A program made the translations under genes and the position numbers. DNA of 64,000 nt, taken from positions 61,103 through 125,102 of IMG/VR virus record IMGVR_UViG_3300025413_001393; one strand, given 5' to 3'. How positions within the stretch are numbered: the first letter of the stretch is position 1; each line of letters starts with the position of its first letter. The DNA comes from a virus. The notes under the pieces are model-generated. The model searched no databases. It saw only the letters and a list, made by a program, of their open reading frames with translations, and was not told the DNA's origin. Below, in pieces: positions 1 to 64,000 of the stretch.

Positions 1-126
1 CTCAATAACTACTGTCCAAGCACGTGGATCCCCTATAGCATAATCCGTAAAAACTTTATGAGATACGTAACCCGAATCACGAAGTCTCTTTAGAAAGTAA
101 CCAAGAGTTGTAAGTTTGTTTGCCAT
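1..126 (-). CDS. Unknown protein, N-terminal part (runs off window)
   Basis: The reading frame opens with ATG at 126 and stays open to the left edge, giving the first 42 residues (starting MANKLTTLGYFLKRLRDSGY). It lies just downstream of the probable clamp gene on the same strand, with a 19-nt gap, so it is probably co-transcribed. The visible part is basic and helical in appearance and has no motif that I recognise. The function cannot be stated from this fragment. Confidence 0.6.
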   Translation of the reverse strand, partial: MANKLTTLGYFLKRLRDSGYVSHKVFTDYAIGDPRAWTVVIE

Positions 127-145
127 ATAGAAGTAATTAGTAAAA

Positions 146-862
146 CTACTTTACAAGTCCAGAAATAATATATTTTGTATGAGGAGTTTCAAACTTAAAG
201 ATTTTAAGCTGATGATTAATGCTAACACAAATTCTATCATCAACAAAACTCATAAGCAAAATGTTTTGTATGTTCAATGGAATTGCCTCCTTTAGAGGTT
301 CCAGAGTATGAGAAGCTGCAACTTCTATTTTAATCTCGTTTGTATTGCATTTTTGATCGTCTCCAATCTTAGCAAAAACTTTTCCTGCTTCTGTATAAAA
401 ATACAACTTTTCAGCATCAGGAATAATAGAATTGTATTTTAAAATTTCCGACAATTTAGCTTTTGTAATCTCAAAACTCGTGTCGTAAGTTATTTTGTTT
501 AACTTGTCTTCACTAAAAGCTCTATTATTACTAATATAGTTGTCATCAAGAAGATGATATTTGAATGACAAAGTAGAGCTTTTATATTCAACTATATTAG
601 AATTAAATTCCAAAAAAACTTCATCTTCTTCAATACCTGAAATTAAACGAAGGAATGTTTTTGTTTCAGGAATGATAATTTTTGCATTTTCACTCACATG
701 GGAGCACACAAGAGAAGCAAAAAGAATAATAGAATTATCTGTCGAAGGGACTAAAACTTTTAACTCATCAGTATTAATATCTAAACAAACGTTATCGGAT
801 AACTTGCTAGAAGGAACTAAAATATTTTCGACAAATATTCTTTTATTAAATTTGATATTCAT
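146..862 (-). CDS. 45: Probable sliding clamp (gp45-like)
   Basis: This 238-residue protein is close in length to T4 gp45 (228 aa), the trimeric clamp that tethers the polymerase and also activates late transcription. It is rich in alternating hydrophobic beta-strand patterns. Its C-terminus (RICVSINHQLKIFKFETPHTKY region, last 35 residues) looks like the final strands and terminal segment of a processivity clamp fold. It overlaps the upstream gene by 4 nt (ATGA). The presence of a gp55-like sigma elsewhere in the window makes a gp45 necessary, because gp55 works with the clamp. No clamp loader (gp44/62) is visible here and it may lie to the left. The assignment rests on length, strand pattern and context rather than a diagnostic motif. 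Confidence 0.65.
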   Translation of the reverse strand: MNIKFNKRIFVENILVPSSKLSDNVCLDINTDELKVLVPSTDNSIILFASLVCSHVSENAKIIIPETKTFLRLISGIEEDEVFLEFNSNIVEYKSSTLSFKYHLLDDNYISNNRAFSEDKLNKITYDTSFEITKAKLSEILKYNSIIPDAEKLYFYTEAGKVFAKIGDDQKCNTNEIKIEVAASHTLEPLKEAIPLNIQNILLMSFVDDRICVSINHQLKIFKFETPHTKYIISGLVK

Positions 863-1374
863 TCTGCTACAGTCGACTTGGATTTCTTAGAAGGTACGTT
901 TGCATTTTCTAAAGCATTTGCAATTCTCTCTAAGCTCTTGCTAATCATTTCAATATGCTTAATGACAGAACTAGCTTCGACGTTATTACTATTACCAAAG
1001 AAATCTGCAAACGTAAGTTGATCAGACTCTTCGCGTGTAATAGCAGGAGTTACAGGTTGGTTTAACTGATGTGTAATAACTTGAGGAGTTCTTTGCTGAA
1101 CAGGTTGAGGAGGAACAACATATTGAGGCTCAGGCTCTTCTTTTGGATAAGACATTTCTGCTTCTCTCTGAACTGCTTCGAGAATCCTTCTCTCGTCATC
1201 TCTCAAATTAGCTGATGATCTTTGTCCGTTCGACGACAAAAATTGTTTAGGATTAAGTCTAGTAGCTGGCCCAGACATAGAAGCTTGTTGAGTAGTATTT
1301 TGATCTACTCTCAACAATTCACTACCAAATATTTGAGCTACCTTTGCTGCTGCTAATTTATCTTCTGTTATCAT
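859..1374 (-). CDS. Unknown protein with Pro/Gln-rich linker
   Basis: This 171-residue protein is not recognised. It has three visible parts: a helical N-terminus (residues 1-25), a low-complexity middle rich in Pro, Gln, Glu and Val (about 65-115) that looks disordered, and a C-terminal amphipathic helix (about 130-160, VIKHIEMISKSLERIANAL) suited to coiled-coil contacts. It sits between folE2 and the clamp gene, overlapping the clamp start by 4 nt, so translation is probably coupled. The shape suggests an adaptor or scaffold-like protein, but this is inference only. Confidence 0.7.
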   Translation of the reverse strand: MITEDKLAAAKVAQIFGSELLRVDQNTTQQASMSGPATRLNPKQFLSSNGQRSSANLRDDERRILEAVQREAEMSYPKEEPEPQYVVPPQPVQQRTPQVITHQLNQPVTPAITREESDQLTFADFFGNSNNVEASSVIKHIEMISKSLERIANALENANVPSKKSKSTVAE

Positions 1375-1375
1375 A

Positions 1376-2377
1376 TTATTTTAAACCGTTTTGTATACCT
1401 TTGCAAATTACTGCAGTAGCTGACCACGGATGCAAACTCTCCAAATGGTCTGTTACGATACTAAAATCTAAAACTTTACCGTTGCTATACAACTCATCCA
1501 ACCCTTCGTATAGAAGGCGAATCGCATCCTCAGTAAAAAGCAAATTAGAACCATTCAATTCAGCAAATGCTTGCTCATCTCTACGCTTGCAAATAATCAC
1601 AACCTCAGTAGGAACTTTTGTTCGAGCCATTTCAATAATGTCTTCAATGTATACAACATTCTTAGGATCAAATTGAATTGTGATCTTAGCAATAGAACGT
1701 TGACTGTGACCATTTGCTGCCTGTCCTCGCTTGTTAGTTGCATCTTGTGCTAGCTCAAAAGAACAAGGGCATGTTGAACTATAAACATAATCAACAGTCA
1801 AGTAAAACTTGTATTCTGTTCCATGCTTTTGACCTTCAAGAATGCAATTATAATAAATGTAACCTTCAGCCTTTTCGTGACTTAGTTTTACTCCATCAAC
1901 AATTTTAAATACATCGCTATCTGGGGCATTGTCAGGCAACTCCTTACGAGTACGAAGAGCCCTTTGCGTCCACGGATATTTAAACTTCATCTTGCAGTAT
2001 ACATCCTTCGACCCTTGCTTGCTTTGAAGCACATCAAGAATATGAGTAATACCTTCAATAGAAACGTGATTAGCAATCTGCTCGTGCATTACAATAGGAA
2101 ACCTGCTAAGGTTCAATCCTTTTGCATTTGGATTATCTAAAGATCCATACAGCGAAACGGTAGCAGTTAACTTTTCAATCGAACCATCTCGACGAATAAA
2201 ATTAACAGGAAGATCTACACCTGATACACCTACTTTATTGATAGGCACACGAGCTCCAGGAAGAACCGGATCCACTTGAGGATCCGGTAAATCTGCATCT
2301 TCGGGATAATATGTCTCGTCGTACTTAAAATTCAGACGAGGCATATGAGCTGTATAATCGTTATAATGATAAGACAT
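1376..2377 (-). CDS. folE2: GTP cyclohydrolase, FolE2 type
   Basis: FolE2 (GCYH-IB, COG1469) converts GTP to 7,8-dihydroneopterin triphosphate, the entry step to both folate and 7-deazaguanine (queuosine/archaeosine) pathways. The family signature is clear: VGVSGVDLPV near residue 50, the metal-site segment STCPCS at about 201-206, and GHSQRS at about 223-228, followed by a typical alpha/beta C-terminal half. At 333 residues it is slightly long for the family because of an N-terminal extension rich in Tyr, Asp and Pro. QueD (27468) and QueE (25935) in the same window indicate that the product feeds preQ0-type synthesis. QueC is not visible, so the host or another phage locus must supply it. 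The start ATG follows an A-rich stretch without a Shine-Dalgarno motif. Confidence 0.93.
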   Translation of the reverse strand: MSYHYNDYTAHMPRLNFKYDETYYPEDADLPDPQVDPVLPGARVPINKVGVSGVDLPVNFIRRDGSIEKLTATVSLYGSLDNPNAKGLNLSRFPIVMHEQIANHVSIEGITHILDVLQSKQGSKDVYCKMKFKYPWTQRALRTRKELPDNAPDSDVFKIVDGVKLSHEKAEGYIYYNCILEGQKHGTEYKFYLTVDYVYSSTCPCSFELAQDATNKRGQAANGHSQRSIAKITIQFDPKNVVYIEDIIEMARTKVPTEVVIICKRRDEQAFAELNGSNLLFTEDAIRLLYEGLDELYSNGKVLDFSIVTDHLESLHPWSATAVICKGIQNGLK

Positions 2378-2418
2378 AAAAATAATATACTACACTTTAG
2401 AGTCTATGTCAATAACTA

Positions 2419-3312
2419 TTACAGATCAGCAAGAAGTTTCTTTAGTTTTTCGTCAGTAGATTCGTTAAGATCAACTTCGTTAGTAGAAGGTTGATAATCA
2501 GTTTCTGTTTCCGAAGGAACAGATGTTGTGTTGTAAGTAGTTTCCTCTTCGTCCTCTTCTTGAGGAGCAGACGAACCAGTCGTAAGATTAAAGTAATGCT
2601 CGTCGAGCAAACGCTGCATATCAGCAGGCGTAGTACTCTTATCTACAGCAGTTAGATCATGTACGGAGTCATATACTTTTGCAATATCGACATCGATCTT
2701 AGATGGAGACAAGAACTTAGAAGAAGCATACGTAACCATCATCTTAGAACTCTTTGCTCCACCTGCTCGTACCTCACACTTAATGCGAAGAGTGCAACCA
2801 CCCTCGACATCAAACACCTTCTCGACACCAAACTCAGCAGCATCATCTCCCTCAAGAGCACTGTCAATAATCTTGGCAAGCTCCTTACCATAACGAAGAA
2901 TCTTAACCTGACCTTCGTTTGCCCGATTAGTAGGATCCTCAATGACGTACACATTAGTCATCCAGGATGTCTTACGAGATAGATCAGCTGATGCCTTCTT
3001 CTCGGACTCAGTACCGGTACGATAAGTCTTCAGATAGTAAGTATCGATCGGGCAAGACTCACCAAATGTACCAGGGCAACGGTGAGATACAAACTTGCCA
3101 GTGGAGTTCGAGGTCCAAGCATGGTTAAAGTACTTGAAGATAGACTCAGTAGGAGCCTTAGGATTAGGAACAATACGAAGAAGGTATGTATTACCTGCAG
3201 TGAACTTAAGGATCTCTTTATAGAGACCGTTACCTCCAGCACTCTTCTCAGAGTTGCTAAGAGATTGCTTGATGGCTTCGAACATGGACTTTGTGTTTAC
3301 GGATGTACTCAT
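2419..3312 (-). CDS. 32: Single-stranded DNA-binding protein (gp32-like)
   Basis: The protein coats ssDNA at the replication fork and in recombination. It is 297 residues, nearly identical in length to T4 gp32 (301 aa), with the same layout: a basic N-terminal segment for cooperativity, a core with an OB fold, and an acidic C-terminal tail (EEDEEE near 255 and a final stretch rich in Asp/Glu) that contacts partner proteins. A zinc-ligand set is present but not identical to T4: His64, His77, Cys79 and Cys87, against T4 His64, Cys77, Cys87, Cys90. The two upstream genes of about 112 and 227 aa match the T4 33-59-32 order. The coding sequence is less AT-rich than its neighbours, as expected for a highly expressed gene. 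Confidence 0.92.
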   Translation of the reverse strand: MSTSVNTKSMFEAIKQSLSNSEKSAGGNGLYKEILKFTAGNTYLLRIVPNPKAPTESIFKYFNHAWTSNSTGKFVSHRCPGTFGESCPIDTYYLKTYRTGTESEKKASADLSRKTSWMTNVYVIEDPTNRANEGQVKILRYGKELAKIIDSALEGDDAAEFGVEKVFDVEGGCTLRIKCEVRAGGAKSSKMMVTYASSKFLSPSKIDVDIAKVYDSVHDLTAVDKSTTPADMQRLLDEHYFNLTTGSSAPQEEDEEETTYNTTSVPSETETDYQPSTNEVDLNESTDEKLKKLLADL

Positions 3313-3317
3313 ATGTT

Positions 3318-4001
3318 TTATATTACGTTGGGTTGTTGTTTTGTCAACTGTGAATATACAAAATTACTCACAGTTGGTAAAGCTTTTTTAAGAAAAATTT
3401 TTAATTCAGATGAATTATTGTATTGAAGTTTTAGTTTGTTAAACTGTTCAGCAAAATCACTTACATAAAAGCGACGAACATCTTCAGTAAGACTTTGCAT
3501 AGCAGAAAAGACATCAGGAAATTCCATCATAGCATAAACATTAATTTTGTTTTGCTTGTAGTGAGTCATCCATGTAAACACATCAGATGTTCTGTGTGTA
3601 GAATATTTGTGAAAAGGAATGTTTTGCTCAATACAAAACTTAGCAATAAACTTTAATGATTCTTCTACATGTTTGAGTTGAGAATCTGGATTTTGTATAA
3701 AAATAAGTTTTTTGTACGTAGTGTATGCTTTAACAGCTCTCATGGAAGAAAAGTATTCCAGGTCAAAATATTCAACATCAGGATACAATTTGTATGGAGC
3801 TTCAAAATAAGAATCCAGATCAATCTCTGGATGCTTCTTTAAGAAGATAGACAAACGTTTTAGAAATTTGTGTTTGTCTGTATTAGCTATAGCGTCAAAC
3901 GATTTTCTAAATTTGAAAGGTTTGTTTTTAACAGAACGAGATACAGCATAATGCTTATTATAAAGCAACTTTTCTAGTTCTGTCAGATGATTTTTTTCCA
4001 T
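3318..4001 (-). CDS. Unknown; positional candidate for helicase loader gp59
   Basis: This protein of about 227 residues sits directly upstream of the gp32-like gene, exactly where T4 places gene 59 (217 aa), the loader that brings gp41 helicase to gp32-coated DNA. It is basic, mostly helical, and rich in aromatic residues (SYFEAPYKLY, EYFDLEYFSS near 70-90), which is compatible with a DNA-binding helical protein. I see no sequence match to T4 gp59 strong enough to name it. I start it at the ATG at 4001 rather than the TTG 15 nt upstream because that shortens the overlap with the preceding gene. Even so it overlaps by 44 nt. Confidence 0.7.
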   Translation of the reverse strand: MEKNHLTELEKLLYNKHYAVSRSVKNKPFKFRKSFDAIANTDKHKFLKRLSIFLKKHPEIDLDSYFEAPYKLYPDVEYFDLEYFSSMRAVKAYTTYKKLIFIQNPDSQLKHVEESLKFIAKFCIEQNIPFHKYSTHRTSDVFTWMTHYKQNKINVYAMMEFPDVFSAMQSLTEDVRRFYVSDFAEQFNKLKLQYNNSSELKIFLKKALPTVSNFVYSQLTKQQPNVI

Positions 4002-4296
4002 TTGCCTTTCTAACAATAGATTTGGTGAACTTTGATTTTACTAGATTTGGATGAAGATACAACAAAGATAATATAGATTCTTTGAATGAATCTGAAGACG
4101 TAATTTCGGTAAAAAAATCTTGATAGGTGGTGTCTTCTAAGAGCAACACAAACAAAGTTGTAACATTAATTTTTTTGTTTTCTAAAATTGATATTAGAGA
4201 TCCTGCTTTTAATACTCCGTCTATAAATTCTCTCGATTTAATTCTATCAAGAGGATTTGCTGTTGAGTTGTCTAGCTCCAGACCTGGAAAAATCAT
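3958..4296 (-). CDS. Unknown; positional candidate for late co-activator gp33
   Basis: The product is 112 residues, the same length as T4 gp33, and lies at the gp33 position in a 33-59-32 order. Gp33 bridges RNA polymerase and the sliding clamp for late transcription, working with gp55, which is present at 20183. Visible features are a helical body and a strongly basic C-terminus (KANGKKSSDRTRKVAL). No sequence signature supports gp33 independently, so this is a synteny argument only. The gene overlaps the next one by 44-59 nt. Confidence 0.65.
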   Translation of the reverse strand: MIFPGLELDNSTANPLDRIKSREFIDGVLKAGSLISILENKKINVTTLFVLLLEDTTYQDFFTEITSSDSFKESILSLLYLHPNLVKSKFTKSIVRKANGKKSSDRTRKVAL

Positions 4297-4314
4297 GTTA
4301 GGAATATTTAATTC

Positions 4315-5187
4315 CTATTCCAAAGGTTTCAACATTTTTGTAAATTCAATAAATTCGTCAGTAAGATTACCTCCAGCTGCTGCTGCATGTCCTCCACCAT
4401 TTGCAATTCGTTGAACAAACTTAGACACATCGACAGTATGGTTTTTAGAATTTCTTCTTACAGCAATACGTTTTTGTTCAACCAATACAGCAATAACAAC
4501 ATCAACGTCGTATTTTTTGAAAATGTAGTCACAACATTCAGCAACATAGTTATCACAAAATACAGCACTTACAGTTACAGGTTCTTCTTCAAATACAAAT
4601 TTACCAAAGAAAGGCTTTAGTGTTTTTAAATATTGATCTCTATTTTTCTTGTATATAGAAATAATATTAGTTTTAAACTTATCAAAAGGTTTAAACCCGT
4701 CGTAATAATCTTCAATAAATGATTGTATTTTGTTGTTTGTGTTATGATATACAATATTAAGTTCTTCTGACAAAGGTGTCGCGTTTGTATTAGAATCGTA
4801 ATCGTCAGCTAATGTAATAAGAGTTTTTTTGGCTATCGATATATCTTTGTCTTTCAAGTAATTTAAGTAAATTAACTTTGCACACGACGTAAAGTTTACA
4901 ACAGTATTTTTTGCATGTTTGTACGGATAGATATTTGTTTTGTGGTGATCAATAATTGTAACATTTTCTCTATCAATCAACGATCCAACTTTGGATACAT
5001 CTAAATCTAAAAAGTACATAGGTACATTTTTATCATGAGTTTCCATAATTTTTGCTACATCAGCTTCAAGTTTTTTTGGTGTCGTACCGTATAGTCTAAC
5101 CTTTTTATTCAAAGCCCAGCACATAGCTAGGTAAGAAACTATGCCGTCAAGATCAATATGAGATATAATAATTGGTTCAGGATTCAT
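4315..5187 (-). CDS. DHH-family phosphoesterase
   Basis: This is a two-metal phosphoesterase of the RecJ/NrnA superfamily. The motifs appear in order: SHIDLDG (9-15), FLDLD (59-63), IDHHKT (79-84) and a later ADDYD, which together form the Mn-binding site. The C-terminal DHHA1 substrate-binding loop is GGGHAAAAGG near residue 265. The length (290 aa) fits NrnA-like nanoRNase or a short 5'-3' exonuclease rather than full RecJ (over 500 aa). It is located between SSB-region genes and the helicase and overlaps the helicase gene by 11 nt, so a role in processing short DNA or RNA during replication is likely. It could act on oligonucleotides or on cyclic dinucleotides; sequence alone does not decide. 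Confidence 0.88.
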   Translation of the reverse strand: MNPEPIIISHIDLDGIVSYLAMCWALNKKVRLYGTTPKKLEADVAKIMETHDKNVPMYFLDLDVSKVGSLIDRENVTIIDHHKTNIYPYKHAKNTVVNFTSCAKLIYLNYLKDKDISIAKKTLITLADDYDSNTNATPLSEELNIVYHNTNNKIQSFIEDYYDGFKPFDKFKTNIISIYKKNRDQYLKTLKPFFGKFVFEEEPVTVSAVFCDNYVAECCDYIFKKYDVDVVIAVLVEQKRIAVRRNSKNHTVDVSKFVQRIANGGGHAAAAGGNLTDEFIEFTKMLKPLE

Positions 5188-6553
5188 TGGAAATTGTGTT
5201 TAAAGCGTCTTCAACTCCTCTAACAACGTTGTCGGTAGATGGAGAGTCTTCTTCAAAATAGTCTGGATTAGTTTCTTTTAAAGTCAACGTATGATAGTTA
5301 CAACGGAAGGCTCCTGAACCGTAATTCGGACCAAAACGATTCTTTTGCATACCCATATTAATAATACCAAGTTCTCTATCTTCTGGCTCTTGCCATAGTG
5401 AACAAATAACATCACAAGTAGCAGCAAGACCAATACTTTCAGAAATACCTTCCATGCCAGGACTTGCAGTATTAAATGATCCTCGATTGAGTTGAGTTGC
5501 ACTTACAACAGGTAATCCATGCTTAAACGATAAAGCTCTTAAATGTTCGCAAATTTCTTTTACTGATTCATACGAATTAAGATTTTTTGCAATCGGATGA
5601 ATAAGATTAACATAATCTATTACAATAATATCTGGAACAAATCCTTTATGTTTGAGCTTAGTTATAAAAGCATCGATCTGTCTTACTGTAACCGTTTTTG
5701 GAGGATACTCTTTAATAATCAACCGACTGTTCAAATTCTTTTTTATGCCTTCCAAACTTTCTTTAAGTTCGTTAGTATACGATTTCAGATCGTTATGAGG
5801 AATTTGAGTAAGCTGAGTGCTAATACGTTTTGCATACATAAACTCAGACATTTCGAGTGTAACAAGCAAGACGTTTTTATTAGCAAGTACCATATTAGCT
5901 GCAACGTTTCCGAGAACAATTGATTTACCAACATTTACTTGTCCAGCAAACACCACAAGAGTTTTAGGAAACAAACCACCTTCGCATTTGTCATCAAAGA
6001 ATTTCCAGCCAGTTGGTATAGGCTTATACGTTGCAACTAATTCTTTAACATGTTTCTCAATATCTTCAAAGTACCAATGACCAAGATTTTCAGATAATGT
6101 AATGTTATAAGCTTGCTCAAATTCTTGAAGAGCATCTTCGATTCTAAAAGAATCTTCAGAAAATTTATCAGCTACATTAAGAATAGTTTTGTAAATAAAC
6201 CGCTCCTTAAGAAACCTTTCTGTATTAATAACTAATTCATCTTTGTTGAATGATGTCTCAAGTTGAGATAATTTGCTCTTAACATCTGCTAAGGCTTTTC
6301 TGTCCTCATCAGAGGTCATACGAGCTTTAATTTCTGTTAGTGTAGGAACTGACCCTCGCTGAGTAAAAAACTGATTTATGCCCGTTATAACGCGTGCAAT
6401 GCTCTTGTCTACAAACAGCGCAGGATCTAGATAATTAACAATAGATGCAAGATATTCTTGATCCGAAAGAGCATTCAGTAGAATAATGTTCTCAAAATAA
6501 TCCAAGTCAAGCTTGGGAAGCGGTGCAGGTTTAGTCATCCGCTTCAGTATCAT
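5177..6553 (-). CDS. 41: Replicative DNA helicase (DnaB family, gp41-like)
   Basis: The hexameric 5'-3' helicase unwinds the fork and recruits primase. It is 458 residues, close to T4 gp41 (475). The N-terminal helical domain is followed by a RecA-like core with Walker A AGQVNVGKS (about 203-211), Walker B IIVIDYVNLI (about 310) and the VSATQLNRG motif, plus a KNRFG arginine-finger-like segment near 420. The 3' end overlaps the DHH gene, and the 5' end overlaps the uvsX stop region by about 23 nt, so uvsX, helicase and DHH form one tight unit. A second ATG five codons in would reduce the overlap with uvsX and could be the real start. Confidence 0.95.
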   Translation of the reverse strand: MILKRMTKPAPLPKLDLDYFENIILLNALSDQEYLASIVNYLDPALFVDKSIARVITGINQFFTQRGSVPTLTEIKARMTSDEDRKALADVKSKLSQLETSFNKDELVINTERFLKERFIYKTILNVADKFSEDSFRIEDALQEFEQAYNITLSENLGHWYFEDIEKHVKELVATYKPIPTGWKFFDDKCEGGLFPKTLVVFAGQVNVGKSIVLGNVAANMVLANKNVLLVTLEMSEFMYAKRISTQLTQIPHNDLKSYTNELKESLEGIKKNLNSRLIIKEYPPKTVTVRQIDAFITKLKHKGFVPDIIVIDYVNLIHPIAKNLNSYESVKEICEHLRALSFKHGLPVVSATQLNRGSFNTASPGMEGISESIGLAATCDVICSLWQEPEDRELGIINMGMQKNRFGPNYGSGAFRCNYHTLTLKETNPDYFEEDSPSTDNVVRGVEDALNTISNES

Positions 6554-7670
6554 CTAACTCCGCATCAACGTCAATGTTAATTTCGTTCTTAAACGAGAGC
6601 TCCGTCTTAAGCTTTTCTTCAAGAGTAGGAAGAATCTTAGCCCAGACTGACTCATCGTCTTTCCAGTCCTTAAAGAAACCAAGTGTCTCTCCATTGAGAA
6701 CATAACGATGACCAGCCTTTTCGAGGACTCCGTAACCTTCAGCCATCTCCAGTAGTCCTGAATACTTGTTCAAGCCAGTCTTAAAGTTGAGATACAACTC
6801 GGTCTCAAGGAAAGGAGCTACAAAACGATTCTTTGTAGTAAGAGTGCGAAGAGTCATTCCATTAATACCTTTTGACAAAAAGGTGGTTTCGGTGTTTGAA
6901 TCTTTATTCTTACTATCCTCAGTCTTTTCAGTCTTCTTAGCCATCTGCACAATGACCGAAGCCATGTAAAGAGGACCAGAACCACCTGCTTGCTTCTTGA
7001 TAGCCGAAGGATGAAGCTGTGAAGGATCATCGTAAATATGGTTTGTAAAAATTACAGGACAATTAGCTTTTGCTGCAGAATGTGTAATTGCTCTCATCAA
7101 ACTCTTAAGAGCTTTAGCTCTGTTACCCATATCAAGAGTATCAGTACCTTCTTCAATCTTCTTCTTTTCTTGTGTAGTAATAAGATTACCAAGCGAATCA
7201 ATTACGATGAGAACCTGACCTTGCAAATTGTTTGCAATGATGGAATTTAAAAATTGAACAATTTCATTCCTGCATTGTTCTGTAATCTCAGATGGAACGT
7301 GTTTAATCTTTGAAGTGTCACAACCAAGTCGCTTGGCTGTAGCTTCATCTAGTGCACCTTCAGTATCAAAGTATGCAATATACATTCCTTTCTTCTGAGC
7401 GTTGGCCATAATCTTATTAGCCATAAGTGTCTTGCCACACGACTCCGGTCCTACAAAACCAGTCAAACGTCCCATAGGAACACCGCCAAAAAGTGATCCT
7501 GAAATAATTGCATTAAGAGCATACGAGCCCGTATCAATCCAACTTACAACTGATGAAAGACTGTTATCGTTAAGAGATGCTGCTGATGGATTAAGATTTT
7601 CCAAAACCTTAAAAGCATCTGCAATAGAACCTTTAATACCATTTGTCTCGTCGTTTTTTTGTTTAGCCAT
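6531..7670 (-). CDS. uvsX: RecA-like recombinase UvsX
   Basis: UvsX catalyses strand exchange in recombination-dependent replication. The 379-residue protein has the Walker A motif GPESCGKT (74-81), the RecA-type Walker B VLIVIDSLGNL, and the conserved TNH step (FTNHIYDD) near 210. An insertion rich in Lys, Glu, Asp and Asn follows at about 245-265, and the C-terminus is acidic as in T4 UvsX. Partners are present in the window: UvsY-like (22151), UvsW (20703), the gp32-like SSB and gp46/47. An intrinsic terminator at 7705-7750 separates it from the upstream gene, so uvsX must have its own promoter in the short gap around 7671-7705. Confidence 0.96.
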   Translation of the reverse strand: MAKQKNDETNGIKGSIADAFKVLENLNPSAASLNDNSLSSVVSWIDTGSYALNAIISGSLFGGVPMGRLTGFVGPESCGKTLMANKIMANAQKKGMYIAYFDTEGALDEATAKRLGCDTSKIKHVPSEITEQCRNEIVQFLNSIIANNLQGQVLIVIDSLGNLITTQEKKKIEEGTDTLDMGNRAKALKSLMRAITHSAAKANCPVIFTNHIYDDPSQLHPSAIKKQAGGSGPLYMASVIVQMAKKTEKTEDSKNKDSNTETTFLSKGINGMTLRTLTTKNRFVAPFLETELYLNFKTGLNKYSGLLEMAEGYGVLEKAGHRYVLNGETLGFFKDWKDDESVWAKILPTLEEKLKTELSFKNEINIDVDAELDDTEADD

Positions 7671-7704
7671 ATAGAGTATTATGAGTCAAATATACTTTTT
7701 TACA

Positions 7705-7750
7705 ACACAAAAAAAGCTCCTTGGAAGGTTTAATTCCCAAGGAGCTTTTA
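7705..7750 (-). terminator. Intrinsic terminator
   Basis: Read on the minus strand, an inverted repeat (AAGCTCCTTGG ... CCAAGGAGCTT, 11 bp, loop of about 12 nt) is followed by a run of T. It lies immediately after the stop of the gene at 7763 and before uvsX. The stem also has A on its other flank, so it could work weakly in the other direction, but no plus-strand gene is nearby. Confidence 0.9.
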
Positions 7751-7762
7751 GAGTTGTTTATC

Positions 7763-8134
7763 TTAGCTTTCGGAATCGAACAGCTTGACGACTGGAGCCT
7801 CCTCTGCCGTTTCTGCTGGAGCTACGACGGGAGCAAACAACTGGTTGTATTGATTGACAAACTGATCAACAAAAACAATCGAGTCAGCAAATGTAATGCT
7901 GTCCTTCTTGTAATGCCAAACAGTTGCAACATTCCGATCAGCCTGAAACTCTCTGAAAAACAGAGGAAGGATCTGAAGCTGGATCTGACCAGTCTGAACG
8001 TTTGGTTGTACTGCTACAAGAGCAGGGTTTTCTACAGATACGGTTGTGTCGTCTTGGGTGACGGCCTTTCCGATGATTGTTCTTCCGATTGTGTCAAGAA
8101 AAACTACTAGGTTGGTATTTGTGTTTTCACTCAT
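7763..8134 (-). CDS. Unknown conserved-looking phage protein
   Basis: I start this at the internal ATG (MSENTNTN...), giving about 123 residues, because the longer TTG-initiated frame would run into the upstream gene. The body alternates hydrophobic strands (LVVFLDTIGRTIIGKAV; IQLQILPLFF), suggesting a small beta-rich domain, and ends in an Ala/Pro/Glu-rich tail. It is the last gene before the strong terminator at 7705-7750, downstream of the polymerase. No family is recognised. The G+C content and codon use are higher than in neighbouring unknown genes, which hints at strong expression. Confidence 0.75.
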   Translation of the reverse strand: MSENTNTNLVVFLDTIGRTIIGKAVTQDDTTVSVENPALVAVQPNVQTGQIQLQILPLFFREFQADRNVATVWHYKKDSITFADSIVFVDQFVNQYNQLFAPVVAPAETAEEAPVVKLFDSES

Positions 8135-8141
8135 ATTACAT

Positions 8142-8378
8142 TTATAACTTACGACCTTTTTTTTCGTTTTCAACAGAAAAAAGATAATCAAATAAATATT
8201 TTTCTCCTTCAGGAGTTAATAACACTCTATCGTTAGATGTGATCCAGGCAACATCGTTCATACACAACGCTATAAGAATATCTCTGTGCAAGTCATTGTT
8301 TGTGAAGTCTTCAACGGTATAATCATCGGACAACAAGGACTTAAGAACTTTAAAGACATCTTTCTTGTATGCTGCCAT
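8142..8378 (-). CDS. Unknown small protein, possibly winged-helix
   Basis: This encodes 78 residues and lies immediately downstream of the DNA polymerase (2-nt gap). The segment DRVLLTPEGEKYLFDYLF near 48-66 looks like the wing and last helix of a winged-helix domain, and it is preceded by helices that could form the HTH. The C-terminus is basic (NEKKGRKL). A regulatory or DNA-binding role is only a suggestion from the pattern. Confidence 0.7.
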   Translation of the reverse strand: MAAYKKDVFKVLKSLLSDDYTVEDFTNNDLHRDILIALCMNDVAWITSNDRVLLTPEGEKYLFDYLFSVENEKKGRKL

Positions 8379-8380
8379 TA

Positions 8381-10930
8381 TTATGCTCCTAGCAACTCAA
8401 ACAAATCAGTCTGAACTTCTTTATTGAGATTAGGTGTAATCCAATCAATCGCTTCGTACAGACGTTCAACAGGCTGAGTAACAAGCTTTGCAAACATTTT
8501 ATCCCAATCAACTTGTAGATTGAATTCTTCTGGAAAAGCCACAGGATATGAAATTGCATCAAGGCCATAACTATTCTTTTTGCAATACAACTTTTTAACC
8601 TTTTGACCTGTACGAATTAATTCTAATTTTAAATCTAAGTTGTTTTTCTTAACTAAGATATTATACGCAATTGCTCCCTTAACATGAGATGGTGTTGCAT
8701 TTTGAAACTTAAACAACGAAGCTCCTTCAGCATACTTCTCTAAGTTATTAATAGACGAACGCAAGGCTACATCATCGGGACTGAGTTTACAAAATTCTTC
8801 ATAACTGTTACGATAAACTTCATTTGTAGTTTTTGGATTTTTTGTCAGCAAAGCTGTTTTTGTAATATTTTCAATAAACTTTTTTACTTTCTTAGGAGTT
8901 GTCGAACGGACAAGCTCTACACCGACAAATTTGAACTTATCCATCGGAATACCTTTATTGTCAAGAACTCGCAAAATATAACGCTTCTTCTGCAAAAAGA
9001 CACCAACATCTGCAATCGCTTCACGCTTGAAAACGTAACGAGGATCAATTGAAAATAATTCATTCTTAGCCCAGTTAAGAATTTCAGTATTAACTTCTTT
9101 GTCTATATCAGAAACGAGACTATAAACAACCGGATTAATCTTATCGCCTTCTAGAAGCTGAATACCTAGTTTGTCGAGCAAAGGCTGAATAGTAATGTAT
9201 ACAGAATCGGTGTCTTGATAAATTGTGCAAGACTTACCAGTAATGTCATACTTGGTTTTCAAATATTCGTCGATAATAGACGAACCAGCTTTTGCTACGT
9301 TTTGACCAGTAATAGTAATTGACATTGCATTGTCGATATCCATCAATGAAGAATGTTTATTAGCAAATGTTCCGTAGATTGAATTCAAATAAATTTTGAA
9401 TGTATATTGAAGAGTATCAAGATAAATCATTTTATCTTTTGTTTCCTTCGTAGGTGTTTTTTCTAATTCAAGTACGTGAAGTTGCTTTTGTATCTCAACA
9501 CGCTCTTTGTAAATTTCATTAATAAGATTTGGTATAACTCCCTTTGCTTTTTGAGAATACAAAACACCAGCTTTTGAAAGAGCAATCTTCTCTTGCTTCA
9601 TCATTTTCTTAAAATCTTCTACTTGTGTCGTGTGTGATTTACCGTTCACAAGTTTGATCGTAATCTCTTTATCTGTATCAATATCTCCTGTGACAATCTT
9701 ACCAATCTTAGTTTCAGGTGAGATGTTCAAAGTAATAATAGTATTAGGATACAGTGAATTTACGTCAAAGCTTGTAATAGCCGTTTGCAACCCACGTACA
9801 GGCTCTTTAACATAGCCTCCTTCATAAGACTCTCTATCTGCAGACGTACCGAATGTAGGAATAATATAACCTTGTTTGTGAGCTTGAATTGCAACAGCTC
9901 CTGTAACAATAGATACTTTTCCTAGTGCAGCTTCAAAGTTTGTGCAACCACGATACGCTAGCAATCTTACAATCTGCAAATACTTTAATTTGTGTTCTAG
10001 CTTTACGAGTAGATGAACGTCCTGAATGTTATAATCCACAAAGGTCTTCCAATCGGTTGACGCAAGTTCTCCAAGACTCGTTGCATTGTACGCAATCTTT
10101 CCTTCGTTTAATTCAATTTCCGAAATGTAATTCAGCGAATACGACTCACGCTCACCTACGGAAAACGTCTTGTAAATTTCAAGATAATCGATATGATTCA
10201 AACCGCACATAACCCACTTTGTAACTTCTTTACCAAATGTGCTCGTAAAGATTTTTCTGCTTGTTACTCTACCAACAGGCGAAAACTGCTGAATAAATTC
10301 TTCTCCAAACAACCGAATACAACGATTCATAATATATGGAATATCGAAACCTTCTGTATTCCAACCACTAACAATATCAGGATAGTCTGCTTTCCAAAAA
10401 TCTGCAAAGCGAATGAGTAAATCTTCTTCGTCTTTGCAACGATAATATATGCACTTGTCTAATGTGGGTGTGTACTGTTCAGTCAAACCCCAAGTATGAG
10501 TAGTTTGAGTGATAGTATCAAAAATTGTGATCAAATTAATTTGATCCTTTGCTTTTTCGGGAACTGGAAACTCTCCTACAGAGTAGGTTTCAATATCAAT
10601 AAAATATGTCTTGAGAGCAAATTTAGAAAATTCAGAATTGGTGTTGTGATCTTTATAGAGATCAATGAGAAACTGTTGCTCCGGTGATAGGTTATGAAAT
10701 AAGCGCTTGTTAGCAGTATTCTCAGTAAACCTTCTGCGATCAATACTATTCTTAAACGACTTTTTTACAAGCGAGGTTTTAAAAATAGAAGTACCATCCT
10801 TTGCACCTTCTTGCTCAATGTACAAGTATGGCCTAAAAGGAATTTCAGACGAAATTCTATCGCCATCTTCAGTCCACGTACTTAAAAAGATGCTTTCGTT
10901 AAAGGGATTATAATATACACTTCTATACAT
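8381..10930 (-). CDS. 43: DNA polymerase, family B (gp43-like)
   Basis: This is the replicative polymerase with proofreading exonuclease, 849 residues in one chain (T4 gp43 is 898). Exonuclease motifs: ExoI FIDIET (about 110-115), ExoII WNTEGFDIPYI, ExoIII YNIQDVHLL. Polymerase motifs: A FDVNSLYPNT (about 393), B KIYLNSIYGTFANK, C YQDTDSVY. All catalytic Asp/Glu residues visible in these motifs are intact. It is followed by two small genes and a terminator, and preceded by a glycosyltransferase gene in the same direction. The upstream sequence has no Shine-Dalgarno element. Confidence 0.98.
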   Translation of the reverse strand: MYRSVYYNPFNESIFLSTWTEDGDRISSEIPFRPYLYIEQEGAKDGTSIFKTSLVKKSFKNSIDRRRFTENTANKRLFHNLSPEQQFLIDLYKDHNTNSEFSKFALKTYFIDIETYSVGEFPVPEKAKDQINLITIFDTITQTTHTWGLTEQYTPTLDKCIYYRCKDEEDLLIRFADFWKADYPDIVSGWNTEGFDIPYIMNRCIRLFGEEFIQQFSPVGRVTSRKIFTSTFGKEVTKWVMCGLNHIDYLEIYKTFSVGERESYSLNYISEIELNEGKIAYNATSLGELASTDWKTFVDYNIQDVHLLVKLEHKLKYLQIVRLLAYRGCTNFEAALGKVSIVTGAVAIQAHKQGYIIPTFGTSADRESYEGGYVKEPVRGLQTAITSFDVNSLYPNTIITLNISPETKIGKIVTGDIDTDKEITIKLVNGKSHTTQVEDFKKMMKQEKIALSKAGVLYSQKAKGVIPNLINEIYKERVEIQKQLHVLELEKTPTKETKDKMIYLDTLQYTFKIYLNSIYGTFANKHSSLMDIDNAMSITITGQNVAKAGSSIIDEYLKTKYDITGKSCTIYQDTDSVYITIQPLLDKLGIQLLEGDKINPVVYSLVSDIDKEVNTEILNWAKNELFSIDPRYVFKREAIADVGVFLQKKRYILRVLDNKGIPMDKFKFVGVELVRSTTPKKVKKFIENITKTALLTKNPKTTNEVYRNSYEEFCKLSPDDVALRSSINNLEKYAEGASLFKFQNATPSHVKGAIAYNILVKKNNLDLKLELIRTGQKVKKLYCKKNSYGLDAISYPVAFPEEFNLQVDWDKMFAKLVTQPVERLYEAIDWITPNLNKEVQTDLFELLGA

Positions 10931-10961
10931 AGAGAAGAGTATAAACCACTCTAGTGGACAA

Positions 10962-12182
10962 TCAAACTAAATATTTTCTGTTCGGATCTCCGTATTTTGT
11001 AAAATACGATTCGTGATGCTTCATTAAATTGGCATCATCATCTAGCCAAAACTTTTCAGCATGAGCACGAGCTTTTTTACAATGTTCCACGTAGTTATTT
11101 TGATTTTTTGTTACCAACTTTAAACAATCAATAAATTCTGCACCTGTAGAGTATTTTAGGAAAGCATCTTTGTACGTGGGCATATCTGGACACACACAAG
11201 GAAGACCAAGTGCCCCTGCTTCAATAAGTTTAATGTTGGACTTACAACGATTAAAATGGTTGTCCTGAAGAGCTGCAAAAGTTACCTGAGCTCCAGAATT
11301 AGCCATAGCTTCAGGAAAGTCAGGAAGAGGAGCCCAATTGAAGAATTTCATTTCCCCTCTATCAATAAATGATTTAAGAGGCAAAGGATGAGAGCCATAA
11401 AAATGCCAATTAAAATCAGTACGGGTTTTAATAATTTCGGGAACAACCTTTTCAAAGTCATCTTGCTGATTTACACGGTTGAGAACGTCGACGTGTGTAC
11501 CAGATGCAAAAATTGCAATGATAGGCTTCTTCTTATTCTTTTCAAACTTCTTTGTGAGATCTCCAAGATTATAGTAACGATCAAACCACCACTTCATTAG
11601 ATAGTTAGGCAATGTTGATACGTTTTTGTTACCAGTCTTATCAATCAAATAATCTCTAAAGTAGTCACACGTAACAGTAACTTCATCCATCATAGAAATA
11701 ATATCCATAATGTTTTGTCTAATTTCGGGCGACGTAAATGCTTCTCTGTTTCTGTTATAAAGAGGAATATCTTCACCAAAGACTACGTCATCAATTTCAT
11801 AAATTAATTTAAGCCTTTTATTTTGTTTTGATATCTCTTTGAGGACTTGAACAAATTGCTTTTGCTGAAGTGTTGCTTGTCTTTGGAATTTTACTGCCTC
11901 AACAGTCTCGTAAAAACGAGGATCTAAAATCATAGTCGTTGAGTCCATTACAACAGCTTTATTGTGCAAATTCAAAAGCAAATTAGGTCCAATACCTCTG
12001 TAAAAACCACAACCACCATAGTCGGCCAAATAGCATATTGCTCTCTTAAGATCCTGGCCAGGAATTTCAATTGGTGGAATTACAGGACCTGGTTTAGCAA
12101 AATTATGCGAAGCTAAGCCGTGCGGAAGACCATGTGGAGCTCCGATGATATTTTGTAAGCCAAAATTAGATACCGTATACAT
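10962..12182 (-). CDS. Glycosyltransferase, GT-B fold
   Basis: This is a 406-residue protein with the layout of a GT4-type glycosyltransferase. It has an N-terminal Rossmann half, then a linker and a nucleotide-sugar half with IIAIFASGTHVDVLNRV, FHFYGSHPLPLKS-like and a C-terminal donor loop in which the segment NIKLIEAGALGLPCVCPD (about 325-342) matches the E-x7-E/G-x-P donor-binding pattern. A Gly-rich motif near 75-85 (YGGCGFYRGIG) may form the acceptor loop. It lies between gp46 and the polymerase, separate from the main sugar island at 14-19 kb. Substrate unknown; it may modify phage DNA, virion protein or host glycans. Confidence 0.85.
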   Translation of the reverse strand: MYTVSNFGLQNIIGAPHGLPHGLASHNFAKPGPVIPPIEIPGQDLKRAICYLADYGGCGFYRGIGPNLLLNLHNKAVVMDSTTMILDPRFYETVEAVKFQRQATLQQKQFVQVLKEISKQNKRLKLIYEIDDVVFGEDIPLYNRNREAFTSPEIRQNIMDIISMMDEVTVTCDYFRDYLIDKTGNKNVSTLPNYLMKWWFDRYYNLGDLTKKFEKNKKKPIIAIFASGTHVDVLNRVNQQDDFEKVVPEIIKTRTDFNWHFYGSHPLPLKSFIDRGEMKFFNWAPLPDFPEAMANSGAQVTFAALQDNHFNRCKSNIKLIEAGALGLPCVCPDMPTYKDAFLKYSTGAEFIDCLKLVTKNQNNYVEHCKKARAHAEKFWLDDDANLMKHHESYFTKYGDPNRKYLV

Positions 12183-12216
12183 ATTATTACCTATTGTGCT
12201 ATGTTGTTGTAGTCTA

Positions 12217-14010
12217 CTACTTGATTAATGAAATACCGTTTTGTTTTACTACATGAATAGTATGTTCAGCCTTAGCAGTCACTTCTACACCTCTATGCGT
12301 AATAATATAACACGATTCATTATTTTCGTTATACCTTTCACGCAATGCTTTTAACGTCAAGTATACTCCCTTGTCGTCCAATGAAGAATCGAGCAATTCA
12401 TCATAAAACACCGTACTGAAGATAACATCTCCTTGTAAGCGACGAATATCTGCAAATGCAAACAGACAAGCTAAGTCAATACGCTTACGTTCTCCACCAG
12501 AAAAATTAAAATACGACTTAGGCTGAGAACTCTCATCTATAATCTCTTCATCAAAGAATTCATTAAATTGACAAAGACAATTGGCTTCAAGTTTTTTAAG
12601 ATAGTATGCAAGTCTAGAATTCAAGACCTTAAGAATCTTTTTTACAATAAACGATTTAATACCTTCTTCGGAAATTACAAATTTTACCGTTTCTAAAATA
12701 TTAAGATCATTATTGAGTTTGTTAACTTTTTCTGTAGATTCTTGAACGCTTGTAGTAAGTGTTGTAATCTTACCTTTCAAATCGTTATTTTGCTCTCTAC
12801 TAATATTTGTAATTTCGGTTTCAGTGTCGACCAAATTAGTCTCTAAATGTGAAATACTCAATTTAGTACTATCGTTTTCAACTTGCTGTTTTGTTAATGT
12901 TGTTTTCTCCGATCTAAGCAAAACCGTTTTAGCTTTTAGATCGTTGATTGCAATTATTTCAAGTTCTATAAGACCATTAATTTTGTCTATAGCTTTTTTG
13001 TACGCAGCAATATTATTTTCGTGTTGTGATATTAATTCTTTAATATGCTGCACATGCTCTTCGGAATAATCTCTTTTGCAAGTTGGACAGGCATCTTTTG
13101 TAGTTTGAAGTTGTTTAATTTGTTTAGTTTCTAAAGTAACTTCGGCCTCTACTTTATGCAATTTAGACGCAAGACCACTTTTTGTCTGTTCACGTATAGA
13201 TATTTCATTTTCAATTTCAACTATTTGATCATCCAAAACTGACACGCTAACAGAATTTAAATCAACTAACTTTAGTTTAAGTGTATTGATATCAATTACC
13301 AGCTTATCTCTCTTTTCAGTTTGTCTAGCAATACGTTCTTGCTTTGATGATTCATAGTTTTCAAGCTGTTGAGTATTAAATTGCAACTCCTTTTCGAGAC
13401 TTTCAAATTTAACATATTCTACATCGTAATCCTTTTTAAGAATATTATAATCATCTCTCGCTTTTAAGACCATTGCAGTAAAAACCTCGAGTCCGAGAAC
13501 ACTTTCGATAAATTTTCTTTTATCGGTCTTAGGCAATGCCATAAAAGGTGTTGCACTATTGACAGACATAATTACAGAATTTTGAAATACAGTAGCAGGA
13601 GTATGTATTAATTCTTGTATATAAGCATTAGTTTTAGCTAAAGTTGACCTCGTTACATTCTCTCCGTTTTTTGTTAAAATGCACTTTGTTGGATTTAACT
13701 TTCTTGTAATAACGTATGTATCTGTAGCATTGTTGGACGTAATATCCAATGACAACGAAACCTCACACGTTTTTTTAGTTAAAGTATTGCCAATAAAATC
13801 TTTACCAAGTTCTCTAAGAGTAGTGCCATACAAAGCATAGTACAAAGCATCGCATATAGTACTCTTGCCACAACCGTTTTTTGAGTCTTCTTTGTCTAGA
13901 TTAGTTCCAATAATGGCATTTACACCATTTTTAAAATTTACATTAATTGGAGTGTCTCCAAACGACAAAAAGTTTTTTAGTTCAATAGATTTAAAAGTAA
14001 TAAACCGCAT
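12217..14010 (-). CDS. 46: Recombination nuclease subunit gp46 (SbcC/Rad50-like)
   Basis: The SMC-type ATPase subunit pairs with gp47 to resect DNA ends. The 597-residue protein has an N-terminal Walker A ending NGCGKST (about 45-51), long coiled-coil arms, a central zinc-hook CPTC (about 308), an ABC signature FSGGERKRIDLA (about 505) and a Walker B/D-loop ending FYDELLDSSLD. T4 gp46 is 560 aa. Normally 46 and 47 are neighbours. Here they are 5 kb apart, separated by the sugar-gene island at 14043-19145. Confidence 0.96.
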   Translation of the reverse strand: MRFITFKSIELKNFLSFGDTPINVNFKNGVNAIIGTNLDKEDSKNGCGKSTICDALYYALYGTTLRELGKDFIGNTLTKKTCEVSLSLDITSNNATDTYVITRKLNPTKCILTKNGENVTRSTLAKTNAYIQELIHTPATVFQNSVIMSVNSATPFMALPKTDKRKFIESVLGLEVFTAMVLKARDDYNILKKDYDVEYVKFESLEKELQFNTQQLENYESSKQERIARQTEKRDKLVIDINTLKLKLVDLNSVSVSVLDDQIVEIENEISIREQTKSGLASKLHKVEAEVTLETKQIKQLQTTKDACPTCKRDYSEEHVQHIKELISQHENNIAAYKKAIDKINGLIELEIIAINDLKAKTVLLRSEKTTLTKQQVENDSTKLSISHLETNLVDTETEITNISREQNNDLKGKITTLTTSVQESTEKVNKLNNDLNILETVKFVISEEGIKSFIVKKILKVLNSRLAYYLKKLEANCLCQFNEFFDEEIIDESSQPKSYFNFSGGERKRIDLACLFAFADIRRLQGDVIFSTVFYDELLDSSLDDKGVYLTLKALRERYNENNESCYIITHRGVEVTAKAEHTIHVVKQNGISLIK

Positions 14011-14042
14011 TACTATAAAGATAGCTCAAACAAAATTAAAAT

Positions 14043-14666
14043 CTACGCTCGATTTAACCATATACTGTCAGACTGTATAGTCTCATTACAAATATACTCA
14101 AAATACACCATTTCGAAGTTGAAAGATTTTAATAAGTGCTCCACATCCAAAAACAATTTTTGGTTTTTCCATATTTCTTTGTGCTCACACTCAATATGCA
14201 TTGATCTAATGCTTTTAATTTTATTCTCAAAACTCTCAATAACTTCATATGTTAACCCTTCTACATCAATTTTACACAAATCGATATAATCTAAATTAAT
14301 TTGTTTGAGAAGTTGTTTACCTGTTATTGTATTTACAGTTATTTTTTCGGTTGTTATATTATTATAAAAGCCGTCAACTCTATCCAAAATAGAACTCACC
14401 CCAATATACTCTTCATCTTTGACGCAGTTAAAACTAAATGAGGAGTTTGTATTAGAAATTGCTGACTCAACTAAATTAAAATGCGGATAAATTTCTTTAA
14501 TTTTTTTAATTTGAGACGGATTTGGTTCAACTAACCAAACATTCTCATCAGATATGTTGAAATATTTTTTTAGTGTATTGCTGTCATGTCCATCTCTAGA
14601 ACCTATTTCTAATATAGATTTTGGTTTAAGGTTAGCACTTAAAATGGCGTTTATATATTCATTCAT
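14043..14666 (-). CDS. FkbM-type SAM-dependent methyltransferase
   Basis: The 207-residue protein has the SAM-binding motif SILEIGSRDGHDSNTL (about 18-33), a VEPNP motif near 50 for ribose binding, and the FkbM-family CKIDVEGLTYEVIESF segment near 135-150. FkbM enzymes O-methylate sugars and other small molecules. It begins inside the stop of the upstream glycosyltransferase gene (4-nt overlap) and is the last gene of the sugar island, so it probably methylates the glycan built by its neighbours. Confidence 0.88.
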   Translation of the reverse strand: MNEYINAILSANLKPKSILEIGSRDGHDSNTLKKYFNISDENVWLVEPNPSQIKKIKEIYPHFNLVESAISNTNSSFSFNCVKDEEYIGVSSILDRVDGFYNNITTEKITVNTITGKQLLKQINLDYIDLCKIDVEGLTYEVIESFENKIKSIRSMHIECEHKEIWKNQKLFLDVEHLLKSFNFEMVYFEYICNETIQSDSIWLNRA

Positions 14667-15355
14667 TGTTCAAAAAGTTCTTTTAGTTTTTTGACATCTT
14701 TGTCTCGATGCGTTGATCTACATCTTATGTGATATAAATGTTCAGGGGATATATAGTCTACTTCTTCATTACCAATTTGATACAAAGGTTCAACGTCCGT
14801 AAAACTAAGTCTTGTTGCTGTTTCGTTAATAGGAATATCAAAATTTTTCATAAACAGACCAAGAGCTACATCATCAATAAGATTGTGTTCCCACATTGTT
14901 TTATTTTTTACAATTAATTCTACTAAATCTTTTGACAAAAAATATCCACTACCGGAAGCAAATTTTATTAAATTACAAAACGTTCCAATTATTCCACAAT
15001 AAAATTTTGTGGAAGGTTTTGTACTGACAAAGTTTATTAATTTATTTGTATCAACAAAAGAACCCATATTACATCTAAAAATATAATTAAAATTGTACAT
15101 TTGAAGAGCCCATTCAAATGCCATAATCGTTTTTACACCAATATTATGCATACCATCGTTACACGGAAGTATTAGTTCTTCGTCACTTAAAATAGGGTAG
15201 TTAGATTTGTTGATTTGTTTTTCGTTATCAGTATAAAACAATATTTCTACATCTTTATGCTTTCGAGTGTACCACGTTTGTTTAATTGTGTTGTGCAGTT
15301 CCCTATATTCGGAATTAGATGAACCTAATATAAAAACTAATATTTTTTTAGTCAT
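14663..15355 (-). CDS. Glycosyltransferase, GT31/fringe-like
   Basis: This is a 230-residue GT-A-type protein. The N-terminal LVFILGSSNSEYRELHNTIKQTW resembles the start of beta-1,3-galactosyltransferase (GT31) domains. YIFRCNMGSF near 93-102 replaces the usual D-x-D with N-x-G, so the metal motif is not canonical. YLSKDLVELI and DDVALGLFM near 175 match the later conserved E/D-D-V-x-x-G segment. It is compactly arranged with neighbours on both sides. Sugar specificity cannot be told. Confidence 0.75.
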   Translation of the reverse strand: MTKKILVFILGSSNSEYRELHNTIKQTWYTRKHKDVEILFYTDNEKQINKSNYPILSDEELILPCNDGMHNIGVKTIMAFEWALQMYNFNYIFRCNMGSFVDTNKLINFVSTKPSTKFYCGIIGTFCNLIKFASGSGYFLSKDLVELIVKNKTMWEHNLIDDVALGLFMKNFDIPINETATRLSFTDVEPLYQIGNEEVDYISPEHLYHIRCRSTHRDKDVKKLKELFEQ

Positions 15356-15357
15356 AG

Positions 15358-16098
15358 TTAGTATAGATACGATACGAGTGTATCAAGTTCATTTTTGTAC
15401 GTGGCATACGGTCTCAACATATGGCAGTCAATGTAGTGCTGAGACTTAATAAGGTGCGGATTGTAATTCCAACAAATTCTATCAATTCTGCAATTAGCAG
15501 GTCCAGTAGGCAACCAACCACGTCCCAGTAACTCAATTGTGTTTGGATTCGTTTGTTTAAATTCGTTTATTTTTTGAAAAAGTATTTTTTGATCCGAACT
15601 CCAACCAAAATTTAACGAATTTACATACTCTACAAATTCTTTCCAAGTAATATTAATGTTTAATATTTTTCTAAACAAATCAGAATGACCAAAGTTGTAG
15701 CATATTGGATATTCGGAATTTGATAAACATTCTTTATGATCTGAACTAAAAACATAAAATTTATCCATAGACAATTGTTTTATATTTTCAATAAAATAAT
15801 TTTTAGACATTGGAAGCATATCAATATCAGTTAAAAGAATATTACCTTCAAGATGATTCGGTAAAAATAATCTAACAATTTGTGATTGTAATCCGGTATT
15901 GATACCATCTACACGTTTAAATTTTTTTATTAAACCGTATTCGTCTTCAAAAAAATCAGAGTCTTCATCTCCTATTAAACCAAGCACAGGAGTTATGTTA
16001 AAAACTGTTTTCCAAACTTTTGATACTAAAGGCCAAAAATCAATATACATCGGATTAGTATCAGAACCCATTATTGCATATTCAATTTTAGTGTTCAT
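15358..16098 (-). CDS. Glycosyltransferase-like protein, GT-A type
   Basis: The 246-residue protein has a nucleotide-sugar-type N-terminal fold and a metal motif NILLTDIDMLPMS (about 86-98) with the D-x-D (DID). The pattern of SSDQKILF and a late His-containing segment (YIDCHMLRP) suits a retaining or inverting GT-A enzyme. It overlaps the upstream gene by 4 nt (ATGA). It belongs to the sugar island and probably adds one residue to a shared glycan. Confidence 0.72.
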   Translation of the reverse strand: MNTKIEYAIMGSDTNPMYIDFWPLVSKVWKTVFNITPVLGLIGDEDSDFFEDEYGLIKKFKRVDGINTGLQSQIVRLFLPNHLEGNILLTDIDMLPMSKNYFIENIKQLSMDKFYVFSSDHKECLSNSEYPICYNFGHSDLFRKILNINITWKEFVEYVNSLNFGWSSDQKILFQKINEFKQTNPNTIELLGRGWLPTGPANCRIDRICWNYNPHLIKSQHYIDCHMLRPYATYKNELDTLVSYLY

Positions 16099-16730
16099 TG
16101 TTCCGGTTGATTGTCAAAATATACTTGGCCCACAAAAGTTGCTCCCTTTTCCAAAGGTTTGTGAGGTGGAAACGGTTTTTTTTCCATAAAAGGATCATGA
16201 ACAACGCTATTATGTCGAATTATAGGATATACAGCGTTTGCAAGAAAATACTGATCACAGCAGTAACTATCGTAATCGTTCCAATGAGATAACAAAGAGT
16301 TCATACTAAACACATTTGCTGTACCACCCCACATTCCTGCTTGTATAGGAAAATTATGATTAGGATGATCTCTCATAATATGAAATTGTTTATCTGATGA
16401 TAACCATTCATCTACAGCAGCACGCTCTCTCCAATTTATTCTTGAATCTAAATCTCTAACTATATACTTGTCAACATTTGAGTCATCGTTAACAAAAAAT
16501 CTCCAATATGCCCCATAGCACTTGCCTCTTTTGTCTAATACTTTTCTGATATCGACGTCGTAAGTTTCATGTATGCTTTTTAAAAACTCTAGTGAAACAG
16601 TTTCATCTACGTATAAACGAACTTTCCATTCCGGATATATCGTTAATGCAGCTTTTAAATTACCAGCAACGCCGTCTGTATATTTAGGATTGTTACCCCA
16701 AAGACTAAAAGATATTACGTTATTTTTCAT
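16095..16730 (-). CDS. Glycosyltransferase-like protein with RDLDSR motif
   Basis: This protein of 211 residues begins with a short strand and SLWGNNPKYTDGV. The segment KYIVRDLDSRINWRE (about 88-102) supplies a D-x-D metal motif typical of GT-A enzymes. A Trp-rich AGMWGGTANVF segment follows near 130 and CDQYFLAN near 158, which resembles the D-Q acceptor/catalytic part of GT8/GT32-like enzymes. It is flanked on both sides by other sugar-transfer genes with no gap. Confidence 0.72.
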   Translation of the reverse strand: MKNNVISFSLWGNNPKYTDGVAGNLKAALTIYPEWKVRLYVDETVSLEFLKSIHETYDVDIRKVLDKRGKCYGAYWRFFVNDDSNVDKYIVRDLDSRINWRERAAVDEWLSSDKQFHIMRDHPNHNFPIQAGMWGGTANVFSMNSLLSHWNDYDSYCCDQYFLANAVYPIIRHNSVVHDPFMEKKPFPPHKPLEKGATFVGQVYFDNQPEQ

Positions 16731-17570
16731 TTACATTAATTTTATTAATTTTGTTGCCAAAAAATCATCTGATGATGTATATTGTTTAGCCAAATTAAAA
16801 TTTTCTTCAACTGCTTTTAATTTTTGTTCGTAAACGCTTCTGGATAATTTTATCTTTAACAAATCTTCATACGAATTAAAGAGTATAAAACCATCAGTAT
16901 TAAAATACTCTTTAATATTCGGAGGCCCCCAGTAAATTGGGATACAACCAGACAACAAACAATCTATTAATTTTTCAGTAAAATAATGAGTCATTTGTAT
17001 ATTTTCAATAACAATACTAAACATATAAGTTTTAAAAGCTTCAATTTTGTTTTGTAGAAACCCATTTTGTGTTCCCCACCCATACCCATCAATACCTACG
17101 CAATTATTGTATATCTGATGTCTTAAAATATGTCCTTTATATTGTTGTTTACCAGATAAAATTATGGAACAATTTTTATTTTTTTCACCCTTGTATAAGT
17201 TGTATTCATCATCTTTAATATATGTGCCACCTGGACTGTTTGGAATAAATTTTTTTGGATTTAATGCAATTAGGTCGTTTCTATATGTTAAAATATAATC
17301 AAATTTGTGAGCAACCTTATCAATATTATTATGTACCAAAGGCTGTACTGCTGGAGATTCGAGACACCATGCAATTTTTAATTTACTTTTAACTTTATCT
17401 ACTTCTTCTCCAAGAATAAATTCATCTGTAAATAAAGTTATGCCTTCATAGTCATTTTGTCTTTGTACAAACTGAATGTTTTTTGGTTTTTTGTTTGCTG
17501 TTGATGTCCAATAACCATCTTCTCTGAGATGATGTTGACAAGTGTTATCAAATATGTTTACCGTTACCAT
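16731..17570 (-). CDS. GT10 fucosyltransferase-like protein
   Basis: The 279-residue product carries the family-10 alpha-1,3/4-fucosyltransferase C-terminal signature: FSIVIENIQMTHYFTEKLID then LLSGCIPIYWGPPNI (about 190-225), which is the GDP-fucose binding part. The N-terminal half has TDEFILG and WCLESPAVQP, as in other GT10-like phage and bacterial proteins. It overlaps the upstream gene by 7 nt. The reaction would be transfer of fucose or a related GDP-sugar onto the island's glycan. Confidence 0.85.
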   Translation of the reverse strand: MVTVNIFDNTCQHHLREDGYWTSTANKKPKNIQFVQRQNDYEGITLFTDEFILGEEVDKVKSKLKIAWCLESPAVQPLVHNNIDKVAHKFDYILTYRNDLIALNPKKFIPNSPGGTYIKDDEYNLYKGEKNKNCSIILSGKQQYKGHILRHQIYNNCVGIDGYGWGTQNGFLQNKIEAFKTYMFSIVIENIQMTHYFTEKLIDCLLSGCIPIYWGPPNIKEYFNTDGFILFNSYEDLLKIKLSRSVYEQKLKAVEENFNLAKQYTSSDDFLATKLIKLM

Positions 17571-18307
17571 GTTTTAATATAGGATTGAAGTTGATCAATT
17601 GGCATTAAGTCAATTTTTTGCAATTCGTTTATATTATGACCATTATAGATATTGTGATCATATGTAGTTTCTCCTCTAAAGTGAGTCAAATGAAGTATAG
17701 GAGAATTAGTTCTATATTTTTTATAACCTAGCTTTGTATATCTAACATTAATTTCATCATCGTCATACCCAACATTTTTTATATGAGGGTTGAACCCACC
17801 TGCTTCAATAAAACAATCCCTATTAAACATAACACATCCTCCAACTGATCTTTGTGATAATAAATTACAATCCTTTAAATTGATTTCCTTAATTGTGTTA
17901 TTTTGTATCTGTTCAACTAGGTTTAGCGGTATATCATAAAAATAACCGTTATAGGGATAAGCAAATCCGTATCCTGTTAATAATTTTTCGGATGCTTCAA
18001 GCAAATTACTCTTAGTTACTAAAACATCTACATCATACAAACAGACAATTTTATTTTTAGAAAAACGTTTAAACAATTCGTTACCAGATAACATTTTATT
18101 ATAAAAATGCTCATCAGTTATATCTTTGCAAATGTATTGGGAATTTAAAAAGGTTACCTTTTGAGTATGTTTGTAATGTTCATTTACAAACACATTTTTG
18201 GCTCCATTACGTTTTAAATAATCAATAGTTATAGTAAGATTTCTTACTCTGTCAGAATGATCTGCGTAGATAGGAATTAAGAAATCTATATCGTCGAGTG
18301 TTATCAT
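17564..18307 (-). CDS. Glycosyltransferase, galactosyltransferase-like GT-A
   Basis: The 247-residue protein has FLIPIYADHSDRVRNL at the N-terminus, a metal motif VCLYDVDVLVT (about 87-97, D-x-D) and the C-terminal GGCVMFNRDCFIEAGGFN followed by GYDDDEINVRYTKLGY (about 155-190). The latter matches the acceptor-binding W/G-x-E/D-D-D-E motif of GT2/GT7-type galactosyl- and N-acetylgalactosaminyltransferases. A late HLTHFRGET supplies a His near the active site. Confidence 0.85.
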   Translation of the reverse strand: MITLDDIDFLIPIYADHSDRVRNLTITIDYLKRNGAKNVFVNEHYKHTQKVTFLNSQYICKDITDEHFYNKMLSGNELFKRFSKNKIVCLYDVDVLVTKSNLLEASEKLLTGYGFAYPYNGYFYDIPLNLVEQIQNNTIKEINLKDCNLLSQRSVGGCVMFNRDCFIEAGGFNPHIKNVGYDDDEINVRYTKLGYKKYRTNSPILHLTHFRGETTYDHNIYNGHNINELQKIDLMPIDQLQSYIKTW

Positions 18308-18308
18308 A

Positions 18309-19145
18309 TTATGGTTTAATAGTTTTAAGAAATTTTATTACTTGCTCTTGAGGTACGTTTATCGTATTGCTTGGATAACAACCATTTTTACGTTTATACA
18401 ATTCTGCATTAGTTTGCACGTTTTGTAACCATTCAGTTGTATTTTTTGATGTTGTACTATTTTGAATGGCATCTTTCTGCGATGAAATATAATTTATACT
18501 ATTATCAATGTCAGCAAACCACCAAAACGGAGGATGATAACCAGCTTTAATAATTCTGTTAGTATGATCTACGTGTTCCCAAGCATTTTTATAATCCTCG
18601 TCGATAAATCCAACCTTATCCAACACTTCTTTAGTAAAAAACGAAAACATACCTGTTATATGCGTATATAAAGCTATTTTGCAATCGTTGTAATCAAAAA
18701 TTATTCTTGGATTAGGTTTTGAATTTTCTTTTAATTCGTGTCTGTTATGCAAATCAAAATTTTGAATTGTTTGCTTTCGGTTAAAAGGAGAACCAGGTCC
18801 AAAGTTAAAATGTTGAATACCAGTCTTTTTGCTTACATTGATATACTGTTTAAAAACCGTTTGGTCGAGAATGATCATATCATCTTCAATCAAAAATATA
18901 TAATCACAATCTTGTTCTAACAAATATTTTAATGCTTCATTCTTTGCTTTACCAACTCCAATTTTTCCTGTTGTATGCTTAATAAAATCTACATTAGGAT
19001 GAGTGTGAATTGTTTTTTTAAAACCGTCATCCACTACAACAATTTTATCAATAACTGCAATATTTTTGTCAATGGAGTCTAATAAAGTATTAAGATAATC
19101 TTCTCGTTCGCACGTAATAATGCCTATACCAATTTTATTATTCAT
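18309..19145 (-). CDS. Glycosyltransferase family 2
   Basis: This is a classic GT2 start: GIGIITCEREDYLNTLLDSI, then VDKIVVVDDG-type strand (about 35-42) and the D-x-D region FLIEDDMIILD (about 90-100). The C-terminal part contains WEHVDHTNRI, the E-x-x-D/H acceptor motif region. It is 278 residues and is the first gene of the island in transcription order after gp47, whose 3' end it overlaps by 8 nt, so the island is transcriptionally joined to the recombination genes. Confidence 0.88.
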   Translation of the reverse strand: MNNKIGIGIITCEREDYLNTLLDSIDKNIAVIDKIVVVDDGFKKTIHTHPNVDFIKHTTGKIGVGKAKNEALKYLLEQDCDYIFLIEDDMIILDQTVFKQYINVSKKTGIQHFNFGPGSPFNRKQTIQNFDLHNRHELKENSKPNPRIIFDYNDCKIALYTHITGMFSFFTKEVLDKVGFIDEDYKNAWEHVDHTNRIIKAGYHPPFWWFADIDNSINYISSQKDAIQNSTTSKNTTEWLQNVQTNAELYKRKNGCYPSNTINVPQEQVIKFLKTIKP

Positions 19146-20202
19146 GAGACGTAATGCTTACTTTATATAATTCTAGACACTTATCAAGAACTTCCTTTTT
19201 AGTAGCTCTGGTTTCAACGTGTTCTACAAATTCGTGAAAAGCTGTTTCAATATCAATAGAAAGCTTTTTAACTTCTTTTGTATCAGCTTGTGCATCATCT
19301 AAAATATTAAATTCAGTTCTAAACTGTAAAGGATTATATTGCGCTAGTTTAGTTGCTAACAAATCTAATGTAAGCGTATCAATTTTTGTATCTACATACA
19401 AACTAACAATGTTGTTATTAACAATAGATGGAAGATCAGAATATTTCTTAGCTAACAATTCTGATATTTTAATTCTAAAATGTTTTGGAGTTACATTGTT
19501 TTCAATAAACTCTATAGAAAGATCGTCAAAATTAATGATTGATACTCCTTTTTGCTGACCTCTGTCTCCAAAATCCATTTCATAAGGAGAACCAAGATAA
19601 AGAATATAACTTTTGTTTTCGTATTCTCTAAAATCTCTCATATGAAAATGACCTGTAACAACAGCTTTTGCTTTTTCAAGTAAATCTTCAGATGTTTCAC
19701 CATGATCACAAATTTTGTTAGCAGTCATATGAAAGTTAGCAATTTCAAAATGACCAATTAACATATCTACTGGATCTAATTCTTTTATACTAGTTTTCCA
19801 AGGACAAAATACAATTTTCTTATCGTTTATTTCGAGTGTTGTCTGCTCAACAAACACATGAACATTTTTATTAGCTAATATCTCTACAGAATTAACTTCA
19901 ACAGTAGAAGAAAGAAATGCATCGTGATTGCCGGGTATCAGATAAACATTGTATTCAGAAAGCTTGTTAAAAAATTGCTTTGCAATGTGTAATGTGTTGA
20001 CACCAATTTCGTGTCTGTTATGAAACACATCCCCAGCAAAAAAGATCGTATCTAGTTTTTGCTCAACCATTACTCCTTTAATCCAATCAGCTAAATTAAG
20101 AGCAATATTATGCCACGTTTGAGAGTCTTGATGAACTCCCAAATGCAAATCAGAAAAAAATAAAACTTTATTCTGTTTAGGATTAATCTTCAAAGTGTCC
20201 AT
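19138..20202 (-). CDS. 47: Recombination nuclease subunit gp47 (SbcD/Mre11-like)
   Basis: This is the Mn-dependent nuclease partner of gp46. The calcineurin-type motifs occur in order: FFSDLHLG, GDVFHNR, PGNHDAF, then GHFEIA and GHFHMRD. Starting at the internal ATG at 20202 (MDTLKINPKQ...) gives 354 residues, near the T4 gp47 length (339). The longer frame would extend further into the gp55 gene. With this start the overlap with the upstream gp55 gene is 20 nt. The usual 46-47 adjacency is broken by the sugar island downstream. Confidence 0.95.
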   Translation of the reverse strand: MDTLKINPKQNKVLFFSDLHLGVHQDSQTWHNIALNLADWIKGVMVEQKLDTIFFAGDVFHNRHEIGVNTLHIAKQFFNKLSEYNVYLIPGNHDAFLSSTVEVNSVEILANKNVHVFVEQTTLEINDKKIVFCPWKTSIKELDPVDMLIGHFEIANFHMTANKICDHGETSEDLLEKAKAVVTGHFHMRDFREYENKSYILYLGSPYEMDFGDRGQQKGVSIINFDDLSIEFIENNVTPKHFRIKISELLAKKYSDLPSIVNNNIVSLYVDTKIDTLTLDLLATKLAQYNPLQFRTEFNILDDAQADTKEVKKLSIDIETAFHEFVEHVETRATKKEVLDKCLELYKVSITSHE

Positions 20203-20671
20203 TAGCTGTATAATCGTCAGATGATTCGTGATGAGTATTTTTTCTTGAAGGGAGTTCACCACTGCATATATGATTCTCGTATACTTCGTCTTGATATCTC
20301 TTTAAAGTTTCGAAATCTTTCTTGTGCTTCTTAATACAATTTTGAAATGCGTGATATGCAACTTTAGTAAAATACGAAAAAGGATTATAACCAACACCAC
20401 ACTTGTATCTCTTTCTTCTTAGAGCTGTCATCATCTTAACAATTGCATCTCCTTGCATTTCAGTTTTGAAACTATAGCTATAAAAATTTCGAGCTAATCC
20501 TAATCTAGTTGCAATCATTTGAATCATTGCAGCAAGCTTTTCTGAAATCTCTTCTCCATCATAATAAGTTACAATTAACGCCTCCATTTCAATAGGATCG
20601 ATATAGACGTCCTTTAATTCTTCCTTTGTACGTCTAACTCTTTTTTGAGTTACTGGCTTAGTTGTTGTCAT
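20183..20671 (-). CDS. 55: Late sigma factor gp55-like
   Basis: The 162-residue protein (T4 gp55 is 185) redirects host RNA polymerase to late promoters. The central segment RNFYSYSFKTEMQGDAIVKMM through YNPFSYFTKVAYHAFQNCIKKH (about 62-118) corresponds to the gp55 core that resembles sigma region 2. The N-terminus is basic. Multiple TATAAATA-like boxes lie in front of genes in this window, which is the DNA motif recognised by T4 gp55, so the assignment is supported from two directions. Confidence 0.88.
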   Translation of the reverse strand: MTTTKPVTQKRVRRTKEELKDVYIDPIEMEALIVTYYDGEEISEKLAAMIQMIATRLGLARNFYSYSFKTEMQGDAIVKMMTALRRKRYKCGVGYNPFSYFTKVAYHAFQNCIKKHKKDFETLKRYQDEVYENHICSGELPSRKNTHHESSDDYTANGHFED

Positions 20672-20702
20672 ATAAAATTAGTGTTATTATAATGCATGTT
20701 AG

Positions 20703-22151
20703 TTAACATTCAACAAGAGAACTAACTATAATAGGAATGTTTTCGGTTTCGTACAAGCGTTTTCTTTCTTCGTAATGTTTGAACCCGTAATTTAAACTTG
20801 TATCTGCAATATCAAAAATTGTAGCCATTTCTTTTGTATGATGAAGACGAAGACTTCTACCAATTGATTGAATGATCTTAATTCTAGCTTTGCCAATAGC
20901 AGCAAAAACTATATTGTGAAGATTTTTAATTGAAATACCAGTCGAAAATATTTTTGAAATTGCAACACACACAATACCTGAAGTTTGTTCCATAAGTTGT
21001 CTAATTTTTTCTCGTTCTTCGACTTCAACAGAACCTTGAATAAAGTATATTTGTTTGTTAGTGTGTTGTTTTAAAAACTCTGTCAGCACTTCTCCGTGAT
21101 TTATTCTATCTACGAGCACAAGAGTGTTAGTATCCATCTTATTAACTAACTTAGCTATAACACCGTTTCTATATTCGTTAGTTTGAAGCCATGTAGTTTC
21201 TTCTTCATAACCAATTGTAGGAGCAGCCATTGAAGGAGCAGAAAATATAGGAGGATTTTTATATTCTATCTGTAAAGAAACTACTCTAACTTTTGAAATA
21301 TAGTTTTCGTTTCTCAAGTCAATTGATTTAAGTTGATATAAAACATCTCCAAAAATTCTATTAAGCGACCATACATCAAACTGAGCTTCAGGTAAAGAAC
21401 CAGTCAAACCAAAGATATGTTTACATTTAAATTTTTTAACAAGCTTTGAAATTTTTTCAGCTGATGCAAGTTTGTGACACTCATCAACAATGACAACATT
21501 AAAGCCTTGCAGAACGCTCGTATCAGTTTTCTCTGATAACAATATTTGACTGTTAGCTACAACAATCTTTGTATTTTGATATTCGTGATTACCAGTCCAT
21601 TTTGATATAAGTGAAGGTTCAATACCGTATTCAAGTAGATCACCTGTAGATTGTTGAACGAGTTGTATGTCAGGAACAAGAATTAAGATTCTGTAATTTG
21701 TTCTTTTAAGAACAGTATTAGCCATCATGCCCATTACAAGCGTCTTTCCAGCAGAAGTAGGAAGAACTATAATGCCTCGTCCCTTTTTTAAAGCAATTTG
21801 TACTGCTTCTAACTGATAGTCTCTAGGTGTTAATGAAAGTTGATCAACTTCTTCTGATAGATGAGTCAATTTCTCACTCATGACATTCAGCATTGATTGA
21901 GTGTAGTTAAACTCTAGAGGAGAAACTATAGTACTAATGTACTTATGTAGTGTAGAAAAAAACGGAAAATCATAACAGCCAGCTTGTGTTATAGCGTATT
22001 TTCTAACTGGAATGTTTCTGCCTGTACGCCTTCTAATAAAAGCTTGAGCCTTATCTTCTGCTGAAAAATGTTCACGAATGACATCAAAGCAATCACCAGA
22101 AAGTTTTGGCTTTCTAGCAACAGTATCAAAATCAAACGTAATTTTACTCAT
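20703..22151 (-). CDS. uvsW: DNA/RNA helicase UvsW
   Basis: This SF2 helicase resolves R-loops and branched recombination intermediates. It is 482 residues (T4 UvsW 503). Motifs: Walker A LPTSAGKTLV (about 129-138), Walker B VVDECHKL (DECH), SAT-equivalent GLTGSLPE, and motif VI IQSIGRSLR (about 440). The start overlaps the stop of the upstream UvsY-like gene by one base. The neighbouring UvsY-like gene reproduces the uvsY-uvsW pairing of T4. Confidence 0.95.
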   Translation of the reverse strand: MSKITFDFDTVARKPKLSGDCFDVIREHFSAEDKAQAFIRRRTGRNIPVRKYAITQAGCYDFPFFSTLHKYISTIVSPLEFNYTQSMLNVMSEKLTHLSEEVDQLSLTPRDYQLEAVQIALKKGRGIIVLPTSAGKTLVMGMMANTVLKRTNYRILILVPDIQLVQQSTGDLLEYGIEPSLISKWTGNHEYQNTKIVVANSQILLSEKTDTSVLQGFNVVIVDECHKLASAEKISKLVKKFKCKHIFGLTGSLPEAQFDVWSLNRIFGDVLYQLKSIDLRNENYISKVRVVSLQIEYKNPPIFSAPSMAAPTIGYEEETTWLQTNEYRNGVIAKLVNKMDTNTLVLVDRINHGEVLTEFLKQHTNKQIYFIQGSVEVEEREKIRQLMEQTSGIVCVAISKIFSTGISIKNLHNIVFAAIGKARIKIIQSIGRSLRLHHTKEMATIFDIADTSLNYGFKHYEERKRLYETENIPIIVSSLVEC

Positions 22152-22564
22152 TAAGTTGTTTCGAGTGTTATAATCTTTGTAAGATTGTTCATACCATACT
22201 GAGCATCTCTAAGATTGCTTTCTACTTTTGTTAGATACTCTACAAGAAGTTCGTTATTAACAATTTCTTCTTCAATTTTTTGAATAACTTCATGAGAAGA
22301 AACTGAGTCTGCAATTGTTTTAGCTGTTAAGCCTACAGGAGATTCATTCTGAATACGTGTTCTGAGTTTTCGCGACGCTTCATCTTTGAGCTTTTTAAAC
22401 TTGTTAATTTCTTGCTTATGAAACATCAAACGGCCTACCCAGTAATGTCTCACGGACGCCAGGGACAGCTGAGAATCTTTAATATTCATCTCATCAAACT
22501 TTAAAAACTCTTCAATCTTTTGATGGTATTCTGCAAACAAATCTACCGTAGTTTTCTCACTCAT
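22151..22564 (-). CDS. uvsY: Recombination mediator UvsY-like
   Basis: The product is 137 residues, the same length as T4 UvsY, all-helical and rich in Lys/Glu. The segment HYWVGRLMFHKQEINKFKKLKDEASRK (short pieces thereof, about 40-67) matches the UvsY pattern of an aromatic-rich helix followed by a basic helix. UvsY loads UvsX onto gp32-covered DNA, and all those partners are present. It is the first gene of the uvsY-uvsW-55-47-island run and starts at the edge of the gene-free region, so its promoter must lie there. Confidence 0.78.
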   Translation of the reverse strand: MSEKTTVDLFAEYHQKIEEFLKFDEMNIKDSQLSLASVRHYWVGRLMFHKQEINKFKKLKDEASRKLRTRIQNESPVGLTAKTIADSVSSHEVIQKIEEEIVNNELLVEYLTKVESNLRDAQYGMNNLTKIITLETT

Positions 22565-23017
22565 CTACAACAATATACAGCAAACACAAAAATTTTCTAC
22601 AGATAATATTATCTGAAGCCTCTTAAGAGCCCTTTAAAAGCCCCTTAAAGATTGTATTAATTCCGGAAATGTAGATCTTTGGGAGGGAGGTCCCCCATTG
22701 CTGGGGAAACCTCCTTCCTTATTGTAATAACTCCGTTTAAAGCGAGTCTCGGTCGGGTTTAACAAACTTCAGATATCTTCTATCAAGCTCTCTCGGTTGT
22801 CCTATAAAAGCAATTTGTTTGAGTGGTCCTGGCATAAGCCAGACAACGGTCGCGCACATGCGCACATCGAGATGTGTTTTTAATTTCTTGATCGCTGACT
22901 CCTGTTTGTCTATTCCACTACTGGAACCCGCTATAAAGCATTGGCTGGAACTAACAGCGATAAAAACTATTAAACTTTCATTCCTAGAATTGTCAACAAA
23001 CTTTATTAAATAACAAT
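22565..23017. other. Divergent gene-free region, candidate regulatory/origin segment
   Basis: This 450-bp stretch lies between divergently transcribed genes and has no credible ORF. It holds a strong hairpin at about 22681-22718 (GGAGG...CCTCC arms around CCCC/GGGG, without a T run, so not a normal terminator), a smaller hairpin CTGGCATAAGCCAG near 22826, a tandem GCGCACAT repeat at about 22852, and direct repeats of the TTTAAAAGCCCC type near 22620-22650. A TTAAATAA box directly precedes the plus-strand gene at 23018. T4 has an origin associated with uvsY, so an origin here is conceivable but unproven. Confidence 0.5.
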
Positions 23018-23254
23018 ATGGATTTTTGTAAGCTCGTTGAACAAGTTTTAAATGAAGAGATGACGTCTGGAGGGGCTGGTTCAGTGTACGGATCTGGAGT
23101 TACAAGTACTGAAACGCCATTTAGTCCAAAAGCAAAGTATGCTGGAGACGACGCTAGAAATGTTCTTGGAGGGGCTTTTCCTGGAGTTTTAACAAGAAAC
23201 GGTTTAACGGGAAAGAAAAGACGTTCCAAAAAGAAGCCTAAGAAGAAAAAGTAA
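23018..23254 (+). CDS. Small late protein with CTS-like N-terminus and basic tail
   Basis: The 78-residue protein starts MDFCKLVEQVLNEEM, one of the short N-termini in this window that resemble a T4 capsid-targeting sequence. It continues through a Gly/Ser-rich linker and ends in a very basic tail (GKKRRSKKKPKKKK). The start lies 6 nt after a TTAAATAA late-type box. The tail could bind packaged DNA, so an internal head or prohead-core role is plausible. It is followed 2 nt later by a GIY-YIG gene. Confidence 0.75.
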   Translation: MDFCKLVEQVLNEEMTSGGAGSVYGSGVTSTETPFSPKAKYAGDDARNVLGGAFPGVLTRNGLTGKKRRSKKKPKKKK

Positions 23255-23256
23255 GT

Positions 23257-23691
23257 ATGGACCTTGGTCACTGGCAACTTTCTGAAGGTTTAGATCCTAA
23301 AGAAGACGCATTTGGTTTCATCTATCTTATTACTTGTACGATCAACGATAGAAAATACATCGGAAAGAAACAATGTGTTTCTAAGGTCAAACGTCCTCCA
23401 TTAAAAGGAAAGAAGAAATGTCGCAGGTCGACTAAAGAAAGCGATTGGAAGACATATACCGGCTCTTCAAACGAGCTTAACGCTGACATTGCTAGATACG
23501 GTAAAGATAAATTTAATTTTACAATTTTAGAGTGGTGTGATTCTAAATTTGCATTAGGATATAGGGAGATTAAAAGACAACTTGCCGAAGACGTCATTTT
23601 AAAAGAAGAATACTACAACGGTATCGTGAATTGTCGTCTTGGCAAAAGTCCAAAAAACTTTTTAATAAATGAGCACCAAAACCTTTCCTAA
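23257..23691 (+). CDS. GIY-YIG endonuclease-like protein
   Basis: In 144 residues the GIY-YIG motif is visible as FGFIYLITCTINDRKYIGKKQ (short form F-I-Y-L ... K-Y-I-G, about 18-38), followed by DWKTYTGSSNELNADIARYG with the catalytic-type residues and KEEYYNGI near 120 (E/N). A Lys/Arg-rich loop sits between. It lies within the plus-strand late-type cluster rather than in an intron, and there is no attached NUMOD domain, so it may be a resident phage nuclease rather than a homing enzyme. Confidence 0.8.
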   Translation: MDLGHWQLSEGLDPKEDAFGFIYLITCTINDRKYIGKKQCVSKVKRPPLKGKKKCRRSTKESDWKTYTGSSNELNADIARYGKDKFNFTILEWCDSKFALGYREIKRQLAEDVILKEEYYNGIVNCRLGKSPKNFLINEHQNLS

Positions 23692-24109
23692 ATCTCGTGT
23701 TTGTGTTATAGACATATACCCTTTTTTTGAACAAGGGCTTAAGAAGGCTATTGAGTTTTCAAACAAAAATGGTATTCATATGAATACGAGTGATGGTAAA
23801 AAAGTTATAATGGGGTTTTGTCTTGAGTATATTGAAAAAGCTTATAACGAAACACAAAGCCAATATCCTAAAGTATTGTGTATGGGTTCAAAAGCTAAAA
23901 ATTCAATACTTCAAGCATTTATTGATAAACATTTTAACACTATAATGAAACACGTACCGTATTCATACTGTGGTAATGTATCTATTCAATCGCCAGATCT
24001 AGAAGCAGCAGCTCAAAATAGTCTTAAGCAAACAAAGCCTGAACGCAATTATACGGCTTTGAAATTAAAAATGGGAATGAAGAAGCTTATAAAAAAGCCT
24101 ACTCAGTAG
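23669..24109 (+). CDS. Unknown protein
   Basis: This 146-residue protein overlaps the GIY-YIG gene by 23 nt at its start and converges on the kinase gene at its end (11-nt overlap). It contains a long helix with YIEKAYNETQSQYPKVLCMGSK and a basic C-terminus (KLKMGMKKLIKKPTQ). I see no catalytic motif and recognise no family. Membership in the three-gene plus-strand run suggests late expression. Confidence 0.7.
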   Translation: MSTKTFPKSRVCVIDIYPFFEQGLKKAIEFSNKNGIHMNTSDGKKVIMGFCLEYIEKAYNETQSQYPKVLCMGSKAKNSILQAFIDKHFNTIMKHVPYSYCGNVSIQSPDLEAAAQNSLKQTKPERNYTALKLKMGMKKLIKKPTQ

Positions 24110-24782
24110 TTCTGCTCTGTTGTACAGCAACAAACTCGTCCGTATTAATATCAGAAATTAAACTTCCATCTTGTTCTCCGTAAGCCTTGCCACTTTCCTT
24201 TATGTACAGTTTTAGTTGTGGAAGTCTCAAATCCGGAGGACCTAACAATTCGATAACTGCTGGACAATCATCTACTGGGAAAAAAGCTCCAGATTGTTTT
24301 TCGTAAGAAGATACTAACGCTTTAAAGATGTTATCAATTTCTTCTCTAAAGACTGCATCCGTTTCTCTGTTCTCTCTTTCAGTCAAAGGAATTTCGTCTC
24401 TTGCTGGAACATAAAAAATGATATCATAATAATGAAGAGCTGCTCTTGCAATATCTTTTGATTCTTTGAGAAAGTCTGCATCAAATCCTTCTGTGCCATA
24501 TCCTGCATGCCACAAAGAGTATACGATATTATCAACTACGCATCTATCAAACACGATAAACTCATCGTTTGACGCTGAAGCAAGTTGAGCTTCTTCAACA
24601 AGAGCACTAAGAATGTTCTTTTGAACGTCTGTTGTGCTCTCTTTGTTTACAAGCAAACCCTGTTCATTAATAATATCTCTATATGTTCTCGACGGCCTTT
24701 TATACATAGGCCATTGCTGAATCATTCCCTCAATGAGGGTACTTTTCCCGACAGCTCCTGCTCCACAAAAGGCCACTCTCAT
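24099..24782 (-). CDS. NadR-like/AAA_28 P-loop kinase
   Basis: The 227-residue P-loop protein has Walker A FCGAGAVGKSTL (about 5-16), a central DRCVVDNIVYSL segment (about 100) and LTERENRET near 152 as a lid with Arg/Glu. This is typical of the AAA_28/NadR ribosylnicotinamide-kinase-like group common in T4-like phages. The likely substrate is a nucleoside or nucleotide, but this cannot be decided. The stop of the upstream homing endonuclease gene overlaps its start by 4 nt. Confidence 0.82.
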   Translation of the reverse strand: MRVAFCGAGAVGKSTLIEGMIQQWPMYKRPSRTYRDIINEQGLLVNKESTTDVQKNILSALVEEAQLASASNDEFIVFDRCVVDNIVYSLWHAGYGTEGFDADFLKESKDIARAALHYYDIIFYVPARDEIPLTERENRETDAVFREEIDNIFKALVSSYEKQSGAFFPVDDCPAVIELLGPPDLRLPQLKLYIKESGKAYGEQDGSLISDINTDEFVAVQQSRTTE

Positions 24783-25858
24783 ATTTTTTCTCCTTTTGAA
24801 ATAAATTTTAATAATCCTTGTTGTTCAAGTTTATATATGTCTGTTTTTGTTAACATTTTAAAATTTTTTTCTGTGTACATTTTATATGTTTTATTAAGTT
24901 GTTTGGCTTTTTCTGTCCCAGCCTTTGCTTTATTTATATTGTTTCCAAAATCAATCAACCGCGATGGTTTAATTTCTATTATTTCTGTTTCGGTAATAAA
25001 ATCAGGAAAATAGTTTCTTAATTTGCCTTCAGATGTCATATAGGGAATCATATGTATATCTAATTCTCCTGATTCCCATTCAATGTTATTTTGTTCTAAA
25101 TAATTTACTATAAAAGATAATTCCATTAAAGATCTAAAAAAACTTCTCTTATAATATCCTTTATATCCTCTGCCAGAAAATTCGGCAGCAGGTTTTCCAA
25201 ATTGTGGATTATCTTTTCCAAATCTTTTTTTTCTTATGACGGTTTTATTAGTTTCTTGCCATTTTTTTTGTATTTTTTGAGCTTTTTCTAATCCAAACAC
25301 TTCAATATTTGACTTACCAGTTCTATTTTTACTCCACTCGTTTAGTTTGGAGTATCTTGAAGGACAGGACATAATTTCTGCTAGTCTGGATTTAATTTGT
25401 TTAGTTTTTTCTACACCATATATTTCCTCGTATGTTTTTCCTTTATTATACAAATTTCTTTTTCGTAAAATATCACTTTTTATGCACGTTAAACATTCGA
25501 ATAAATAATTACTATTGTCTTTTAATTTTTTAAGCATATTACGTTTATGACCATAATAATCTACGTCTGTAATACTTGAACACTTTGAGCATTTTGTCAA
25601 TACCCGCTGTGTAGTTATTAATCTACCTTGCTTATTTCTTTTTAGTTCAGACTCTATTTCTGGTCCAAAATATTCAACACGAGAAGGTATTTTGCTTTTA
25701 CAATCCCTACAAACCCATTTTAAATTTGAATCAATTCTATTACAAATATTATTATAGAGATGTCGTTGAATTGTCAAACACTTATGACATTGTATTTCAA
25801 CTTTTTGCCATTTTAATATATTTCCTGAATTATCTTTTTGTAGTTCGGTCAGTATCAT
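24779..25858 (-). CDS. Homing-endonuclease-like PD-(D/E)XK protein with NUMOD3-type motif
   Basis: This is a 359-residue protein. The N-terminal half has two Cys-pair zinc-finger-like units (C-x2-C ... C-x2-C near 24-56 and 88-140). The middle has GKDNPQFGKP, a NUMOD3-type DNA-binding motif, near 218. The C-terminal nuclease has a D then E-x-K core: NYFPDFI and IIEIKP (about 290-305). This domain order marks a free-standing homing endonuclease. It is inserted between a kinase and queE with overlapping ends, and is much more AT-rich and Lys/Asn-rich than its neighbours. Confidence 0.82.
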   Translation of the reverse strand: MILTELQKDNSGNILKWQKVEIQCHKCLTIQRHLYNNICNRIDSNLKWVCRDCKSKIPSRVEYFGPEIESELKRNKQGRLITTQRVLTKCSKCSSITDVDYYGHKRNMLKKLKDNSNYLFECLTCIKSDILRKRNLYNKGKTYEEIYGVEKTKQIKSRLAEIMSCPSRYSKLNEWSKNRTGKSNIEVFGLEKAQKIQKKWQETNKTVIRKKRFGKDNPQFGKPAAEFSGRGYKGYYKRSFFRSLMELSFIVNYLEQNNIEWESGELDIHMIPYMTSEGKLRNYFPDFITETEIIEIKPSRLIDFGNNINKAKAGTEKAKQLNKTYKMYTEKNFKMLTKTDIYKLEQQGLLKFISKGEKI

Positions 25859-25934
25859 TAATACTACTTATGCTCCTGCTCCCATAAATGCAATCTTCAT
25901 GAGAGGTATTTACTGGAGATCGAAATTATATCTA

Positions 25935-26693
25935 CTAAACCTTGAGGGCGCGGTCCCAAACCAAGAGATGTAATCTTGGACTAAAGTTGACATGCATAGC
26001 CTTTGCATATTCAGCAACAGCTGGTGCATTAGCAATATGTTCCTGTCTCGATCCACTACAAGGCATGAACCAAATTCTTTGAAGAGGAACATTAATGCCG
26101 TTATAATCATCAACATATTTTCTCCAAATCTCTTCAATGTCTCTGTCAGAAGTAATAACAAACTTAAATCCAGAATTATGTTCAACGTGCCATTTGAGAA
26201 CTTCTGGCTTGTATGTCTTTTCTTCAGGATCTCCGTTTGTCGTAAGCTTTGGAGAAGTCGTAAACGTAGCACAAAACTCTGTTACCCAACGCTCGTCTGG
26301 AATAAGAGTTGCATTAGATTCAAAATCAATACGAGGAGTAAATCCATACTTCTGCACAAATGACTCCATAAACTTCAATAAGGCTTTTTGCTGAAGAAGT
26401 GGTTCACCACCAGTAATTTTCAAAATAGCTCTATTACGAAGATGCTCAACGTAATTGTTGTCTTCCATCAATTTGAAAATCTCATCAAATGTCATCTTGT
26501 TCTTAATAGACCATGAAATAAACGAATCACAACCATTTGGAGAATCCTCTGAAGCAAAGCCTATGCAAGTTAAATTGCACATCGAAAGTCTTAGAAATAC
26601 AGAAGGCTGACCAACATACTCTCCTTCTCCTTCTAACGTATAAAAACAATAATCGTCGCTAATAAACAGCGTTTCTTTAGAGGTATCAATCAT
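25935..26693 (-). CDS. queE: 7-carboxy-7-deazaguanine synthase (radical SAM) QueE
   Basis: QueE converts 6-carboxytetrahydropterin to 7-carboxy-7-deazaguanine. The 252-residue protein has the GEGEYVGQPSVFLRLSMC start, the glycine-rich ITGGEPLLQ (about 100-108), and the C-terminal FSPRLHLLVW. The cluster motif is atypical: MCNLTC is followed by a Cys 12 residues later (NGCDSF) rather than the usual C-x3-C-x2-C, which is a spacing variant of the kind reported in some QueE proteins. QueD (27468) and FolE2 (1376) supply its substrate. Only the HExxH gene (26728) separates it from queD. Confidence 0.92.
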   Translation of the reverse strand: MIDTSKETLFISDDYCFYTLEGEGEYVGQPSVFLRLSMCNLTCIGFASEDSPNGCDSFISWSIKNKMTFDEIFKLMEDNNYVEHLRNRAILKITGGEPLLQQKALLKFMESFVQKYGFTPRIDFESNATLIPDERWVTEFCATFTTSPKLTTNGDPEEKTYKPEVLKWHVEHNSGFKFVITSDRDIEEIWRKYVDDYNGINVPLQRIWFMPCSGSRQEHIANAPAVAEYAKAMHVNFSPRLHLLVWDRALKV

Positions 26694-26727
26694 GGAAATA
26701 CCTTAAACCTTTTTAACATTATGTCAA

Positions 26728-27462
26728 CTATCTGCCTTCGTATTCTTTAAGCTGCGTATAAATTTTTGCTACGTCTTTAAAAAACTTTTGATATTTTTCG
26801 TGAACATCTTTATCGTTTTTATGTTGAACTAAAAAGTTGATAAAGCGTTCATGACTTGAAAAGAAACTAGGAATGTTGATAGCATTTGAACTTCCAGACT
26901 TTAAGAAAGATTCTAAAAAAGCTAAAAATCTATCTTTAGCAAGTTTCCAAACTTTAGCTGATCTTTCATCAGAAGCTTGGTCTCGTTTATTGCAAACATT
27001 TACATAATAACGTTCGATTGCATCAAGAAAATTTGATACATAAACAGGATATTCCGTAGGATGTGTATAATGCTCTTTTTGTTTTTCGTCGGAATACGGT
27101 TCGTAGTTTGCTTCGTCTTTATACTGTTGTTTAGCGTGATACACTTCATGTGAAATCATATTAACAATAGTTTCGAGATTGTATAACCCAGTATTATTAT
27201 AAAAAAGAGTTATTGTCTGTTTCTTTTCGTCATACCATCCACTAGTTTTACTTTTCTTAGGAGATAAAATAACTTTAGCTGTCTTTTTGTTGTTATCAGC
27301 CAAGTCTATAAAACTTATATTGCCAATCACTACATCTTTTGATGGAGCTTTATCTCCGTACTTGGCTATATAATGTTCAGCCAAAGCATTAATCTGATTC
27401 CTTTCGGAATCAGTTAATACATAACGACCTTCTGTAAAAAACTGCTTAAACGATATCATCAA
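26728..27462 (-). CDS. HExxH metallopeptidase-like protein with CTS-like N-terminus
   Basis: In 244 residues the zinc motif MISHEVYHAKQQ (H-E-x-x-H, about 103-114) is clear, and the C-terminal half is helical. The N-terminus MMISFKQFFTEGRY is very like the T4 capsid-targeting sequence (MKTYQEFIAEA type), with a Glu that the prohead protease could cut after. A protein packaged in the head and injected with DNA is therefore plausible. It sits between queD and queE but is not a queuosine enzyme. Whether it cleaves proteins is untested. Confidence 0.75.
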   Translation of the reverse strand: MMISFKQFFTEGRYVLTDSERNQINALAEHYIAKYGDKAPSKDVVIGNISFIDLADNNKKTAKVILSPKKSKTSGWYDEKKQTITLFYNNTGLYNLETIVNMISHEVYHAKQQYKDEANYEPYSDEKQKEHYTHPTEYPVYVSNFLDAIERYYVNVCNKRDQASDERSAKVWKLAKDRFLAFLESFLKSGSSNAINIPSFFSSHERFINFLVQHKNDKDVHEKYQKFFKDVAKIYTQLKEYEGR

Positions 27463-27467
27463 CCTAC

Positions 27468-27908
27468 TTAAGGTTTTTGATATATTGCAGAGTTGTTTTC
27501 ATGTTCAAATACTTCTACTTTTTCTACCCAGCAGCGGTCTCCGTACTTTTCACTAATAAGCTTTTGAGCAGCATTGAAGCACCACTCAGCAGTCTTCTCA
27601 ATTCCGACTGACTCCATAATACGAAGCTGGCAGCCACGCTGATTATTAAGTTCTTGCCAAAAAGGAAGAAGAGGATCGTCTTGTGCTACACAAAGCTTAT
27701 GATCAAACTGATCGTTAAGAATTGCTTTGAGCTCTTTAAGCCCAGCAAAATCTACTACCCAGTTCTTTTCATCAAGACTTGAAGCTCCAAAATAGAACTT
27801 AGCAAGAAGTTGATATCCGTGAATATATTGACAATGACTATGTGTAGCTTTCCATTGACGGAATGCACACGACCCTAGTTCTAATACTTTAGTTGATTGA
27901 TAGCTCAT
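27468..27908 (-). CDS. queD: 6-carboxy-5,6,7,8-tetrahydropterin synthase QueD
   Basis: QueD makes 6-carboxytetrahydropterin from dihydroneopterin triphosphate. The 146-residue protein has the zinc-site His cluster ATHSHCQYIHGYQL (about 20-33, with the last His-Gly-Tyr in place of H-G-H), DFAGLKEL, the FDHK motif (about 80) and the C-terminal EVFEHENNSAIY. Its start overlaps the upstream gene by 4 nt. With FolE2 and QueE it covers three steps towards preQ0. Confidence 0.93.
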   Translation of the reverse strand: MSYQSTKVLELGSCAFRQWKATHSHCQYIHGYQLLAKFYFGASSLDEKNWVVDFAGLKELKAILNDQFDHKLCVAQDDPLLPFWQELNNQRGCQLRIMESVGIEKTAEWCFNAAQKLISEKYGDRCWVEKVEVFEHENNSAIYQKP

Positions 27909-28177
27909 ACGTTTTCAAATGTTGTTACGTTAATATTATCCTTGAAAGACTCTAGTATGTCAACAGACCACACGTCTTCGTAATTTTCTTCTTTAATAAA
28001 TTCAATATTTTCAAGCTTAATATCTGGCTTGTGCTGTTTTAGAGTCTTAGCTAAGTTTTTCAAACTTTCTGAAAATACTGGATCGGAATTTCGATATACT
28101 ACGTTAACCGAGCTAGCAAATAAAAGAGCAGAAATAATTTTTCCTAACTCATCTTCTGTTAAATGTATTGGATTCAT
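27905..28177 (-). CDS. Unknown small acidic protein
   Basis: This encodes 90 residues, acidic with helices (EDELGKIISALLF; SESLKNLAKTLKQH). It is translationally coupled to queD by an ATGA overlap. No motif or family is recognised. The position suggests co-expression with the deazaguanine genes. Confidence 0.65.
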   Translation of the reverse strand: MNPIHLTEDELGKIISALLFASSVNVVYRNSDPVFSESLKNLAKTLKQHKPDIKLENIEFIKEENYEDVWSVDILESFKDNINVTTFENV

Positions 28178-28207
28178 GCAGGAATCTTCCTACACATCTG
28201 GACAAGG

Positions 28208-28825
28208 TCAAGCTTTTATTAACTTCTTTACATCGTCAAACGACAGACCATCATTTGCAGCCTCATCAAATACATTGTACATTTCATTTACAAGTTCGTT
28301 CATACGCTCTTTATACTGTAAAAGCTTTTTGTATTTGTTAATGTCTTCGAGATGCAAAGTTTCGTTTTCTAACAACGAATTTGCTTCCATTAAGTCTATT
28401 TTTGAACCGAGATACTTCTTCAGACGAATGATAGTTTTAATCATTGGAGAATAAGCGGCTAATTCAGCTTCAGACAGAGGAGCTTTTAATTTGTTTCCGT
28501 TCTCATCTATAATGCCTAGTTTGTAAGCTTGTAGATCTTTGAACTCCTTTTTAAGTTCATTGATAAAAATTTCGTTTTCGAGAAAGCCTTGCACCGATTC
28601 TTTAAACATACTATTGTAATTTATACCGTGAATGTGCAAATCGCTTGTTGGATTGACATGACAGCCTTTTCCATAATTTGTTGATCCACAATAAGCACAT
28701 TTTTTAGGATCATCAGGAAAATAGTGAACCCCATAAGGTGCATATCTGCATCCTTTTCCGCGTGTCGTTGAACCACAATAAATACAACGACTCTGCTGAG
28801 GTTTTGGCTGATTAGTGGGTTGCAT
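28208..28825 (-). CDS. Tandem zinc-ribbon protein
   Basis: Starting at the ATG at 28825 (MQPTNQPKPQ...), the protein is about 205 residues. Two near-identical zinc modules follow each other: RCIYCGSTTRGKGCRYAP...H and KCAYCGSTNYGKGCHVNP...H, spaced about 31 residues apart, each C-x2-C-G-S-x5-G-C-x-x-x-P. The rest is helical and acidic. The start overlaps the preceding gene by 14 nt. The repeated module suggests a duplicated nucleic-acid or protein-binding domain. No enzyme motif is seen. Confidence 0.75.
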   Translation of the reverse strand: MQPTNQPKPQQSRCIYCGSTTRGKGCRYAPYGVHYFPDDPKKCAYCGSTNYGKGCHVNPTSDLHIHGINYNSMFKESVQGFLENEIFINELKKEFKDLQAYKLGIIDENGNKLKAPLSEAELAAYSPMIKTIIRLKKYLGSKIDLMEANSLLENETLHLEDINKYKKLLQYKERMNELVNEMYNVFDEAANDGLSFDDVKKLIKA

Positions 28826-29162
28826 TTTCTGCTGCGTTATTATAATTTTGCTGCTGCGTTTGTTGACTGTTATGAGTATCAATCTTCTTCAGTACGTCAG
28901 CAAGACCTTGAGGGTTTTTATCAGCAAGATCGTGTAAAGTTTGTAAAACGTCTTCAGGTTTTAGCTGAGCAGTTTGTTGATTAGCCTGAGTTGGTGTAGG
29001 AGTAGGCTGCGGTTGACCACTCGCTGAAGGAGTTGGTTTTTGAGGTGAGGCTGAACTTGTTTGAATTTGATTGCTACCTGTTCCGGTTGTCGCGTTAGTT
29101 GGATTGGAAGGTGTATTTTCGGCTAAGTATTCGTCGCAAAGTTCATCAAAGGTTTTCTTCAT
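28812..29162 (-). CDS. Unknown Pro/Thr/Gln-rich protein with CTS-like N-terminus
   Basis: The 116-residue protein starts MKKTFDELCDEYLAEN, fitting the F-x-x-x-Y/L-x-E class of N-termini seen across this window, then becomes a low-complexity Pro/Thr/Ser/Gln chain that looks disordered. Upstream on its strand is AAATATA, a weak late-type box, just before the ATG. The divergent plus-strand gene at 29216 starts only 54 nt away, so the two probably share a bidirectional promoter region. Confidence 0.7.
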   Translation of the reverse strand: MKKTFDELCDEYLAENTPSNPTNATTGTGSNQIQTSSASPQKPTPSASGQPQPTPTPTQANQQTAQLKPEDVLQTLHDLADKNPQGLADVLKKIDTHNSQQTQQQNYNNAAENATH

Positions 29163-29215
29163 GCGTATATTTAAGGATTTTACTGAAAAATCTCCACAAA
29201 ACGATAATTACTCTA

Positions 29216-30733
29216 ATGATAGATTTAACAAAGATTGTTTCCGAAGAACTTATTAGTGAATTTGGACATATTGGAAACGACTCTAATGATATGGGCGGAA
29301 GTGTGCATGCTTTGTCGTTTGCAGCCAATTCTCCGCATGTTAAAACTACAGCTAGTGTTGCTGGAATGGTTCATAAAGCAGGTCGCAAAGCTTCGAAACT
29401 TAAAAAGAAGAAGCTCAAGCAAAGACATCTTAAAGAATCTAATTATTTTAACGATTTGGTATCAGAAGAAATAACAGGCACCGGATCTACTGCAAAAGGA
29501 AGCTTTATTGACTTTTATACTGATCCAAATCAACTTAAACTCATAAAAAACAAGTTTAAAACGGTCTTTGGTATAAATTCGTGGCCAAATCCTAATCCTC
29601 TTTTAGCTGAAGTCGACGATCTCAAAGTAAGACAAAACCAAAAAAAGTTTAATGAACATAAAAACGAATTACCTGTAATCGATTTTTGCTTTTATGTAAT
29701 TGAAAATTTATTTTCAAATAGTGCTTCTGAAATTTATAAAACATCAACGCTTGTTACTAAACAAGATATAGATAATATTGAAAAAAAATATTTAGATTTG
29801 TTTGATGCGGAAAATACAAATTTGACATCGGTTTCCGATCCTTCAAATTTTATTGCGGTTAGTATAAAAGGAAGATTTTATCAAGGTCAAGGTACAGGCG
29901 ATATAAATTTGGGCAAAAAATTTATTGACGAATCTAAAGCTCTATCAATTATTCAAGTAATCAAAGAATGTCTAAAAAAGCACGTTAGACCAGATAAAAA
30001 TGCAAGCGAAAAAAACTATAATAACGTTTTAGGATTAGTTTATAATGCCAATAAAAACAGTAACATACCCGCTGACGTAGAAGCCTATTTTCAAGCTCTT
30101 GATGGAAAAAGTTTACTGCAAATTGGTATTGCTGCAAAACAATATTACGATTACGAAGTTGGCCGTTTAGGTTATAAGATTAAAGACCCAAATGCAGCAT
30201 TTATAGCATTTTTAAATAATAATCCGATAGCAACAATACCCAACACAGACACAAAAACATTTCAATGGAGTAAATTTGTTGTTCTACCTAAAGCTGCTAC
30301 ACCACCACCAGCAGCTCCTGAAGTAGTTACTAGCTCGTATCGATTTGACGATGTTTATCAAAGAGCTTTGTTAGGCGAAAGTCCTGATAACAGAACACCT
30401 GAAGATGTCAATGCAAGAAAAGTACAAACACGAGTAGCAACTTCAAACGCTGCTAGCAAAAGTAGTGGTTTCAATGCGTTTTCGAAAACAGCTACCCCCA
30501 CTAACGAAACGAGTATGCCACCAGAAAACGGCTATACCATTGGCAATTTAATAACAGATGCTACAGAAAATAAAGTTCCTTCAGCAAAAACGTTGTACGA
30601 TATGCTTATAAGACTTGCTGGTTACGTTAAAACTAATCAAAAAGGAGATTGGAAAGAAGTAGCAGGAGGACTAGGTCAGGTTGCACAAGGTATATCTTCT
30701 ATGGGACCTAAATCTAGCGGACCTTTAATTTAA
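29216..30733 (+). CDS. Large unknown late protein with CTS-like N-terminus
   Basis: The start is placed at ATG 29216 (MIDLTKIVSEELISEFG) because the longer frame runs back across the divergent gene. The result is about 505 residues. It has a basic stretch near 60 (KLKKKKLKQRH), then a second CTS-like segment LKESNYFNDLVSEE near 72-86, a long helical/strand body, and a Pro/Ala-rich linker before residue 400. The repeated CTS-like elements suggest processing by a prohead protease after the first segment. No enzyme motif was found. Confidence 0.72.
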   Translation: MIDLTKIVSEELISEFGHIGNDSNDMGGSVHALSFAANSPHVKTTASVAGMVHKAGRKASKLKKKKLKQRHLKESNYFNDLVSEEITGTGSTAKGSFIDFYTDPNQLKLIKNKFKTVFGINSWPNPNPLLAEVDDLKVRQNQKKFNEHKNELPVIDFCFYVIENLFSNSASEIYKTSTLVTKQDIDNIEKKYLDLFDAENTNLTSVSDPSNFIAVSIKGRFYQGQGTGDINLGKKFIDESKALSIIQVIKECLKKHVRPDKNASEKNYNNVLGLVYNANKNSNIPADVEAYFQALDGKSLLQIGIAAKQYYDYEVGRLGYKIKDPNAAFIAFLNNNPIATIPNTDTKTFQWSKFVVLPKAATPPPAAPEVVTSSYRFDDVYQRALLGESPDNRTPEDVNARKVQTRVATSNAASKSSGFNAFSKTATPTNETSMPPENGYTIGNLITDATENKVPSAKTLYDMLIRLAGYVKTNQKGDWKEVAGGLGQVAQGISSMGPKSSGPLI

Positions 30734-31718
30734 GAAGCTTTTGCTTTAATAAAGCCTCTTGACCCACAGCAGAATTCTTTACTACGAACTGCCAAGGTAT
30801 TTCGTCAATTTCTAAACTGCAGCAGATTTCGTTGAAGTCTTTAAACTTGCTGAATTCTTTAGGCCAGATAAATATACGTTTGTTCTGCTTGATGTGTTTC
30901 TCAATACGTTTAGCAGTCTGCTCATTATTCTTATCGTTGTCAAAGACATAAATCTTTTCATAACCAATAAGATTATTAAGAGTAGTTTCTTGCTTTTCAG
31001 TAGGAGACAAAGAAGCAACAGCAACTCCGTTTTTAACAAACATCGAATCAATAGGCCCTTCAAATATAAACACATGAGGAATCTCAGACGTCACGTTTGC
31101 AATATTAAAAATTTCTTTCTCACCAAACTTTGTGAGATACCTTGGCATTTCTTTTTCTGATAATGATCTCGTTTGATAACATACTACCTTTTTGTTAGTA
31201 TCAAAAAACGGAATAATAAGCCTGTTCTTATGAACTTTATCTTCTAAAGATATATAGAACTTTTTACAACTATTAACTGCAGTAAGAAGCCTTCTACTTC
31301 TAATGCATTTTTGAGCTAGCATTACATAGTCGTCATCAAAGAAGTATTTGACTTGGTTATCATCTGTTAGATCAATTGAATTCTCAGGAAGATCTGGAAG
31401 CTCTAAAGGCTTTACTGGTTCCTGAGGAAGTTTAAAAGGTGTTCCTTCTCCCTTTTCATTATTTCTTTTAATGATCTCTGGCATTGTGAGACCAGTAACT
31501 TCTTTAACCCATTCAAGCAATCTCCAAGACTTACAACAATTGTGGCAATAGAAGTATTCCTTGTTTGGAAAGTAGAATAAACGCCTCGAACGACCTGCTG
31601 ACTTGCCTTCCTTGCAAACAGGGCACTCAGCGTTAAAAGTATTCTGATACTTTTTGTGTATAGGTCTCTTGCAGTGAGTATAAAAGAGCTCTATTAAAAA
31701 TTCTTGATTTAATTCCAC
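30714..31718 (-). CDS. 61: DNA primase (DnaG type, gp61-like)
   Basis: Primase makes RNA primers for lagging-strand synthesis with gp41 helicase. It is 334 residues (T4 gp61 342). The N-terminal zinc-binding part has CPVCKEG and YCHNCCKSW (about 33-60). The Toprim core has VFIFEGPIDSMF (Glu motif, about 213) and KIYVFDNDKNN (D-x-D, about 252). The start codon is GTG. Its 3' end overlaps the convergent gene at 29216 by 20 nt. Confidence 0.93.
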   Translation of the reverse strand: MELNQEFLIELFYTHCKRPIHKKYQNTFNAECPVCKEGKSAGRSRRLFYFPNKEYFYCHNCCKSWRLLEWVKEVTGLTMPEIIKRNNEKGEGTPFKLPQEPVKPLELPDLPENSIDLTDDNQVKYFFDDDYVMLAQKCIRSRRLLTAVNSCKKFYISLEDKVHKNRLIIPFFDTNKKVVCYQTRSLSEKEMPRYLTKFGEKEIFNIANVTSEIPHVFIFEGPIDSMFVKNGVAVASLSPTEKQETTLNNLIGYEKIYVFDNDKNNEQTAKRIEKHIKQNKRIFIWPKEFSKFKDFNEICCSLEIDEIPWQFVVKNSAVGQEALLKQKLLKLKVR

Positions 31719-31754
31719 AGTATAATTTTACTGCAGGTATTAATAAAATCAATA

Positions 31755-32180
31755 CTAGACTTTCGGAGCCCCACCAGCAGCTGACTTCAAGTTATAATCA
31801 ATAAGAACTTGAACAAGATCTCCAAGACCACCAGTTACACGAACGATTGTTGTGGCTGTCTTGCCAGAAATATCAGCATAAGGAGTTCCTGGAACGTCGA
31901 GCTTTTTACAAAGACTGTTTAAACACTCTCCAGAATCGTTGTTAAGACTTTCAGAAAACTCTACAATCTTATTAATGTACTCACTAAGTGTACCAGCGGA
32001 ATTACCACCAGTAGGAGTTGGAGCAACGTCTGTGTTTTCACCCTCTGCAGGAACTGAAGGAGGTGTAGGAAGTGGAAGAGGCTCTACATCATCCATATCT
32101 TCTGGAGATGCAATATTGTTGCGTACTTCTTCGTCCTTTTCAATAACGAATACCTGATTGTAAAAATCTTCAAACTTCAT
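31755..32180 (-). CDS. Late protein with CTS-like N-terminus
   Basis: The 141-residue protein starts MKFEDFYNQVFVIEKDEE, matching the F-x-x-F/Y-x-x class. An acidic and Pro-rich linker (EDMDDVEPLPLPTPP) and a helical C-terminal domain follow. A late box ATAAATA lies at 32187-32193, 6 nt before the ATG, so the gene is predicted late with a near-leaderless mRNA. The function is unknown; a packaged or core role is suggested only by the N-terminus and promoter. Confidence 0.78.
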   Translation of the reverse strand: MKFEDFYNQVFVIEKDEEVRNNIASPEDMDDVEPLPLPTPPSVPAEGENTDVAPTPTGGNSAGTLSEYINKIVEFSESLNNDSGECLNSLCKKLDVPGTPYADISGKTATTIVRVTGGLGDLVQVLIDYNLKSAAGGAPKV

Positions 32181-32186
32181 ATCTAT

Positions 32187-32193
32187 TATTTAT
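32187..32193 (-). promoter_or_regulatory. Late promoter box ATAAATA
   Basis: This is a T4-type late motif 6 nt upstream of the ATG at 32180. At this distance the predicted transcript begins at or next to the start codon. Confidence 0.7.
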
Positions 32194-32209
32194 GCTATTA
32201 CGTTAACTT

Positions 32210-33007
32210 TTACAGGTCTATGTCCTTCAAAGCAGTCATAATTTTATACTTTTCAAACATTAGCTTAATTTTTGGCTGTATATCTTCGAGTTCAAACAGT
32301 TGATAGTTATTGTTAATAACATTAAACCAAATAATTTTTGTTTTGCTAATCTTTATATTAGTATATTTCTCAATAAAATATTTGTATGTGTTAAGCTGAA
32401 TCGTATACTCGTTAATAGAACCTTCAGACATATCCTCAAACGGTTCAAGTAAGTTTCCCCAGCGACTATGTTCAATCTTTTTGTTGGTCTTGAAATCCCA
32501 AATTTCAATTGTTTGGTCTTCTTCTTTTTGAACAAGCATGTCTAGCATTCCACATACTTTAGTGTCTTCTATATCTCCAACAATAAATTCGTTTCTTAGA
32601 GGAGTATAGTGTGAATGATCGCTGTAAAAATTTTGAAAAAACTCAACTAGTTTTGGTAAATTTTCTCTGATCTTTTGCTTTTCTGCAAAGCCTAACTCGT
32701 CAGTACTACCTTCAAAAGGAGCATCGTTTTTGCAATAATAATTTTCAATATATTTGTGAAGCATTGTTCCAAGAGTTGTGGAATACAAATTATTCATTTT
32801 CCATTCAGCTTTTACAGTTTCAACTGTAACACCTCTACGCTTTGCAACTCTTGCTGCAGCATCTTCGACCTGAAACTGCTTTTTAAATAGCTTTAGAAGT
32901 CGAGTAACAGACGGACTTTTAGAATGTTCTCCGTCGATTTGATAACTATGATTTTTTTCTGTAAATTTGATTTTATCAAAGACAGAAAGTTCTTTATCTA
33001 AATTCAT
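32210..33007 (-). CDS. PD-(D/E)XK nuclease (RecB/Cas4-like)
   Basis: This 265-residue protein has the exonuclease core of the RecB family: an early GTMLHKYIENYY with the first His, then VCGMLDMLVQ (Asp) and IEIWDFKTNKK (D-x-K, about 165-175), and the QLNTYKYFIEK motif (Q-x3-Y) about 40 residues later. All four conserved positions are present. It probably trims or processes DNA ends. It overlaps its upstream neighbour by 4 nt. Confidence 0.87.
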   Translation of the reverse strand: MNLDKELSVFDKIKFTEKNHSYQIDGEHSKSPSVTRLLKLFKKQFQVEDAAARVAKRRGVTVETVKAEWKMNNLYSTTLGTMLHKYIENYYCKNDAPFEGSTDELGFAEKQKIRENLPKLVEFFQNFYSDHSHYTPLRNEFIVGDIEDTKVCGMLDMLVQKEEDQTIEIWDFKTNKKIEHSRWGNLLEPFEDMSEGSINEYTIQLNTYKYFIEKYTNIKISKTKIIWFNVINNNYQLFELEDIQPKIKLMFEKYKIMTALKDIDL

Positions 33008-33219
33008 TTTAACGTCGTAACTCTTTCTATTGCAAACAAGCCGTTATTTGTACCCATTTCTCTGAGAACACCAGAATGTTTTACTCCATCAATTTTCCAC
33101 ATTATCCTATCTCCATCTTCATAGTCTATTGACAACTTTATAGAGTTTTCATCTGTGTAATTCTCTGTATCGAAATAATAACGATCCCCTTCCTTGTAAA
33201 TATAATCTGCTAGATTCAT
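33004..33219 (-). CDS. Unknown small protein
   Basis: This encodes 71 residues (beginning MNLADYIYKEGDRYYF), mostly beta-strand in appearance. It sits between two nuclease/protease-type genes with a 4-nt overlap downstream and a 2-nt gap upstream. No family is recognised; small OB/SH3-like folds have this size and pattern. Confidence 0.65.
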   Translation of the reverse strand: MNLADYIYKEGDRYYFDTENYTDENSIKLSIDYEDGDRIMWKIDGVKHSGVLREMGTNNGLFAIERVTTLK

Positions 33220-33221
33220 TG

Positions 33222-33665
33222 TTAAAACTTACTAAAATATTTAAAAAAATTGTTCACTAAATACTGCTTTTGTGTTTTTGGATACCCATACTTATATTTT
33301 CCCCATACTTTTGTGTCTACATATTTATACCAGAGTGTACGTGCTATTTTATCTATTCCGTTTTCAATGTTAAATTTTCTCAAAGCTGTAAGATTAGGTG
33401 TTGAAGGATTTGTATGATATGGTAACCATTTTCTATTTTTTACAGCTGTATGATGAGCAAGTTCGTGAAAAAACGTACAAAGCAAATCTTTTTTATCTTG
33501 TTTGGTGTCTATAAAAATATTTTTATTCTTACTATTATATGAGCCGCATACAAATTTTGCTTTGTTGTTAAACGCAACTCTATTTACTCCTAAACTTTTA
33601 GCAACAATACACACTTCTCTTCTTAATTGTTTTCTTGTCAATTTATTATTATTGAACAATTTCAT
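33222..33665 (-). CDS. HExxH zinc metalloprotein
   Basis: This 147-residue basic protein has CTFFHELAHHTAV (about 64-76), the gluzincin-type zinc motif HELAHH with a third ligand candidate later (a His in LPYHTNPS). SprT-like and ImmA-like domains share this arrangement. The N-terminus is Lys/Arg-rich (KLTRKQLRRE). This is the second HExxH protein in the window, but it lacks a CTS-like N-terminus and a late box, so it may work in the infected cell rather than in the virion. Confidence 0.75.
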   Translation of the reverse strand: MKLFNNNKLTRKQLRREVCIVAKSLGVNRVAFNNKAKFVCGSYNSKNKNIFIDTKQDKKDLLCTFFHELAHHTAVKNRKWLPYHTNPSTPNLTALRKFNIENGIDKIARTLWYKYVDTKVWGKYKYGYPKTQKQYLVNNFFKYFSKF

Positions 33666-33712
33666 TAGACGTCATTTATTAAAGTATACACAGTATTAAA
33701 CTACAAACAACA

Positions 33713-34285
33713 TTAATGTACTAGATATATGTTTTCGTCTCCGTCTTTTTGGACAGAAACATTCTTATTAGTAGATCTTGCATACCTTTTAGCAAGTAGC
33801 AAATACAACGAATTTCTAGATTCATCATTTGCATCAGCAGAAAAACAAATATTATCTGAAGGTTTCAGTTTTTGATCCAAAGCAGAAATTACGGTTTGAA
33901 TAATAAGTCTAGCATTTCTCGCAACTTTAGAAGCAATAGAAGCGGTTCTGCTTCCCCATTCATATGATTCGAAGCTAATCCAATAATATGGTTCCTTTTT
34001 GATAGCTTTTGGATATTTCTGCAAAAATCCCTCAAGTGGATTATCTCCCTTTGTAATATCTTGAAGAGTAATAGAATATAAATCGTGGGTTATAAAATAT
34101 TCGTCCGGAGTACTAGATAAATCTGGATAGTTTTCTATAGCTTTATTTTCAAAGTTATACGAGAAGCCACCAACGAATGTTCCCGGAACGTTAGGAGAAC
34201 TTTGCCAATCAAAATCTATACCTTTTGCTAATGACTTACTTCCTGTAAAGGAAAACCTTTCTTCGAAATATTGTTTGAAACTCAC
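33713..34285 (-). CDS. CTS-like late protein, C-terminal GNAT-like pattern
   Basis: The start codon is GTG. The 190-residue protein starts MSFKQYFEERFSF, strongly like the capsid-targeting type. The C-terminal half (SKVARNARLIIQTVISAL ... ICFSADANDESRNSLYLLLAKRY) matches the corresponding part of the protein at 42152, so the two are distant paralogs. A late box TATAAATA is present at 34291-34298. The C-terminal R-x-x-L-Y-x-x-L pattern resembles acyltransferase-like phage proteins, without proof. Confidence 0.72.
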   Translation of the reverse strand: MSFKQYFEERFSFTGSKSLAKGIDFDWQSSPNVPGTFVGGFSYNFENKAIENYPDLSSTPDEYFITHDLYSITLQDITKGDNPLEGFLQKYPKAIKKEPYYWISFESYEWGSRTASIASKVARNARLIIQTVISALDQKLKPSDNICFSADANDESRNSLYLLLAKRYARSTNKNVSVQKDGDENIYLVH

Positions 34286-34335
34286 TAGCTTATTTATACA
34301 AATGAGAGGGCCCCAATGGCCCTCCCTGTATATGT
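34286..34335 (-). terminator. Hairpin between DUF932 gene and next late promoter
   Basis: A GAGGGCC ... GGCCCTC stem (at least 7 bp, loop CCAAT) follows the stop of the gene at 34340. It lacks a T-run, so it is a candidate transcript-end stem or RNA-stability element rather than a typical terminator. Confidence 0.4.
34291..34298 (-). promoter_or_regulatory. Late promoter box TATAAATA
   Basis: A perfect T4 late motif lies 5 nt before the GTG start at 34285. A T4-type start site would place +1 on the start codon itself. Confidence 0.75.
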
Positions 34336-34339
34336 ACTC

Positions 34340-35200
34340 TTAGACTGAAATCTTACCCTTAGTTCCGTCCTTAATCAGAAGCTGCTTGAGAGCAGTATCC
34401 AGATGATTGCCCTCATGGACCAGAGCTGTCTCTGCTCCCTTCCAGAGCAACTGGTTGACTCGAACGTTGTCTCCATAGCTGCGGATCGGACGATTGAATC
34501 CCTCAATTCCTTGGATTAGGTTCTCCTGGACTCGGTTATACACCTGCCAAGCTGTATTACCAGCATCAGCATCTCGACGAACTCCAAGAAGCTTCTCGGT
34601 TGTACGACCAAGATCCTTGAAACGCTTAGGCATTTCTGGACGATAATTGAAGCGACCCTTAATTGCGTATTGAGCATAAGCAATCATTTCCTGCTCGTTC
34701 ATCTCACGATTCTTGAACTCCTCGATCGTGTTCATAATCTTAGGGAATCGGCCAGAAATCTGTCCAACTTGGTCCATGATCTCCGTAAGACGATCGTTAG
34801 TGAAACGATGCTTAGTACGAATCGTCTCTGCAGGACCAGATGCAATGATCAGTCCATTAGAGCAGACAAAGCGGAAGAAACCAATTGCAAACATAAGACG
34901 CTTAGAGCGGTCATGTGAATTGAACATTTCAATGCGAGGAATACCATCACCGCTACGGGTGTTGACATCGTTTTCGTGGACCAACGTCACACGATGCTGA
35001 GCAGTAGGGCTCTGATTCTGTGAAGTTGCATTAGTAATCCTCCAGCCATAGTCCTGGACCGTGCTGAGGATGTCTTTAGTGGAGACGAACTGATAGCGGT
35101 CGGAAACGTGTCCGGCTGGCTGAGTTGCTCCAATTGCGGGGACGCGCTGAATAGCTTCGTCGATTGTCAGTGTATTGATGTTGTTTGTGTCGTTTTGCAT
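34340..35200 (-). CDS. DUF932/DUF945-type phage protein
   Basis: This 286-residue protein has the DUF932 features: FAIGFFRFVCSNGLIIASG near 105-123 and the C-terminal AWQVYNRVQENLIQG segment. Such proteins are common in phages and plasmids and their role is not established. Codon use is markedly more G+C-rich than that of its neighbours, which suggests high expression or a separate origin. A T/A-rich box lies upstream near 35215, and a hairpin follows its stop. Confidence 0.8.
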   Translation of the reverse strand: MQNDTNNINTLTIDEAIQRVPAIGATQPAGHVSDRYQFVSTKDILSTVQDYGWRITNATSQNQSPTAQHRVTLVHENDVNTRSGDGIPRIEMFNSHDRSKRLMFAIGFFRFVCSNGLIIASGPAETIRTKHRFTNDRLTEIMDQVGQISGRFPKIMNTIEEFKNREMNEQEMIAYAQYAIKGRFNYRPEMPKRFKDLGRTTEKLLGVRRDADAGNTAWQVYNRVQENLIQGIEGFNRPIRSYGDNVRVNQLLWKGAETALVHEGNHLDTALKQLLIKDGTKGKISV

Positions 35201-35282
35201 TTTGTTGTGTGTTGATTGTTTATTTACTACCCCTTTAATATCCTATACGAACAAGGACAAGGCAACACATTTTTTACACAAA

Positions 35283-35465
35283 CTAGGATTTTTTTAAAGC
35301 AACAAGCTCTTTTAGAGCATCTTCAAAAGAAACAAAACGTATTTCTTCTTGTGGTTTTACTGATTCTGGCTCCAATTCCTTTAAAATATCGGACATTCTC
35401 TGTTGTACGGTTTGTCGCAAACGCTGAACTTCCGGATCTCTTTCAACTTTTGCTCCGAAGAACAT
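35283..35465 (-). CDS. Small helical protein
   Basis: This encodes 60 residues (MFFGAKVERDPEVQRLRQTVQQRM...) with two amphipathic helices. It occupies an otherwise empty interval between the DUF932 gene and the lysis cassette on the same strand, 8 nt from its upstream neighbour. No family is recognised. An alternative would be non-coding, but the charged helical composition argues for a gene. Confidence 0.6.
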   Translation of the reverse strand: MFFGAKVERDPEVQRLRQTVQQRMSDILKELEPESVKPQEEIRFVSFEDALKELVALKKS

Positions 35466-35473
35466 AATTTCAA

Positions 35474-35902
35474 TTACTGCTTATTGACGTCTGGAGATGC
35501 TAAACTTGAACCATATCTTCTCTCAATATATATGAGTCTGTTGTCCAGATTGTCCATTCTTTTATCTAAACCTGCTTCAGTCTGATTAATATGCTTTAAA
35601 TCTTCTGTAAAAATACTTTGATTGTTTATAATTGTTTCTAACTTTTGCTGAGTTACTTCAAATCGTTTTTGAGATTCTGCTGCTGTTATTTTTTCGCTTT
35701 CTATTTGCTTTTCTACGAAAACCGCAAATTTATCTTGAGTTACGTAATGTTGTCCCATCCACAATGTTGCATATGAAAACATCATAAATGCTACTACCAT
35801 TACAGCTGGCTTAATAAACATTGTGTACCATTTGTTATTGTTACCTACCGAAGAAGGACTATCCAAATGTGTGAACGGATCTAACGGATTACCAAGGGAC
35901 AT
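35474..35902 (-). CDS. Single-TM coiled-coil membrane protein
   Basis: The 142-residue protein has a transmembrane helix (PAVMVVAFMMFSYATLWMG, about 31-50) and a long coiled coil (ESEKITAAESQKRFEVTQQKLETII ...), orientation N-in C-out by charge. It follows the lysozyme gene and has a late box (35910-35916) 7 nt from its start. It could be a holin regulator or a membrane scaffold. It has no lipobox, so it is not the spanin. Confidence 0.75.
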   Translation of the reverse strand: MSLGNPLDPFTHLDSPSSVGNNNKWYTMFIKPAVMVVAFMMFSYATLWMGQHYVTQDKFAVFVEKQIESEKITAAESQKRFEVTQQKLETIINNQSIFTEDLKHINQTEAGLDKRMDNLDNRLIYIERRYGSSLASPDVNKQ

Positions 35903-35909
35903 ATACGGT

Positions 35910-35916
35910 TATTTAT
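35910..35916 (-). promoter_or_regulatory. Late promoter box ATAAATA
   Basis: An ATAAATA box lies 7 nt upstream of the ATG at 35902, in the lysis region. Confidence 0.65.
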
Positions 35917-35938
35917 CAATTTTGTGTAAGTTTTTACC

Positions 35939-36550
35939 CTATATACAGGTTTCCACTAACTTAGCTTCGGCCTCTCTACGTGCAATTAACCCGTCTAAAC
36001 CCTTACCTTCCCAAATTCTCTTCATTTTTCTGAGTTCATTAGCTATACCTGCATAATTTTTTATTGATACTAAATCTCTTATATTTCTCATTTCTATGCG
36101 GCTATCTCCGGACAACGAACTTCCACGATTAAACACTAAAGAAACAAGAGCACCATATGCATTATCGCATAACTGATCAATACCAGGAAAAGCTCTTTCT
36201 GTCAATCTAGCAAATTTAGGCCATGTTGTCTGCTCAAAAATTTTAACAGCTTGATCCCATGAAACAACAATGTCTATGTTTTTTATTTGTTTGACGTATG
36301 CTCTTCCTGTTTCACCAGTTTTACCAGATGCTTTTTGCACAGCAGATAATTGTTCATTAGATAAGAAGTGAAACATATTGGCCAACTCTGCAGCCGAATA
36401 ATAACCACAATCAATACCTATACCAAGTGTTAAACCGCTATGTCCTCCTGGCCAGGTAGGATGAGACAGATATTTGTCGTAGTAATCCTTACCACCACCT
36501 ACTTCATACTCTAAAATTAAATTTAACGCGTCTTGCGAAGGTTGTTTCAT
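35939..36550 (-). CDS. Endolysin, lysozyme-like (GH24/pesticin type)
   Basis: This is a 203-residue peptidoglycan hydrolase. LILEYEVGGGKDYYDKYL gives the catalytic Glu (about 13-15). HSGLTLGIGIDCG (about 37-49) is the substrate-groove segment of T4-lysozyme/pesticin relatives, with Asp at 46. ALVSLVFNRGSSL near 130 is the conserved late helix. There is no signal peptide, so release must depend on a holin. The adjacent 36547 gene fits that. The ATGA overlap couples it to the holin candidate. Confidence 0.9.
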   Translation of the reverse strand: MKQPSQDALNLILEYEVGGGKDYYDKYLSHPTWPGGHSGLTLGIGIDCGYYSAAELANMFHFLSNEQLSAVQKASGKTGETGRAYVKQIKNIDIVVSWDQAVKIFEQTTWPKFARLTERAFPGIDQLCDNAYGALVSLVFNRGSSLSGDSRIEMRNIRDLVSIKNYAGIANELRKMKRIWEGKGLDGLIARREAEAKLVETCI

Positions 36551-37005
36551 TGTATAAAATTGTTTTCTTGAATGTTATAGTCTGGCTCTTTAGCATTCTT
36601 TGTTAGATACTCGACAACATTTTCTAGTATGTTAGCATTTTGAGTAGCAACTTGTGTAGTCATACTAGCATTAGAAGAACTACTATATCTGAGATCAACA
36701 GCAGCCTGTACACCGAGATACGTAGCAATAATAATACTAAACACTTCCATTACTTTAGAGAAAATAGTTACAAAACCTCCTGCAATAACAGGATCTCTAG
36801 GCAATAAAAACAAAATACCGACACTCAAAAAATAAAATGTTCCAAGAATTACAAACGACGAAGCAATAACAAAGAATTTTTTAGAAGCCAAATGGTTTTG
36901 ATTTTCCATTGCTTCTTTCAAGCTTTCTGGAGTACCTGGAGGAGCCTTTCCGTATTCAAGAAAGGCCGTAGCAGAACGCATTACGGTTTCAAGGGCACCC
37001 CACAT
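36547..37005 (-). CDS. Holin candidate (two TM helices)
   Basis: This 152-residue protein has two membrane helices, KFFVIASSFVILGTFYFLSVGILFLL (about 43-68) and the AGGFVTIFSKVMEVFSIIIATYLGV region (about 75-100), with soluble ends. The late box at 37015-37021 precedes it, and the endolysin gene overlaps its stop. Topology and neighbourhood fit a class II-like holin, but the soluble tails are longer than usual. Confidence 0.7.
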   Translation of the reverse strand: MWGALETVMRSATAFLEYGKAPPGTPESLKEAMENQNHLASKKFFVIASSFVILGTFYFLSVGILFLLPRDPVIAGGFVTIFSKVMEVFSIIIATYLGVQAAVDLRYSSSSNASMTTQVATQNANILENVVEYLTKNAKEPDYNIQENNFIQ

Positions 37006-37014
37006 ATATGTATA

Positions 37015-37021
37015 TATTTAT
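37015..37021 (-). promoter_or_regulatory. Late promoter box ATAAATA
   Basis: An ATAAATA box lies 9 nt upstream of the ATG at 37005, leading the holin-endolysin unit. Confidence 0.6.
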
Positions 37022-37224
37022 TATAATATAGTACCAAGAATAAAACCAACTATAAAAGATACGATTGCTGCAGCCTTTGTAGGATTAGCGTGACACCATT
37101 GATACGTATGAGTAATAAGGTTGAACGTCTTTTGTTTTATTATGGGAGCTTCTACTTTTGCAGCAGATAGTTCTTTAGCTAAAGTAGATTCAATGGATGT
37201 TGTTATTTCATGTAGGTTGTGCAT
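37021..37224 (-). CDS. Small single-TM protein
   Basis: The 67-residue protein has a soluble N-terminus and a C-terminal membrane helix (AAAIVSFIVGFILGTIL), orientation N-in. It lies between the spanin and holin candidates. It could be an antiholin or a second holin. The layout resembles small C-tail-anchored helper proteins of lysis cassettes. Confidence 0.65.
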   Translation of the reverse strand: MHNLHEITTSIESTLAKELSAAKVEAPIIKQKTFNLITHTYQWCHANPTKAAAIVSFIVGFILGTIL

Positions 37225-37229
37225 AAAAT

Positions 37230-37835
37230 TTAGAGAAAGAATAGTCCGTTAGCTTTTGCGTAAAAATACACACCGATTAGAGCAAGAAGACCTATAATGA
37301 TAATATTTCTCCACATTAATTCTAGATCCTTTTTATAGATTTGTTGCTGAAGATGATTGAGGTCAATGACCATTTTGTCCTTCATATCTTTTTGATGTAC
37401 AAGCTCTTTGTTGTCGATAACTAATTGATCAGCCATACGTTTGTTGTCTTGTGCAAATTGAGCTTTATCATCTCTATCTTTTAATAGTTCTGTATATTCC
37501 GTAGTTCCAATTACTACAACCTTGTCGTTCTTGTATTGAGGAGGAACAATAATAACTCTTGTTTTTTCTGCGTTTTTAGATTTTTGAACTACTGTTCCAG
37601 CTTCATAAACAGCACTAATTTTAACAGGATGTTTAGGAGGCTTAATAAATTTTGTAACTTCATTTGAATAAAAATAAGCGAGATCTACTCTTTCCTTTGC
37701 GAGAGCATCAGTAGTAGCATAAACATTTTGACTCACAGCTTCTGATTGTTTTTCGGTGTAATTTGTACAACTTGATGCAAGAAATCCAACCAAAAACAAT
37801 AAAATATAAAATATGTTTGTTTTGTTCTTCATCAA
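37230..37835 (-). CDS. Probable unimolecular spanin (u-spanin)
   Basis: The 201-residue protein has a lipoprotein signal with lipobox LASSC (Cys about 23), a periplasmic stretch with a coiled coil (DDKAQFAQDNKRMADQL ... LNHLQQQ), and a C-terminal transmembrane helix (NIIIIGLLALIGVYFYA, about 178-194). Outer-membrane lipid anchor plus inner-membrane helix in one chain is the u-spanin plan that fuses the two membranes at lysis. Position next to endolysin and holin supports it. Family sequence identity is not needed, because u-spanins are highly diverse. Confidence 0.78.
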   Translation of the reverse strand: MMKNKTNIFYILLFLVGFLASSCTNYTEKQSEAVSQNVYATTDALAKERVDLAYFYSNEVTKFIKPPKHPVKISAVYEAGTVVQKSKNAEKTRVIIVPPQYKNDKVVVIGTTEYTELLKDRDDKAQFAQDNKRMADQLVIDNKELVHQKDMKDKMVIDLNHLQQQIYKKDLELMWRNIIIIGLLALIGVYFYAKANGLFFL

Positions 37836-37886
37836 ACTATTTAGCTAAACAAAATACTTTGTAAACAGTTTATATTAAATAAACAT

Positions 37887-38063
37887 ATGGCATTATTTGA
37901 CTCTTTCTTTAAGCAAACTCCAACTCCGACCCTAGCGCCGGAATCTAAAACCATTCCAACTCCGACAGAAACGCCAACAACTACTCCAACTGTTGTTTCT
38001 GTAGTAACTAATACTTCAGAACACGACGAAAACGCTCGTCTAAGACACTTAGGCTACATTTAA
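37887..38063 (+). CDS. Small Thr/Pro-rich protein
   Basis: This 58-residue gene starts MALFDSFFKQTPTPTLAPES and ends ENARLRHLGYI. A short hydrophobic N-terminus is followed by a Thr/Pro-rich linker and a charged C-terminus. A TTAAATAA late-type box precedes the ATG. Its stop overlaps the convergent gene by 4 nt. The composition suggests a flexible linker or decoration peptide. No homolog is recognised. Confidence 0.65.
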   Translation: MALFDSFFKQTPTPTLAPESKTIPTPTETPTTTPTVVSVVTNTSEHDENARLRHLGYI

Positions 38064-38335
38064 TTTTTTGCTAAAGATTCTTTTAACAAATTATTAACAA
38101 CTTGATTGACTGGTATATCTTGTTCCAAAGATTGTAGAACAAATAATTCCAATACCTCTCGAGGAAACTCACTGATATCTCCTAGATCAACTGTTGTCCA
38201 AGGTTTGAGTTCTATGCTTCCATCTTCATGAGGAACAAAATCAAACTTTTGATTTAATTTAAAATTTAATTGAGCAGCTTCTTCGTCTGAAAAACTAATA
38301 AAATACTCTTCTCGTTTTTCAATTTTTTTAAACAT
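38060..38335 (-). CDS. Unknown small protein, AbrB-like N-terminal pattern
   Basis: This encodes 91 residues. FKLNQKFDFVPHEDGSIELKPW near 25-46 is reminiscent of a swapped-hairpin AbrB/MazE-type strand pair, but with no clear DNA-binding motif. The C-terminal half is helical and acidic (EVLELFVLQSLEQDIPVNQVVNNLLK). It starts 4 nt after the stop of the next membrane gene. Confidence 0.6.
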   Translation of the reverse strand: MFKKIEKREEYFISFSDEEAAQLNFKLNQKFDFVPHEDGSIELKPWTTVDLGDISEFPREVLELFVLQSLEQDIPVNQVVNNLLKESLAKN

Positions 38336-38336
38336 A

Positions 38337-38639
38337 TTATTTGATACTTTTTTTTGCTTCTTTGTAGGATGATTTGATATCTTTAATTGCTTCTTTTTCG
38401 TAAGGAACTAATTTTGTCTTTAATGCAGTCCAATGTAAAACATCTTGAGCTTTTAATGGAGGGAGTTTGTTTTTCTTATTTTGTTCGTAATGATAATTGT
38501 ATACAATAAGAGCAACAAACAAAATCAAAGCAAAAATAAAAGTCTTAAAAGCTTTTGCTATAAGTCTTTCAAACAAATAAACCGACAAACAACCCAAAAA
38601 AATTAAAATACCAATTTCAAGAGGATTGCTTTCGTTCAT
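38337..38639 (-). CDS. Two-TM membrane protein
   Basis: I start this at the ATG at 38639 (MNESNPLEIGIL...) because the longer frame overlaps the preceding gene. The 100-residue product has helices LEIGILIFLGCLSVYLFERLI and FKTFIFALILFVALIVYNY, then a basic C-terminus. It could assist lysis or membrane remodelling. No family is recognised. Confidence 0.65.
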   Translation of the reverse strand: MNESNPLEIGILIFLGCLSVYLFERLIAKAFKTFIFALILFVALIVYNYHYEQNKKNKLPPLKAQDVLHWTALKTKLVPYEKEAIKDIKSSYKEAKKSIK

Positions 38640-38640
38640 G

Positions 38641-38874
38641 TTACTTTCCGCAAGTACAAAGTTTATCGTTACAATTAATATCTGTCGTTGTATCAGCTCC
38701 TCCTGAAAGGCCAATATCGTTGTTTGTAAAATTTGGATCTACGTCAGCTGAATACGTAGAAATATGTTCAAGCAGCAAATCTTTAGAAGATTTAGGTGTC
38801 TGTAGTTCAATAATGCGATCAAGTTTGTTTATAATTGTGTTCAAACTTTGTGTTAAGTGCAAGTTGTAATCCAT
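38641..38874 (-). CDS. Unknown protein with C-terminal Cys motif
   Basis: The 77-residue protein has a helical start (LNTIINKLDRIIELQ) and a C-terminus DINCNDKLCTCGK that could bind a metal (C-x4-C-x-C). It lies just upstream of the membrane gene. No family is recognised. Confidence 0.6.
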   Translation of the reverse strand: MDYNLHLTQSLNTIINKLDRIIELQTPKSSKDLLLEHISTYSADVDPNFTNNDIGLSGGADTTTDINCNDKLCTCGK

Positions 38875-38909
38875 ATATCATATATTCGTATATTCTTAGT
38901 GAGAGTCAA

Positions 38910-39167
38910 CTAGTATAATAATTTTATTGCTGTATAAGGTGCTACAGAAATTCCTGTAGTTGGTAAAATATTATTTAAAATTAATCGACCAGATAATTTT
39001 ATTTCGTACCGCTCTGAACGATATAAAGAAAGTTCAAAATTGTTTTCTAGTTTATCACATATTTCTTGCTTTTCGTCTGACAAGAAAAATAGATTATTTG
39101 TGTTATCGGCTTCGCTTGCCTTAAGAATACAAGCAAAAACACACAAAATTAAAAACGCTTTTATCAC
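38910..39167 (-). CDS. Exported small protein
   Basis: The 85-residue product has a signal peptide (MIKAFLILCVFACILKA, predicted cut after Ala-Ser-Glu-Ala region) and a soluble remainder with two Cys. Periplasmic location is inferred. The start overlaps the upstream gene by 4 nt. No lipobox Cys is placed correctly for lipidation, though C9/C13 lie in the hydrophobic core. Confidence 0.65.
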   Translation of the reverse strand: MIKAFLILCVFACILKASEADNTNNLFFLSDEKQEICDKLENNFELSLYRSERYEIKLSGRLILNNILPTTGISVAPYTAIKLLY

Positions 39168-39421
39168 TGACTTGTTAAGGCAACATATTCTTGTTTAGCG
39201 TTTCTAATAGCTTCGTGATCCATTGTAGGACCACTAATAGCTTTAATAAGCATCTCAGCAATTTTTAAACCTGCTGCAGATTTTTCGTTGGTTGTTTCTG
39301 GAGCGTATTTCAATTTGGTATATATATTTTTAGAAGAATCCCAAGTATGAAAATACGGACCAGACTCCAAATCTGTTGGAACTAATGTATCGTTATGTGT
39401 TTGTAAGTAATGTGGATTCAT
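39164..39421 (-). CDS. Unknown small protein
   Basis: This encodes 85 residues and starts MNPHYLQTHNDTLVPTDLESG. It overlaps the 3' end of the APS kinase gene by 29 nt. The C-terminal half is helical and Ala/Lys-rich. No motif or family is recognised. Confidence 0.6.
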   Translation of the reverse strand: MNPHYLQTHNDTLVPTDLESGPYFHTWDSSKNIYTKLKYAPETTNEKSAAGLKIAEMLIKAISGPTMDHEAIRNAKQEYVALTSQ

Positions 39422-39959
39422 GTATTTGATTATAGATTATATCTACAGCTCGTTCAACTGTCATTTTACCATAAGCTGTAGATCTTGGATGTATTCTTAT
39501 ATCAGGCCATTCTGGTACTTCATAAGGAGAGTCAATTCCAGACATATCCTTAATAAGGCCTGCTCTAAATTTTTTATATAAACCTTTAAGGTCTCTCTCT
39601 TCACATATCTCAAGAGGTGTATCCATATAGACTTCAATAAATCTAGCATTACAATACTTCGTTAAAATATCTCGTGCTAATGCTCTCATTTGTTTAAGAG
39701 GAGAAATACTTGCAACAATAACAACCTCAGCTCTTTGAAATTCAATCATATTTCTTACAGCATAGATCATTGTATTAACAGCTTTCCATCTACCTTCAAT
39801 ATCAAATCCAATAGGAGTTTTTGAATTGTATCTTAAAGTATCAGCATCAGCTACAGCAGACCTATAACCTTCAGCTTTAAGCTTTTCATTTAAAGCATTA
39901 GCGGTAGTAGTCTTACCAGCACCTGACAAACCTGTAATCCAAACAACAGTCTTATTCAT
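39393..39959 (-). CDS. Adenylylsulfate kinase (APS kinase, CysC-like)
   Basis: This kinase phosphorylates APS to PAPS, the universal sulfate donor. The 188-residue protein has Walker A GLSGAGKTT (about 9-17) followed by a DADTLR segment (about 38), the ISPLKQMRALAR sulfonyl-substrate region, and the lid motif KGLYKKFRAGLIKDMSGIDSPYE (about 130-152). The usual FSREDR-type segment is replaced by IGFDIEGRWKAV, so the substrate loop differs. A sulfotransferase is at 57891, so PAPS use inside the phage program is likely. It could alternatively be a CysC-like kinase with a different substrate. Confidence 0.85.
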   Translation of the reverse strand: MNKTVVWITGLSGAGKTTTANALNEKLKAEGYRSAVADADTLRYNSKTPIGFDIEGRWKAVNTMIYAVRNMIEFQRAEVVIVASISPLKQMRALARDILTKYCNARFIEVYMDTPLEICEERDLKGLYKKFRAGLIKDMSGIDSPYEVPEWPDIRIHPRSTAYGKMTVERAVDIIYNQIHESTLLTNT

Positions 39960-40186
39960 TAGTCAAGTGTTATGTTATGTTCTTCCATGAGTTTGTGAAG
40001 TTCTTCACGAAGAGCATAATAAGGAGTAAGTTGATCCCCTTTCATATCATCAGAAGGATATTTTGTTATGTTTCTAAGAAACTGATCCAAGTCCCAAAGA
40101 ACAGAGCGATACTTACTAGCATTAACAGCTTGTTCAAATTCATACTGATCTTCGTTAAGATTAAATTCTAGGATTGCTTTAGGCAT
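39959..40186 (-). CDS. Small conserved phage-type protein
   Basis: The 75-residue product has YEFEQAVNASKYRSVLWDLDQFLRNITKY, a pattern shared by many short phage proteins of unknown role. It is coupled to the kinase by a one-base overlap and to the coiled-coil gene upstream by a 1-nt gap. Confidence 0.7.
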   Translation of the reverse strand: MPKAILEFNLNEDQYEFEQAVNASKYRSVLWDLDQFLRNITKYPSDDMKGDQLTPYYALREELHKLMEEHNITLD

Positions 40187-40187
40187 A

Positions 40188-41426
40188 TTATTCTTTAGCT
40201 TTGTTGTTGTAAGGCCACCTTCCGTGCTTCAGGAAGTACTTGTAGTTTGGATCACTAGTATGTTTGATGATTATAAGCTCTTCTACTTTCTTTTCAAGCT
40301 TTACTACTCTTAAAGCTAAATCAGATGCTGTCTGTTCCCAAGACTTTTCTGTATTCTCTTCCCTTGCATGTTTACACATATTACATGGACAGATCCACTC
40401 TTTATCTTCCTGAAGCTCATTAGGAAGTGACACAGGCAGAGATTCTGCACATTCTGTAACTCTCTTCAGAAGCTCTTTAGCATTAAACTCCACTTCCTCT
40501 CCCTTCCAATCAATAGGCTCTTCAACCCAAGGCTTAAAAGTCTTCTTCTCTTCAATACCATATACCTCCCTCAACTTTGCTTGAACAGCATCATCTACAG
40601 CAACCTTTGTTGTACTCCACTTTTCAGGCTCATAACCACCCCAATGAATAGGGTACATAGGATGTTTTTGTTCATCCTTTTCAAAGACATAATCAACAAT
40701 ATCTTTCTTTAGCTTTTCGATTTCAGCTTTTTGATCTTCAATGATCTTGCAAAACTTTTTATTTTCTCTAGTAACATCTACAAGACCATTGTTAAGTTCT
40801 TTCAACCTAACTTCATATTCCTTCTCCAGTTCAAGTCTCTTCTCTAGTTCCTTATTAGCACTCTTTGCTTCTTGTTCATAGGCCTTCCGCATATTCTCAA
40901 ATGATGTTTTACATTCATCTACTTCAAAGTTCTTTCTATCAATAGCTAAAGACAAGCCATCAATTCTTTTCTTAAGCTCTTCATTCTCTTTATTAGCTGC
41001 ATTGAGCTGATGCTTAAATTCATCTCTTTCTTGAGAACACTTCTTATAATTGTTCTGAACAATCTGAAGCTTTGCTTCCATATACTTCAAACCACCCATT
41101 GTAACAAAACCATTATACTTTTCAAGAAGTTCAGTGTTTCTATTCTTCAACACAGCATAGTCATTCTTAAGAGTAAAGAGCTGATCCTGTAGATCTCTAT
41201 TTACATCACTATCAATCTCATTAACTCTTTCTATCAATTGAACATTCTCCTCCTTAAGCTGGTTGAGATTTTTAATTTCCTTCATAGCCTCATTGTATTT
41301 GCTAATAAGATTAGCAACTGATACATCCTTACCATCAGCATCTTTAATAGATGTTGTCCAAGACCAGGTTGGATATAGATTATTTATTTCTTTAGCAGAT
41401 TTAGGCTGAGACCAAATGTTGAACAT
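40188..41426 (-). CDS. Long coiled-coil protein with C-terminal CxxC
   Basis: The 412-residue protein has an N-terminal short domain with WSQP and YPTWSWT (about 5-25), then an almost unbroken coiled coil (about 50-240) of Glu/Lys/Leu heptads, then a charged region and a Cys pair CPCNMCKHA (about 345-352) that could bind zinc. Size and shape suggest a scaffold or structural spacer. No known phage coiled-coil family is recognised. Confidence 0.75.
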   Translation of the reverse strand: MFNIWSQPKSAKEINNLYPTWSWTTSIKDADGKDVSVANLISKYNEAMKEIKNLNQLKEENVQLIERVNEIDSDVNRDLQDQLFTLKNDYAVLKNRNTELLEKYNGFVTMGGLKYMEAKLQIVQNNYKKCSQERDEFKHQLNAANKENEELKKRIDGLSLAIDRKNFEVDECKTSFENMRKAYEQEAKSANKELEKRLELEKEYEVRLKELNNGLVDVTRENKKFCKIIEDQKAEIEKLKKDIVDYVFEKDEQKHPMYPIHWGGYEPEKWSTTKVAVDDAVQAKLREVYGIEEKKTFKPWVEEPIDWKGEEVEFNAKELLKRVTECAESLPVSLPNELQEDKEWICPCNMCKHAREENTEKSWEQTASDLALRVVKLEKKVEELIIIKHTSDPNYKYFLKHGRWPYNNKAKE

Positions 41427-41461
41427 ATATAAAATTATAAAGCAAAGGATAGGAAAGTCAA

Positions 41462-41468
41462 ATAAATA
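41462..41468 (+). promoter_or_regulatory. Late promoter box ATAAATA
   Basis: A late motif on the plus strand ends 6 nt before the ATG at 41475. Confidence 0.7.
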
Positions 41469-41474
41469 GTATAG

Positions 41475-42149
41475 ATGTCCAATAATATTCTTGTCATTTC
41501 AGATATTCATCTAGGAAGTCCTGTTTCAAAGGTTAAACCTCTTGCTAAGGTATTAAAAAATGAAAAATATGAACATCTTGTTGTATTGGGTGACCTATTC
41601 GATTCTAAGTATATAGAAAGATACAAAAAGAGACATTGGAATATTCTAAGTCTATTAAGAAAAATATCAAAGAAGAAGAAAGTTACTTTTATTCTTGGTA
41701 ATCATGATCTAAAGTCAAAGAACATTATTAAGATCCTAGGACTAGAGTTTGTTGAGAAGTTAGAACTTGAAGTAAATGGAAAGAAGATGTTGTTTATTCA
41801 TTTTCACCAGTTTGATCCTTTTATTTTTAAGCACCCTTGGATAACAGATATTGCTGAAAGGATTTATTATTTTTTCCAGAGCATAGACAGATCAAAGAAA
41901 TTTAGTAGATGGTTAAAGAGAACATCTAAAAGGTTCTTAAAGATCAAAACCAATATAAGAGACAAAGCTCTAAACTATATCAAAGACAAAAACTATGATG
42001 CCATTTTTGGAGGACATATTCATTTTGCTGAAAGCTTTGTATGTCCAGAATCAGGAAAAGAGTACCACAACTCAGGCTCTTTTTGTGATGAGCCTTGTCA
42101 CTATCTAATAATAGACAAGGAAGGTAAGGTTACTTTGAAAGAGATTTAA
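41475..42149 (+). CDS. Metallophosphoesterase, LpxH-like
   Basis: This 224-residue protein has the two-metal motifs ISDIHLGSP, LGDLFDSKY, GNHDLKSK, and GGHIHFAES. The spacing and LFDSKY...W segment are closest to UDP-2,3-diacylglucosamine hydrolases (LpxH), which cut a pyrophosphate in lipid A synthesis. A late box lies directly upstream. A near-identical copy of its last 28 codons is found at 42696-42777, beyond the neighbouring gene. Confidence 0.82.
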   Translation: MSNNILVISDIHLGSPVSKVKPLAKVLKNEKYEHLVVLGDLFDSKYIERYKKRHWNILSLLRKISKKKKVTFILGNHDLKSKNIIKILGLEFVEKLELEVNGKKMLFIHFHQFDPFIFKHPWITDIAERIYYFFQSIDRSKKFSRWLKRTSKRFLKIKTNIRDKALNYIKDKNYDAIFGGHIHFAESFVCPESGKEYHNSGSFCDEPCHYLIIDKEGKVTLKEI

Positions 42150-42151
42150 AG

Positions 42152-42682
42152 TTATTTATAACAAATAAAAATTGTTTCGTTTTTATTTCCTTTGGTTATA
42201 AAGGTTTTAAACCTACCTTCAGGAGCAAGTGTTTTTGTCAATCTTTCGTACAATTTAATTCGTGAAGGCTCTTTAGCTGCAAAGTATAATAATTTAACTT
42301 TATTTTTTTTTAAAAATGCTCTGATAAGATTAATCACTTTTCCAAAAACTTCAGCAGCTCCACCTACATTAGTAATACCTATTTTTTCAGACTTCTTTTT
42401 AATTCCTTTATCTTCAAAAGTTATTTCATAATTTTCAATAAAAACAGAGCCCATTAAATACTGGATCCCATCTGGTAATGCATCAATTTCCTCCTCATTT
42501 AAAATCTCCTCTAGAGGATAATGAGCAGCATACAACACATATGTTCTTCCATTAGATGCTTCGAATGTTGTCGAATGCTTTAAAGCAAAAATGTCATCAT
42601 TTGATTTCCATTTTGTTTCTGTTGAAGCTTGTGAATCGAAAAGCTCTAATAATAAAGATTCATAAAGACTATCAAATTTCAT
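42152..42682 (-). CDS. CTS-like late protein, paralog of 33713 protein
   Basis: This starts at ATG 42682, MKFDSLYESLLLELFDSQ. The upstream in-frame GTG falls in the late box and is rejected. Its C-terminal half (GGAAEVFGKVINLIRAFLK ... SRIKLYERLTKTL) aligns with the C-terminus of the 33713 protein, including the R-x-x-L-Y signature. 176 residues. The late box is at 42688-42694. The gene sits in a stretch flanked by a repeated segment of the LpxH-like gene, so it may be a recent insertion. Confidence 0.75.
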   Translation of the reverse strand: MKFDSLYESLLLELFDSQASTETKWKSNDDIFALKHSTTFEASNGRTYVLYAAHYPLEEILNEEEIDALPDGIQYLMGSVFIENYEITFEDKGIKKKSEKIGITNVGGAAEVFGKVINLIRAFLKKNKVKLLYFAAKEPSRIKLYERLTKTLAPEGRFKTFITKGNKNETIFICYK

Positions 42683-42687
42683 AAAAT

Positions 42688-42694
42688 TATTTAT
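42688..42694 (-). promoter_or_regulatory. Late promoter box ATAAATA
   Basis: The box is 5 nt from the ATG at 42682. Confidence 0.7.
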
Positions 42695-42777
42695 CACAAC
42701 TCAGGCTCTTTCTGTGACGAACCTTGTCACTATCTAATAATTGACAAGGAAGGTAGAGTTACTTTGAAAGAGATTTA
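42695..42777 (+). repeat. Remnant copy of LpxH-like gene 3' end
   Basis: About 83 bp are nearly identical to positions 42066-42149. The five differences are mostly silent third-position changes (e.g. TTT/TTC, GAT/GAC, GAG/GAA), so this copy evolved as coding sequence before it was stranded. It encodes the last 27-28 codons with a stop and has no upstream body. Together with the intact gene it brackets the inserted gene at 42152. Confidence 0.85.
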
Positions 42778-43071
42778 GTGTTTAATAGGATTTCTACGAA
42801 TTTCGTAAACCTCTTTATCAATCTCAGAAAAGAAATCCTGAACCTCTTTTAATGACATACCAGCATCCATAAGTTTTCTCTTATAATAATCTAAAGCATC
42901 TTCTTCGGATGTAAATTCAGGACTATTTCTATCAGCTCTTAAAAGACCTTTAGCATGTCTCTTATATTCGCTCTTAAGATCTTCTAGTTTCTTATTAGGA
43001 AACATTTTTGACTTTGCATTCTTAATAACATCAAAATAGGCTTCTTCTAATAATCTGGCATCTTTATTCAT
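42775..43071 (-). CDS. CTS-like late protein, LLEEAY type
   Basis: This starts at ATG 43071, MNKDARLLEEAYFDVIKNAKS. The upstream start used by a longer frame lies within the late box region and is rejected. It is 98 residues, helical and basic. The N-terminus belongs to the KDxRLIAEAY class shared with 61569, 62201 and 62505. The late box is at 43077-43083. Confidence 0.75.
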   Translation of the reverse strand: MNKDARLLEEAYFDVIKNAKSKMFPNKKLEDLKSEYKRHAKGLLRADRNSPEFTSEEDALDYYKRKLMDAGMSLKEVQDFFSEIDKEVYEIRRNPIKH

Positions 43072-43076
43072 ATTAT

Positions 43077-43083
43077 TATTTAT
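43077..43083 (-). promoter_or_regulatory. Late promoter box ATAAATA
   Basis: The box is 5 nt upstream of the ATG at 43071. Confidence 0.7.
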
Positions 43084-43105
43084 GCTATATTGCTTTTTTT
43101 TTGAC

Positions 43106-43303
43106 TCAAATCTCATAGAACCAGCTCTTCTTAAACTTCTCAAACTCTCTTAACCAGACATTAAACTTTCTAAGTCTTCTATCAGCTTTTCTACCTCTCT
43201 TCTTTACTTTCTTAACTCCCTTAAAGATCATTAAGAAGAATAATATCATTCCTAGAGCAAACAAACCCATTGTAATATGGCCAATGAGTTCAAAAGGTGT
43301 CAT
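43106..43303 (-). CDS. Single-TM basic membrane protein
   Basis: This 65-residue protein has one N-terminal TM helix (LIGHITMGLFALGMILFFLMIF, about 5-27) and a very basic C-terminus (KKVKKRGRKADRRLRKF). A TTAAATAA late-type box precedes it. Basic-tailed one-pass proteins of this size occur as holins, but the tail is unusually charged. Confidence 0.65.
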   Translation of the reverse strand: MTPFELIGHITMGLFALGMILFFLMIFKGVKKVKKRGRKADRRLRKFNVWLREFEKFKKSWFYEI

Positions 43304-43311
43304 ATTATTAT

Positions 43312-43467
43312 TTAATCTTCTAGTTTATATCTTAATTCAGTTAATACTAAATCCAGATCATAGGCAATTTGTTTAAGATCATAATTCTCAGCTAATGTTA
43401 ATGATGCTATAACATCAGCCGAAAAGTCTGATAAATGTTCTAGAGCTTTTTGTACAGGCTGGTTCAT
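43312..43467 (-). CDS. Small helical protein
   Basis: The 51-residue product starts MNQPVQKALEHLSDFS and ends ELRYKLED, all helical and acidic. It fills an otherwise empty gap between two same-strand genes with a 1-nt gap upstream. No family is recognised. Confidence 0.55.
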   Translation of the reverse strand: MNQPVQKALEHLSDFSADVIASLTLAENYDLKQIAYDLDLVLTELRYKLED

Positions 43468-43468
43468 A

Positions 43469-43831
43469 TTACTCTGGTGCTATATCAAGAACAGCTTTTC
43501 TAAGACTCTCAAGATCCTGCTTATTGTATCTATCATGCTGATCCCATTCAGGATCCCCATAATGCTCAATATACCAATCAAGTTCCTGAAGAATACCAAA
43601 TCTTAGAACATTATGAATAAGATGAACTTCAGCTTCATATAATGTCTTAAATTCTTCATCTCTTATATCATGTAAAATATAGCCATGATGCTCGACTTCA
43701 TATTCGCACAACCCATCGTAGTAATAATGAGTATTAATTCTGAAATGAAAATCCCTATCTTTGCAATGATGACAAGAGATAAGATTATGCCAAATCTTAA
43801 TCAATTCTATAATCTTCTCATGATTGGTCAT
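43469..43831 (-). CDS. Unknown protein with Cys/His-rich centre
   Basis: The 120-residue protein has a cluster of Cys and His (SCHHCKDRDFHFRINTHYYYDG, about 19-40) that could coordinate a metal. The remainder is helical and acidic. No family is recognised. Confidence 0.65.
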   Translation of the reverse strand: MTNHEKIIELIKIWHNLISCHHCKDRDFHFRINTHYYYDGLCEYEVEHHGYILHDIRDEEFKTLYEAEVHLIHNVLRFGILQELDWYIEHYGDPEWDQHDRYNKQDLESLRKAVLDIAPE

Positions 43832-43950
43832 TTCTAAAATATAGCTCGAATAACTAGGATGTCAAGAATAAATAATATTGGTACTAATAAAAAATACCTG
43901 TCACAGGGGTGCAACCCTCACAGGCTCTAGTCACCATATCCTTAAACACT

Positions 43951-44976
43951 ATGACCAGCACAAATACTTATACTCACTCCAATCACTATCTTACTCTTGT
44001 TTGTAATATAGCATTAAAAAACAAATATACAAGATGGTATTTTAATATTATTTCTAGAGCATTAGAAAGATCTAGAAACAGAACAGATGCCAAAGCCTTA
44101 TTAGGTTATGTCGAAGGCCATCATATCTTACCAACATCCTTTAAAAGAGGTGGTAATAAAGATCCTGAAAACATTGCATTCTTAACATCCAGAGAACATT
44201 TTATTATTCATGCCATTTTGGTTAAAATGTTTATTGATGTCTATAGAATGAAAATGATCAATGCTTTTCTTAGAATGAAGACAATAGGTAATAAAGATTT
44301 GCCAGACAGATACTATAATTCCCATTTGTTTAGTTATTATAGAAAATATTTTTCTGAGAGAGCAGCATATAATGCCAAAAGACAAAAAAGAACAAATAAT
44401 CTCAAGCACTGCTACAATCCTGTGACACTCGAAAGAACAAGAATATCATCTGTTGAATTGTTACCTAAAGGCTGGGTTATGGGCTGCCCTTTGAATACAA
44501 AAGGAATGATTAGTATCTGCAACTTTGAAACAAAGGAAACAAGAAGAATAAGACCTAATGAACAAATACCTGATGGATGGGTTAGAGGAAATTATAGAAA
44601 CAAAGGTAATAAAGCTGCTAAAGGAATGATAAGGATTCATAATCCAAAAACAAAAGAAGCAAAGAGAATTAAACCTGATATACCTATTCCTGTAGGATTT
44701 GTTATTAAAATACCAAAACAGAGAATACCTAAACCTAGGACCAAATCTTCTCCAGAAGTCATAAAAAGAAAATCAGATCTGCTTAAACAAGCTCACAAAA
44801 GAGGAGCTTTTTTGTCTCTACAAAAAAAGATAAAACAATACACTCTAGAGGGCGAATTTCTAAAAGAATGGAATTCTGCTCAAGAAGCTGTACTTTTTTA
44901 TAAATGTAAAGGAATACCTCATTGTGCTAAAGGTAGGACAAAATCTTCAGCTGGATTTTTGTGGAAATTTTCCTAA
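43951..44976 (+). CDS. HNH homing endonuclease with repeated NUMOD-like units
   Basis: This is one of several homing genes in the window. It starts at ATG 43951 (MTSTNTYTHS...), giving 341 residues. The HNH nuclease is GHHILPTSFKRGGNKDPENIAF (about 54-75). Three imperfect 35-residue repeats follow (NP-x-T-x-E-x-x-R-I-x-P-x-x-x-I/L-P-x-G-W), and a final one has lost the last Trp. The repeats match the one in the GIY-YIG gene at 48826, so these two homing genes share a DNA-binding module. The region just upstream has a CCTGT/ACAGG hairpin. It interrupts a minus-strand gene run. Confidence 0.88.
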   Translation: MTSTNTYTHSNHYLTLVCNIALKNKYTRWYFNIISRALERSRNRTDAKALLGYVEGHHILPTSFKRGGNKDPENIAFLTSREHFIIHAILVKMFIDVYRMKMINAFLRMKTIGNKDLPDRYYNSHLFSYYRKYFSERAAYNAKRQKRTNNLKHCYNPVTLERTRISSVELLPKGWVMGCPLNTKGMISICNFETKETRRIRPNEQIPDGWVRGNYRNKGNKAAKGMIRIHNPKTKEAKRIKPDIPIPVGFVIKIPKQRIPKPRTKSSPEVIKRKSDLLKQAHKRGAFLSLQKKIKQYTLEGEFLKEWNSAQEAVLFYKCKGIPHCAKGRTKSSAGFLWKFS

Positions 44977-45006
44977 TACCAAAATTTATTGAGCTCAATT
45001 ATCTTA

Positions 45007-45240
45007 TCATGATTTGTCATAATCTTCATAAGGGTATTCTGTTTCTAATACTGAGTTTACATCAATGTCCATATCAATCTTAATAGGCTCTCCTACTATA
45101 TGATTATTTTCATCAACTGCTCTAATAATAATGAATCTAGGATTAGTCATAGACTTTTGAACCATACCAGCACCAACAATGTGTATTACATCATTACCTA
45201 TACCACCATCTGAATCATACTCAACTCTTACTGCTTTCAT
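45007..45240 (-). CDS. Unknown small acidic protein
   Basis: This starts at the internal ATG (MKAVRVEYDSDGG...), which begins right after the stop of the upstream gene. 77 residues, strand-rich (NPRFIIIRAVDENNHIVGEPI). No motif is recognised. Confidence 0.6.
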   Translation of the reverse strand: MKAVRVEYDSDGGIGNDVIHIVGAGMVQKSMTNPRFIIIRAVDENNHIVGEPIKIDMDIDVNSVLETEYPYEDYDKS

Positions 45241-45241
45241 A

Positions 45242-45514
45242 TTAGTATCCCATATCAAGTTCTTGAGCCTGTTTTGTTAATTCATTTAATGACTCATCTC
45301 TTTCTTCTTTCCATATAAGGTTTAATATATGATCCTGAAAAGTTGTATAGTCATATGCATAGATCTCCCATTCATCAAAACCTGCATCCTGAACTGTCTT
45401 ACCTCTCATATAATTCTCCCACAAAGGGATTAACTCTTCAGGTAAAGCCTTTAAAATATCTTTTTCAAAGATACATCCATTTTCATTAGCTCTGAGATTA
45501 GGTGCTTGTTTCAT
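45242..45514 (-). CDS. Unknown small acidic protein
   Basis: This encodes 90 residues, acidic and aromatic (GFDEWEIYAYDYTTFQDH). It overlaps the upstream gene by 4 nt. No family is recognised. Confidence 0.6.
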   Translation of the reverse strand: MKQAPNLRANENGCIFEKDILKALPEELIPLWENYMRGKTVQDAGFDEWEIYAYDYTTFQDHILNLIWKEERDESLNELTKQAQELDMGY

Positions 45515-45831
45515 ATTAATCCCTCCTCTCTCAAAACTTTATTAATGATCTCAGGATCACTGTTTTCAGCTCTCCTTTTTCTTCGCTCTTCTCTAGTCTT
45601 ATCAGCTTTGGGTGTGTATAGAAGATTCCAGAACTTAGCATTAATGAGCTCTTGTTGTCTTTTATCAGACAACTCTCCATTCCCAGATCTGTGTGAATAA
45701 GACCAAGCATCAGCATTCTGCACAAGCTCTTGAATAGCTAGATTGTCCATACAACAAACAGCCATATTGATCTTGTGCAGAAATGCCTCATACTGGGCAA
45801 CTTTTTGTTTTAGTGTTGGTTTCTTACTCAT
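45511..45831 (-). CDS. Unknown helical protein
   Basis: The 106-residue protein has a strongly basic middle (KTREERRKRRAE) that could contact nucleic acid. It overlaps its neighbours on both sides (4 nt and 8 nt), so it is part of a polycistronic run. Confidence 0.6.
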   Translation of the reverse strand: MSKKPTLKQKVAQYEAFLHKINMAVCCMDNLAIQELVQNADAWSYSHRSGNGELSDKRQQELINAKFWNLLYTPKADKTREERRKRRAENSDPEIINKVLREEGLI

Positions 45832-46483
45832 GATGATCTGGTACTGTTTGCTTCTTAGATCTCATTATAGCTCTAATCTCACCAAAGGTCAAAGGAAAAG
45901 GATTAACCTCTACAGAAACCTCATAGTTCAATCCAGTGCTTAGGTACAGTTTTCCAAGCTCTGATTTTCCAAGATTACCATGTACATGGGCAAAAAGATG
46001 ATAGGATCCCTTAGCCTGTGCATTCCATGATAGAATTGGAAAATGAGAACATACAATAGCCTGCCCATTCACTACAACCTCAAGATAGTTTGGAACAAAA
46101 TGAATTTCCTTATGCTCTGATCCAAGAGGAAGAAATACATTACCTCCTACTGACTCTAGTAGTTGTTTGTATCCTGCCTGATGATTTCCTGGAAGAATAT
46201 AGAGCTCTTTAAAGTTAAGTCTATTGAAAAGAGCTATAAGCCTCTCATCAGCTTTATATCCAAAGATAGTATCACCTAGAAGGAAACCAATAGTGTTCTT
46301 ATTAGCTTTTGAGTTCCAGTTTTTAATCAGACCCTCATCATGCTCCTCAGAACTATTATACCCTCTGGTCTTCCAGATAGGTATATCCCATTTTGGATCA
46401 TGCCCATAGTGCATACAGCCCCAGAACAGAACATTATGATCTGTTGAGCTAACCTTTACAGGTTTATAAAATACATCCTTCAT
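45824..46483 (-). CDS. Metallophosphoesterase
   Basis: This is a 219-residue calcineurin-type enzyme. Metal-site motifs: FWGCMHYGHDPK (D replaced by C-M-H), LLGDTIFGY, LPGNHQAGY (N-H-Q instead of N-H-D), SHFPILSW, FAHVHGNL. The first motif departs from the usual D-x-H, so the site may be altered. It is one of four metallophosphoesterases in the window besides gp47 (41475, 47136). Substrate not predictable. Confidence 0.78.
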   Translation of the reverse strand: MKDVFYKPVKVSSTDHNVLFWGCMHYGHDPKWDIPIWKTRGYNSSEEHDEGLIKNWNSKANKNTIGFLLGDTIFGYKADERLIALFNRLNFKELYILPGNHQAGYKQLLESVGGNVFLPLGSEHKEIHFVPNYLEVVVNGQAIVCSHFPILSWNAQAKGSYHLFAHVHGNLGKSELGKLYLSTGLNYEVSVEVNPFPLTFGEIRAIMRSKKQTVPDHHE

Positions 46484-46523
46484 AATAAGAATATACTACA
46501 GTCAAATTCAGGACACTTCAAGC

Positions 46524-46793
46524 CTATTCTTCTTCTATCTTGTATTTGTTTGTGTTTTCAAACCTATTGGCAACAAAGATCTCAAATGCCTCTAGGATCT
46601 GTTCTTCAAATTCTGTTTGATCTTGTTCATCAACCATATCAACTACACAATCTAAGATTGCTGTCATGAAGCCTGCAATTTGTGTACTTCTCAATGTATC
46701 ATCATAATCTAATGTTCTTACAGCAGGGTTTCCTTTATACATCCCTATAATGAATACAGGGATAAAATCTTCGTCTTTTGCTTTATCGCTCAT
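46524..46793 (-). CDS. Unknown acidic protein
   Basis: This encodes 89 residues, acidic, with a strand then helices. It starts 11 nt inside the previous gene's stop. No family is recognised. Confidence 0.6.
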   Translation of the reverse strand: MSDKAKDEDFIPVFIIGMYKGNPAVRTLDYDDTLRSTQIAGFMTAILDCVVDMVDEQDQTEFEEQILEAFEIFVANRFENTNKYKIEEE

Positions 46794-47139
46794 GTCCTAA
46801 AAGCTTTTTGTATAGATTATTACAAGAGATCCTATGCTCACACTCCATAGGATCTCTTGCCTCAATGGCATTGAAATACTCTTCATCATTTTCTTCAAAT
46901 GCAACTTTTAAGATTTTTTGAACATCTGGATTAAGTTTTGAACTGATCAACTCAAGAATTGGTTGAACATCTCTATCTGACAAATGTAGAGTAATTTCAG
47001 ATCCATCATACTCTGATCCATAGCTAAACTCAAGCTTTAGTATAACAGGAGGTTCGTAACCATCTCCAAGAGGCTGACCTGAAAAGTCAGAATAATAATT
47101 TGCTTCTTCTCTTTGTTCTGGGACAATTACTTTTTTCAT
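46783..47139 (-). CDS. Unknown protein
   Basis: The 118-residue protein has a Lys/Glu-rich N-terminus and EANYYSDFSGQPLGD near 15. The rest suggests a small alpha/beta domain. It overlaps the phosphatase upstream by 4 nt. No family is recognised. Confidence 0.6.
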   Translation of the reverse strand: MKKVIVPEQREEANYYSDFSGQPLGDGYEPPVILKLEFSYGSEYDGSEITLHLSDRDVQPILELISSKLNPDVQKILKVAFEENDEEYFNAIEARDPMECEHRISCNNLYKKLLGHER

Positions 47140-48008
47140 GATTTGTTTAAAGAGTTATATATACCATCATAAGCTCCAAGAGAAGCATACTGTTTCTTTT
47201 TTAATGCTTTTTGCTCCTCTTGGAACTTTCTTTCTGATTCTTGGTAAAAGTTCTCTACTCCTGTATCGATGATATTATATCTACCATCTTCAAGGATTTC
47301 AAGAACTTGTTGAAGTCCACAATCAATATCAATACAGAGTCCCTTATTTCGAGTCTCCTCTACATCAATACCCTTGCGCATTGGAGTATGACCATAGACT
47401 TGCTTAATACCAGATTGATCATTCCAGTATGAACCTGTATAGGGTTCTTGATAATGATCTCTCCAGAGAAGTCCACCTACTCGGTTTATTCCTCCTCGGC
47501 ACTTTCCAGCAGCACATAGCTCATTGCTATACTCTCTGCTTTCAATAGCATTAAGAATCTTTTTGAGCTTAATGTTAATAATCTCGTTATCCATTCCGTA
47601 AGGAGGACTTGCAAACCAGAAGGGATGGAATCCAGCGTGCGAAAACCAAAAGCCATTTTCGAAATGAGCTATCTTTATCTTGTCCCAATCTTCATTGGTC
47701 AGAATCCTATTAATAGCATCATCCTTAGCAGGAGAATATCCAGAGCAATGATAGATCTGCCCGCTTGCGCGAACGTTTTTATAATCATAATTGATATCAT
47801 GATTACCCATTAGATGAATTCGATTGGGCTTTGACAAAGACTCCTTCAGCCAACGAGCTGTTTGGTCAGCGTCAATAGCTGTATCGTGAAAGTTATCGAA
47901 GTAGTCGCCAACAAATACAATAGTATGAGTATCATCATACTTTGATGCAATAGCCTCAGCAGCTACCCATCTATTGTGAATATCACCTATGCAAAGAATC
48001 TTGCTCAT
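47136..48008 (-). CDS. Serine/threonine-phosphatase-like metallophosphoesterase
   Basis: The 290-residue protein has CIGDIHNRWVAAEA, VFVGDYFDNF, LMGNHDINYD, then HAGFHP and YGHTPMRKG. This is the PPP/bis(5'-nucleosyl) tetraphosphatase order, with all metal ligands in place. A protein phosphatase (as in phage lambda PP) or an Ap4A hydrolase are both possible. Its start lies close to the tiny membrane gene at 48040-48144. Confidence 0.85.
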   Translation of the reverse strand: MSKILCIGDIHNRWVAAEAIASKYDDTHTIVFVGDYFDNFHDTAIDADQTARWLKESLSKPNRIHLMGNHDINYDYKNVRASGQIYHCSGYSPAKDDAINRILTNEDWDKIKIAHFENGFWFSHAGFHPFWFASPPYGMDNEIINIKLKKILNAIESREYSNELCAAGKCRGGINRVGGLLWRDHYQEPYTGSYWNDQSGIKQVYGHTPMRKGIDVEETRNKGLCIDIDCGLQQVLEILEDGRYNIIDTGVENFYQESERKFQEEQKALKKKQYASLGAYDGIYNSLNKS

Positions 48009-48039
48009 GTTCTAATTGTATATACAGGCTTAGGACAGG

Positions 48040-48144
48040 TCAATGGAAAAAGTAAAGAATAGCTCTAATCAAACCATACCACATTAGTCCACCAAGAACC
48101 ATTGCACTAAGCCAAGCTGCTAAAGGTATAAAATCTCTGTTCAT
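48040..48144 (-). CDS. Small TM protein
   Basis: This 34-residue gene starts MNRDFIPLAAWLSAMVLGGL and has one TM helix. It lies between genes on the same strand with only 1 nt before the next upstream stop. Too short for homology; the conserved-looking start and spacing suggest it is translated. Confidence 0.5.
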   Translation of the reverse strand: MNRDFIPLAAWLSAMVLGGLMWYGLIRAILYFFH

Positions 48145-48145
48145 A

Positions 48146-48778
48146 TTAGTACATGTTTTTGAGTACCCACAATTGAGCACTATTCAAAGCTCGAGACCAT
48201 TTTCCTAAGATTCTTGAAACATTTTGCCAAACTGTAGACCAGTATCTAAAAGTAATTTTATTAAGAATCTTCTTAGTCTTAGTCCAGGGATGATTTTCGT
48301 AAGCTTGAGCTCGCTCTAACCACTTCTTTTCATTAGCTGCATTTTCTTCGGCTGTAGTTGTAATCTCACCCTTTACAAGCTCTAATGAGATAAGCTTACC
48401 TTTTACAAATACAGCATCAAATTCGATGTCCCAGGTATTACCCTCTTCATCTTCACTATAATCATAGAAGTTAATAGTATCAGTAATCTCTTCTTTAACT
48501 GAGGTACGACTCGACTCTACAAACTTATAAGGCCAGCAAAATTTACCCTGCTTCTTAATCTTCTTTTCTTCAGCTTCAGACATTGTACGAACATGCTCTC
48601 CTTCTACTTTTTCAGTATAAAGATAACCATTCTTCTTAATATAATAAGCAGACATTGTATTATCTAAAGACTTTGTTTGAAAGTCTGTTGTTGTCCAATC
48701 CTTGTTAGGAAAGGCTTTTTTAATTTGTTTAGTTAACGGGAGCTTACGCTCACAGAATATAGTATCGAACATTCCCAA
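48146..48778 (-). CDS. Unknown protein
   Basis: The 210-residue protein (MGMFDTIFCERKLPLT...) has a Gly-Met-Phe-Asp start shared by a number of small phage proteins, a central beta region and a basic, Trp-rich C-terminal segment (WSTVWQNVSRILGKWSRA). No enzymatic motif is recognised. Confidence 0.7.
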   Translation of the reverse strand: MGMFDTIFCERKLPLTKQIKKAFPNKDWTTTDFQTKSLDNTMSAYYIKKNGYLYTEKVEGEHVRTMSEAEEKKIKKQGKFCWPYKFVESSRTSVKEEITDTINFYDYSEDEEGNTWDIEFDAVFVKGKLISLELVKGEITTTAEENAANEKKWLERAQAYENHPWTKTKKILNKITFRYWSTVWQNVSRILGKWSRALNSAQLWVLKNMY

Positions 48779-48812
48779 AATTACCTCCTTATCCCTTTTT
48801 GGGATTGTTTGA

Positions 48813-48820
48813 TATAAATA
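48813..48820 (+). promoter_or_regulatory. Late promoter box TATAAATA
   Basis: A perfect motif on the plus strand lies 5 nt before the ATG at 48826. Confidence 0.7.
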
Positions 48821-48825
48821 ATATT

Positions 48826-49458
48826 ATGTCTCATTTCTACATATTATACAAGATTATTAATAATATCAACAACAAATTTTATATTGGAGTACACAAAACA
48901 GACAATATACATGATGATTATTATGGTTCAGGACATTCTATTAAAGCGGCTATTGAAAAATACGATAAAGAAAACTTTACGAAAGAAATCCTTCACGTTT
49001 TTACAAACGCAAAAAAAGCATTTAAAAAGGAAAAAGAAATTGTTAACAGTATATTACTTGAGGATAAAAATTGCTATAATATCAAGGAAGGCGGTCATGG
49101 AGGTTTTGATCATATAAGAAAAGCAGGCTTGCACAAATCTTCAAAGGGCAGAAAAATAATCTATAACCCAGCAACAAACGAACAAACAAAGGTCAAACCC
49201 GAAGAAATAGACAATTATTTAAGTCGAGGTTGGTTGACGGGGTTCAGACCAAGCGCTCTTAAAAAGATGTCTACTTCTGGTAAAAGAAAAATTCAAACAG
49301 AGGAACAAAAAAGAAAAAATTCAGAATCTAAAAAGAATGCTCGGTTAATGCTTAATGTGGTTACTGGAATAAAAAAATTTATTAAATGCGTTGATATTGA
49401 ATATTACGAAACGAATGGATGGCGTTTGTACACTGAACAATTTTTAAAAAGAAAATAA
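48826..49458 (+). CDS. GIY-YIG homing endonuclease with NUMOD-like repeat
   Basis: It starts at ATG 48826 (MSHFYILYKIIN...) and is 210 residues. The nuclease start FYILYKIINNINNKFYIGVHK contains the Y-I-L/Y-I-G pair, followed by YYGSGHSIKAAIEKYG-type segment. The C-terminal part has the NPATNEQTKVKPEEIDNYLSRGW repeat also present three times in the HNH gene at 43951, then a basic region. TATAAATA precedes it, a late box. It lies antisense to the surrounding genes, typical of invasive homing genes. Confidence 0.88.
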   Translation: MSHFYILYKIINNINNKFYIGVHKTDNIHDDYYGSGHSIKAAIEKYDKENFTKEILHVFTNAKKAFKKEKEIVNSILLEDKNCYNIKEGGHGGFDHIRKAGLHKSSKGRKIIYNPATNEQTKVKPEEIDNYLSRGWLTGFRPSALKKMSTSGKRKIQTEEQKRKNSESKKNARLMLNVVTGIKKFIKCVDIEYYETNGWRLYTEQFLKRK

Positions 49459-49461
49459 CTA

Positions 49462-49878
49462 CTAAATTTTTTCTAAAAGAGCAGCTGTATTATTTACAGC
49501 TTCTTGTCCCCAGTCAACAAGCAAAACTTCTATGCCTGCTTGTTGAGCAAGAACACAAACTTGAACATTATCATCAATGTGGAGAATACTATTAAGCTTT
49601 TGTAGAAAAGGAGTCTTATTCTTTCCAGCAGTAGCTACTACAGATTTGATTGGAAGGTTGTATAGTTTAATTAAATCCCAACACTCTGATACATGTCTCT
49701 CCTCTCGAGCAGTTACAACATGAATTTCAAATCCTTCATTATGTTTCTTACGAAGAAGGTCATGTACTCTTTTAATAGGTTCAGCACTTGAACCAGAAGC
49801 AGCCCACAGATTCCCAATCTTGTAAGCTGGGTCTTCAAATAGACAGTCATCAAAATCAAATGTAACAGTTTGTTTCAT
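49462..49878 (-). CDS. HAD-superfamily hydrolase
   Basis: It starts at ATG 49878 (MKQTVTFDFDDCLF...), 138 residues. The catalytic motif is FDFDDCLFE (D-x-D), motif II VVTAREE (T), motif III AGKNKTPFL (K) and motif IV HIDDN (D-D). A small nucleotidase or phosphatase of the T4-like type is likely. The upstream boundary is a tRNA-Trp gene whose CCA end is 12 nt away. Confidence 0.83.
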   Translation of the reverse strand: MKQTVTFDFDDCLFEDPAYKIGNLWAASGSSAEPIKRVHDLLRKKHNEGFEIHVVTAREERHVSECWDLIKLYNLPIKSVVATAGKNKTPFLQKLNSILHIDDNVQVCVLAQQAGIEVLLVDWGQEAVNNTAALLEKI

Positions 49879-49890
49879 ATTTTTTAAAAT

Positions 49891-49964
49891 TGGCAGATCG
49901 GCAAGGATTTGCACCCTGACAAAGACTTTTGGAGAGTCTCGTGCTACTATTACACTACCGACCT
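49891..49964 (-). tRNA. tRNA-Trp(CCA)
   Basis: A complete cloverleaf: acceptor AGGTCGG/CCGATCT (7 bp with one G-T), D-arm GTGT/GCAC, anticodon loop CTCCAAA on AGACT/AGTCT, T-arm CAGGG/CCTTG (G-T pair) and encoded CCA. The second tRNA-Trp of the phage is at 56998. Confidence 0.9.
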
Positions 49965-50004
49965 AATACAAAATATAATACTACAATGTCATAGGACATA
50001 CAAC

Positions 50005-50042
50005 AAAAAACCCCTACTACCTTGATCAGAGGCAGTAGGGGC
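50005..50042 (-). terminator. Intrinsic terminator of ncRNA at 50005-50485
   Basis: On the minus strand CCCCTACTGCC and GGTAGTAGGGG form an 11-bp stem with a T run (TTTTTTG). It is the 3' end of the predicted RNA. Confidence 0.85.
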
Positions 50043-50485
50043 GAGATGATCAGACTCTTTCTTTATCTCTCTGCATTTTAGGGATAGCGATTCCTTTCTG
50101 GACTTGAGACCAGCAACTGGTAGCATTACTAAAGAGGTATTTGAGAAGATTTTATTCCGGATTTTGTTCTTTCCTCAACAGAGATCAGGCGTGGAGCCTC
50201 TACTTCCGTCCAGCTTGTGTTTAATCAATACGCTAGGATCAAAGCTTACCATAGGTTTTTGGCTCCCCTAACTTGAATAAGGACTACTAATATACCAACA
50301 AGCAACTCGTCCTTACTCCTCTCTAGGATAATTCCTACAACTAGAGAGTATTAATTTGTATGACTAGAAAATCTCATTCGCTTTCACGGAGATTTATCTT
50401 ACAAGCTACACGTTCACTCGGCCGAATGCTTCGCTATCACTTGTCGCGGGAGTCCTTTTGCATATCAGACTTGCGCCTAGTCAAA
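50005..50485 (-). ncRNA. Candidate large structured RNA, about 480 nt
   Basis: There is no ORF on either strand of this interval. It carries a promoter-like GATCTTTGATAGTA at 50497-50511, an intrinsic terminator, and many internal hairpins on the minus strand: CTCTCTAG/CTAGAGAG, AAATCTC/GAGATTT, AGGC/GCCT, CCAG/CTGG. The unit is next to tRNA-Trp in a phage tRNA region, as known ROOL and GOLLD RNAs often are. Identity with either is unproven; I did not recognise their consensus. RNase P and group I intron cores were looked for and not found. Confidence 0.6.
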
Positions 50486-50496
50486 TTTTAAAATGT

Positions 50497-50511
50497 ACTA
50501 TCAAAGATCAA
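50497..50511 (-). promoter_or_regulatory. Promoter-like GATCTTTGA element of ncRNA
   Basis: TTGATCTTTGATAGTA is shared with elements at 52473-52485 (tmRNA) and 57225-57238 (tRNA array). It is close to the TAnnTTTG promoter of Bacteroidota. Spacing to the inferred RNA start is 10-15 nt. Confidence 0.55.
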
Positions 50512-50538
50512 TTCTTATCTATTTATAGTCCTATAAAG

Positions 50539-50820
50539 CTACAAGACAGTCAACGATTTTAAGCTTTTAAATTCGGTTTTAAAAAACATTTGACCAACAA
50601 CAGTTAGACGATTTTTAATTGTGTAGAGGCTAGGAACGTTTTCTCCTTGCTCGAGCCCAACAATAACGTCAGAAATATAAGATTTGTCCGCTTGATAGTT
50701 CTGTCGGATTTTGTCGTTGTTGTCCATACGACTAAGCATTTCTTGTAAACAAGCTTTTTTGTAAGCTACTAATTTTTGTCCAAAGCTTATTGAAAGTTCA
50801 ATCTCTTCTAAAAAGTCCAT
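50539..50820 (-). CDS. XRE-like helix-turn-helix protein
   Basis: The 93-residue protein has SYISDVIVGLEQGENVPSLYT near 47-67, which resembles the recognition helix and following turn of an XRE/lambda-repressor-type HTH. It is Lys/Glu-rich elsewhere. It could be a regulator of the neighbouring RNA genes or an anti-defence factor. Weak family support. Confidence 0.55.
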   Translation of the reverse strand: MDFLEEIELSISFGQKLVAYKKACLQEMLSRMDNNDKIRQNYQADKSYISDVIVGLEQGENVPSLYTIKNRLTVVGQMFFKTEFKSLKSLTVL

Positions 50821-50972
50821 TCATACAATATACAAATAAAGAATGGACAAGACTACAAATAAATTTAACAAAAAGTACTGAAAAGTACAATCCTAAACAT
50901 AATACGAAAAGGACACCCACCATAGCTAATTCTAGTGGTTCAAGCACTAGATTACTTATTATTTTAAGTAAA

Positions 50973-51113
50973 TTATTTTCTTTTCTTTCCAGCGTCAGAC
51001 CTTTTAACTCTTGCTCTGATCCCACCTTTTCGTAGGTTTTTAGCTGCTTTCTTATTTGCAGCTGGAGATCCAAAGTTTTCTACTAATGTTGTTCTTGTTT
51101 TTGATATTGCCAT
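50973..51113 (-). CDS. Small basic protein
   Basis: This 46-residue gene starts MAISKTRTTLVENF and ends GIRARVKRSDAGKKRK. It has 13 Lys/Arg residues. A DNA- or RNA-binding role is likely from composition. It is on the minus strand just upstream of the region holding the HTH gene. An overlapping frame at 50798-51073 is considered a shadow. Confidence 0.6.
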   Translation of the reverse strand: MAISKTRTTLVENFGSPAANKKAAKNLRKGGIRARVKRSDAGKKRK

Positions 51114-51148
51114 TAAAGCAATTATTACAACATTGACAATTTATCTAC

Positions 51149-51196
51149 AAAAAAACCGGGCGTGAGATAGCTTGTATGTACAGAGGCCCGCCCGGT
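51149..51196 (-). terminator. Intrinsic terminator of second ncRNA
   Basis: ACCGGGCG ... CGCCCGGT (8 bp, 30-nt loop) is followed by TTTTTTT on the minus strand. Confidence 0.8.
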
Positions 51197-51376
51197 CTAC
51201 TAAATTAATTGTAAGTTCTTTTGTCCCGACAACTTGAAGCGTCCTTCATTATGTGTTGGCTTTGTATGAACTTACGATGAGCCGGTTTCATCACACAATC
51301 TTTCGCGATCAATTGTGGAGAGGAATTTGCCGACTTCTATCAAATTGGTAAAATTAATTATAGCGGTTTCCCACTT
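51149..51376 (-). ncRNA. Candidate structured RNA with late promoter, about 225 nt
   Basis: This gene-free stretch has a TATAAATA box (51383-51390) at one end and the terminator at the other, both on the minus strand. Internal pairing includes GTAAGTTC/GAACTTAC, an 8-nt perfect match over about 75 nt that would form a long arm. This favours a late-expressed RNA. No known family is recognised. It is bordered by the HNH gene at 51483. Confidence 0.5.
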
Positions 51377-51382
51377 TTAATA

Positions 51383-51390
51383 TATTTATA
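51383..51390 (-). promoter_or_regulatory. Late promoter box TATAAATA
   Basis: A perfect T4-type late box on the minus strand, with no ORF directly downstream. It could drive the ncRNA at 51149-51376. Confidence 0.6.
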
Positions 51391-51482
51391 CTATCATGTC
51401 TGTTATATATTAAGTCAACAACAATTTGCGAGAGTCGAAATATTCTTTGTTATTATTTCGACTTATCAACATAAGTAAATAT

Positions 51483-52019
51483 ATGAAAGAATTATACAAA
51501 ACTCAAATATTAAAACTTAGAAAGGAAGGAAAGACTTATACTGAAATAGTAAAAGAGGTTGGTTGTGCCTACTCCACTGTGAGCTACTATCTTTCTGGAA
51601 TTGTGAGAGAGAACGCTAAAAAACGTGCTATCAAAAATAAAAAACAAAACCCAGTGGATGATTTTACACTCATATTGCAACAAAAACTACACAATTATAA
51701 TTGTGATAATAAGAGCGGATCCGCAAAAAAATATTATCCAACACAAATAAGCATTAATGAGTTACGTAAAAAGTTAACGGCTTCTCCTATATGTTATTTG
51801 ACAGGAAAACGTCTCAATTTACTTAATAAATCAACGTGGTCTTTGGATCACAAAATTCCTAGATCTAAAGGAGGAAAAAACACTATTGAAAATATGGGAT
51901 TGGTGTGCTCAACAGCAAATCGCTGCAAACACGATTTATTGCTAAAAGATTTTTTAACTTTTTGTAAATGTATTTTAGAAAATTTTGGATACAAAGTAAC
52001 TGGACCAGAGGAGAGTTGA
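51483..52019 (+). CDS. HNH homing endonuclease adjoining tmRNA
   Basis: It starts at ATG 51483 (MKELYKTQILKLRKEG...), giving 178 residues. An N-terminal HTH (GKTYTEIVKEVGCAYSTVSYYL) is followed by the HNH motif SLDHKIPRSKGGKNTIENMGL and NRCK near the end. The 3' end of the gene, including its stop, lies inside the tmRNA 3' end (52001-52019), on the opposite strand. This makes it likely that the gene inserted beside an RNA gene and that its recognition site is the tmRNA end. Confidence 0.87.
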   Translation: MKELYKTQILKLRKEGKTYTEIVKEVGCAYSTVSYYLSGIVRENAKKRAIKNKKQNPVDDFTLILQQKLHNYNCDNKSGSAKKYYPTQISINELRKKLTASPICYLTGKRLNLLNKSTWSLDHKIPRSKGGKNTIENMGLVCSTANRCKHDLLLKDFLTFCKCILENFGYKVTGPEES

Positions 52020-52463
52020 ACTCCTGTCTTTAATAATATTATTATACAATCTTCACACGTTTTAGCATATTGTAACATTTCAAAATGCCATATGGCACCG
52101 CAGAGAGAGGTTGTTAATGGTTGCTAGCCTATGTTTTTTCTCTACCTGTAGTAAGAAACGGCTTTACTACGACCGCTTACTCTTTGTTTTCTAAGAATCG
52201 TAAGAACTTCTATAACCTATTATTATTTCCAAAAGCTTAATAGGATCTACTTCTGGTTCCTTAGGCTGCGATAGCGAGAGGAGCCATTTCATCGCAGAGA
52301 CAGAACTCTGTGATTGTATTGACTGCCTTCTTTACCTTAGCAAGGATTGCTTTGACGTTAGTCTTTGCGTTTATGTTTTGATTAGCTTTTAAGGTAGCCA
52401 ACTAATCAACTACCACGTGCATGTATAACTTTTATCAATTAAATCGAATACCGGTACTGGCCC
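52001..52463 (-). ncRNA. ssrA: tmRNA (ssrA)
   Basis: The RNA frees stalled ribosomes and tags nascent peptides. Its ends pair as acceptor GGGCCAG with CTGGTCC, followed by T-arm AGGAG/CTCCT around TTCAACT. PK1 is explicit: stem GGTAG/CTACC, whose loop TTGATTAG pairs with CTAATCAA downstream (8 bp). The resume GCA is 9 nt after PK1, in the context ATAAAC. CCA is not encoded. Length 463 nt, longer than E. coli (363) because of a 35-codon tag frame. It is preceded by the GATCTTTGAAAGTA element. Confidence 0.93.
52261..52368 (-). CDS. tmRNA proteolysis-tag reading frame
   Basis: This is the mRNA-like part of the tmRNA. Starting with GCA after ATAAAC, it encodes 35 residues beginning AKTNVKAILAKVKK and ending DEMAPLAIAA, then TAA. 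Tags of most bacteria are 8-15 residues. The LAIAA end resembles the ALAA degron of bacterial tags. The length and basic first half are unusual. The frame is not a free gene. Confidence 0.8.
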   Translation of the reverse strand, partial: AKTNVKAILAKVKKAVNTITEFCLCDEMAPLAIAA

Positions 52464-52472
52464 GTAAATTAC

Positions 52473-52485
52473 TTTCAAAGATCGA
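52473..52485 (-). promoter_or_regulatory. Promoter-like GATCTTTGA element of tmRNA
   Basis: TCGATCTTTGAAA lies upstream of the tmRNA 5' end, matching the elements at 50497 and 57225. Confidence 0.55.
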
Positions 52486-52516
52486 TGAGCTTGTTGCTCT
52501 TTTGTAATTATACAGT

Positions 52517-53200
52517 CTATAAAGTAAATTTCAATAATAAACTTTCGTATATATTATCAAAAGACTCTTTTTGCATAAGTTTTTTTTCGATTCGTTCTTT
52601 AGCTAAATTTAGCTCCTTTGTAAGAAAAGCTTCTAATTCGCTAGCAGAATGAAACTCATCAGTTCTCATTTGTATCGGTTCACCTCCAGCAGCTCTCCAA
52701 GCTTCGATGTAAGGAGGATAATCATCGATAAGAATATTTGGAACTCCGTTTGTTGTAGCGATGTTTGCTTTTACGCTTGTAAATATTCTTTGCTGTGGCT
52801 TGGGATTGAGATGTTTATCAATCCATTCATTTTTGCCTTGTTCACAACCTTGAGGATCTACACCTGCTGGACACGAACAGATATTATAAGGCCCAACGAT
52901 TTTTTGCACTGTTTGTACGATTGCTGTTGTAAGTTCACCATTCTTGCCAAAAGGAGGAAGATTTGCAAAAATAGCTCTCACACTATCTTCTTCTGTAATA
53001 CTCGGATCATATTTTTTAGCAAGTTGCGTATAAAATTCTTTTTTAGAAGCCCAGATCTTTCTTTTGTCTCTTTTTTGTTCTGCAGTTACTTGTTTGTAAT
53101 CTTCTACACCATAATAATAATGCGCAACAAAATCGAAGAGATTGGCTAACAAGCCATCCATGTCGAGATACACTGTTACGCCAAGTTCTTTAAAAGTCAT
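52517..53200 (-). CDS. 5'-nucleotidase (HAD, NT5C-like) with CTS-like C-terminus
   Basis: The 227-residue HAD enzyme has YLDMDGLLANLF (D-x-D nucleophile, about 11-22), the ANLPPFGK second motif region and ILIDDYPPYI (D-D, about 150) near the C-terminus. Deoxyribonucleotidase activity is likely. The last 17 residues (SFDNIYESLLLKFTL region) strikingly resemble the N-termini of CTS-type proteins such as the MKFDSLYESLLLELF start at 42152. A late box is at 53206-53212. Confidence 0.82.
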   Translation of the reverse strand: MTFKELGVTVYLDMDGLLANLFDFVAHYYYGVEDYKQVTAEQKRDKRKIWASKKEFYTQLAKKYDPSITEEDSVRAIFANLPPFGKNGELTTAIVQTVQKIVGPYNICSCPAGVDPQGCEQGKNEWIDKHLNPKPQQRIFTSVKANIATTNGVPNILIDDYPPYIEAWRAAGGEPIQMRTDEFHSASELEAFLTKELNLAKERIEKKLMQKESFDNIYESLLLKFTL

Positions 53201-53205
53201 TAAAC

Positions 53206-53212
53206 TATTTAT
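53206..53212 (-). promoter_or_regulatory. Late promoter box ATAAATA
   Basis: The box is 5 nt upstream of the ATG at 53200. Confidence 0.65.
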
Positions 53213-54306
53213 TCATAATTGCGTACAGCAATCACATACGGAAACCTAGGAAGCTTGTTATCAGGAGTAAGATTAAAATACTTTACGGTTGCTTCTTTAC
53301 CAATGTAGTCATTCTTGTTGTCCCAAATTTCTTTCAAATACGCTCTATCTCCTTTAATGTTTGAATTAAACTCAATGCCAAGCTCGTTCTTAAAAAGCAT
53401 TGCTCCAGCTACTCCAGTCTTATTTCCTTCTCCTTCGATAACATCAAGAATTGTATATTCACTATCTTGAAACTCTTTACGCTTAAGAAGACTCTTGGAT
53501 CTTTTGTTTTCGTAAAACCCATTGAGTCGTACCATCTGGCCTTCAAAGCCACGATCCATACAAGCACCGTAATGTTCATCGAGCTCTTCAACGTTCTTTA
53601 GCTTTCCAGTAGGGACCTTTCGGATCATCAAGCTAGTATCAATTATCTTTTCAATCGTGCTGATACGATCTTCAAAAAGAAGTTCAGGATTAACAATATC
53701 ATAGATCCAATACTGAATTGCACTAGCAGCTTCCTTGAGATCTTCATCTGTAGGTTTTGTCTTCTTTACAAGAGAACAGATCTTATTGAAGTCATTGTTG
53801 AGTTTATCGCAGTAGAGCTCTCCATCGAGAATCATATGCGGAGCTTGATTAAAGATGTATTGAAGCTCTTCTCGAATGTGAGGACAGCTGTTAATGATTT
53901 TGCCATTACGACTGTACATTCCATCCTTTGTTACAATACAGCGAATACCATCGAGTTTTGGCTGAGCGAAGACGGGGAACAAAATCTTACTAGCGTAGTC
54001 GTCATAGTTCTTTGCAAGCATTGGCTCAACAAACGTGAACGAATCGATATCGGATACGCTTGTAAAATACCCTGAATCTTTTTTCTTTTTCCAGATTGCT
54101 TCAGCTTCAAAACGAGCTTGTTCGAATTCATTACGAGCGTTGGCACGACCTTCATTAGTTGATTTAGCGTATGTCCAAATAGTAGTTTGTAACTTACCAT
54201 TCACTTGTCCAAACTCTGTGCGATATTTGTTGTCCTCTACTTGTATAGTCCATTGCTGAACCGCTCCTGTGTTTGTTCTTGCGTATAGAGTTGGGAGTTG
54301 TACCAT
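53209..54306 (-). CDS. ATP-dependent DNA ligase with WGR-like domain
   Basis: The 365-residue enzyme seals nicks. The N-terminal part (QQWTIQVEDNKYRTEFGQVNGK) is a WGR-like domain as found in some ligases and PARPs. The nucleotidyltransferase core has AQPKLDGIRCI (K-x-D-G-I-R, about 111), SRNGKI, LDGELYC, EGQMVRLNG (E-G-x-x) and LLKRKEFQDSEY (K-x-K). The C-terminus contains the OB-type segment. Its 3' end overlaps the start region of the neighbouring nucleotidase late box, so termination and late initiation overlap. Confidence 0.93.
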   Translation of the reverse strand: MVQLPTLYARTNTGAVQQWTIQVEDNKYRTEFGQVNGKLQTTIWTYAKSTNEGRANARNEFEQARFEAEAIWKKKKDSGYFTSVSDIDSFTFVEPMLAKNYDDYASKILFPVFAQPKLDGIRCIVTKDGMYSRNGKIINSCPHIREELQYIFNQAPHMILDGELYCDKLNNDFNKICSLVKKTKPTDEDLKEAASAIQYWIYDIVNPELLFEDRISTIEKIIDTSLMIRKVPTGKLKNVEELDEHYGACMDRGFEGQMVRLNGFYENKRSKSLLKRKEFQDSEYTILDVIEGEGNKTGVAGAMLFKNELGIEFNSNIKGDRAYLKEIWDNKNDYIGKEATVKYFNLTPDNKLPRFPYVIAVRNYE

Positions 54307-54349
54307 GTTTATATAATCTTAAAATTTAACTGGACAGTCAAGAAAAAAA

Positions 54350-54395
54350 TGGTACATCGGGCAGGGATCGAACCTGCGACCTATAACGTACAGTT
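54350..54395 (-). tRNA. tRNA 3' half (remnant)
   Basis: On the minus strand there is a complete T-arm (GCAGG TTCGATC CCTGC), an acceptor 3' strand (CCGATGT), discriminator A and CCA, preceded by GTTATAGGTC. No 5' partner (ACATCGG) is found upstream. The sequence continues into the HNH gene at 54428. This is probably a tRNA truncated by insertion, but it could be one exon of a larger arrangement. Confidence 0.6.
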
Positions 54396-54427
54396 GTTTA
54401 TGTGTTCGAATATAATAAATATATTAA

Positions 54428-54925
54428 ATGAATTGCGTAAATTGTCAACAGCATACAAATAATCCTAAATTTTGTTCTCGATCGTGTGCAGCTAGTTACA
54501 CAAATAGAATTTCTCCAAAAAGAAAATTAACGAAAAAGTGTACTCAGTGTGATAGTATTGTAAGAAATTACAGGTCGAGACTGTGCGAACTTCATTTTCA
54601 GCAAGAAAAAGAACTCAGTAATGAAGCATATAAGAATAGAACTATGGGCTACTATCGTTCAAAAGATTGTCTTAAAAAATTGCATAAATCTTCTATACAT
54701 GCTCACGTAAGAGGTTTGTGTAGATTGTGGCTAAAACATCTTACTACTAAACCTTGCAAATTGTGCGGATACGACAAACACGTTGAGTTGTGTCACATAA
54801 AACCTCTGTCCAGCTTTTCTGACGAATCCCTCATAAGTGAAGTTAATTCGGAAACAAATGTTGTTCAGTTGTGTCGAAATTGTCATTGGGAATTGGATCA
54901 CAACATGATTCAATTAAAAGAGTGA
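54428..54925 (+). CDS. HNH endonuclease between tRNA genes
   Basis: This 165-residue gene begins with a Cys-rich finger (CVNCQQH, CSRSC) and a second pair (CTQCDS). The HNH nuclease is CKLCGYDKHVELCHIKPLSSF ... VVQLCRNCHWELDH. It is on the plus strand, antisense to all tRNAs, with its stop overlapping the last base of the tRNA-Arg-like gene at 54923. An upstream TATTAAATG start follows an ATAAATA sequence at 54415-54421, consistent with late expression. Confidence 0.87.
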   Translation: MNCVNCQQHTNNPKFCSRSCAASYTNRISPKRKLTKKCTQCDSIVRNYRSRLCELHFQQEKELSNEAYKNRTMGYYRSKDCLKKLHKSSIHAHVRGLCRLWLKHLTTKPCKLCGYDKHVELCHIKPLSSFSDESLISEVNSETNVVQLCRNCHWELDHNMIQLKE

Positions 54926-55001
54926 GGACGGTTGGGATCGAACCAACATACTCCAGTTACACATTTAATGACCGCTTAGAAGGCGGGTGTGATACGTCCC
55001 C
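54923..55001 (-). tRNA. Degenerate tRNA-Arg(TCT)-like gene
   Basis: Acceptor GGGGACG/CGTCCTC (7 bp), T-arm GTTGG TTCGATC CCAAC and anticodon loop CTTCTAA on CCGC/GCGG are present, but the D-arm is missing (only about 7 nt between acceptor and anticodon stem), and the variable region is about 23 nt. The likely anticodon is TCT. The stop of the neighbouring HNH gene overlaps its end. Confidence 0.45.
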
Positions 55002-55041
55002 GTACTTTTAACACTATACTAAATTCAAAAATCTTTGCAAC

Positions 55042-55632
55042 TTAATTTTTAAATTCTTTGAGAAATATTTCCCATTCAGTAATGTTATGTTTATTACGAA
55101 TATAAAACGTAGAAGGTAGATCTCTTGGAATAGTTGGCTTTCTGATAAGTTTTAGACCAGCTTCCTCTGGAGTCCGAGGACCTTTTCTAGAATTTACTTC
55201 TTTGTGACAAACTACACAATTTGTCCAGTTTGTTTTTCCTCCTTTTGTCCGAGGAATAATATGATCAATATTTGCTTCGGATTTAGAAAGTTTCTTGTTA
55301 GTATATTGACAAGTGCCATTATCTCTTTCCCAAATATTTGCATGAGTAAATTTTGGTCTCTTCATTGGAACTTTATCATATTCACACAAGACGATTACTT
55401 TAGGAATTTTAATATCTCCACGAACTGTTTTAATGTAGCTAGCATTATTATCATGTGGCAGCTCAATCCAATCATTCCATTTGAGAGGAAGCATATAATC
55501 TTCTCCACGAATGTCTAAAGCTGTAGCAGTATTTTGATACATCATCACAAAAGCATCGGATGGTGATTTAGCATTAATTGCTTGCCAGTTTCTGTTCAAG
55601 ACTAATACAGTTTCTTGTTTGAGATGTGACAT
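55042..55632 (-). CDS. HNH endonuclease (McrA-like)
   Basis: The frame starts at ATG 55632 (MSHLKQETVLVLN...), 196 residues. The HNH core is IDHIIPRTKGGKTNWTNCVVCHKEVNSRKG (short form DHI-x9-N, about 120-150), with zinc candidates Cys. The N-terminal half is a beta-rich domain shared with small restriction-like HNH enzymes of bacteria and phages. Unlike the homing genes it lies on the minus strand with the tRNAs. Confidence 0.85.
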   Translation of the reverse strand: MSHLKQETVLVLNRNWQAINAKSPSDAFVMMYQNTATALDIRGEDYMLPLKWNDWIELPHDNNASYIKTVRGDIKIPKVIVLCEYDKVPMKRPKFTHANIWERDNGTCQYTNKKLSKSEANIDHIIPRTKGGKTNWTNCVVCHKEVNSRKGPRTPEEAGLKLIRKPTIPRDLPSTFYIRNKHNITEWEIFLKEFKN

Positions 55633-55651
55633 ATGTATACTTAGAATAAAA

Positions 55652-55726
55652 TGGTACACGAGGAGGGGATCGAACCCCCGACCAACGCAGTGTAAGTGCG
55701 CCGCTCTACCGCTGAGCTACCCGTGC
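55652..55726 (-). tRNA. tRNA-Val(TAC)
   Basis: Acceptor GCACGGG/CTCGTGT, anticodon loop CTTACAC, T-loop TTCGATC, encoded CCA. First of the 17-tRNA array, last in transcription order. Confidence 0.9.
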
Positions 55727-55776
55727 ATTAATATAAAAATAATAGCTGGTTAAAAACATTTTTCAACAACAAAAAG

Positions 55777-55850
55777 TGGAGGGGGTGAAGGGAATCGAAC
55801 CCTCTCATAAACCTTGGCAAGGTCTCAAGCTACCGTTACATCACACCCCC
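55777..55850 (-). tRNA. tRNA-Gly(GCC)
   Basis: Acceptor GGGGGTG/CACCCCC, anticodon loop TTGCCAA, T-loop TTCGATT, encoded CCA. Confidence 0.9.
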
Positions 55851-55855
55851 AAATA

Positions 55856-55937
55856 TGCTCATGGAGGGACTCGAACCCCCACTCCTTTCGAAATTAGATC
55901 CTAAGTCTAACGCGGCTGCCAATTACGCCACATGAGC
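55856..55937 (-). tRNA. tRNA-Leu(TAG)
   Basis: Acceptor GCTCATG/CATGAGC, anticodon loop CTTAGGA on TTAGA/TCTAA, long variable arm, no encoded CCA. Confidence 0.9.
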
Positions 55938-55944
55938 TAAAACA

Positions 55945-56017
55945 TGGAGGATATCGGACTCGAACCGATCACCTATAGCTTGCAAAGCTACCGCTCTACC
56001 AGATGAGCTAATCCCCC
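55945..56017 (-). tRNA. tRNA-Ala(TGC)
   Basis: Acceptor GGGGGAT/ATCCTCC, anticodon loop TTTGCAA, T-loop TTCGAGT, no encoded CCA. Confidence 0.9.
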
Positions 56018-56039
56018 CAATAATTAGGTTAATAAAATG

Positions 56040-56124
56040 AGCCTAGGATCGGAATCGAACCGATCAACGGGTATTACCCCTAAAGGTTTTGCAGACCTCC
56101 GCTTAGCCAATTAGCTTCCTAGGC
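56040..56124 (-). tRNA. tRNA-Cys(GCA) with long variable arm
   Basis: Acceptor GCCTAGG/CCTAGGC and discriminator T (U73 as expected for Cys), anticodon loop CTGCAAA. The variable region contains GGGT/ACCC hairpin (about 16-18 nt), making the molecule 85 nt. This is a class II shape not typical for tRNA-Cys. Confidence 0.8.
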
Positions 56125-56130
56125 ATTAAA

Positions 56131-56220
56131 TGGAAGAGGGAGTGGGATTCGAACCCACGAAGGCTTTTAAACCTTTCAAGTTTTCAAGACTAGCTCGTTA
56201 AACCGCTCCGACATCCCTCC
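56131..56220 (-). tRNA. tRNA-Ser(TGA)
   Basis: Acceptor GGAGGGA/TCCCTCT, anticodon loop CTTGAAA, long variable arm, encoded CCA. Discriminator T is unusual for Ser. Confidence 0.88.
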
Positions 56221-56233
56221 GTAAATTGTAAAA

Positions 56234-56320
56234 AGGAAGCTGAGGGATTCGAACCCTCGGAGGCGATAAAGCCTCGGCAGTTTAGTAAACTGCAGCCTTA
56301 AACCGCTCGGCCAAACTTCC
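56234..56320 (-). tRNA. tRNA-Ser(ACT)
   Basis: Acceptor GGAAGTT/AGCTTCC, loop TTACTAA on GCAGT/ACTGC, long variable arm. A34 would need editing or wobble; GCT is the expected anticodon. No encoded CCA. Confidence 0.8.
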
Positions 56321-56326
56321 GTAAAA

Positions 56327-56398
56327 TGGTGTCTCTTGAAGGTAACGCTCCTTCTCATCATCGTTCGTAGCGACGAGTCTAAATCTTTTAGAAGAGAC
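56327..56398 (-). tRNA. Atypical tRNA-Arg(ACG)
   Basis: Acceptor GTCTCTT/AAGAGAC and CCA are perfect, anticodon loop CTACGAA. The T-stem GAAGG/CCTTC carries loop AGCGTTA, not TTCRANY, and the D-arm is short (TAAA AGA TTTA) with no GG pair. Confidence 0.65.
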
Positions 56399-56408
56399 AA
56401 AAAAAAAA

Positions 56409-56483
56409 TGGTGCGGTATGAGAGAATCGAACTCTCGTCTCAGCTTTGGAAGAGCCACGTAATGGCCATTATACCAATACCGC
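56409..56483 (-). tRNA. tRNA-Gly(TCC)
   Basis: Acceptor GCGGTAT/ATACCGC, anticodon loop CTTCCAA, T-loop TTCGATT, CCA. Confidence 0.9.
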
Positions 56484-56487
56484 AAAA

Positions 56488-56562
56488 TGGTCAGGAGGCT
56501 GGGATTTGCACCCAAACCGATTCTTTCACAGAGAATAATGCTACTATTACACCACAACCTGA
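56488..56562 (-). tRNA. tRNA-His(GTG)
   Basis: Anticodon loop CTGTGAA on ATTCT/AGAAT, T-loop TGCAAAT, CCA. The acceptor has T at -1 opposite A73 and mismatches at 5-68 and 6-67, so aminoacylation may be weak. Confidence 0.75.
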
Positions 56563-56569
56563 TAAAAAA

Positions 56570-56646
56570 TGGCGGAACCGAAGGGACTTGAACCCTCGAC
56601 CCCCGCAGTGACAGTGCGGTGCTCTAACCAGCTGAGCTACGATTCC
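56570..56646 (-). tRNA. tRNA-Asp(GTC)
   Basis: Acceptor GGAATCG/CGGTTCC, anticodon loop CTGTCAC, discriminator G, CCA. Confidence 0.9.
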
Positions 56647-56652
56647 GTTTAA

Positions 56653-56725
56653 TAGGACTAGTAGGATTCGAACCTACGACAAACACGTTATCAACATGCC
56701 ACTCTACCAACTGAGTTATAGTCCT
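56653..56725 (-). tRNA. tRNA-Ile(GAT)
   Basis: Acceptor AGGACTA/TAGTCCT, anticodon loop TTGATAA, T-loop TTCGAAT, no encoded CCA. Confidence 0.88.
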
Positions 56726-56732
56726 GAAAAAA

Positions 56733-56805
56733 TGGCAGGAGAGGGAATCGAACCCTCAATCTTTGCGTTATGAGCGCAACGACTTAACCGTTTGTCCATC
56801 CTGCG
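56733..56805 (-). tRNA. tRNA-Met(CAT), initiator-like 1-72 mismatch
   Basis: Acceptor CGCAGGA/TCCTGCC leaves C1 opposite C72, an initiator-type mismatch. Anticodon loop CTCATAA on TTGCG/CGCAA; the three G-C pairs of initiators are not complete. May be initiator, elongator or Ile2. Confidence 0.8.
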
Positions 56806-56833
56806 TTAAAAATTAATAGCTCTAGTAGTCTAT

Positions 56834-56904
56834 TGGGTTATGGGAGAATTGAACTCCCCTCTAGCGGTTAAAAGCCGCTTGCTTCACCTCAAAGCTTATA
56901 ACCC
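56834..56904 (-). tRNA. tRNA-Lys(TTT)
   Basis: Acceptor GGGTTAT/ATAACCC, anticodon loop CTTTTAA on AGCGG/CCGCT, T-loop TTCAATT, no CCA. Confidence 0.88.
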
Positions 56905-56911
56905 TAGAATA

Positions 56912-56993
56912 TGGGCAGAGAAGGACTCGAACCTTCGAACTCCAAGGAGAGGAGATTTACAGTCTCCGGCAATTGCCGCTATGCGATCTACCC
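56912..56993 (-). tRNA. tRNA-Tyr(GTA)
   Basis: Acceptor GGGTAGA/TCTGCCC, anticodon loop CTGTAAA, long variable arm, no encoded CCA. Confidence 0.9.
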
Positions 56994-56997
56994 TAAA

Positions 56998-57072
56998 TGG
57001 CACGCCGGGTAGGAGTCGAACCTACGTAAGGCAGTTTTGGAGACTGCTGCACAGCCACTGTACCACCGACGT
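56998..57072 (-). tRNA. tRNA-Trp(CCA)
   Basis: Acceptor ACGTCGG/CCGGCGT, anticodon loop CTCCAAA on GCAGT/ACTGC, CCA. The second Trp tRNA; differs in most stems from the one at 49891. Confidence 0.9.
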
Positions 57073-57081
57073 ATAAAAAAA

Positions 57082-57155
57082 TGGAGCCCAGTAAGAGAAT
57101 CGAACTCTTGTTTGATGATTACAAATCAACCGTTTTACCATTAAACTAACCGGGC
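57082..57155 (-). tRNA. tRNA-Thr(TGT)
   Basis: Acceptor GCCCGGT/ACTGGGC, anticodon loop TTTGTAA, T-loop TTCGATT, CCA. First gene in transcription order of the array. Confidence 0.9.
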
Positions 57156-57312
57156 ATAATATTTGACAATTGTTTTGCGTACTGCGGTCGGTCAAATACA
57201 ACCGCAGTTACAACCAGCTAAAATTTTCAAAGATCAAACATTGACTCTTGGACAATGTCGTTAATATATTTAAGACTATAAAGGCACTTCGTCGACACGA
57301 CAACGATATATT
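57156..57312 (-). other. Leader region of tRNA array
   Basis: This gene-free 157-bp stretch holds the GATCTTTGAAA element at 57225-57238 (as at tmRNA and the ncRNA) and a stem ACTGCGG/CCGCAGT at about 57180-57210. It is the presumed promoter and leader for the array. Confidence 0.6.
57225..57238 (-). promoter_or_regulatory. Promoter-like GATCTTTGA element of tRNA array
   Basis: TTTGATCTTTGAAA on the minus strand, about 70 nt before the first tRNA. Confidence 0.55.
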
Positions 57313-57855
57313 TTAAGAATAAACTCTTTCGTGCAAAACACCAATATACGGAAGATCTCTATATTTGCCTTCGTAGTCCAATCCATATCCGACGACAAAC
57401 TTGTCAGGTATGTCCAAACAGACAAAATCAGCTTGAAAATTGTTTATTCTTTTGTCTGTCTGTTTGTCAAGAAGTACGCATGTAGCAACAGACAAAGCTT
57501 CAGAAGATTCAATAATCTCTTTGACTGTACTCAAAGTCAAGCCTGTGTCCAAAATATCATCAACAATTAAAACGTGTTTGTTCTTAAAAATTGAAGGATC
57601 AAAATGTTCATCGAGAGAAACTACTCCTGTTGATTGAGTTCCTTTGTAACTTTTTGCTCTAACAAACTCAACATAAACTCCATGTTGCAATGCTCTAACA
57701 AGATCAGCTACAAAAACAAAACTACCATCCAGTAATGCTAATATATGTAAATTTTGTTTATCGTTATATTCTTGATCAATACGAGCAGCCAATTCTTCAA
57801 TTTTAGCATTGATATCTTTTGAAATGCATAAAACTTCTTTGATGTCATTAAACAT
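57313..57855 (-). CDS. Hypoxanthine phosphoribosyltransferase-like
   Basis: The 180-residue type I phosphoribosyltransferase has the PRPP motif HVLIVDDILDTGLTL (about 95-109), a flexible loop with RAKSYKGTQSTG (about 66-77), and the C-terminal VGYGLDYEGKYRDLPYIG hood. It salvages hypoxanthine or guanine to a nucleotide. It lies directly upstream of the tRNA array on the same strand. In phages such enzymes may also handle modified bases. Confidence 0.92.
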   Translation of the reverse strand: MFNDIKEVLCISKDINAKIEELAARIDQEYNDKQNLHILALLDGSFVFVADLVRALQHGVYVEFVRAKSYKGTQSTGVVSLDEHFDPSIFKNKHVLIVDDILDTGLTLSTVKEIIESSEALSVATCVLLDKQTDKRINNFQADFVCLDIPDKFVVGYGLDYEGKYRDLPYIGVLHERVYS

Positions 57856-57890
57856 GGCTGTTAATCTTATTGAAACAATTTACAAATGTT

Positions 57891-58709
57891 TTATTTAGTA
57901 TAACCGAAACCTTGTTGATACCAAGCAAAGTTACTATCAATCCAATCGCAAACTTGCTTACCAAGAATTTGATTATAATCAGGTGTAAGAGGCTGAACGG
58001 ACTTACGAATTGTGTGAAGATCGGATGTTAGACCGTAAACAGAATCATCTTCCTTAATAGTTTGCTCGACGTTTTGAAAGTCATGCTTGTATGGATTAAG
58101 ATTTAGATACTCGTATACTTTATTCATCTCTCTGTCTGGATATGATGTAAGATCTTCAGCTCTAATATAAAGAACTTCTTTATTAATACCTTCGAGAAAA
58201 GTCTGCTGCAACCTTTCAAGAGCTAACCCTACCGGAGGCCCTGCAACCCAGGCATCAATTCTCTTAGCTGTACTTGTACCTTTCATCTCAGCATGATTTT
58301 GAATATCTTGATGATGTTCTTGATTCTTTCTATAAATCTTTTCCATAGATGAAAAGACGCTCTTTAAATTTCTCACCACACAAATCATCTTAGGTTTTTC
58401 ACCCATAAACGTTTCAAACCATTTATAGTGGATAGTACCACCTCGAGTCTTGATGCAAAGATTTGACTTATCAGTATACTCTGCAGCATAACCTAGTAAG
58501 CCACCCTTACAGAATCCACGCCAGGTCTTTAGAGCTAGGTTAGAATCCATTGCTTTTACTTCAGGTGTGTTTGTAAAGTTCATTCGAGCACCATAAAGAT
58601 ACTCAAGAACTGGGTCAGTAGGTGTAGCGCAAATTTCAGGATTCTGATTGAGAATGCACTGCATAAGAGTGCTCATACTACGAGGCATTGAGGAGTTAAA
58701 GAATATCAT
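57891..58709 (-). CDS. PAPS-dependent sulfotransferase-like protein
   Basis: This is a 272-residue sulfotransferase. The 5'-phosphosulfate loop is NSSMPRSMSTLMQ (about 5-17), and the 3'-phosphate-binding segment is VVRNLKSVFSSM (about 110-121). EDLTSYPDREMNKVYEYLNL near 190 is the conserved late element. The APS kinase at 39393 can make its donor. The likely acceptor is a sugar, given the many glycosyltransferases, but a peptide or small molecule is possible. It is 3 nt upstream of the GT9-like gene. Confidence 0.87.
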   Translation of the reverse strand: MIFFNSSMPRSMSTLMQCILNQNPEICATPTDPVLEYLYGARMNFTNTPEVKAMDSNLALKTWRGFCKGGLLGYAAEYTDKSNLCIKTRGGTIHYKWFETFMGEKPKMICVVRNLKSVFSSMEKIYRKNQEHHQDIQNHAEMKGTSTAKRIDAWVAGPPVGLALERLQQTFLEGINKEVLYIRAEDLTSYPDREMNKVYEYLNLNPYKHDFQNVEQTIKEDDSVYGLTSDLHTIRKSVQPLTPDYNQILGKQVCDWIDSNFAWYQQGFGYTK

Positions 58710-58712
58710 AAT

Positions 58713-59651
58713 TTAAAAATTAATAACTGGTTGAGGTGCAATTTCAAAAAGGTTTTCTCCACCCTTTGTTCCTAGAATAGATTCAATAAATTGCTCTTTG
58801 TTAAACATAGTGCCGATATTATCATACGGACATTCATGAAATCTACCACCAGTCCAATCGTCTTCTTCGAGATATGAGTCTATTCTATGCCTAAATGATT
58901 CAACGCCAGTTGCTACAATGTTGTCGTGTATTGTATGGCCGAATACAATAGGAGAGTTAGAAATCCAGCCAACTGTTGCTTTCTTGTTAAAAGCTGCAGC
59001 TGCATGCTGAGCAAACGAATCGATAGCAAGAATTTTATCAGACAGAGATATATAACAGAACAAGTTTCTAAAGCTGTCGGATATGTGAATTGTTCCTTCA
59101 ATTGCTGGTTGGTTTTCTCTACGAATATGAAGTACTTTTGAAAACTTATCTTTAACAGAATTAACAACATCTTGAGCAAAAGCTGGAGGAAGATCTCGAG
59201 ACCACGAATAAGGATGTCCTTGTTGTTCAGCTCCACCAGATGATTGTACTATCAAAATTGGACCATCCTTTTGCAATTTGTTTTGAGCAAACAAAAGCTC
59301 TCGCTCTGTTAAGAAGATTTCAGGCTTTGTATCAACACAAGGAATGTTTAGTACATCGCACCAAATTTCTGTGAGAGACTTCTTCTTATAGAGAAGATCT
59401 CCACTGTGATAAGGCTCCATACGAAGAATTACAGAATCCTTCTTGTCAATATAATCATCGTAAAAATAAGGAATGTTACCAAACTTATAAACCCTATGAA
59501 TGTTTGGATTATGAATGAAAACTTCAGGCCATGCACAAACTACTATAAGTTTGTGTTCAGGATAATGAGCTTTGATTGATTTTACAACAGCTGTAGCAGC
59601 AATGTTCTTACCACAGCCACCATCAATATGAAAGATAACAAATTTGTCCAT
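58713..59651 (-). CDS. GT9-like (heptosyltransferase-type) glycosyltransferase
   Basis: This 312-residue GT-B protein begins IFHIDGGCGKNIAATAVVKSI, a nucleotide-sugar loop. The central LTERELLFA and SFAQHAAAAFNKKATVGW (about 225-243) resemble the ADP-heptose/LPS heptosyltransferase donor site. The pair with the sulfotransferase downstream suggests building and sulfating one glycan. The exact donor is not predicted. Confidence 0.8.
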   Translation of the reverse strand: MDKFVIFHIDGGCGKNIAATAVVKSIKAHYPEHKLIVVCAWPEVFIHNPNIHRVYKFGNIPYFYDDYIDKKDSVILRMEPYHSGDLLYKKKSLTEIWCDVLNIPCVDTKPEIFLTERELLFAQNKLQKDGPILIVQSSGGAEQQGHPYSWSRDLPPAFAQDVVNSVKDKFSKVLHIRRENQPAIEGTIHISDSFRNLFCYISLSDKILAIDSFAQHAAAAFNKKATVGWISNSPIVFGHTIHDNIVATGVESFRHRIDSYLEEDDWTGGRFHECPYDNIGTMFNKEQFIESILGTKGGENLFEIAPQPVINF

Positions 59652-59685
59652 TTAGTTATTTTATTATAACAATACAGTTAATCTA

Positions 59686-60033
59686 CTACTTTTTAAATTT
59701 TAAAACGTATTTGATGTCTTCTTCAATCGTTATGTCAGCAGCAGTATAGATTGTCAAAATACCTGTTCCATCATCTTTAATGTTTGTTACACCATAAACG
59801 TAGAAGTCTGGATTAATTTGCAGTTGATTGTGACCAGCTTTTTCAAGCCATCGTCCTGTTAGCTTTTTAGAACGAGTTGTTTTAATTTCAATATAACGAG
59901 TCTCTTTGTCGTTACCAAAACAAACGTCCCAACCACATCCTTTAAACTTTGGTCTAAAGCTACTTCGACCTTGAGAATTTTCGTAAGCTATGACGATGTC
60001 TGTTCCAATTTTTTCTATGTCTAGGTTTGTCAT
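59686..60033 (-). CDS. PD-(D/E)XK-like nuclease
   Basis: I start this at ATG 60033 (MTNLDIEKIGTD...), 115 residues. The motif GWDVCFG ... RYIEIKTTRS (D then E-x-K, about 40-60) is a small restriction-type nuclease fold. It overlaps the membrane gene upstream by 74 nt in another frame, an unusually large overlap. Confidence 0.7.
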   Translation of the reverse strand: MTNLDIEKIGTDIVIAYENSQGRSSFRPKFKGCGWDVCFGNDKETRYIEIKTTRSKKLTGRWLEKAGHNQLQINPDFYVYGVTNIKDDGTGILTIYTAADITIEEDIKYVLKFKK

Positions 60034-60310
60034 TTTTATCGTTTTTGTGTTTGTACCAAAAGTGAAGAAGAACGAGAGAAGTAAAGATGCCAGTAGTGTA
60101 GTTAAGGAACCACCAAATTCCAAAAGCCGTGCATGCCATATATATCAAACCGAATGTATATCCCGCTAACCCTAAAAAGATCATAACAGGAGAAATATCT
60201 GTCGATCTTTTAAATTTAATAATTCTTATGATTTGAGGAACGTAACACATCATAAACGATATGGTCATTCCTGCTCCTGCTATTTGTTTGATTATTTCTT
60301 TTGTTATCAT
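59960..60310 (-). CDS. PQ-loop (SemiSWEET-like) membrane protein
   Basis: The 116-residue product has three TM helices with the PQ motif FMMCYVPQIIRIIKFKRSTDIS (about 19-40). This is the size and shape of a SemiSWEET half-transporter, which works as a dimer to pass sugars or related solutes. The C-terminus is strongly basic and overlaps the nuclease gene. A phage-encoded PQ-loop transporter is not common. Confidence 0.75.
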   Translation of the reverse strand: MITKEIIKQIAGAGMTISFMMCYVPQIIRIIKFKRSTDISPVMIFLGLAGYTFGLIYMACTAFGIWWFLNYTTGIFTSLVLLHFWYKHKNDKNDKPRHRKNWNRHRHSLRKFSRSK

Positions 60311-60404
60311 ACTTCTGTTTAAAATACGGTTTGTATGGTTTCTCTATCTTTAAAACTTGTCTACGGTAATCTTGATACCATTTCAAATCTTCTTTACTTT
60401 CCAT
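60216..60404 (-). CDS. Small Lys/Asn-rich protein (uncertain)
   Basis: The frame of 62 residues (MESKEDLKWYQDYRRQ...) fills the gap between 60310 and 60394 but overlaps the PQ-loop gene by 95 nt. The first 35 residues look coding, the rest less so. It may be real or a chance frame. Confidence 0.35.
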   Translation of the reverse strand: MESKEDLKWYQDYRRQVLKIEKPYKPYFKQKYDNKRNNQTNSRSRNDHIVYDVLRSSNHKNY

Positions 60405-60687
60405 AACTTATTACCATCTCATCATCCGAGTTCCAATTTTTAAGAGACTTTATAGAGCGCTGTACAGCAGCTTTTTTAGGTTTATAGTCTTGAATTCTAT
60501 AAGGATTGTTATCAGTATAATGCCACCAGTATTCCTTAAGATGCTCATTAACTTCGCTCATAGAGCTATAGGGGGAACACATAGTATCATACCAAGCTTC
60601 ACCAGACCAGCGTTGCAAAACATACTTTGGAGCAGGCTTTGATTTTGTAGCAACTGGTTTAAATTTATGCATCATGTATGTCCTCAT
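60394..60687 (-). CDS. Unknown basic protein
   Basis: The 97-residue protein has a basic N-terminus, WSGEAWYDTM near 28-37 and WWHYTDNNPYRI. It overlaps the next gene by 11 nt. No family is recognised. Confidence 0.65.
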   Translation of the reverse strand: MRTYMMHKFKPVATKSKPAPKYVLQRWSGEAWYDTMCSPYSSMSEVNEHLKEYWWHYTDNNPYRIQDYKPKKAAVQRSIKSLKNWNSDDEMVISYGK

Positions 60688-60725
60688 TGTTTATATCCTA
60701 CAATGGATATGAGGACAGCACAACA

Positions 60726-61100
60726 TTAAACTAACTTAATGCTGTTTGGCTTTGTAGCTCTAATATAGACTTCGCCCCAAACTTCGAGTTCACCCATAAG
60801 AGCTTGGAACTGCTTTTGAGAAAGAGAATCTAAATCTTTAAGCTTCTCGTAAACTTCTTTTGCTTTAGACTTATAGTGCTCTTCTTTGTTTTCTTTGTCT
60901 GACCACTTTTCAGACTCAGCATAAGGCTTTAGTTTAGCTTTATAGTGAATAGCAGTAAGAGTACTATAGCCACCCTTCTTTTCAGTCATTGCTTGAATCT
61001 TTTCAGCTCCAGCTAGACGCTTTGTTAAAAACTCTTCGAACGCTTGTTCAGCTTCTGTTTCGTTACTAATAACTTTTTCAAAAAGACGATCAAAATCCAT
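60726..61100 (-). CDS. CTS-like protein
   Basis: The 124-residue product starts MDFDRLFEKVISNETEAE, in the F-x-x-x-F-x-x class, then is helical and Lys/Glu-rich (a coiled-coil-like body). It is divergent from the plus-strand gene at 61131. No enzyme motif is recognised. Confidence 0.68.
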   Translation of the reverse strand: MDFDRLFEKVISNETEAEQAFEEFLTKRLAGAEKIQAMTEKKGGYSTLTAIHYKAKLKPYAESEKWSDKENKEEHYKSKAKEVYEKLKDLDSLSQKQFQALMGELEVWGEVYIRATKPNSIKLV

Positions 61101-61130
61101 ATGTGCTAATTATCAAAAATAAGTAGTTAT

Positions 61131-61577
61131 ATGAACAAACCACTCAAAGTTTTTAGTATAAAATTGGCTGACAAAATTGCTGAGTTTATTGGTTCATGGA
61201 CATTCATTATTATACAATCAACTATTCTGACGTTTTGGATAATCTTTAATGTTAATCACCTTTTTAATTTTGATCCATATCCTTTTATTTTGCTAAATCT
61301 GTTTCTGTCGTTTGAAGCAGCTTATGCTACTCCTCTCATTCTTATGTCAGCAAATAGATCTGACGAGAGAGATAGAAAGCACGCTCTTAAAGATCTAAAA
61401 ATTGATCAAGAAGCTCACGACATTATTATCGATGTTAAACGAATTCTGAAAGAGCTACGCAGAGAAATTAAGCTGGATAAAAAGATGTTATCCGAACATC
61501 ACATTCTTAAAACCGACCACGAAGAACTAAAGCAAGAGCTAGCTGAGATTAAAGAGATTTTGAAGACCTTAAGATAA
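61131..61577 (+). CDS. DUF1003 membrane protein
   Basis: This 148-residue protein matches DUF1003: FIGSWTFIIIQSTILTFW, then NHLFNFDPYPFILLNLFLSFEAAYATPLIL (two TM helices, about 19-65), then RSDERDRKHALKDL and a coiled-coil C-terminus. An ATAAGTA box precedes the start. Function of DUF1003 is unknown. It faces the gene at 61569, whose stop its end overlaps by 9 nt. Confidence 0.85.
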   Translation: MNKPLKVFSIKLADKIAEFIGSWTFIIIQSTILTFWIIFNVNHLFNFDPYPFILLNLFLSFEAAYATPLILMSANRSDERDRKHALKDLKIDQEAHDIIIDVKRILKELRREIKLDKKMLSEHHILKTDHEELKQELAEIKEILKTLR

Positions 61578-62195
61578 AGGTTCAATAATAAATCTATCGA
61601 ATCCGTTTTTCTGTGCTAACTCAAAAGCTGTATTTTTAGCAGCTCCTCCGTAACTACTAAGGCCGCCCCATCTAAACCAAAGAATACCCGTTTCAGGATC
61701 TTCTGCATTTACAATATGTGGCTTTCTCGAAATACCATAGTCTTCGGAGTATTCTACATCAGCAAGTAAGCAATGAGCTATATAAGCTTCAACGGCATTC
61801 GTTGTCTCATCAGAAAAATAGTTAAAACCCATTTCTCGTAACTTATCGTATATTAGTCCAGCATTTACCCCAACAATGTTTGGATAATGATGAGATTGCA
61901 TTAGTTGGTTCTTATTTTGAAAAAGATCTTGAACAACTCGATTAACATCGTTAGATGTAATAGTTTTTTCGTTTTCTGTGGAACCGGATGCCTCACCGTC
62001 AACAACGTTATCCTCATCATTATCATCTACGTCAAGTCCTTCAGTCCAACCTGGAATTCTTTCTGCCGCAAGAGCTTTCTTAAGATCTCCTCCGTGTCTT
62101 TTTAAATTTGCTTCAGAGTATTTGCTGTACAATGAAGACTCTTGAACTTTGTTGTAAGCTTCTGCAATAAGTCTTGCGTCTTTATCAATTTTCAT
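61569..62195 (-). CDS. Late protein with KDxRLIAEAY N-terminus
   Basis: The 208-residue protein starts MKIDKDARLIAEAYNKVQ. The segment is shared almost letter for letter with the genes at 62201 (MKIDKDSKLIAEAYKKV), 62505 and 42775, although the remaining sequences are unrelated. This implies one targeting tag used by several proteins. The C-terminal domain (GILWFRWGGLSSYGGAAKN) is not recognised. An AAATAAAT late-type box precedes the ATG. Confidence 0.78.
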   Translation of the reverse strand: MKIDKDARLIAEAYNKVQESSLYSKYSEANLKRHGGDLKKALAAERIPGWTEGLDVDDNDEDNVVDGEASGSTENEKTITSNDVNRVVQDLFQNKNQLMQSHHYPNIVGVNAGLIYDKLREMGFNYFSDETTNAVEAYIAHCLLADVEYSEDYGISRKPHIVNAEDPETGILWFRWGGLSSYGGAAKNTAFELAQKNGFDRFIIEPLS

Positions 62196-62200
62196 ATAAT

Positions 62201-62503
62201 TTATTTAGCTACTTGTACTGTTGCAATAAAATCTCTTTCACCACATGTAAATTTAACTTTACATTCATCTGGATTGACATTATCTAGATCTACAATATTT
62301 GCTCCACACGTAGGATTGTTGCTAAGCAGTCCTTGCATAACCTTGTCTGCTGCGTCTTTGCATAGTTTGTTGTAATCAGATGTAATCTTTACGAGCTCTT
62401 GTTCATCTCTCTGATCTTTCGCATTAGCTTCTTCATCGTTTTCAATAACAAAAACCTTCTTGTAGGCTTCTGCGATTAATTTAGAATCTTTATCAATCTT
62501 CAT
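62201..62503 (-). CDS. Late protein with KDxKLIAEAY N-terminus
   Basis: It starts at ATG 62503 (MKIDKDSKLIAEAYKKVFVIENDEEA), 100 residues, the longer frame being rejected. It has three Cys in the C-terminal half (CGANIV, ECKVKFTCGE). The N-terminus is a tag shared with 61569. The VFVIE-NDEE continuation also matches the 31755 gene (VFVIEKDEE), so two tag types converge here. A TAAATAA box precedes the ATG. Confidence 0.75.
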   Translation of the reverse strand: MKIDKDSKLIAEAYKKVFVIENDEEANAKDQRDEQELVKITSDYNKLCKDAADKVMQGLLSNNPTCGANIVDLDNVNPDECKVKFTCGERDFIATVQVAK

Positions 62504-62504
62504 G

Positions 62505-63332
62505 TTATTTACATTTACACTTACTCTTGAGCATGTGGCACTTGCTGCAGACTTTTTTGTTATCTTTTTCTTCTTTGCTAGGAGTGCAGCCTTTGCAACC
62601 ACCACATCTGCAGCCCTTTGTACACCACTTACACTTCTTCTCAGAAGCTTCGGAAATTACTTTGAAGTAAGCTTCGGAAAGAAGACTATTGTCTTTCTTA
62701 TTCTGAGAGAGATAACTTTCCTTAACTTCCGAGCCATCCTTTGTAGGAACATCTCCGCTTTCAACAGCTTTCTTGTTTAGCTCGTCGTTGTCATTAACAA
62801 CTTTATCAAATTCTTTTTGCCATTCAATAGCAGCTTCGGATTTTTTGTCGTAAGGGTTTGGATGAATTAAACCTTGCTTTTTACTTTTTACATAATTGGC
62901 AGCAGCAAGTCCACCAAGAGCAGCATGATCAAGCTTTCCAGCTACTTGTGCATTAGCAACTCTGCCACCATATTCTCTGATTAGTCCATCCGGATCAAAC
63001 GTTGCATGTGAAGCGATAGAATCCTTAGACTCTTTATGTACTTCTTGATGAACATGAACGTTTTCTTCTCCGTCTTTGTCAACAATAATATCACGCTCAG
63101 CTTCGTTATCAGAACCTTTGATCTTGTGTTTGATAACTACTTTATCTCCTTGCATTTCCATGTGATAGTCGTTATTCTTTTCGTGACCCTCTGTTCCAAC
63201 AATATCCTCAACTTTCTTTAATTGTTTAGGATTTTTGCGGATTTCATCCCAGCACTCGTTAAGAGTACTCTTTTTGTTTAAGACTGCATCATAAGCTTCA
63301 GCAATCAGTTCATAGTCTTTCTTTTTGATCAT
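62505..63332 (-). CDS. Late protein with repeated LIAEAY/LLSEAY tags and Cys-rich tail
   Basis: It starts at ATG 63332 (MIKKKDYELIAEAYDAVLNK), 275 residues. A second copy of the tag, DNSLLSEAYFKVISEAS, is found near residue 230, and the C-terminus is a Cys-rich zinc-binding type (CKWCTKGCRCGGCKGC ... CSKCHMLKSKCKCK). A late box lies at 63338-63344. The internal tag copy may be a second processing site, or the scar of a fusion of two tagged genes. Confidence 0.78.
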   Translation of the reverse strand: MIKKKDYELIAEAYDAVLNKKSTLNECWDEIRKNPKQLKKVEDIVGTEGHEKNNDYHMEMQGDKVVIKHKIKGSDNEAERDIIVDKDGEENVHVHQEVHKESKDSIASHATFDPDGLIREYGGRVANAQVAGKLDHAALGGLAAANYVKSKKQGLIHPNPYDKKSEAAIEWQKEFDKVVNDNDELNKKAVESGDVPTKDGSEVKESYLSQNKKDNSLLSEAYFKVISEASEKKCKWCTKGCRCGGCKGCTPSKEEKDNKKVCSKCHMLKSKCKCK

Positions 63333-63337
63333 ATTCT

Positions 63338-63344
63338 TATTTAT
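63338..63344 (-). promoter_or_regulatory. Late promoter box ATAAATA
   Basis: The box is 5 nt upstream of the ATG at 63332. Confidence 0.7.
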
Positions 63345-63553
63345 CTTATCTCGTTCCAAAAGGTGACCCAAGCATCGTGTTCAGCGTTTGGATCAAAGAT
63401 CATATAAAAGAGATACTCAAGCTTTTCTTCTTTGCTAGAATTAGGTGGAAGTTCATCATCTAAGGCTTCAAAGATGTCTTTCTTTATCTCATAAGAGAGC
63501 TCTGAAAACTCTCCAACAAACTTAACAAAAGGAGTCTTCTCTAGGAGATACAT
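63341..63553 (-). CDS. Unknown acidic protein
   Basis: The likely start is ATG 63553 (MYLLEKTPFVKFVGEF...), 70 residues. It is acidic and overlaps the upstream gene by 13 nt. No family is recognised. Confidence 0.6.
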   Translation of the reverse strand: MYLLEKTPFVKFVGEFSELSYEIKKDIFEALDDELPPNSSKEEKLEYLFYMIFDPNAEHDAWVTFWNEIR

Positions 63554-63789
63554 TTCTTTGCTGGTACTAAATGAGCCCAAGAATTATCATCTCTCCAGTC
63601 AGCGAGTATGATCTTTGAAGTAATATGAATATGCTCATGCTTAAGAGTCTTCATAACTCTGTAATCTACGAGAATAGCTTTGTTCTTATTCTTTTGATTG
63701 AAACCTTTCGCATCCCAGTAAAGCTTACTTTCGCTATGCTGCACTAGGTATAATTCAAAGTTTTTAGGATCGTCATCGAACGAAGCCAT
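63541..63789 (-). CDS. Small late protein
   Basis: The 82-residue gene starts MASFDDDPKNFELYLV. It is driven by a perfect TATAAATA at 63795-63802, only 5 nt before the ATG. The second half has HEHIHI and ILADWRDD, possibly a metal-binding pattern. No family is recognised. Confidence 0.68.
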   Translation of the reverse strand: MASFDDDPKNFELYLVQHSESKLYWDAKGFNQKNKNKAILVDYRVMKTLKHEHIHITSKIILADWRDDNSWAHLVPAKKCIS

Positions 63790-63794
63790 AAGAG

Positions 63795-63802
63795 TATTTA
63801 TA
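63795..63802 (-). promoter_or_regulatory. Late promoter box TATAAATA
   Basis: A perfect motif with 5-nt spacing to the ATG at 63789. Confidence 0.78.
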
Positions 63803-63811
63803 GTATACTCT

Positions 63812-64000
63812 TTAATTCTTTACAGGCGACAAGTTTTGTTTATGAACTGACACTGGAGTCATGTCGCCAAGTCTTACAACAAAATGATCGTTACGAGTCT
63901 CGTCGGGCTTTTCTAAAGTACCCATCATTCCTCCTGCTATATCACTTGATGCGAAATCTCCTAAGTGCGTATCAAAATACCGAGAAAATCTCACAACACT
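63812..64000 (-). CDS. Unknown protein, C-terminal part (runs off window)
   Basis: The frame is open to the right edge (last residues ...TPVSVHKQNLSPVKN). A GTG at 63994 gives 60 residues, but the frame continues upstream, so this is probably the C-terminus of a longer gene. The Gly-rich DIAGGMMGTLEKP segment suggests a compact domain. No family is recognised. Confidence 0.5.
   Translation of the reverse strand, partial: SVVRFSRYFDTHLGDFASSDIAGGMMGTLEKPDETRNDHFVVRLGDMTPVSVHKQNLSPVKN

Follow-up and report, generated by a model that had tools for sequence, protein, structure and literature searches.

A short N-terminal tag, with the consensus M-x(1-5)-K-D-x-x-L-[I/L]-x-E-A-Y-x-x-V in the four proteins that begin with it here, is very likely a propeptide for prohead targeting and processing, a divergent form of the capsid-targeting sequence (CTS) of phage T4. 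The tag forms a sequence family with a fixed position and diverse cargo, occurs with a protease gene, is associated with late promoters and is exchanged with other labels on homologous bodies that resume at hydrophobic-x-E. Docking, cleavage, packaging and injection are inferred, in the absence of virion proteomics or N-terminal sequencing. The window analyzed was a 64,000-nucleotide stretch of the 125,102-base record of an uncultured T4-like virus. The first-pass annotation had claimed near-identical 14-residue starts on four proteins (42775, 61569, 62201, and 62505), no similarity among them past the tag, and a second, internal copy (LLSEAYFKV) in the 62505 protein. All three claims held; the bodies do not cluster together, and the internal copy is the sole fifth site in the window. 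Its reading of a targeting or processing tag resembling the T4 CTS (IAEA core), with gp21-type cleavage, was supported by the N-terminal position, the unrelated bodies, the T4 register, the gp21-type protease, the late-promoter association, and the label exchange, with cleavage and packaging remaining inferred.

When the window was translated in all six frames, [LIVMF][LIVMFA]xEA[YFW] turned up in five places only, all of them tag sites. A profile of 77 tags, all taken from other contigs, scored these five sites at 24.5-38.2 bits; the next-best segment among the predicted proteins of this genome reached 12.0, and the top score in 50 shuffled proteomes was 18.2. Conservation runs beyond 14 residues, and 62 of 86 tags (72%) have a second [LIVM]xE no more than 12 residues further on, against a baseline of 12% for random 12-mers from the same proteins. 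Vertical bars in sequences here and in the table mark predicted cuts, none of which has been observed.

Table 1. Labeled proteins and tag copies in the window (positions are those of the window).
Feature	Position	Strand	Details
Tagged protein 1	61569..62195	-	208 aa; N-terminus MKIDKDARLIAEAYNKV; predicted cuts MKIDKDARLIAE|AYNKVQE|SSLY...; TAAATA 5' of ATG
Tagged protein 2	62201..62503	-	100 aa; N-terminus MKIDKDSKLIAEAYKKV; predicted cuts MKIDKDSKLIAE|AYKKVFVIE|NDEE...
Tagged protein 3	62505..63332	-	275 aa; N-terminus MIKKKDYELIAEAYDAV; predicted cut MIKKKDYELIAE|AYDAVLNKK...; TAAATA upstream
Internal tag copy	62640..62699 (approximate extent)	-	KKDNSLLSE|AYFKVISE|A inside tagged protein 3; possible internal cleavage sites
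Tagged protein 4	42775..43071	-	98 aa; N-terminus MNKDARLLEEAYFDV; predicted cut MNKDARLLEE|AYFDVIKN...; TAAATA upstream
Uncut tag N-terminus form			MKIDKDARLIAEAY; predicted mature starts AYNKV, AYKKV or directly after V/L-x-E
Neighbor gene	60726..61100	-	N-terminus MDFDRLFEKVISNE... (MDFDRLFEKV..., MxFDxLxE class)
HExxH protein	26728..27459	-	T4-type N-terminus MISFKQFFTE|GRYVL; homologues L006:7991-8788 (tag) and L016:4905-5660
T4-type N-terminus protein	33713..34285	-	GTG start; MSFKQYFEE|RFSF; TATAAATA 6 nt upstream
Class II N-terminus protein	31755..32180	-	MKFEDFYNQVFVIE|KDEE; TAAATA upstream
Class II N-terminus protein	42152..42682	-	MKFDSLYESLLLE|LFDS; TAAATA upstream

No close relatives of tagged protein 1 were found by relative-locus search; separately, its residues 74-208 proved homologous to the body of L080:3436-4200, which is also a tagged protein. 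For tagged protein 2, the ATG at 62503 was taken as the start in preference to the mechanical ORF's GTG farther upstream, and a counterpart 32% identical occupies the same position in contig L101; a promoter for tagged protein 2 is doubtful because the end of the gene before it overlaps the TAAATA. Tagged protein 3 has a 37% identical homologue in L101/L006. The internal copy in this protein (KKDNSLLSEAYFKVISEA, core beginning at 62684) directly precedes its Cys-rich C-terminal segment. In other phages (L038, L049, and L051), a separate protein opens with the tag followed by a similar Cys motif, and inner LxEAYxxILE copies occur in several of the Cys-rich tagged proteins. The simplest reading, which is possible but unproven and rests on analogy with Flavobacterium phage immuto, is that tagged protein 3 is a fused cargo that would be separated by the protease.

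Pattern scans of IMG/VR placed the tag on 94 non-redundant proteins in 49 contigs, their bodies falling into 68 clusters without detectable similarity, with five tagged proteins in each of L009 and L046 and up to seven in L089. At least 10 loci of one scan represented a single chance match in a non-coding frame and were left out. Some tagged proteins form families, such as a cluster of 11. Pfam and PHROGs gave a match for very few of the bodies, and nearly all 94 are without known function. The alignment of N-termini across relatives, suggested earlier as a check, showed 80 tagged proteins conserved only over MNKDxxLLxEAYxxV. Glu lies at residue 10-13 in 94/94 proteins, one search pattern having fixed residue 10; the presence of L/I-x-E across the set was likewise partly imposed by the search patterns, but the motif is present as well in the four window tags, which were given beforehand. 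Searches without a start-codon condition nonetheless placed the tag 10-13 residues from the initiator Met. With a K-D pattern, all 11 evaluable DNA matches had an ATG 2-6 codons before the K, and 7 of 8 matches to a second start-free pattern lay directly behind an ATG. With L[LI]FEAYKK, 17 of 21 distinct matches had an upstream ATG and a tag-like N-terminus (at 6 codons, n = 16; at 8 codons, n = 1); one of the other four was cut by the contig end, and three were unrelated.

Synonymous codons for the Leu, Ala, Glu, and Tyr residues of the tag vary freely, which points to selection on the tag peptide. Labels on unrelated bodies were more alike within a contig (similarity 0.37) than between contigs (0.20; 0/2000 shuffles), as would be expected if they matched one docking partner, although this test is affected by the way the contigs were found. 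A T4-type DNA polymerase is encoded in the window, with homologues in six further tag contigs. The hypothesis that the cargo is characterized by basic charge was rejected (median net charge -3). Among named phages, a 20-residue tblastn query of the tag against 50,697 phage records gave no match, nor did the tagged bodies, apart from one weak PGDYG match.

T4 gp21 cuts after L/I-x-E, and in T4 IPIII residues 8 and 10 govern cutting and residues 4 and 7 targeting (PMC9026906). An E-to-D change at residue 10 of IPIII stops cutting while leaving targeting intact. The gp21 motif of the tag stands at residue 10, the register of T4 ipII and ipIII (MKTYQEFIAE|A); in MNKDARLLEE|A, residues 8 and 10 and a hydrophobic residue 7 are kept, with D at 4. 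The T4 targeting residues (aromatic 4 and Phe 7) are not met, the commonest tag having D at 4 and L at 7; they are met by a separate MxxFKQFFTE class. Because residues 4 and 7 differ, the tag is best regarded as a variant that would work like a CTS but stands outside the T4 sequence family. Like the T4 CTS (IPII/IPIII as above; IPI MKTFKEF...), it is N-terminal, spans about 10 residues with L/I-x-E|A and Glu at residue 10, is common to unrelated proteins, and belongs to a virus encoding a gp21-type protease. Unlike the T4 CTS, it has K-D in the region where T4 residue 4 is aromatic, its conserved part is longer (A-Y-x-x-V and usually a second L/V-x-E), as many as seven proteins carry it on one contig, and its TAAATA elements nearly abut the ATG. 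The head propeptides of phiKZ and SPN3US (gp175/gp245) also involve many internal proteins, repeated sites, and cutting after Glu (PMC9026906), but the phiKZ motif is S/A-x-E, the virus type differs, and to our knowledge these propeptides do not form one common short tag.

The protease itself was identified in this genome as gp21-type (phrog_207, E = 6e-55), in the half outside the window, together with a T4-type portal (phrog_213) and a T4-type major capsid protein (phrog_138). Among 31 scanned tag contigs, an intact T4-type capsid gene was present in 11, and phrog_207 was detected in these same 11/11; one further contig retains just a fragment of the capsid gene at its end. Eleven tag contigs, the window's own genome included, are 100 kb or longer, and the protease was found in 10 of these. 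No recognizable gp21 or T4 capsid gene was seen in the 107-kb contig G013 or in several tag contigs of 60-96 kb, which are possibly fragments. Capsid proteins of tag viruses share a conserved [LMFI]xE before A/S/Q/G in the N-terminal arm, the region of T4 gp23 cleavage; alignment did not bring it into the exact column of the T4 site. Between the protease and capsid genes sits a scaffold-like protein, so named from its position and without a family match. No significant match of the tag profile to the scaffold was found, leaving no docking partner identified, and mimicry of a scaffold segment (EExxxxIxEAFxxAV) by the tag was rejected as unproven, with scaffold profile scores at background.

Labels are exchanged on homologous bodies, and the label is read as a module that has moved between cargo proteins and alternated with T4-like labels. 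A 250-residue HExxH protein occurs with three N-termini: MLKKKDFELIAEAYELVCLNE|RVYQL (L006), MFNFREFLQE|RIYRL (L016), and MISFKQFFTE|GRYVL (window). Identity between the L006 and L016 proteins is 42%, and homology picks up again at hydrophobic-x-E (LNE|RVYQL, LQE|RIYRL, and FTE|GRYVL). Exchange between the tag and a T4-like label was seen in this one family, at 42% identity, as a natural exchange without an assay. The AlphaFold model of the window HExxH protein is fairly confident (pLDDT 80) outside one loop and the 11-residue label at its start, and gave no significant fold match in the PDB. Residues 18-123 of the neighbor gene product (60726) are 91.5% identical to L009:3467-3859, which starts MDKELQYLAEAYSSIHEKK (MDKELQYLAEAYSSIHE...) in place of MDFDRLFEKVISNE, a natural exchange with the MxFDxLxE class; no clear L/I-x-E marks the boundary on the window side.

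Label exchange is also seen on a small basic protein: this genome has MESFQQFFTE|QKVKRDRC, L040 has MKFNVLVEAYLSTLLE|DKVKRDRC, and immuto has IIKEILSE|KKADRC. The neighboring body reads MNFRKLVLE|AFEKEKKEGLHGWFSR in this genome and FLLE|SFDKEKKEGLHGWFSR in L040; in immuto it is fused behind the small basic protein with its own LLQE|DETLHKWFSR. In the cultured phage immuto (NC_055915, gp084), this internal-protein-like ORF has its basic bodies behind LSE|KKADRC and LLQE|DETLHKWFSR, and a T4-like prohead serine protease is annotated, as in the tag viruses. With the patterns used, neither the KDxxLIAEAY tag nor any class I-III label was detected in the immuto genome. The two small, basic, Cys-containing labeled proteins of this genome (L002:18480-18632 and 18629 onward) lie outside the window in the head-gene region.

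TAAATA was found 8-22 nt before the ATG of 50/85 tagged genes, compared with 155/853 other ORFs in the same loci (Fisher p = 6e-15). It also precedes the portal, protease, scaffold, sheath, and other virion genes of this virus. We infer that TAAATA is a T4-type late promoter from its resemblance to TATAAATA, a consensus match only. Upstream of many virion genes it often stands 5-10 nt from the ATG, and late mRNAs are possibly nearly leaderless.

In the mechanism we propose, tagged proteins would be made late in infection alongside the head proteins, and their first 10-20 residues would dock them in the prohead's scaffold core. Cleavage after L/I-x-E by the gp21-type protease that the virus encodes (at LIAE|AY, at the V/L-x-E| that follows, or at both) would then leave the mature cargo inside the head, to enter the host along with the DNA upon ejection.

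The best-surviving alternative, although unlikely, is a docking helix that retains proteins in the prohead or virion and is never cleaved off. In its favor, residues 5-19 of the tag are predicted to be helical, albeit in a low-confidence model (the model of tagged protein 1 from its single sequence, pLDDT 46, was unusable), and a conserved A-Y-x-x-V past the Glu would be odd for a mere cut marker. Against it, L/I-x-E is kept, a second [LIVM]xE usually follows, and homologous bodies with differing N-termini begin at hydrophobic-x-E sites. We consider it very unlikely that the tag sends proteins elsewhere, to the tail, capsid exterior, or host membrane. The late-promoter association would suit any virion protein, and a docking partner is lacking, but the tag exchanges with MxxFKxFxxE labels that match T4 internal head proteins, and its cleavage motif is that of a protease that works inside proheads. 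Less likely still is a relic of ancestry, in which one duplicated gene family has kept its start while the bodies diverged. Some tagged families do exist and tags are alike within a contig, but about 14 residues stay constant at the peptide level across 68 dissimilar body clusters, and homologous bodies carry different tags. A nucleic acid-level signal, such as an enhancer of translation or a promoter reaching into the first codons, would fit the position of the tag directly behind a TAAATA nearly abutting the ATG but is all but excluded by the synonymous codon variation and by an internal copy far from any start.

The propeptide interpretation is preferred, and as such the tag would be new in sequence and known in kind; no earlier description of the motif was found in the open-access literature, to which the search was limited. 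In T4, labels of this type are known on just a few proteins. Phage-injected proteins meet host defenses first and usually evolve too fast for homology to find them. The tag, recognizable in many uncultured T4-like phages, can be used to find predicted internal, injected proteins from sequence alone (94 here), the list points to new anti-defense or takeover factors, and the tag is a candidate for a new signal with which proteins could be packaged into phage heads.

Two further N-terminal classes, often preceded by TAAATA, were noted: T4-like MxxF[KR][QE][FY][FLV]xE (window 26728 and 33713; genome 18480) and MxFDxL[FVY]E-like (MxFDxLxExxL; window 31755, 42152, and 60726; genome 18191). They may be parallel label classes, a possibility less tested than the main tag. 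A bolder reading, somewhat less likely than not, is that uncultured T4-like phages run a system of address labels: at least three interchangeable propeptide classes would send unrelated effectors into the head by the dozen, and some cargoes (62505; the immuto fused ORF) would be polyproteins cut by the head protease into several injected proteins.

Several labeled or other genes resemble known families. The window HExxH protein has an HEVYH motif, in Pfam resembles Peptidase_M91 (E = 0.015) and SprT-like (0.08) only weakly, and could tentatively be an injected metalloprotease, a predicted head cargo inferred from sequence. In L023 (12,684 bases), a nicotinamide-nucleotide adenylyltransferase-like protein (RYNPPTIGHEKL) starts MKTFKQFFFEE, a T4-like label, and this NAD enzyme is possibly head cargo. 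An aspartoacylase/desuccinylase-like protein (SGIHGDEPAGNK) in L057 and L058 starts MKFDFLVEKLL, a class II label. QueE- and QueD-like genes were recognized by eye at window 25935-27908, as annotated in immuto; such genes are reported for Far-T4 phages (PMC4360716), and 7-deazaguanine DNA modification in this virus is conceivable on that visual judgment. Finally, a run of ORFs at window 14043-19145, amid replication genes, resembles glycosyltransferases or methyltransferases by eye.
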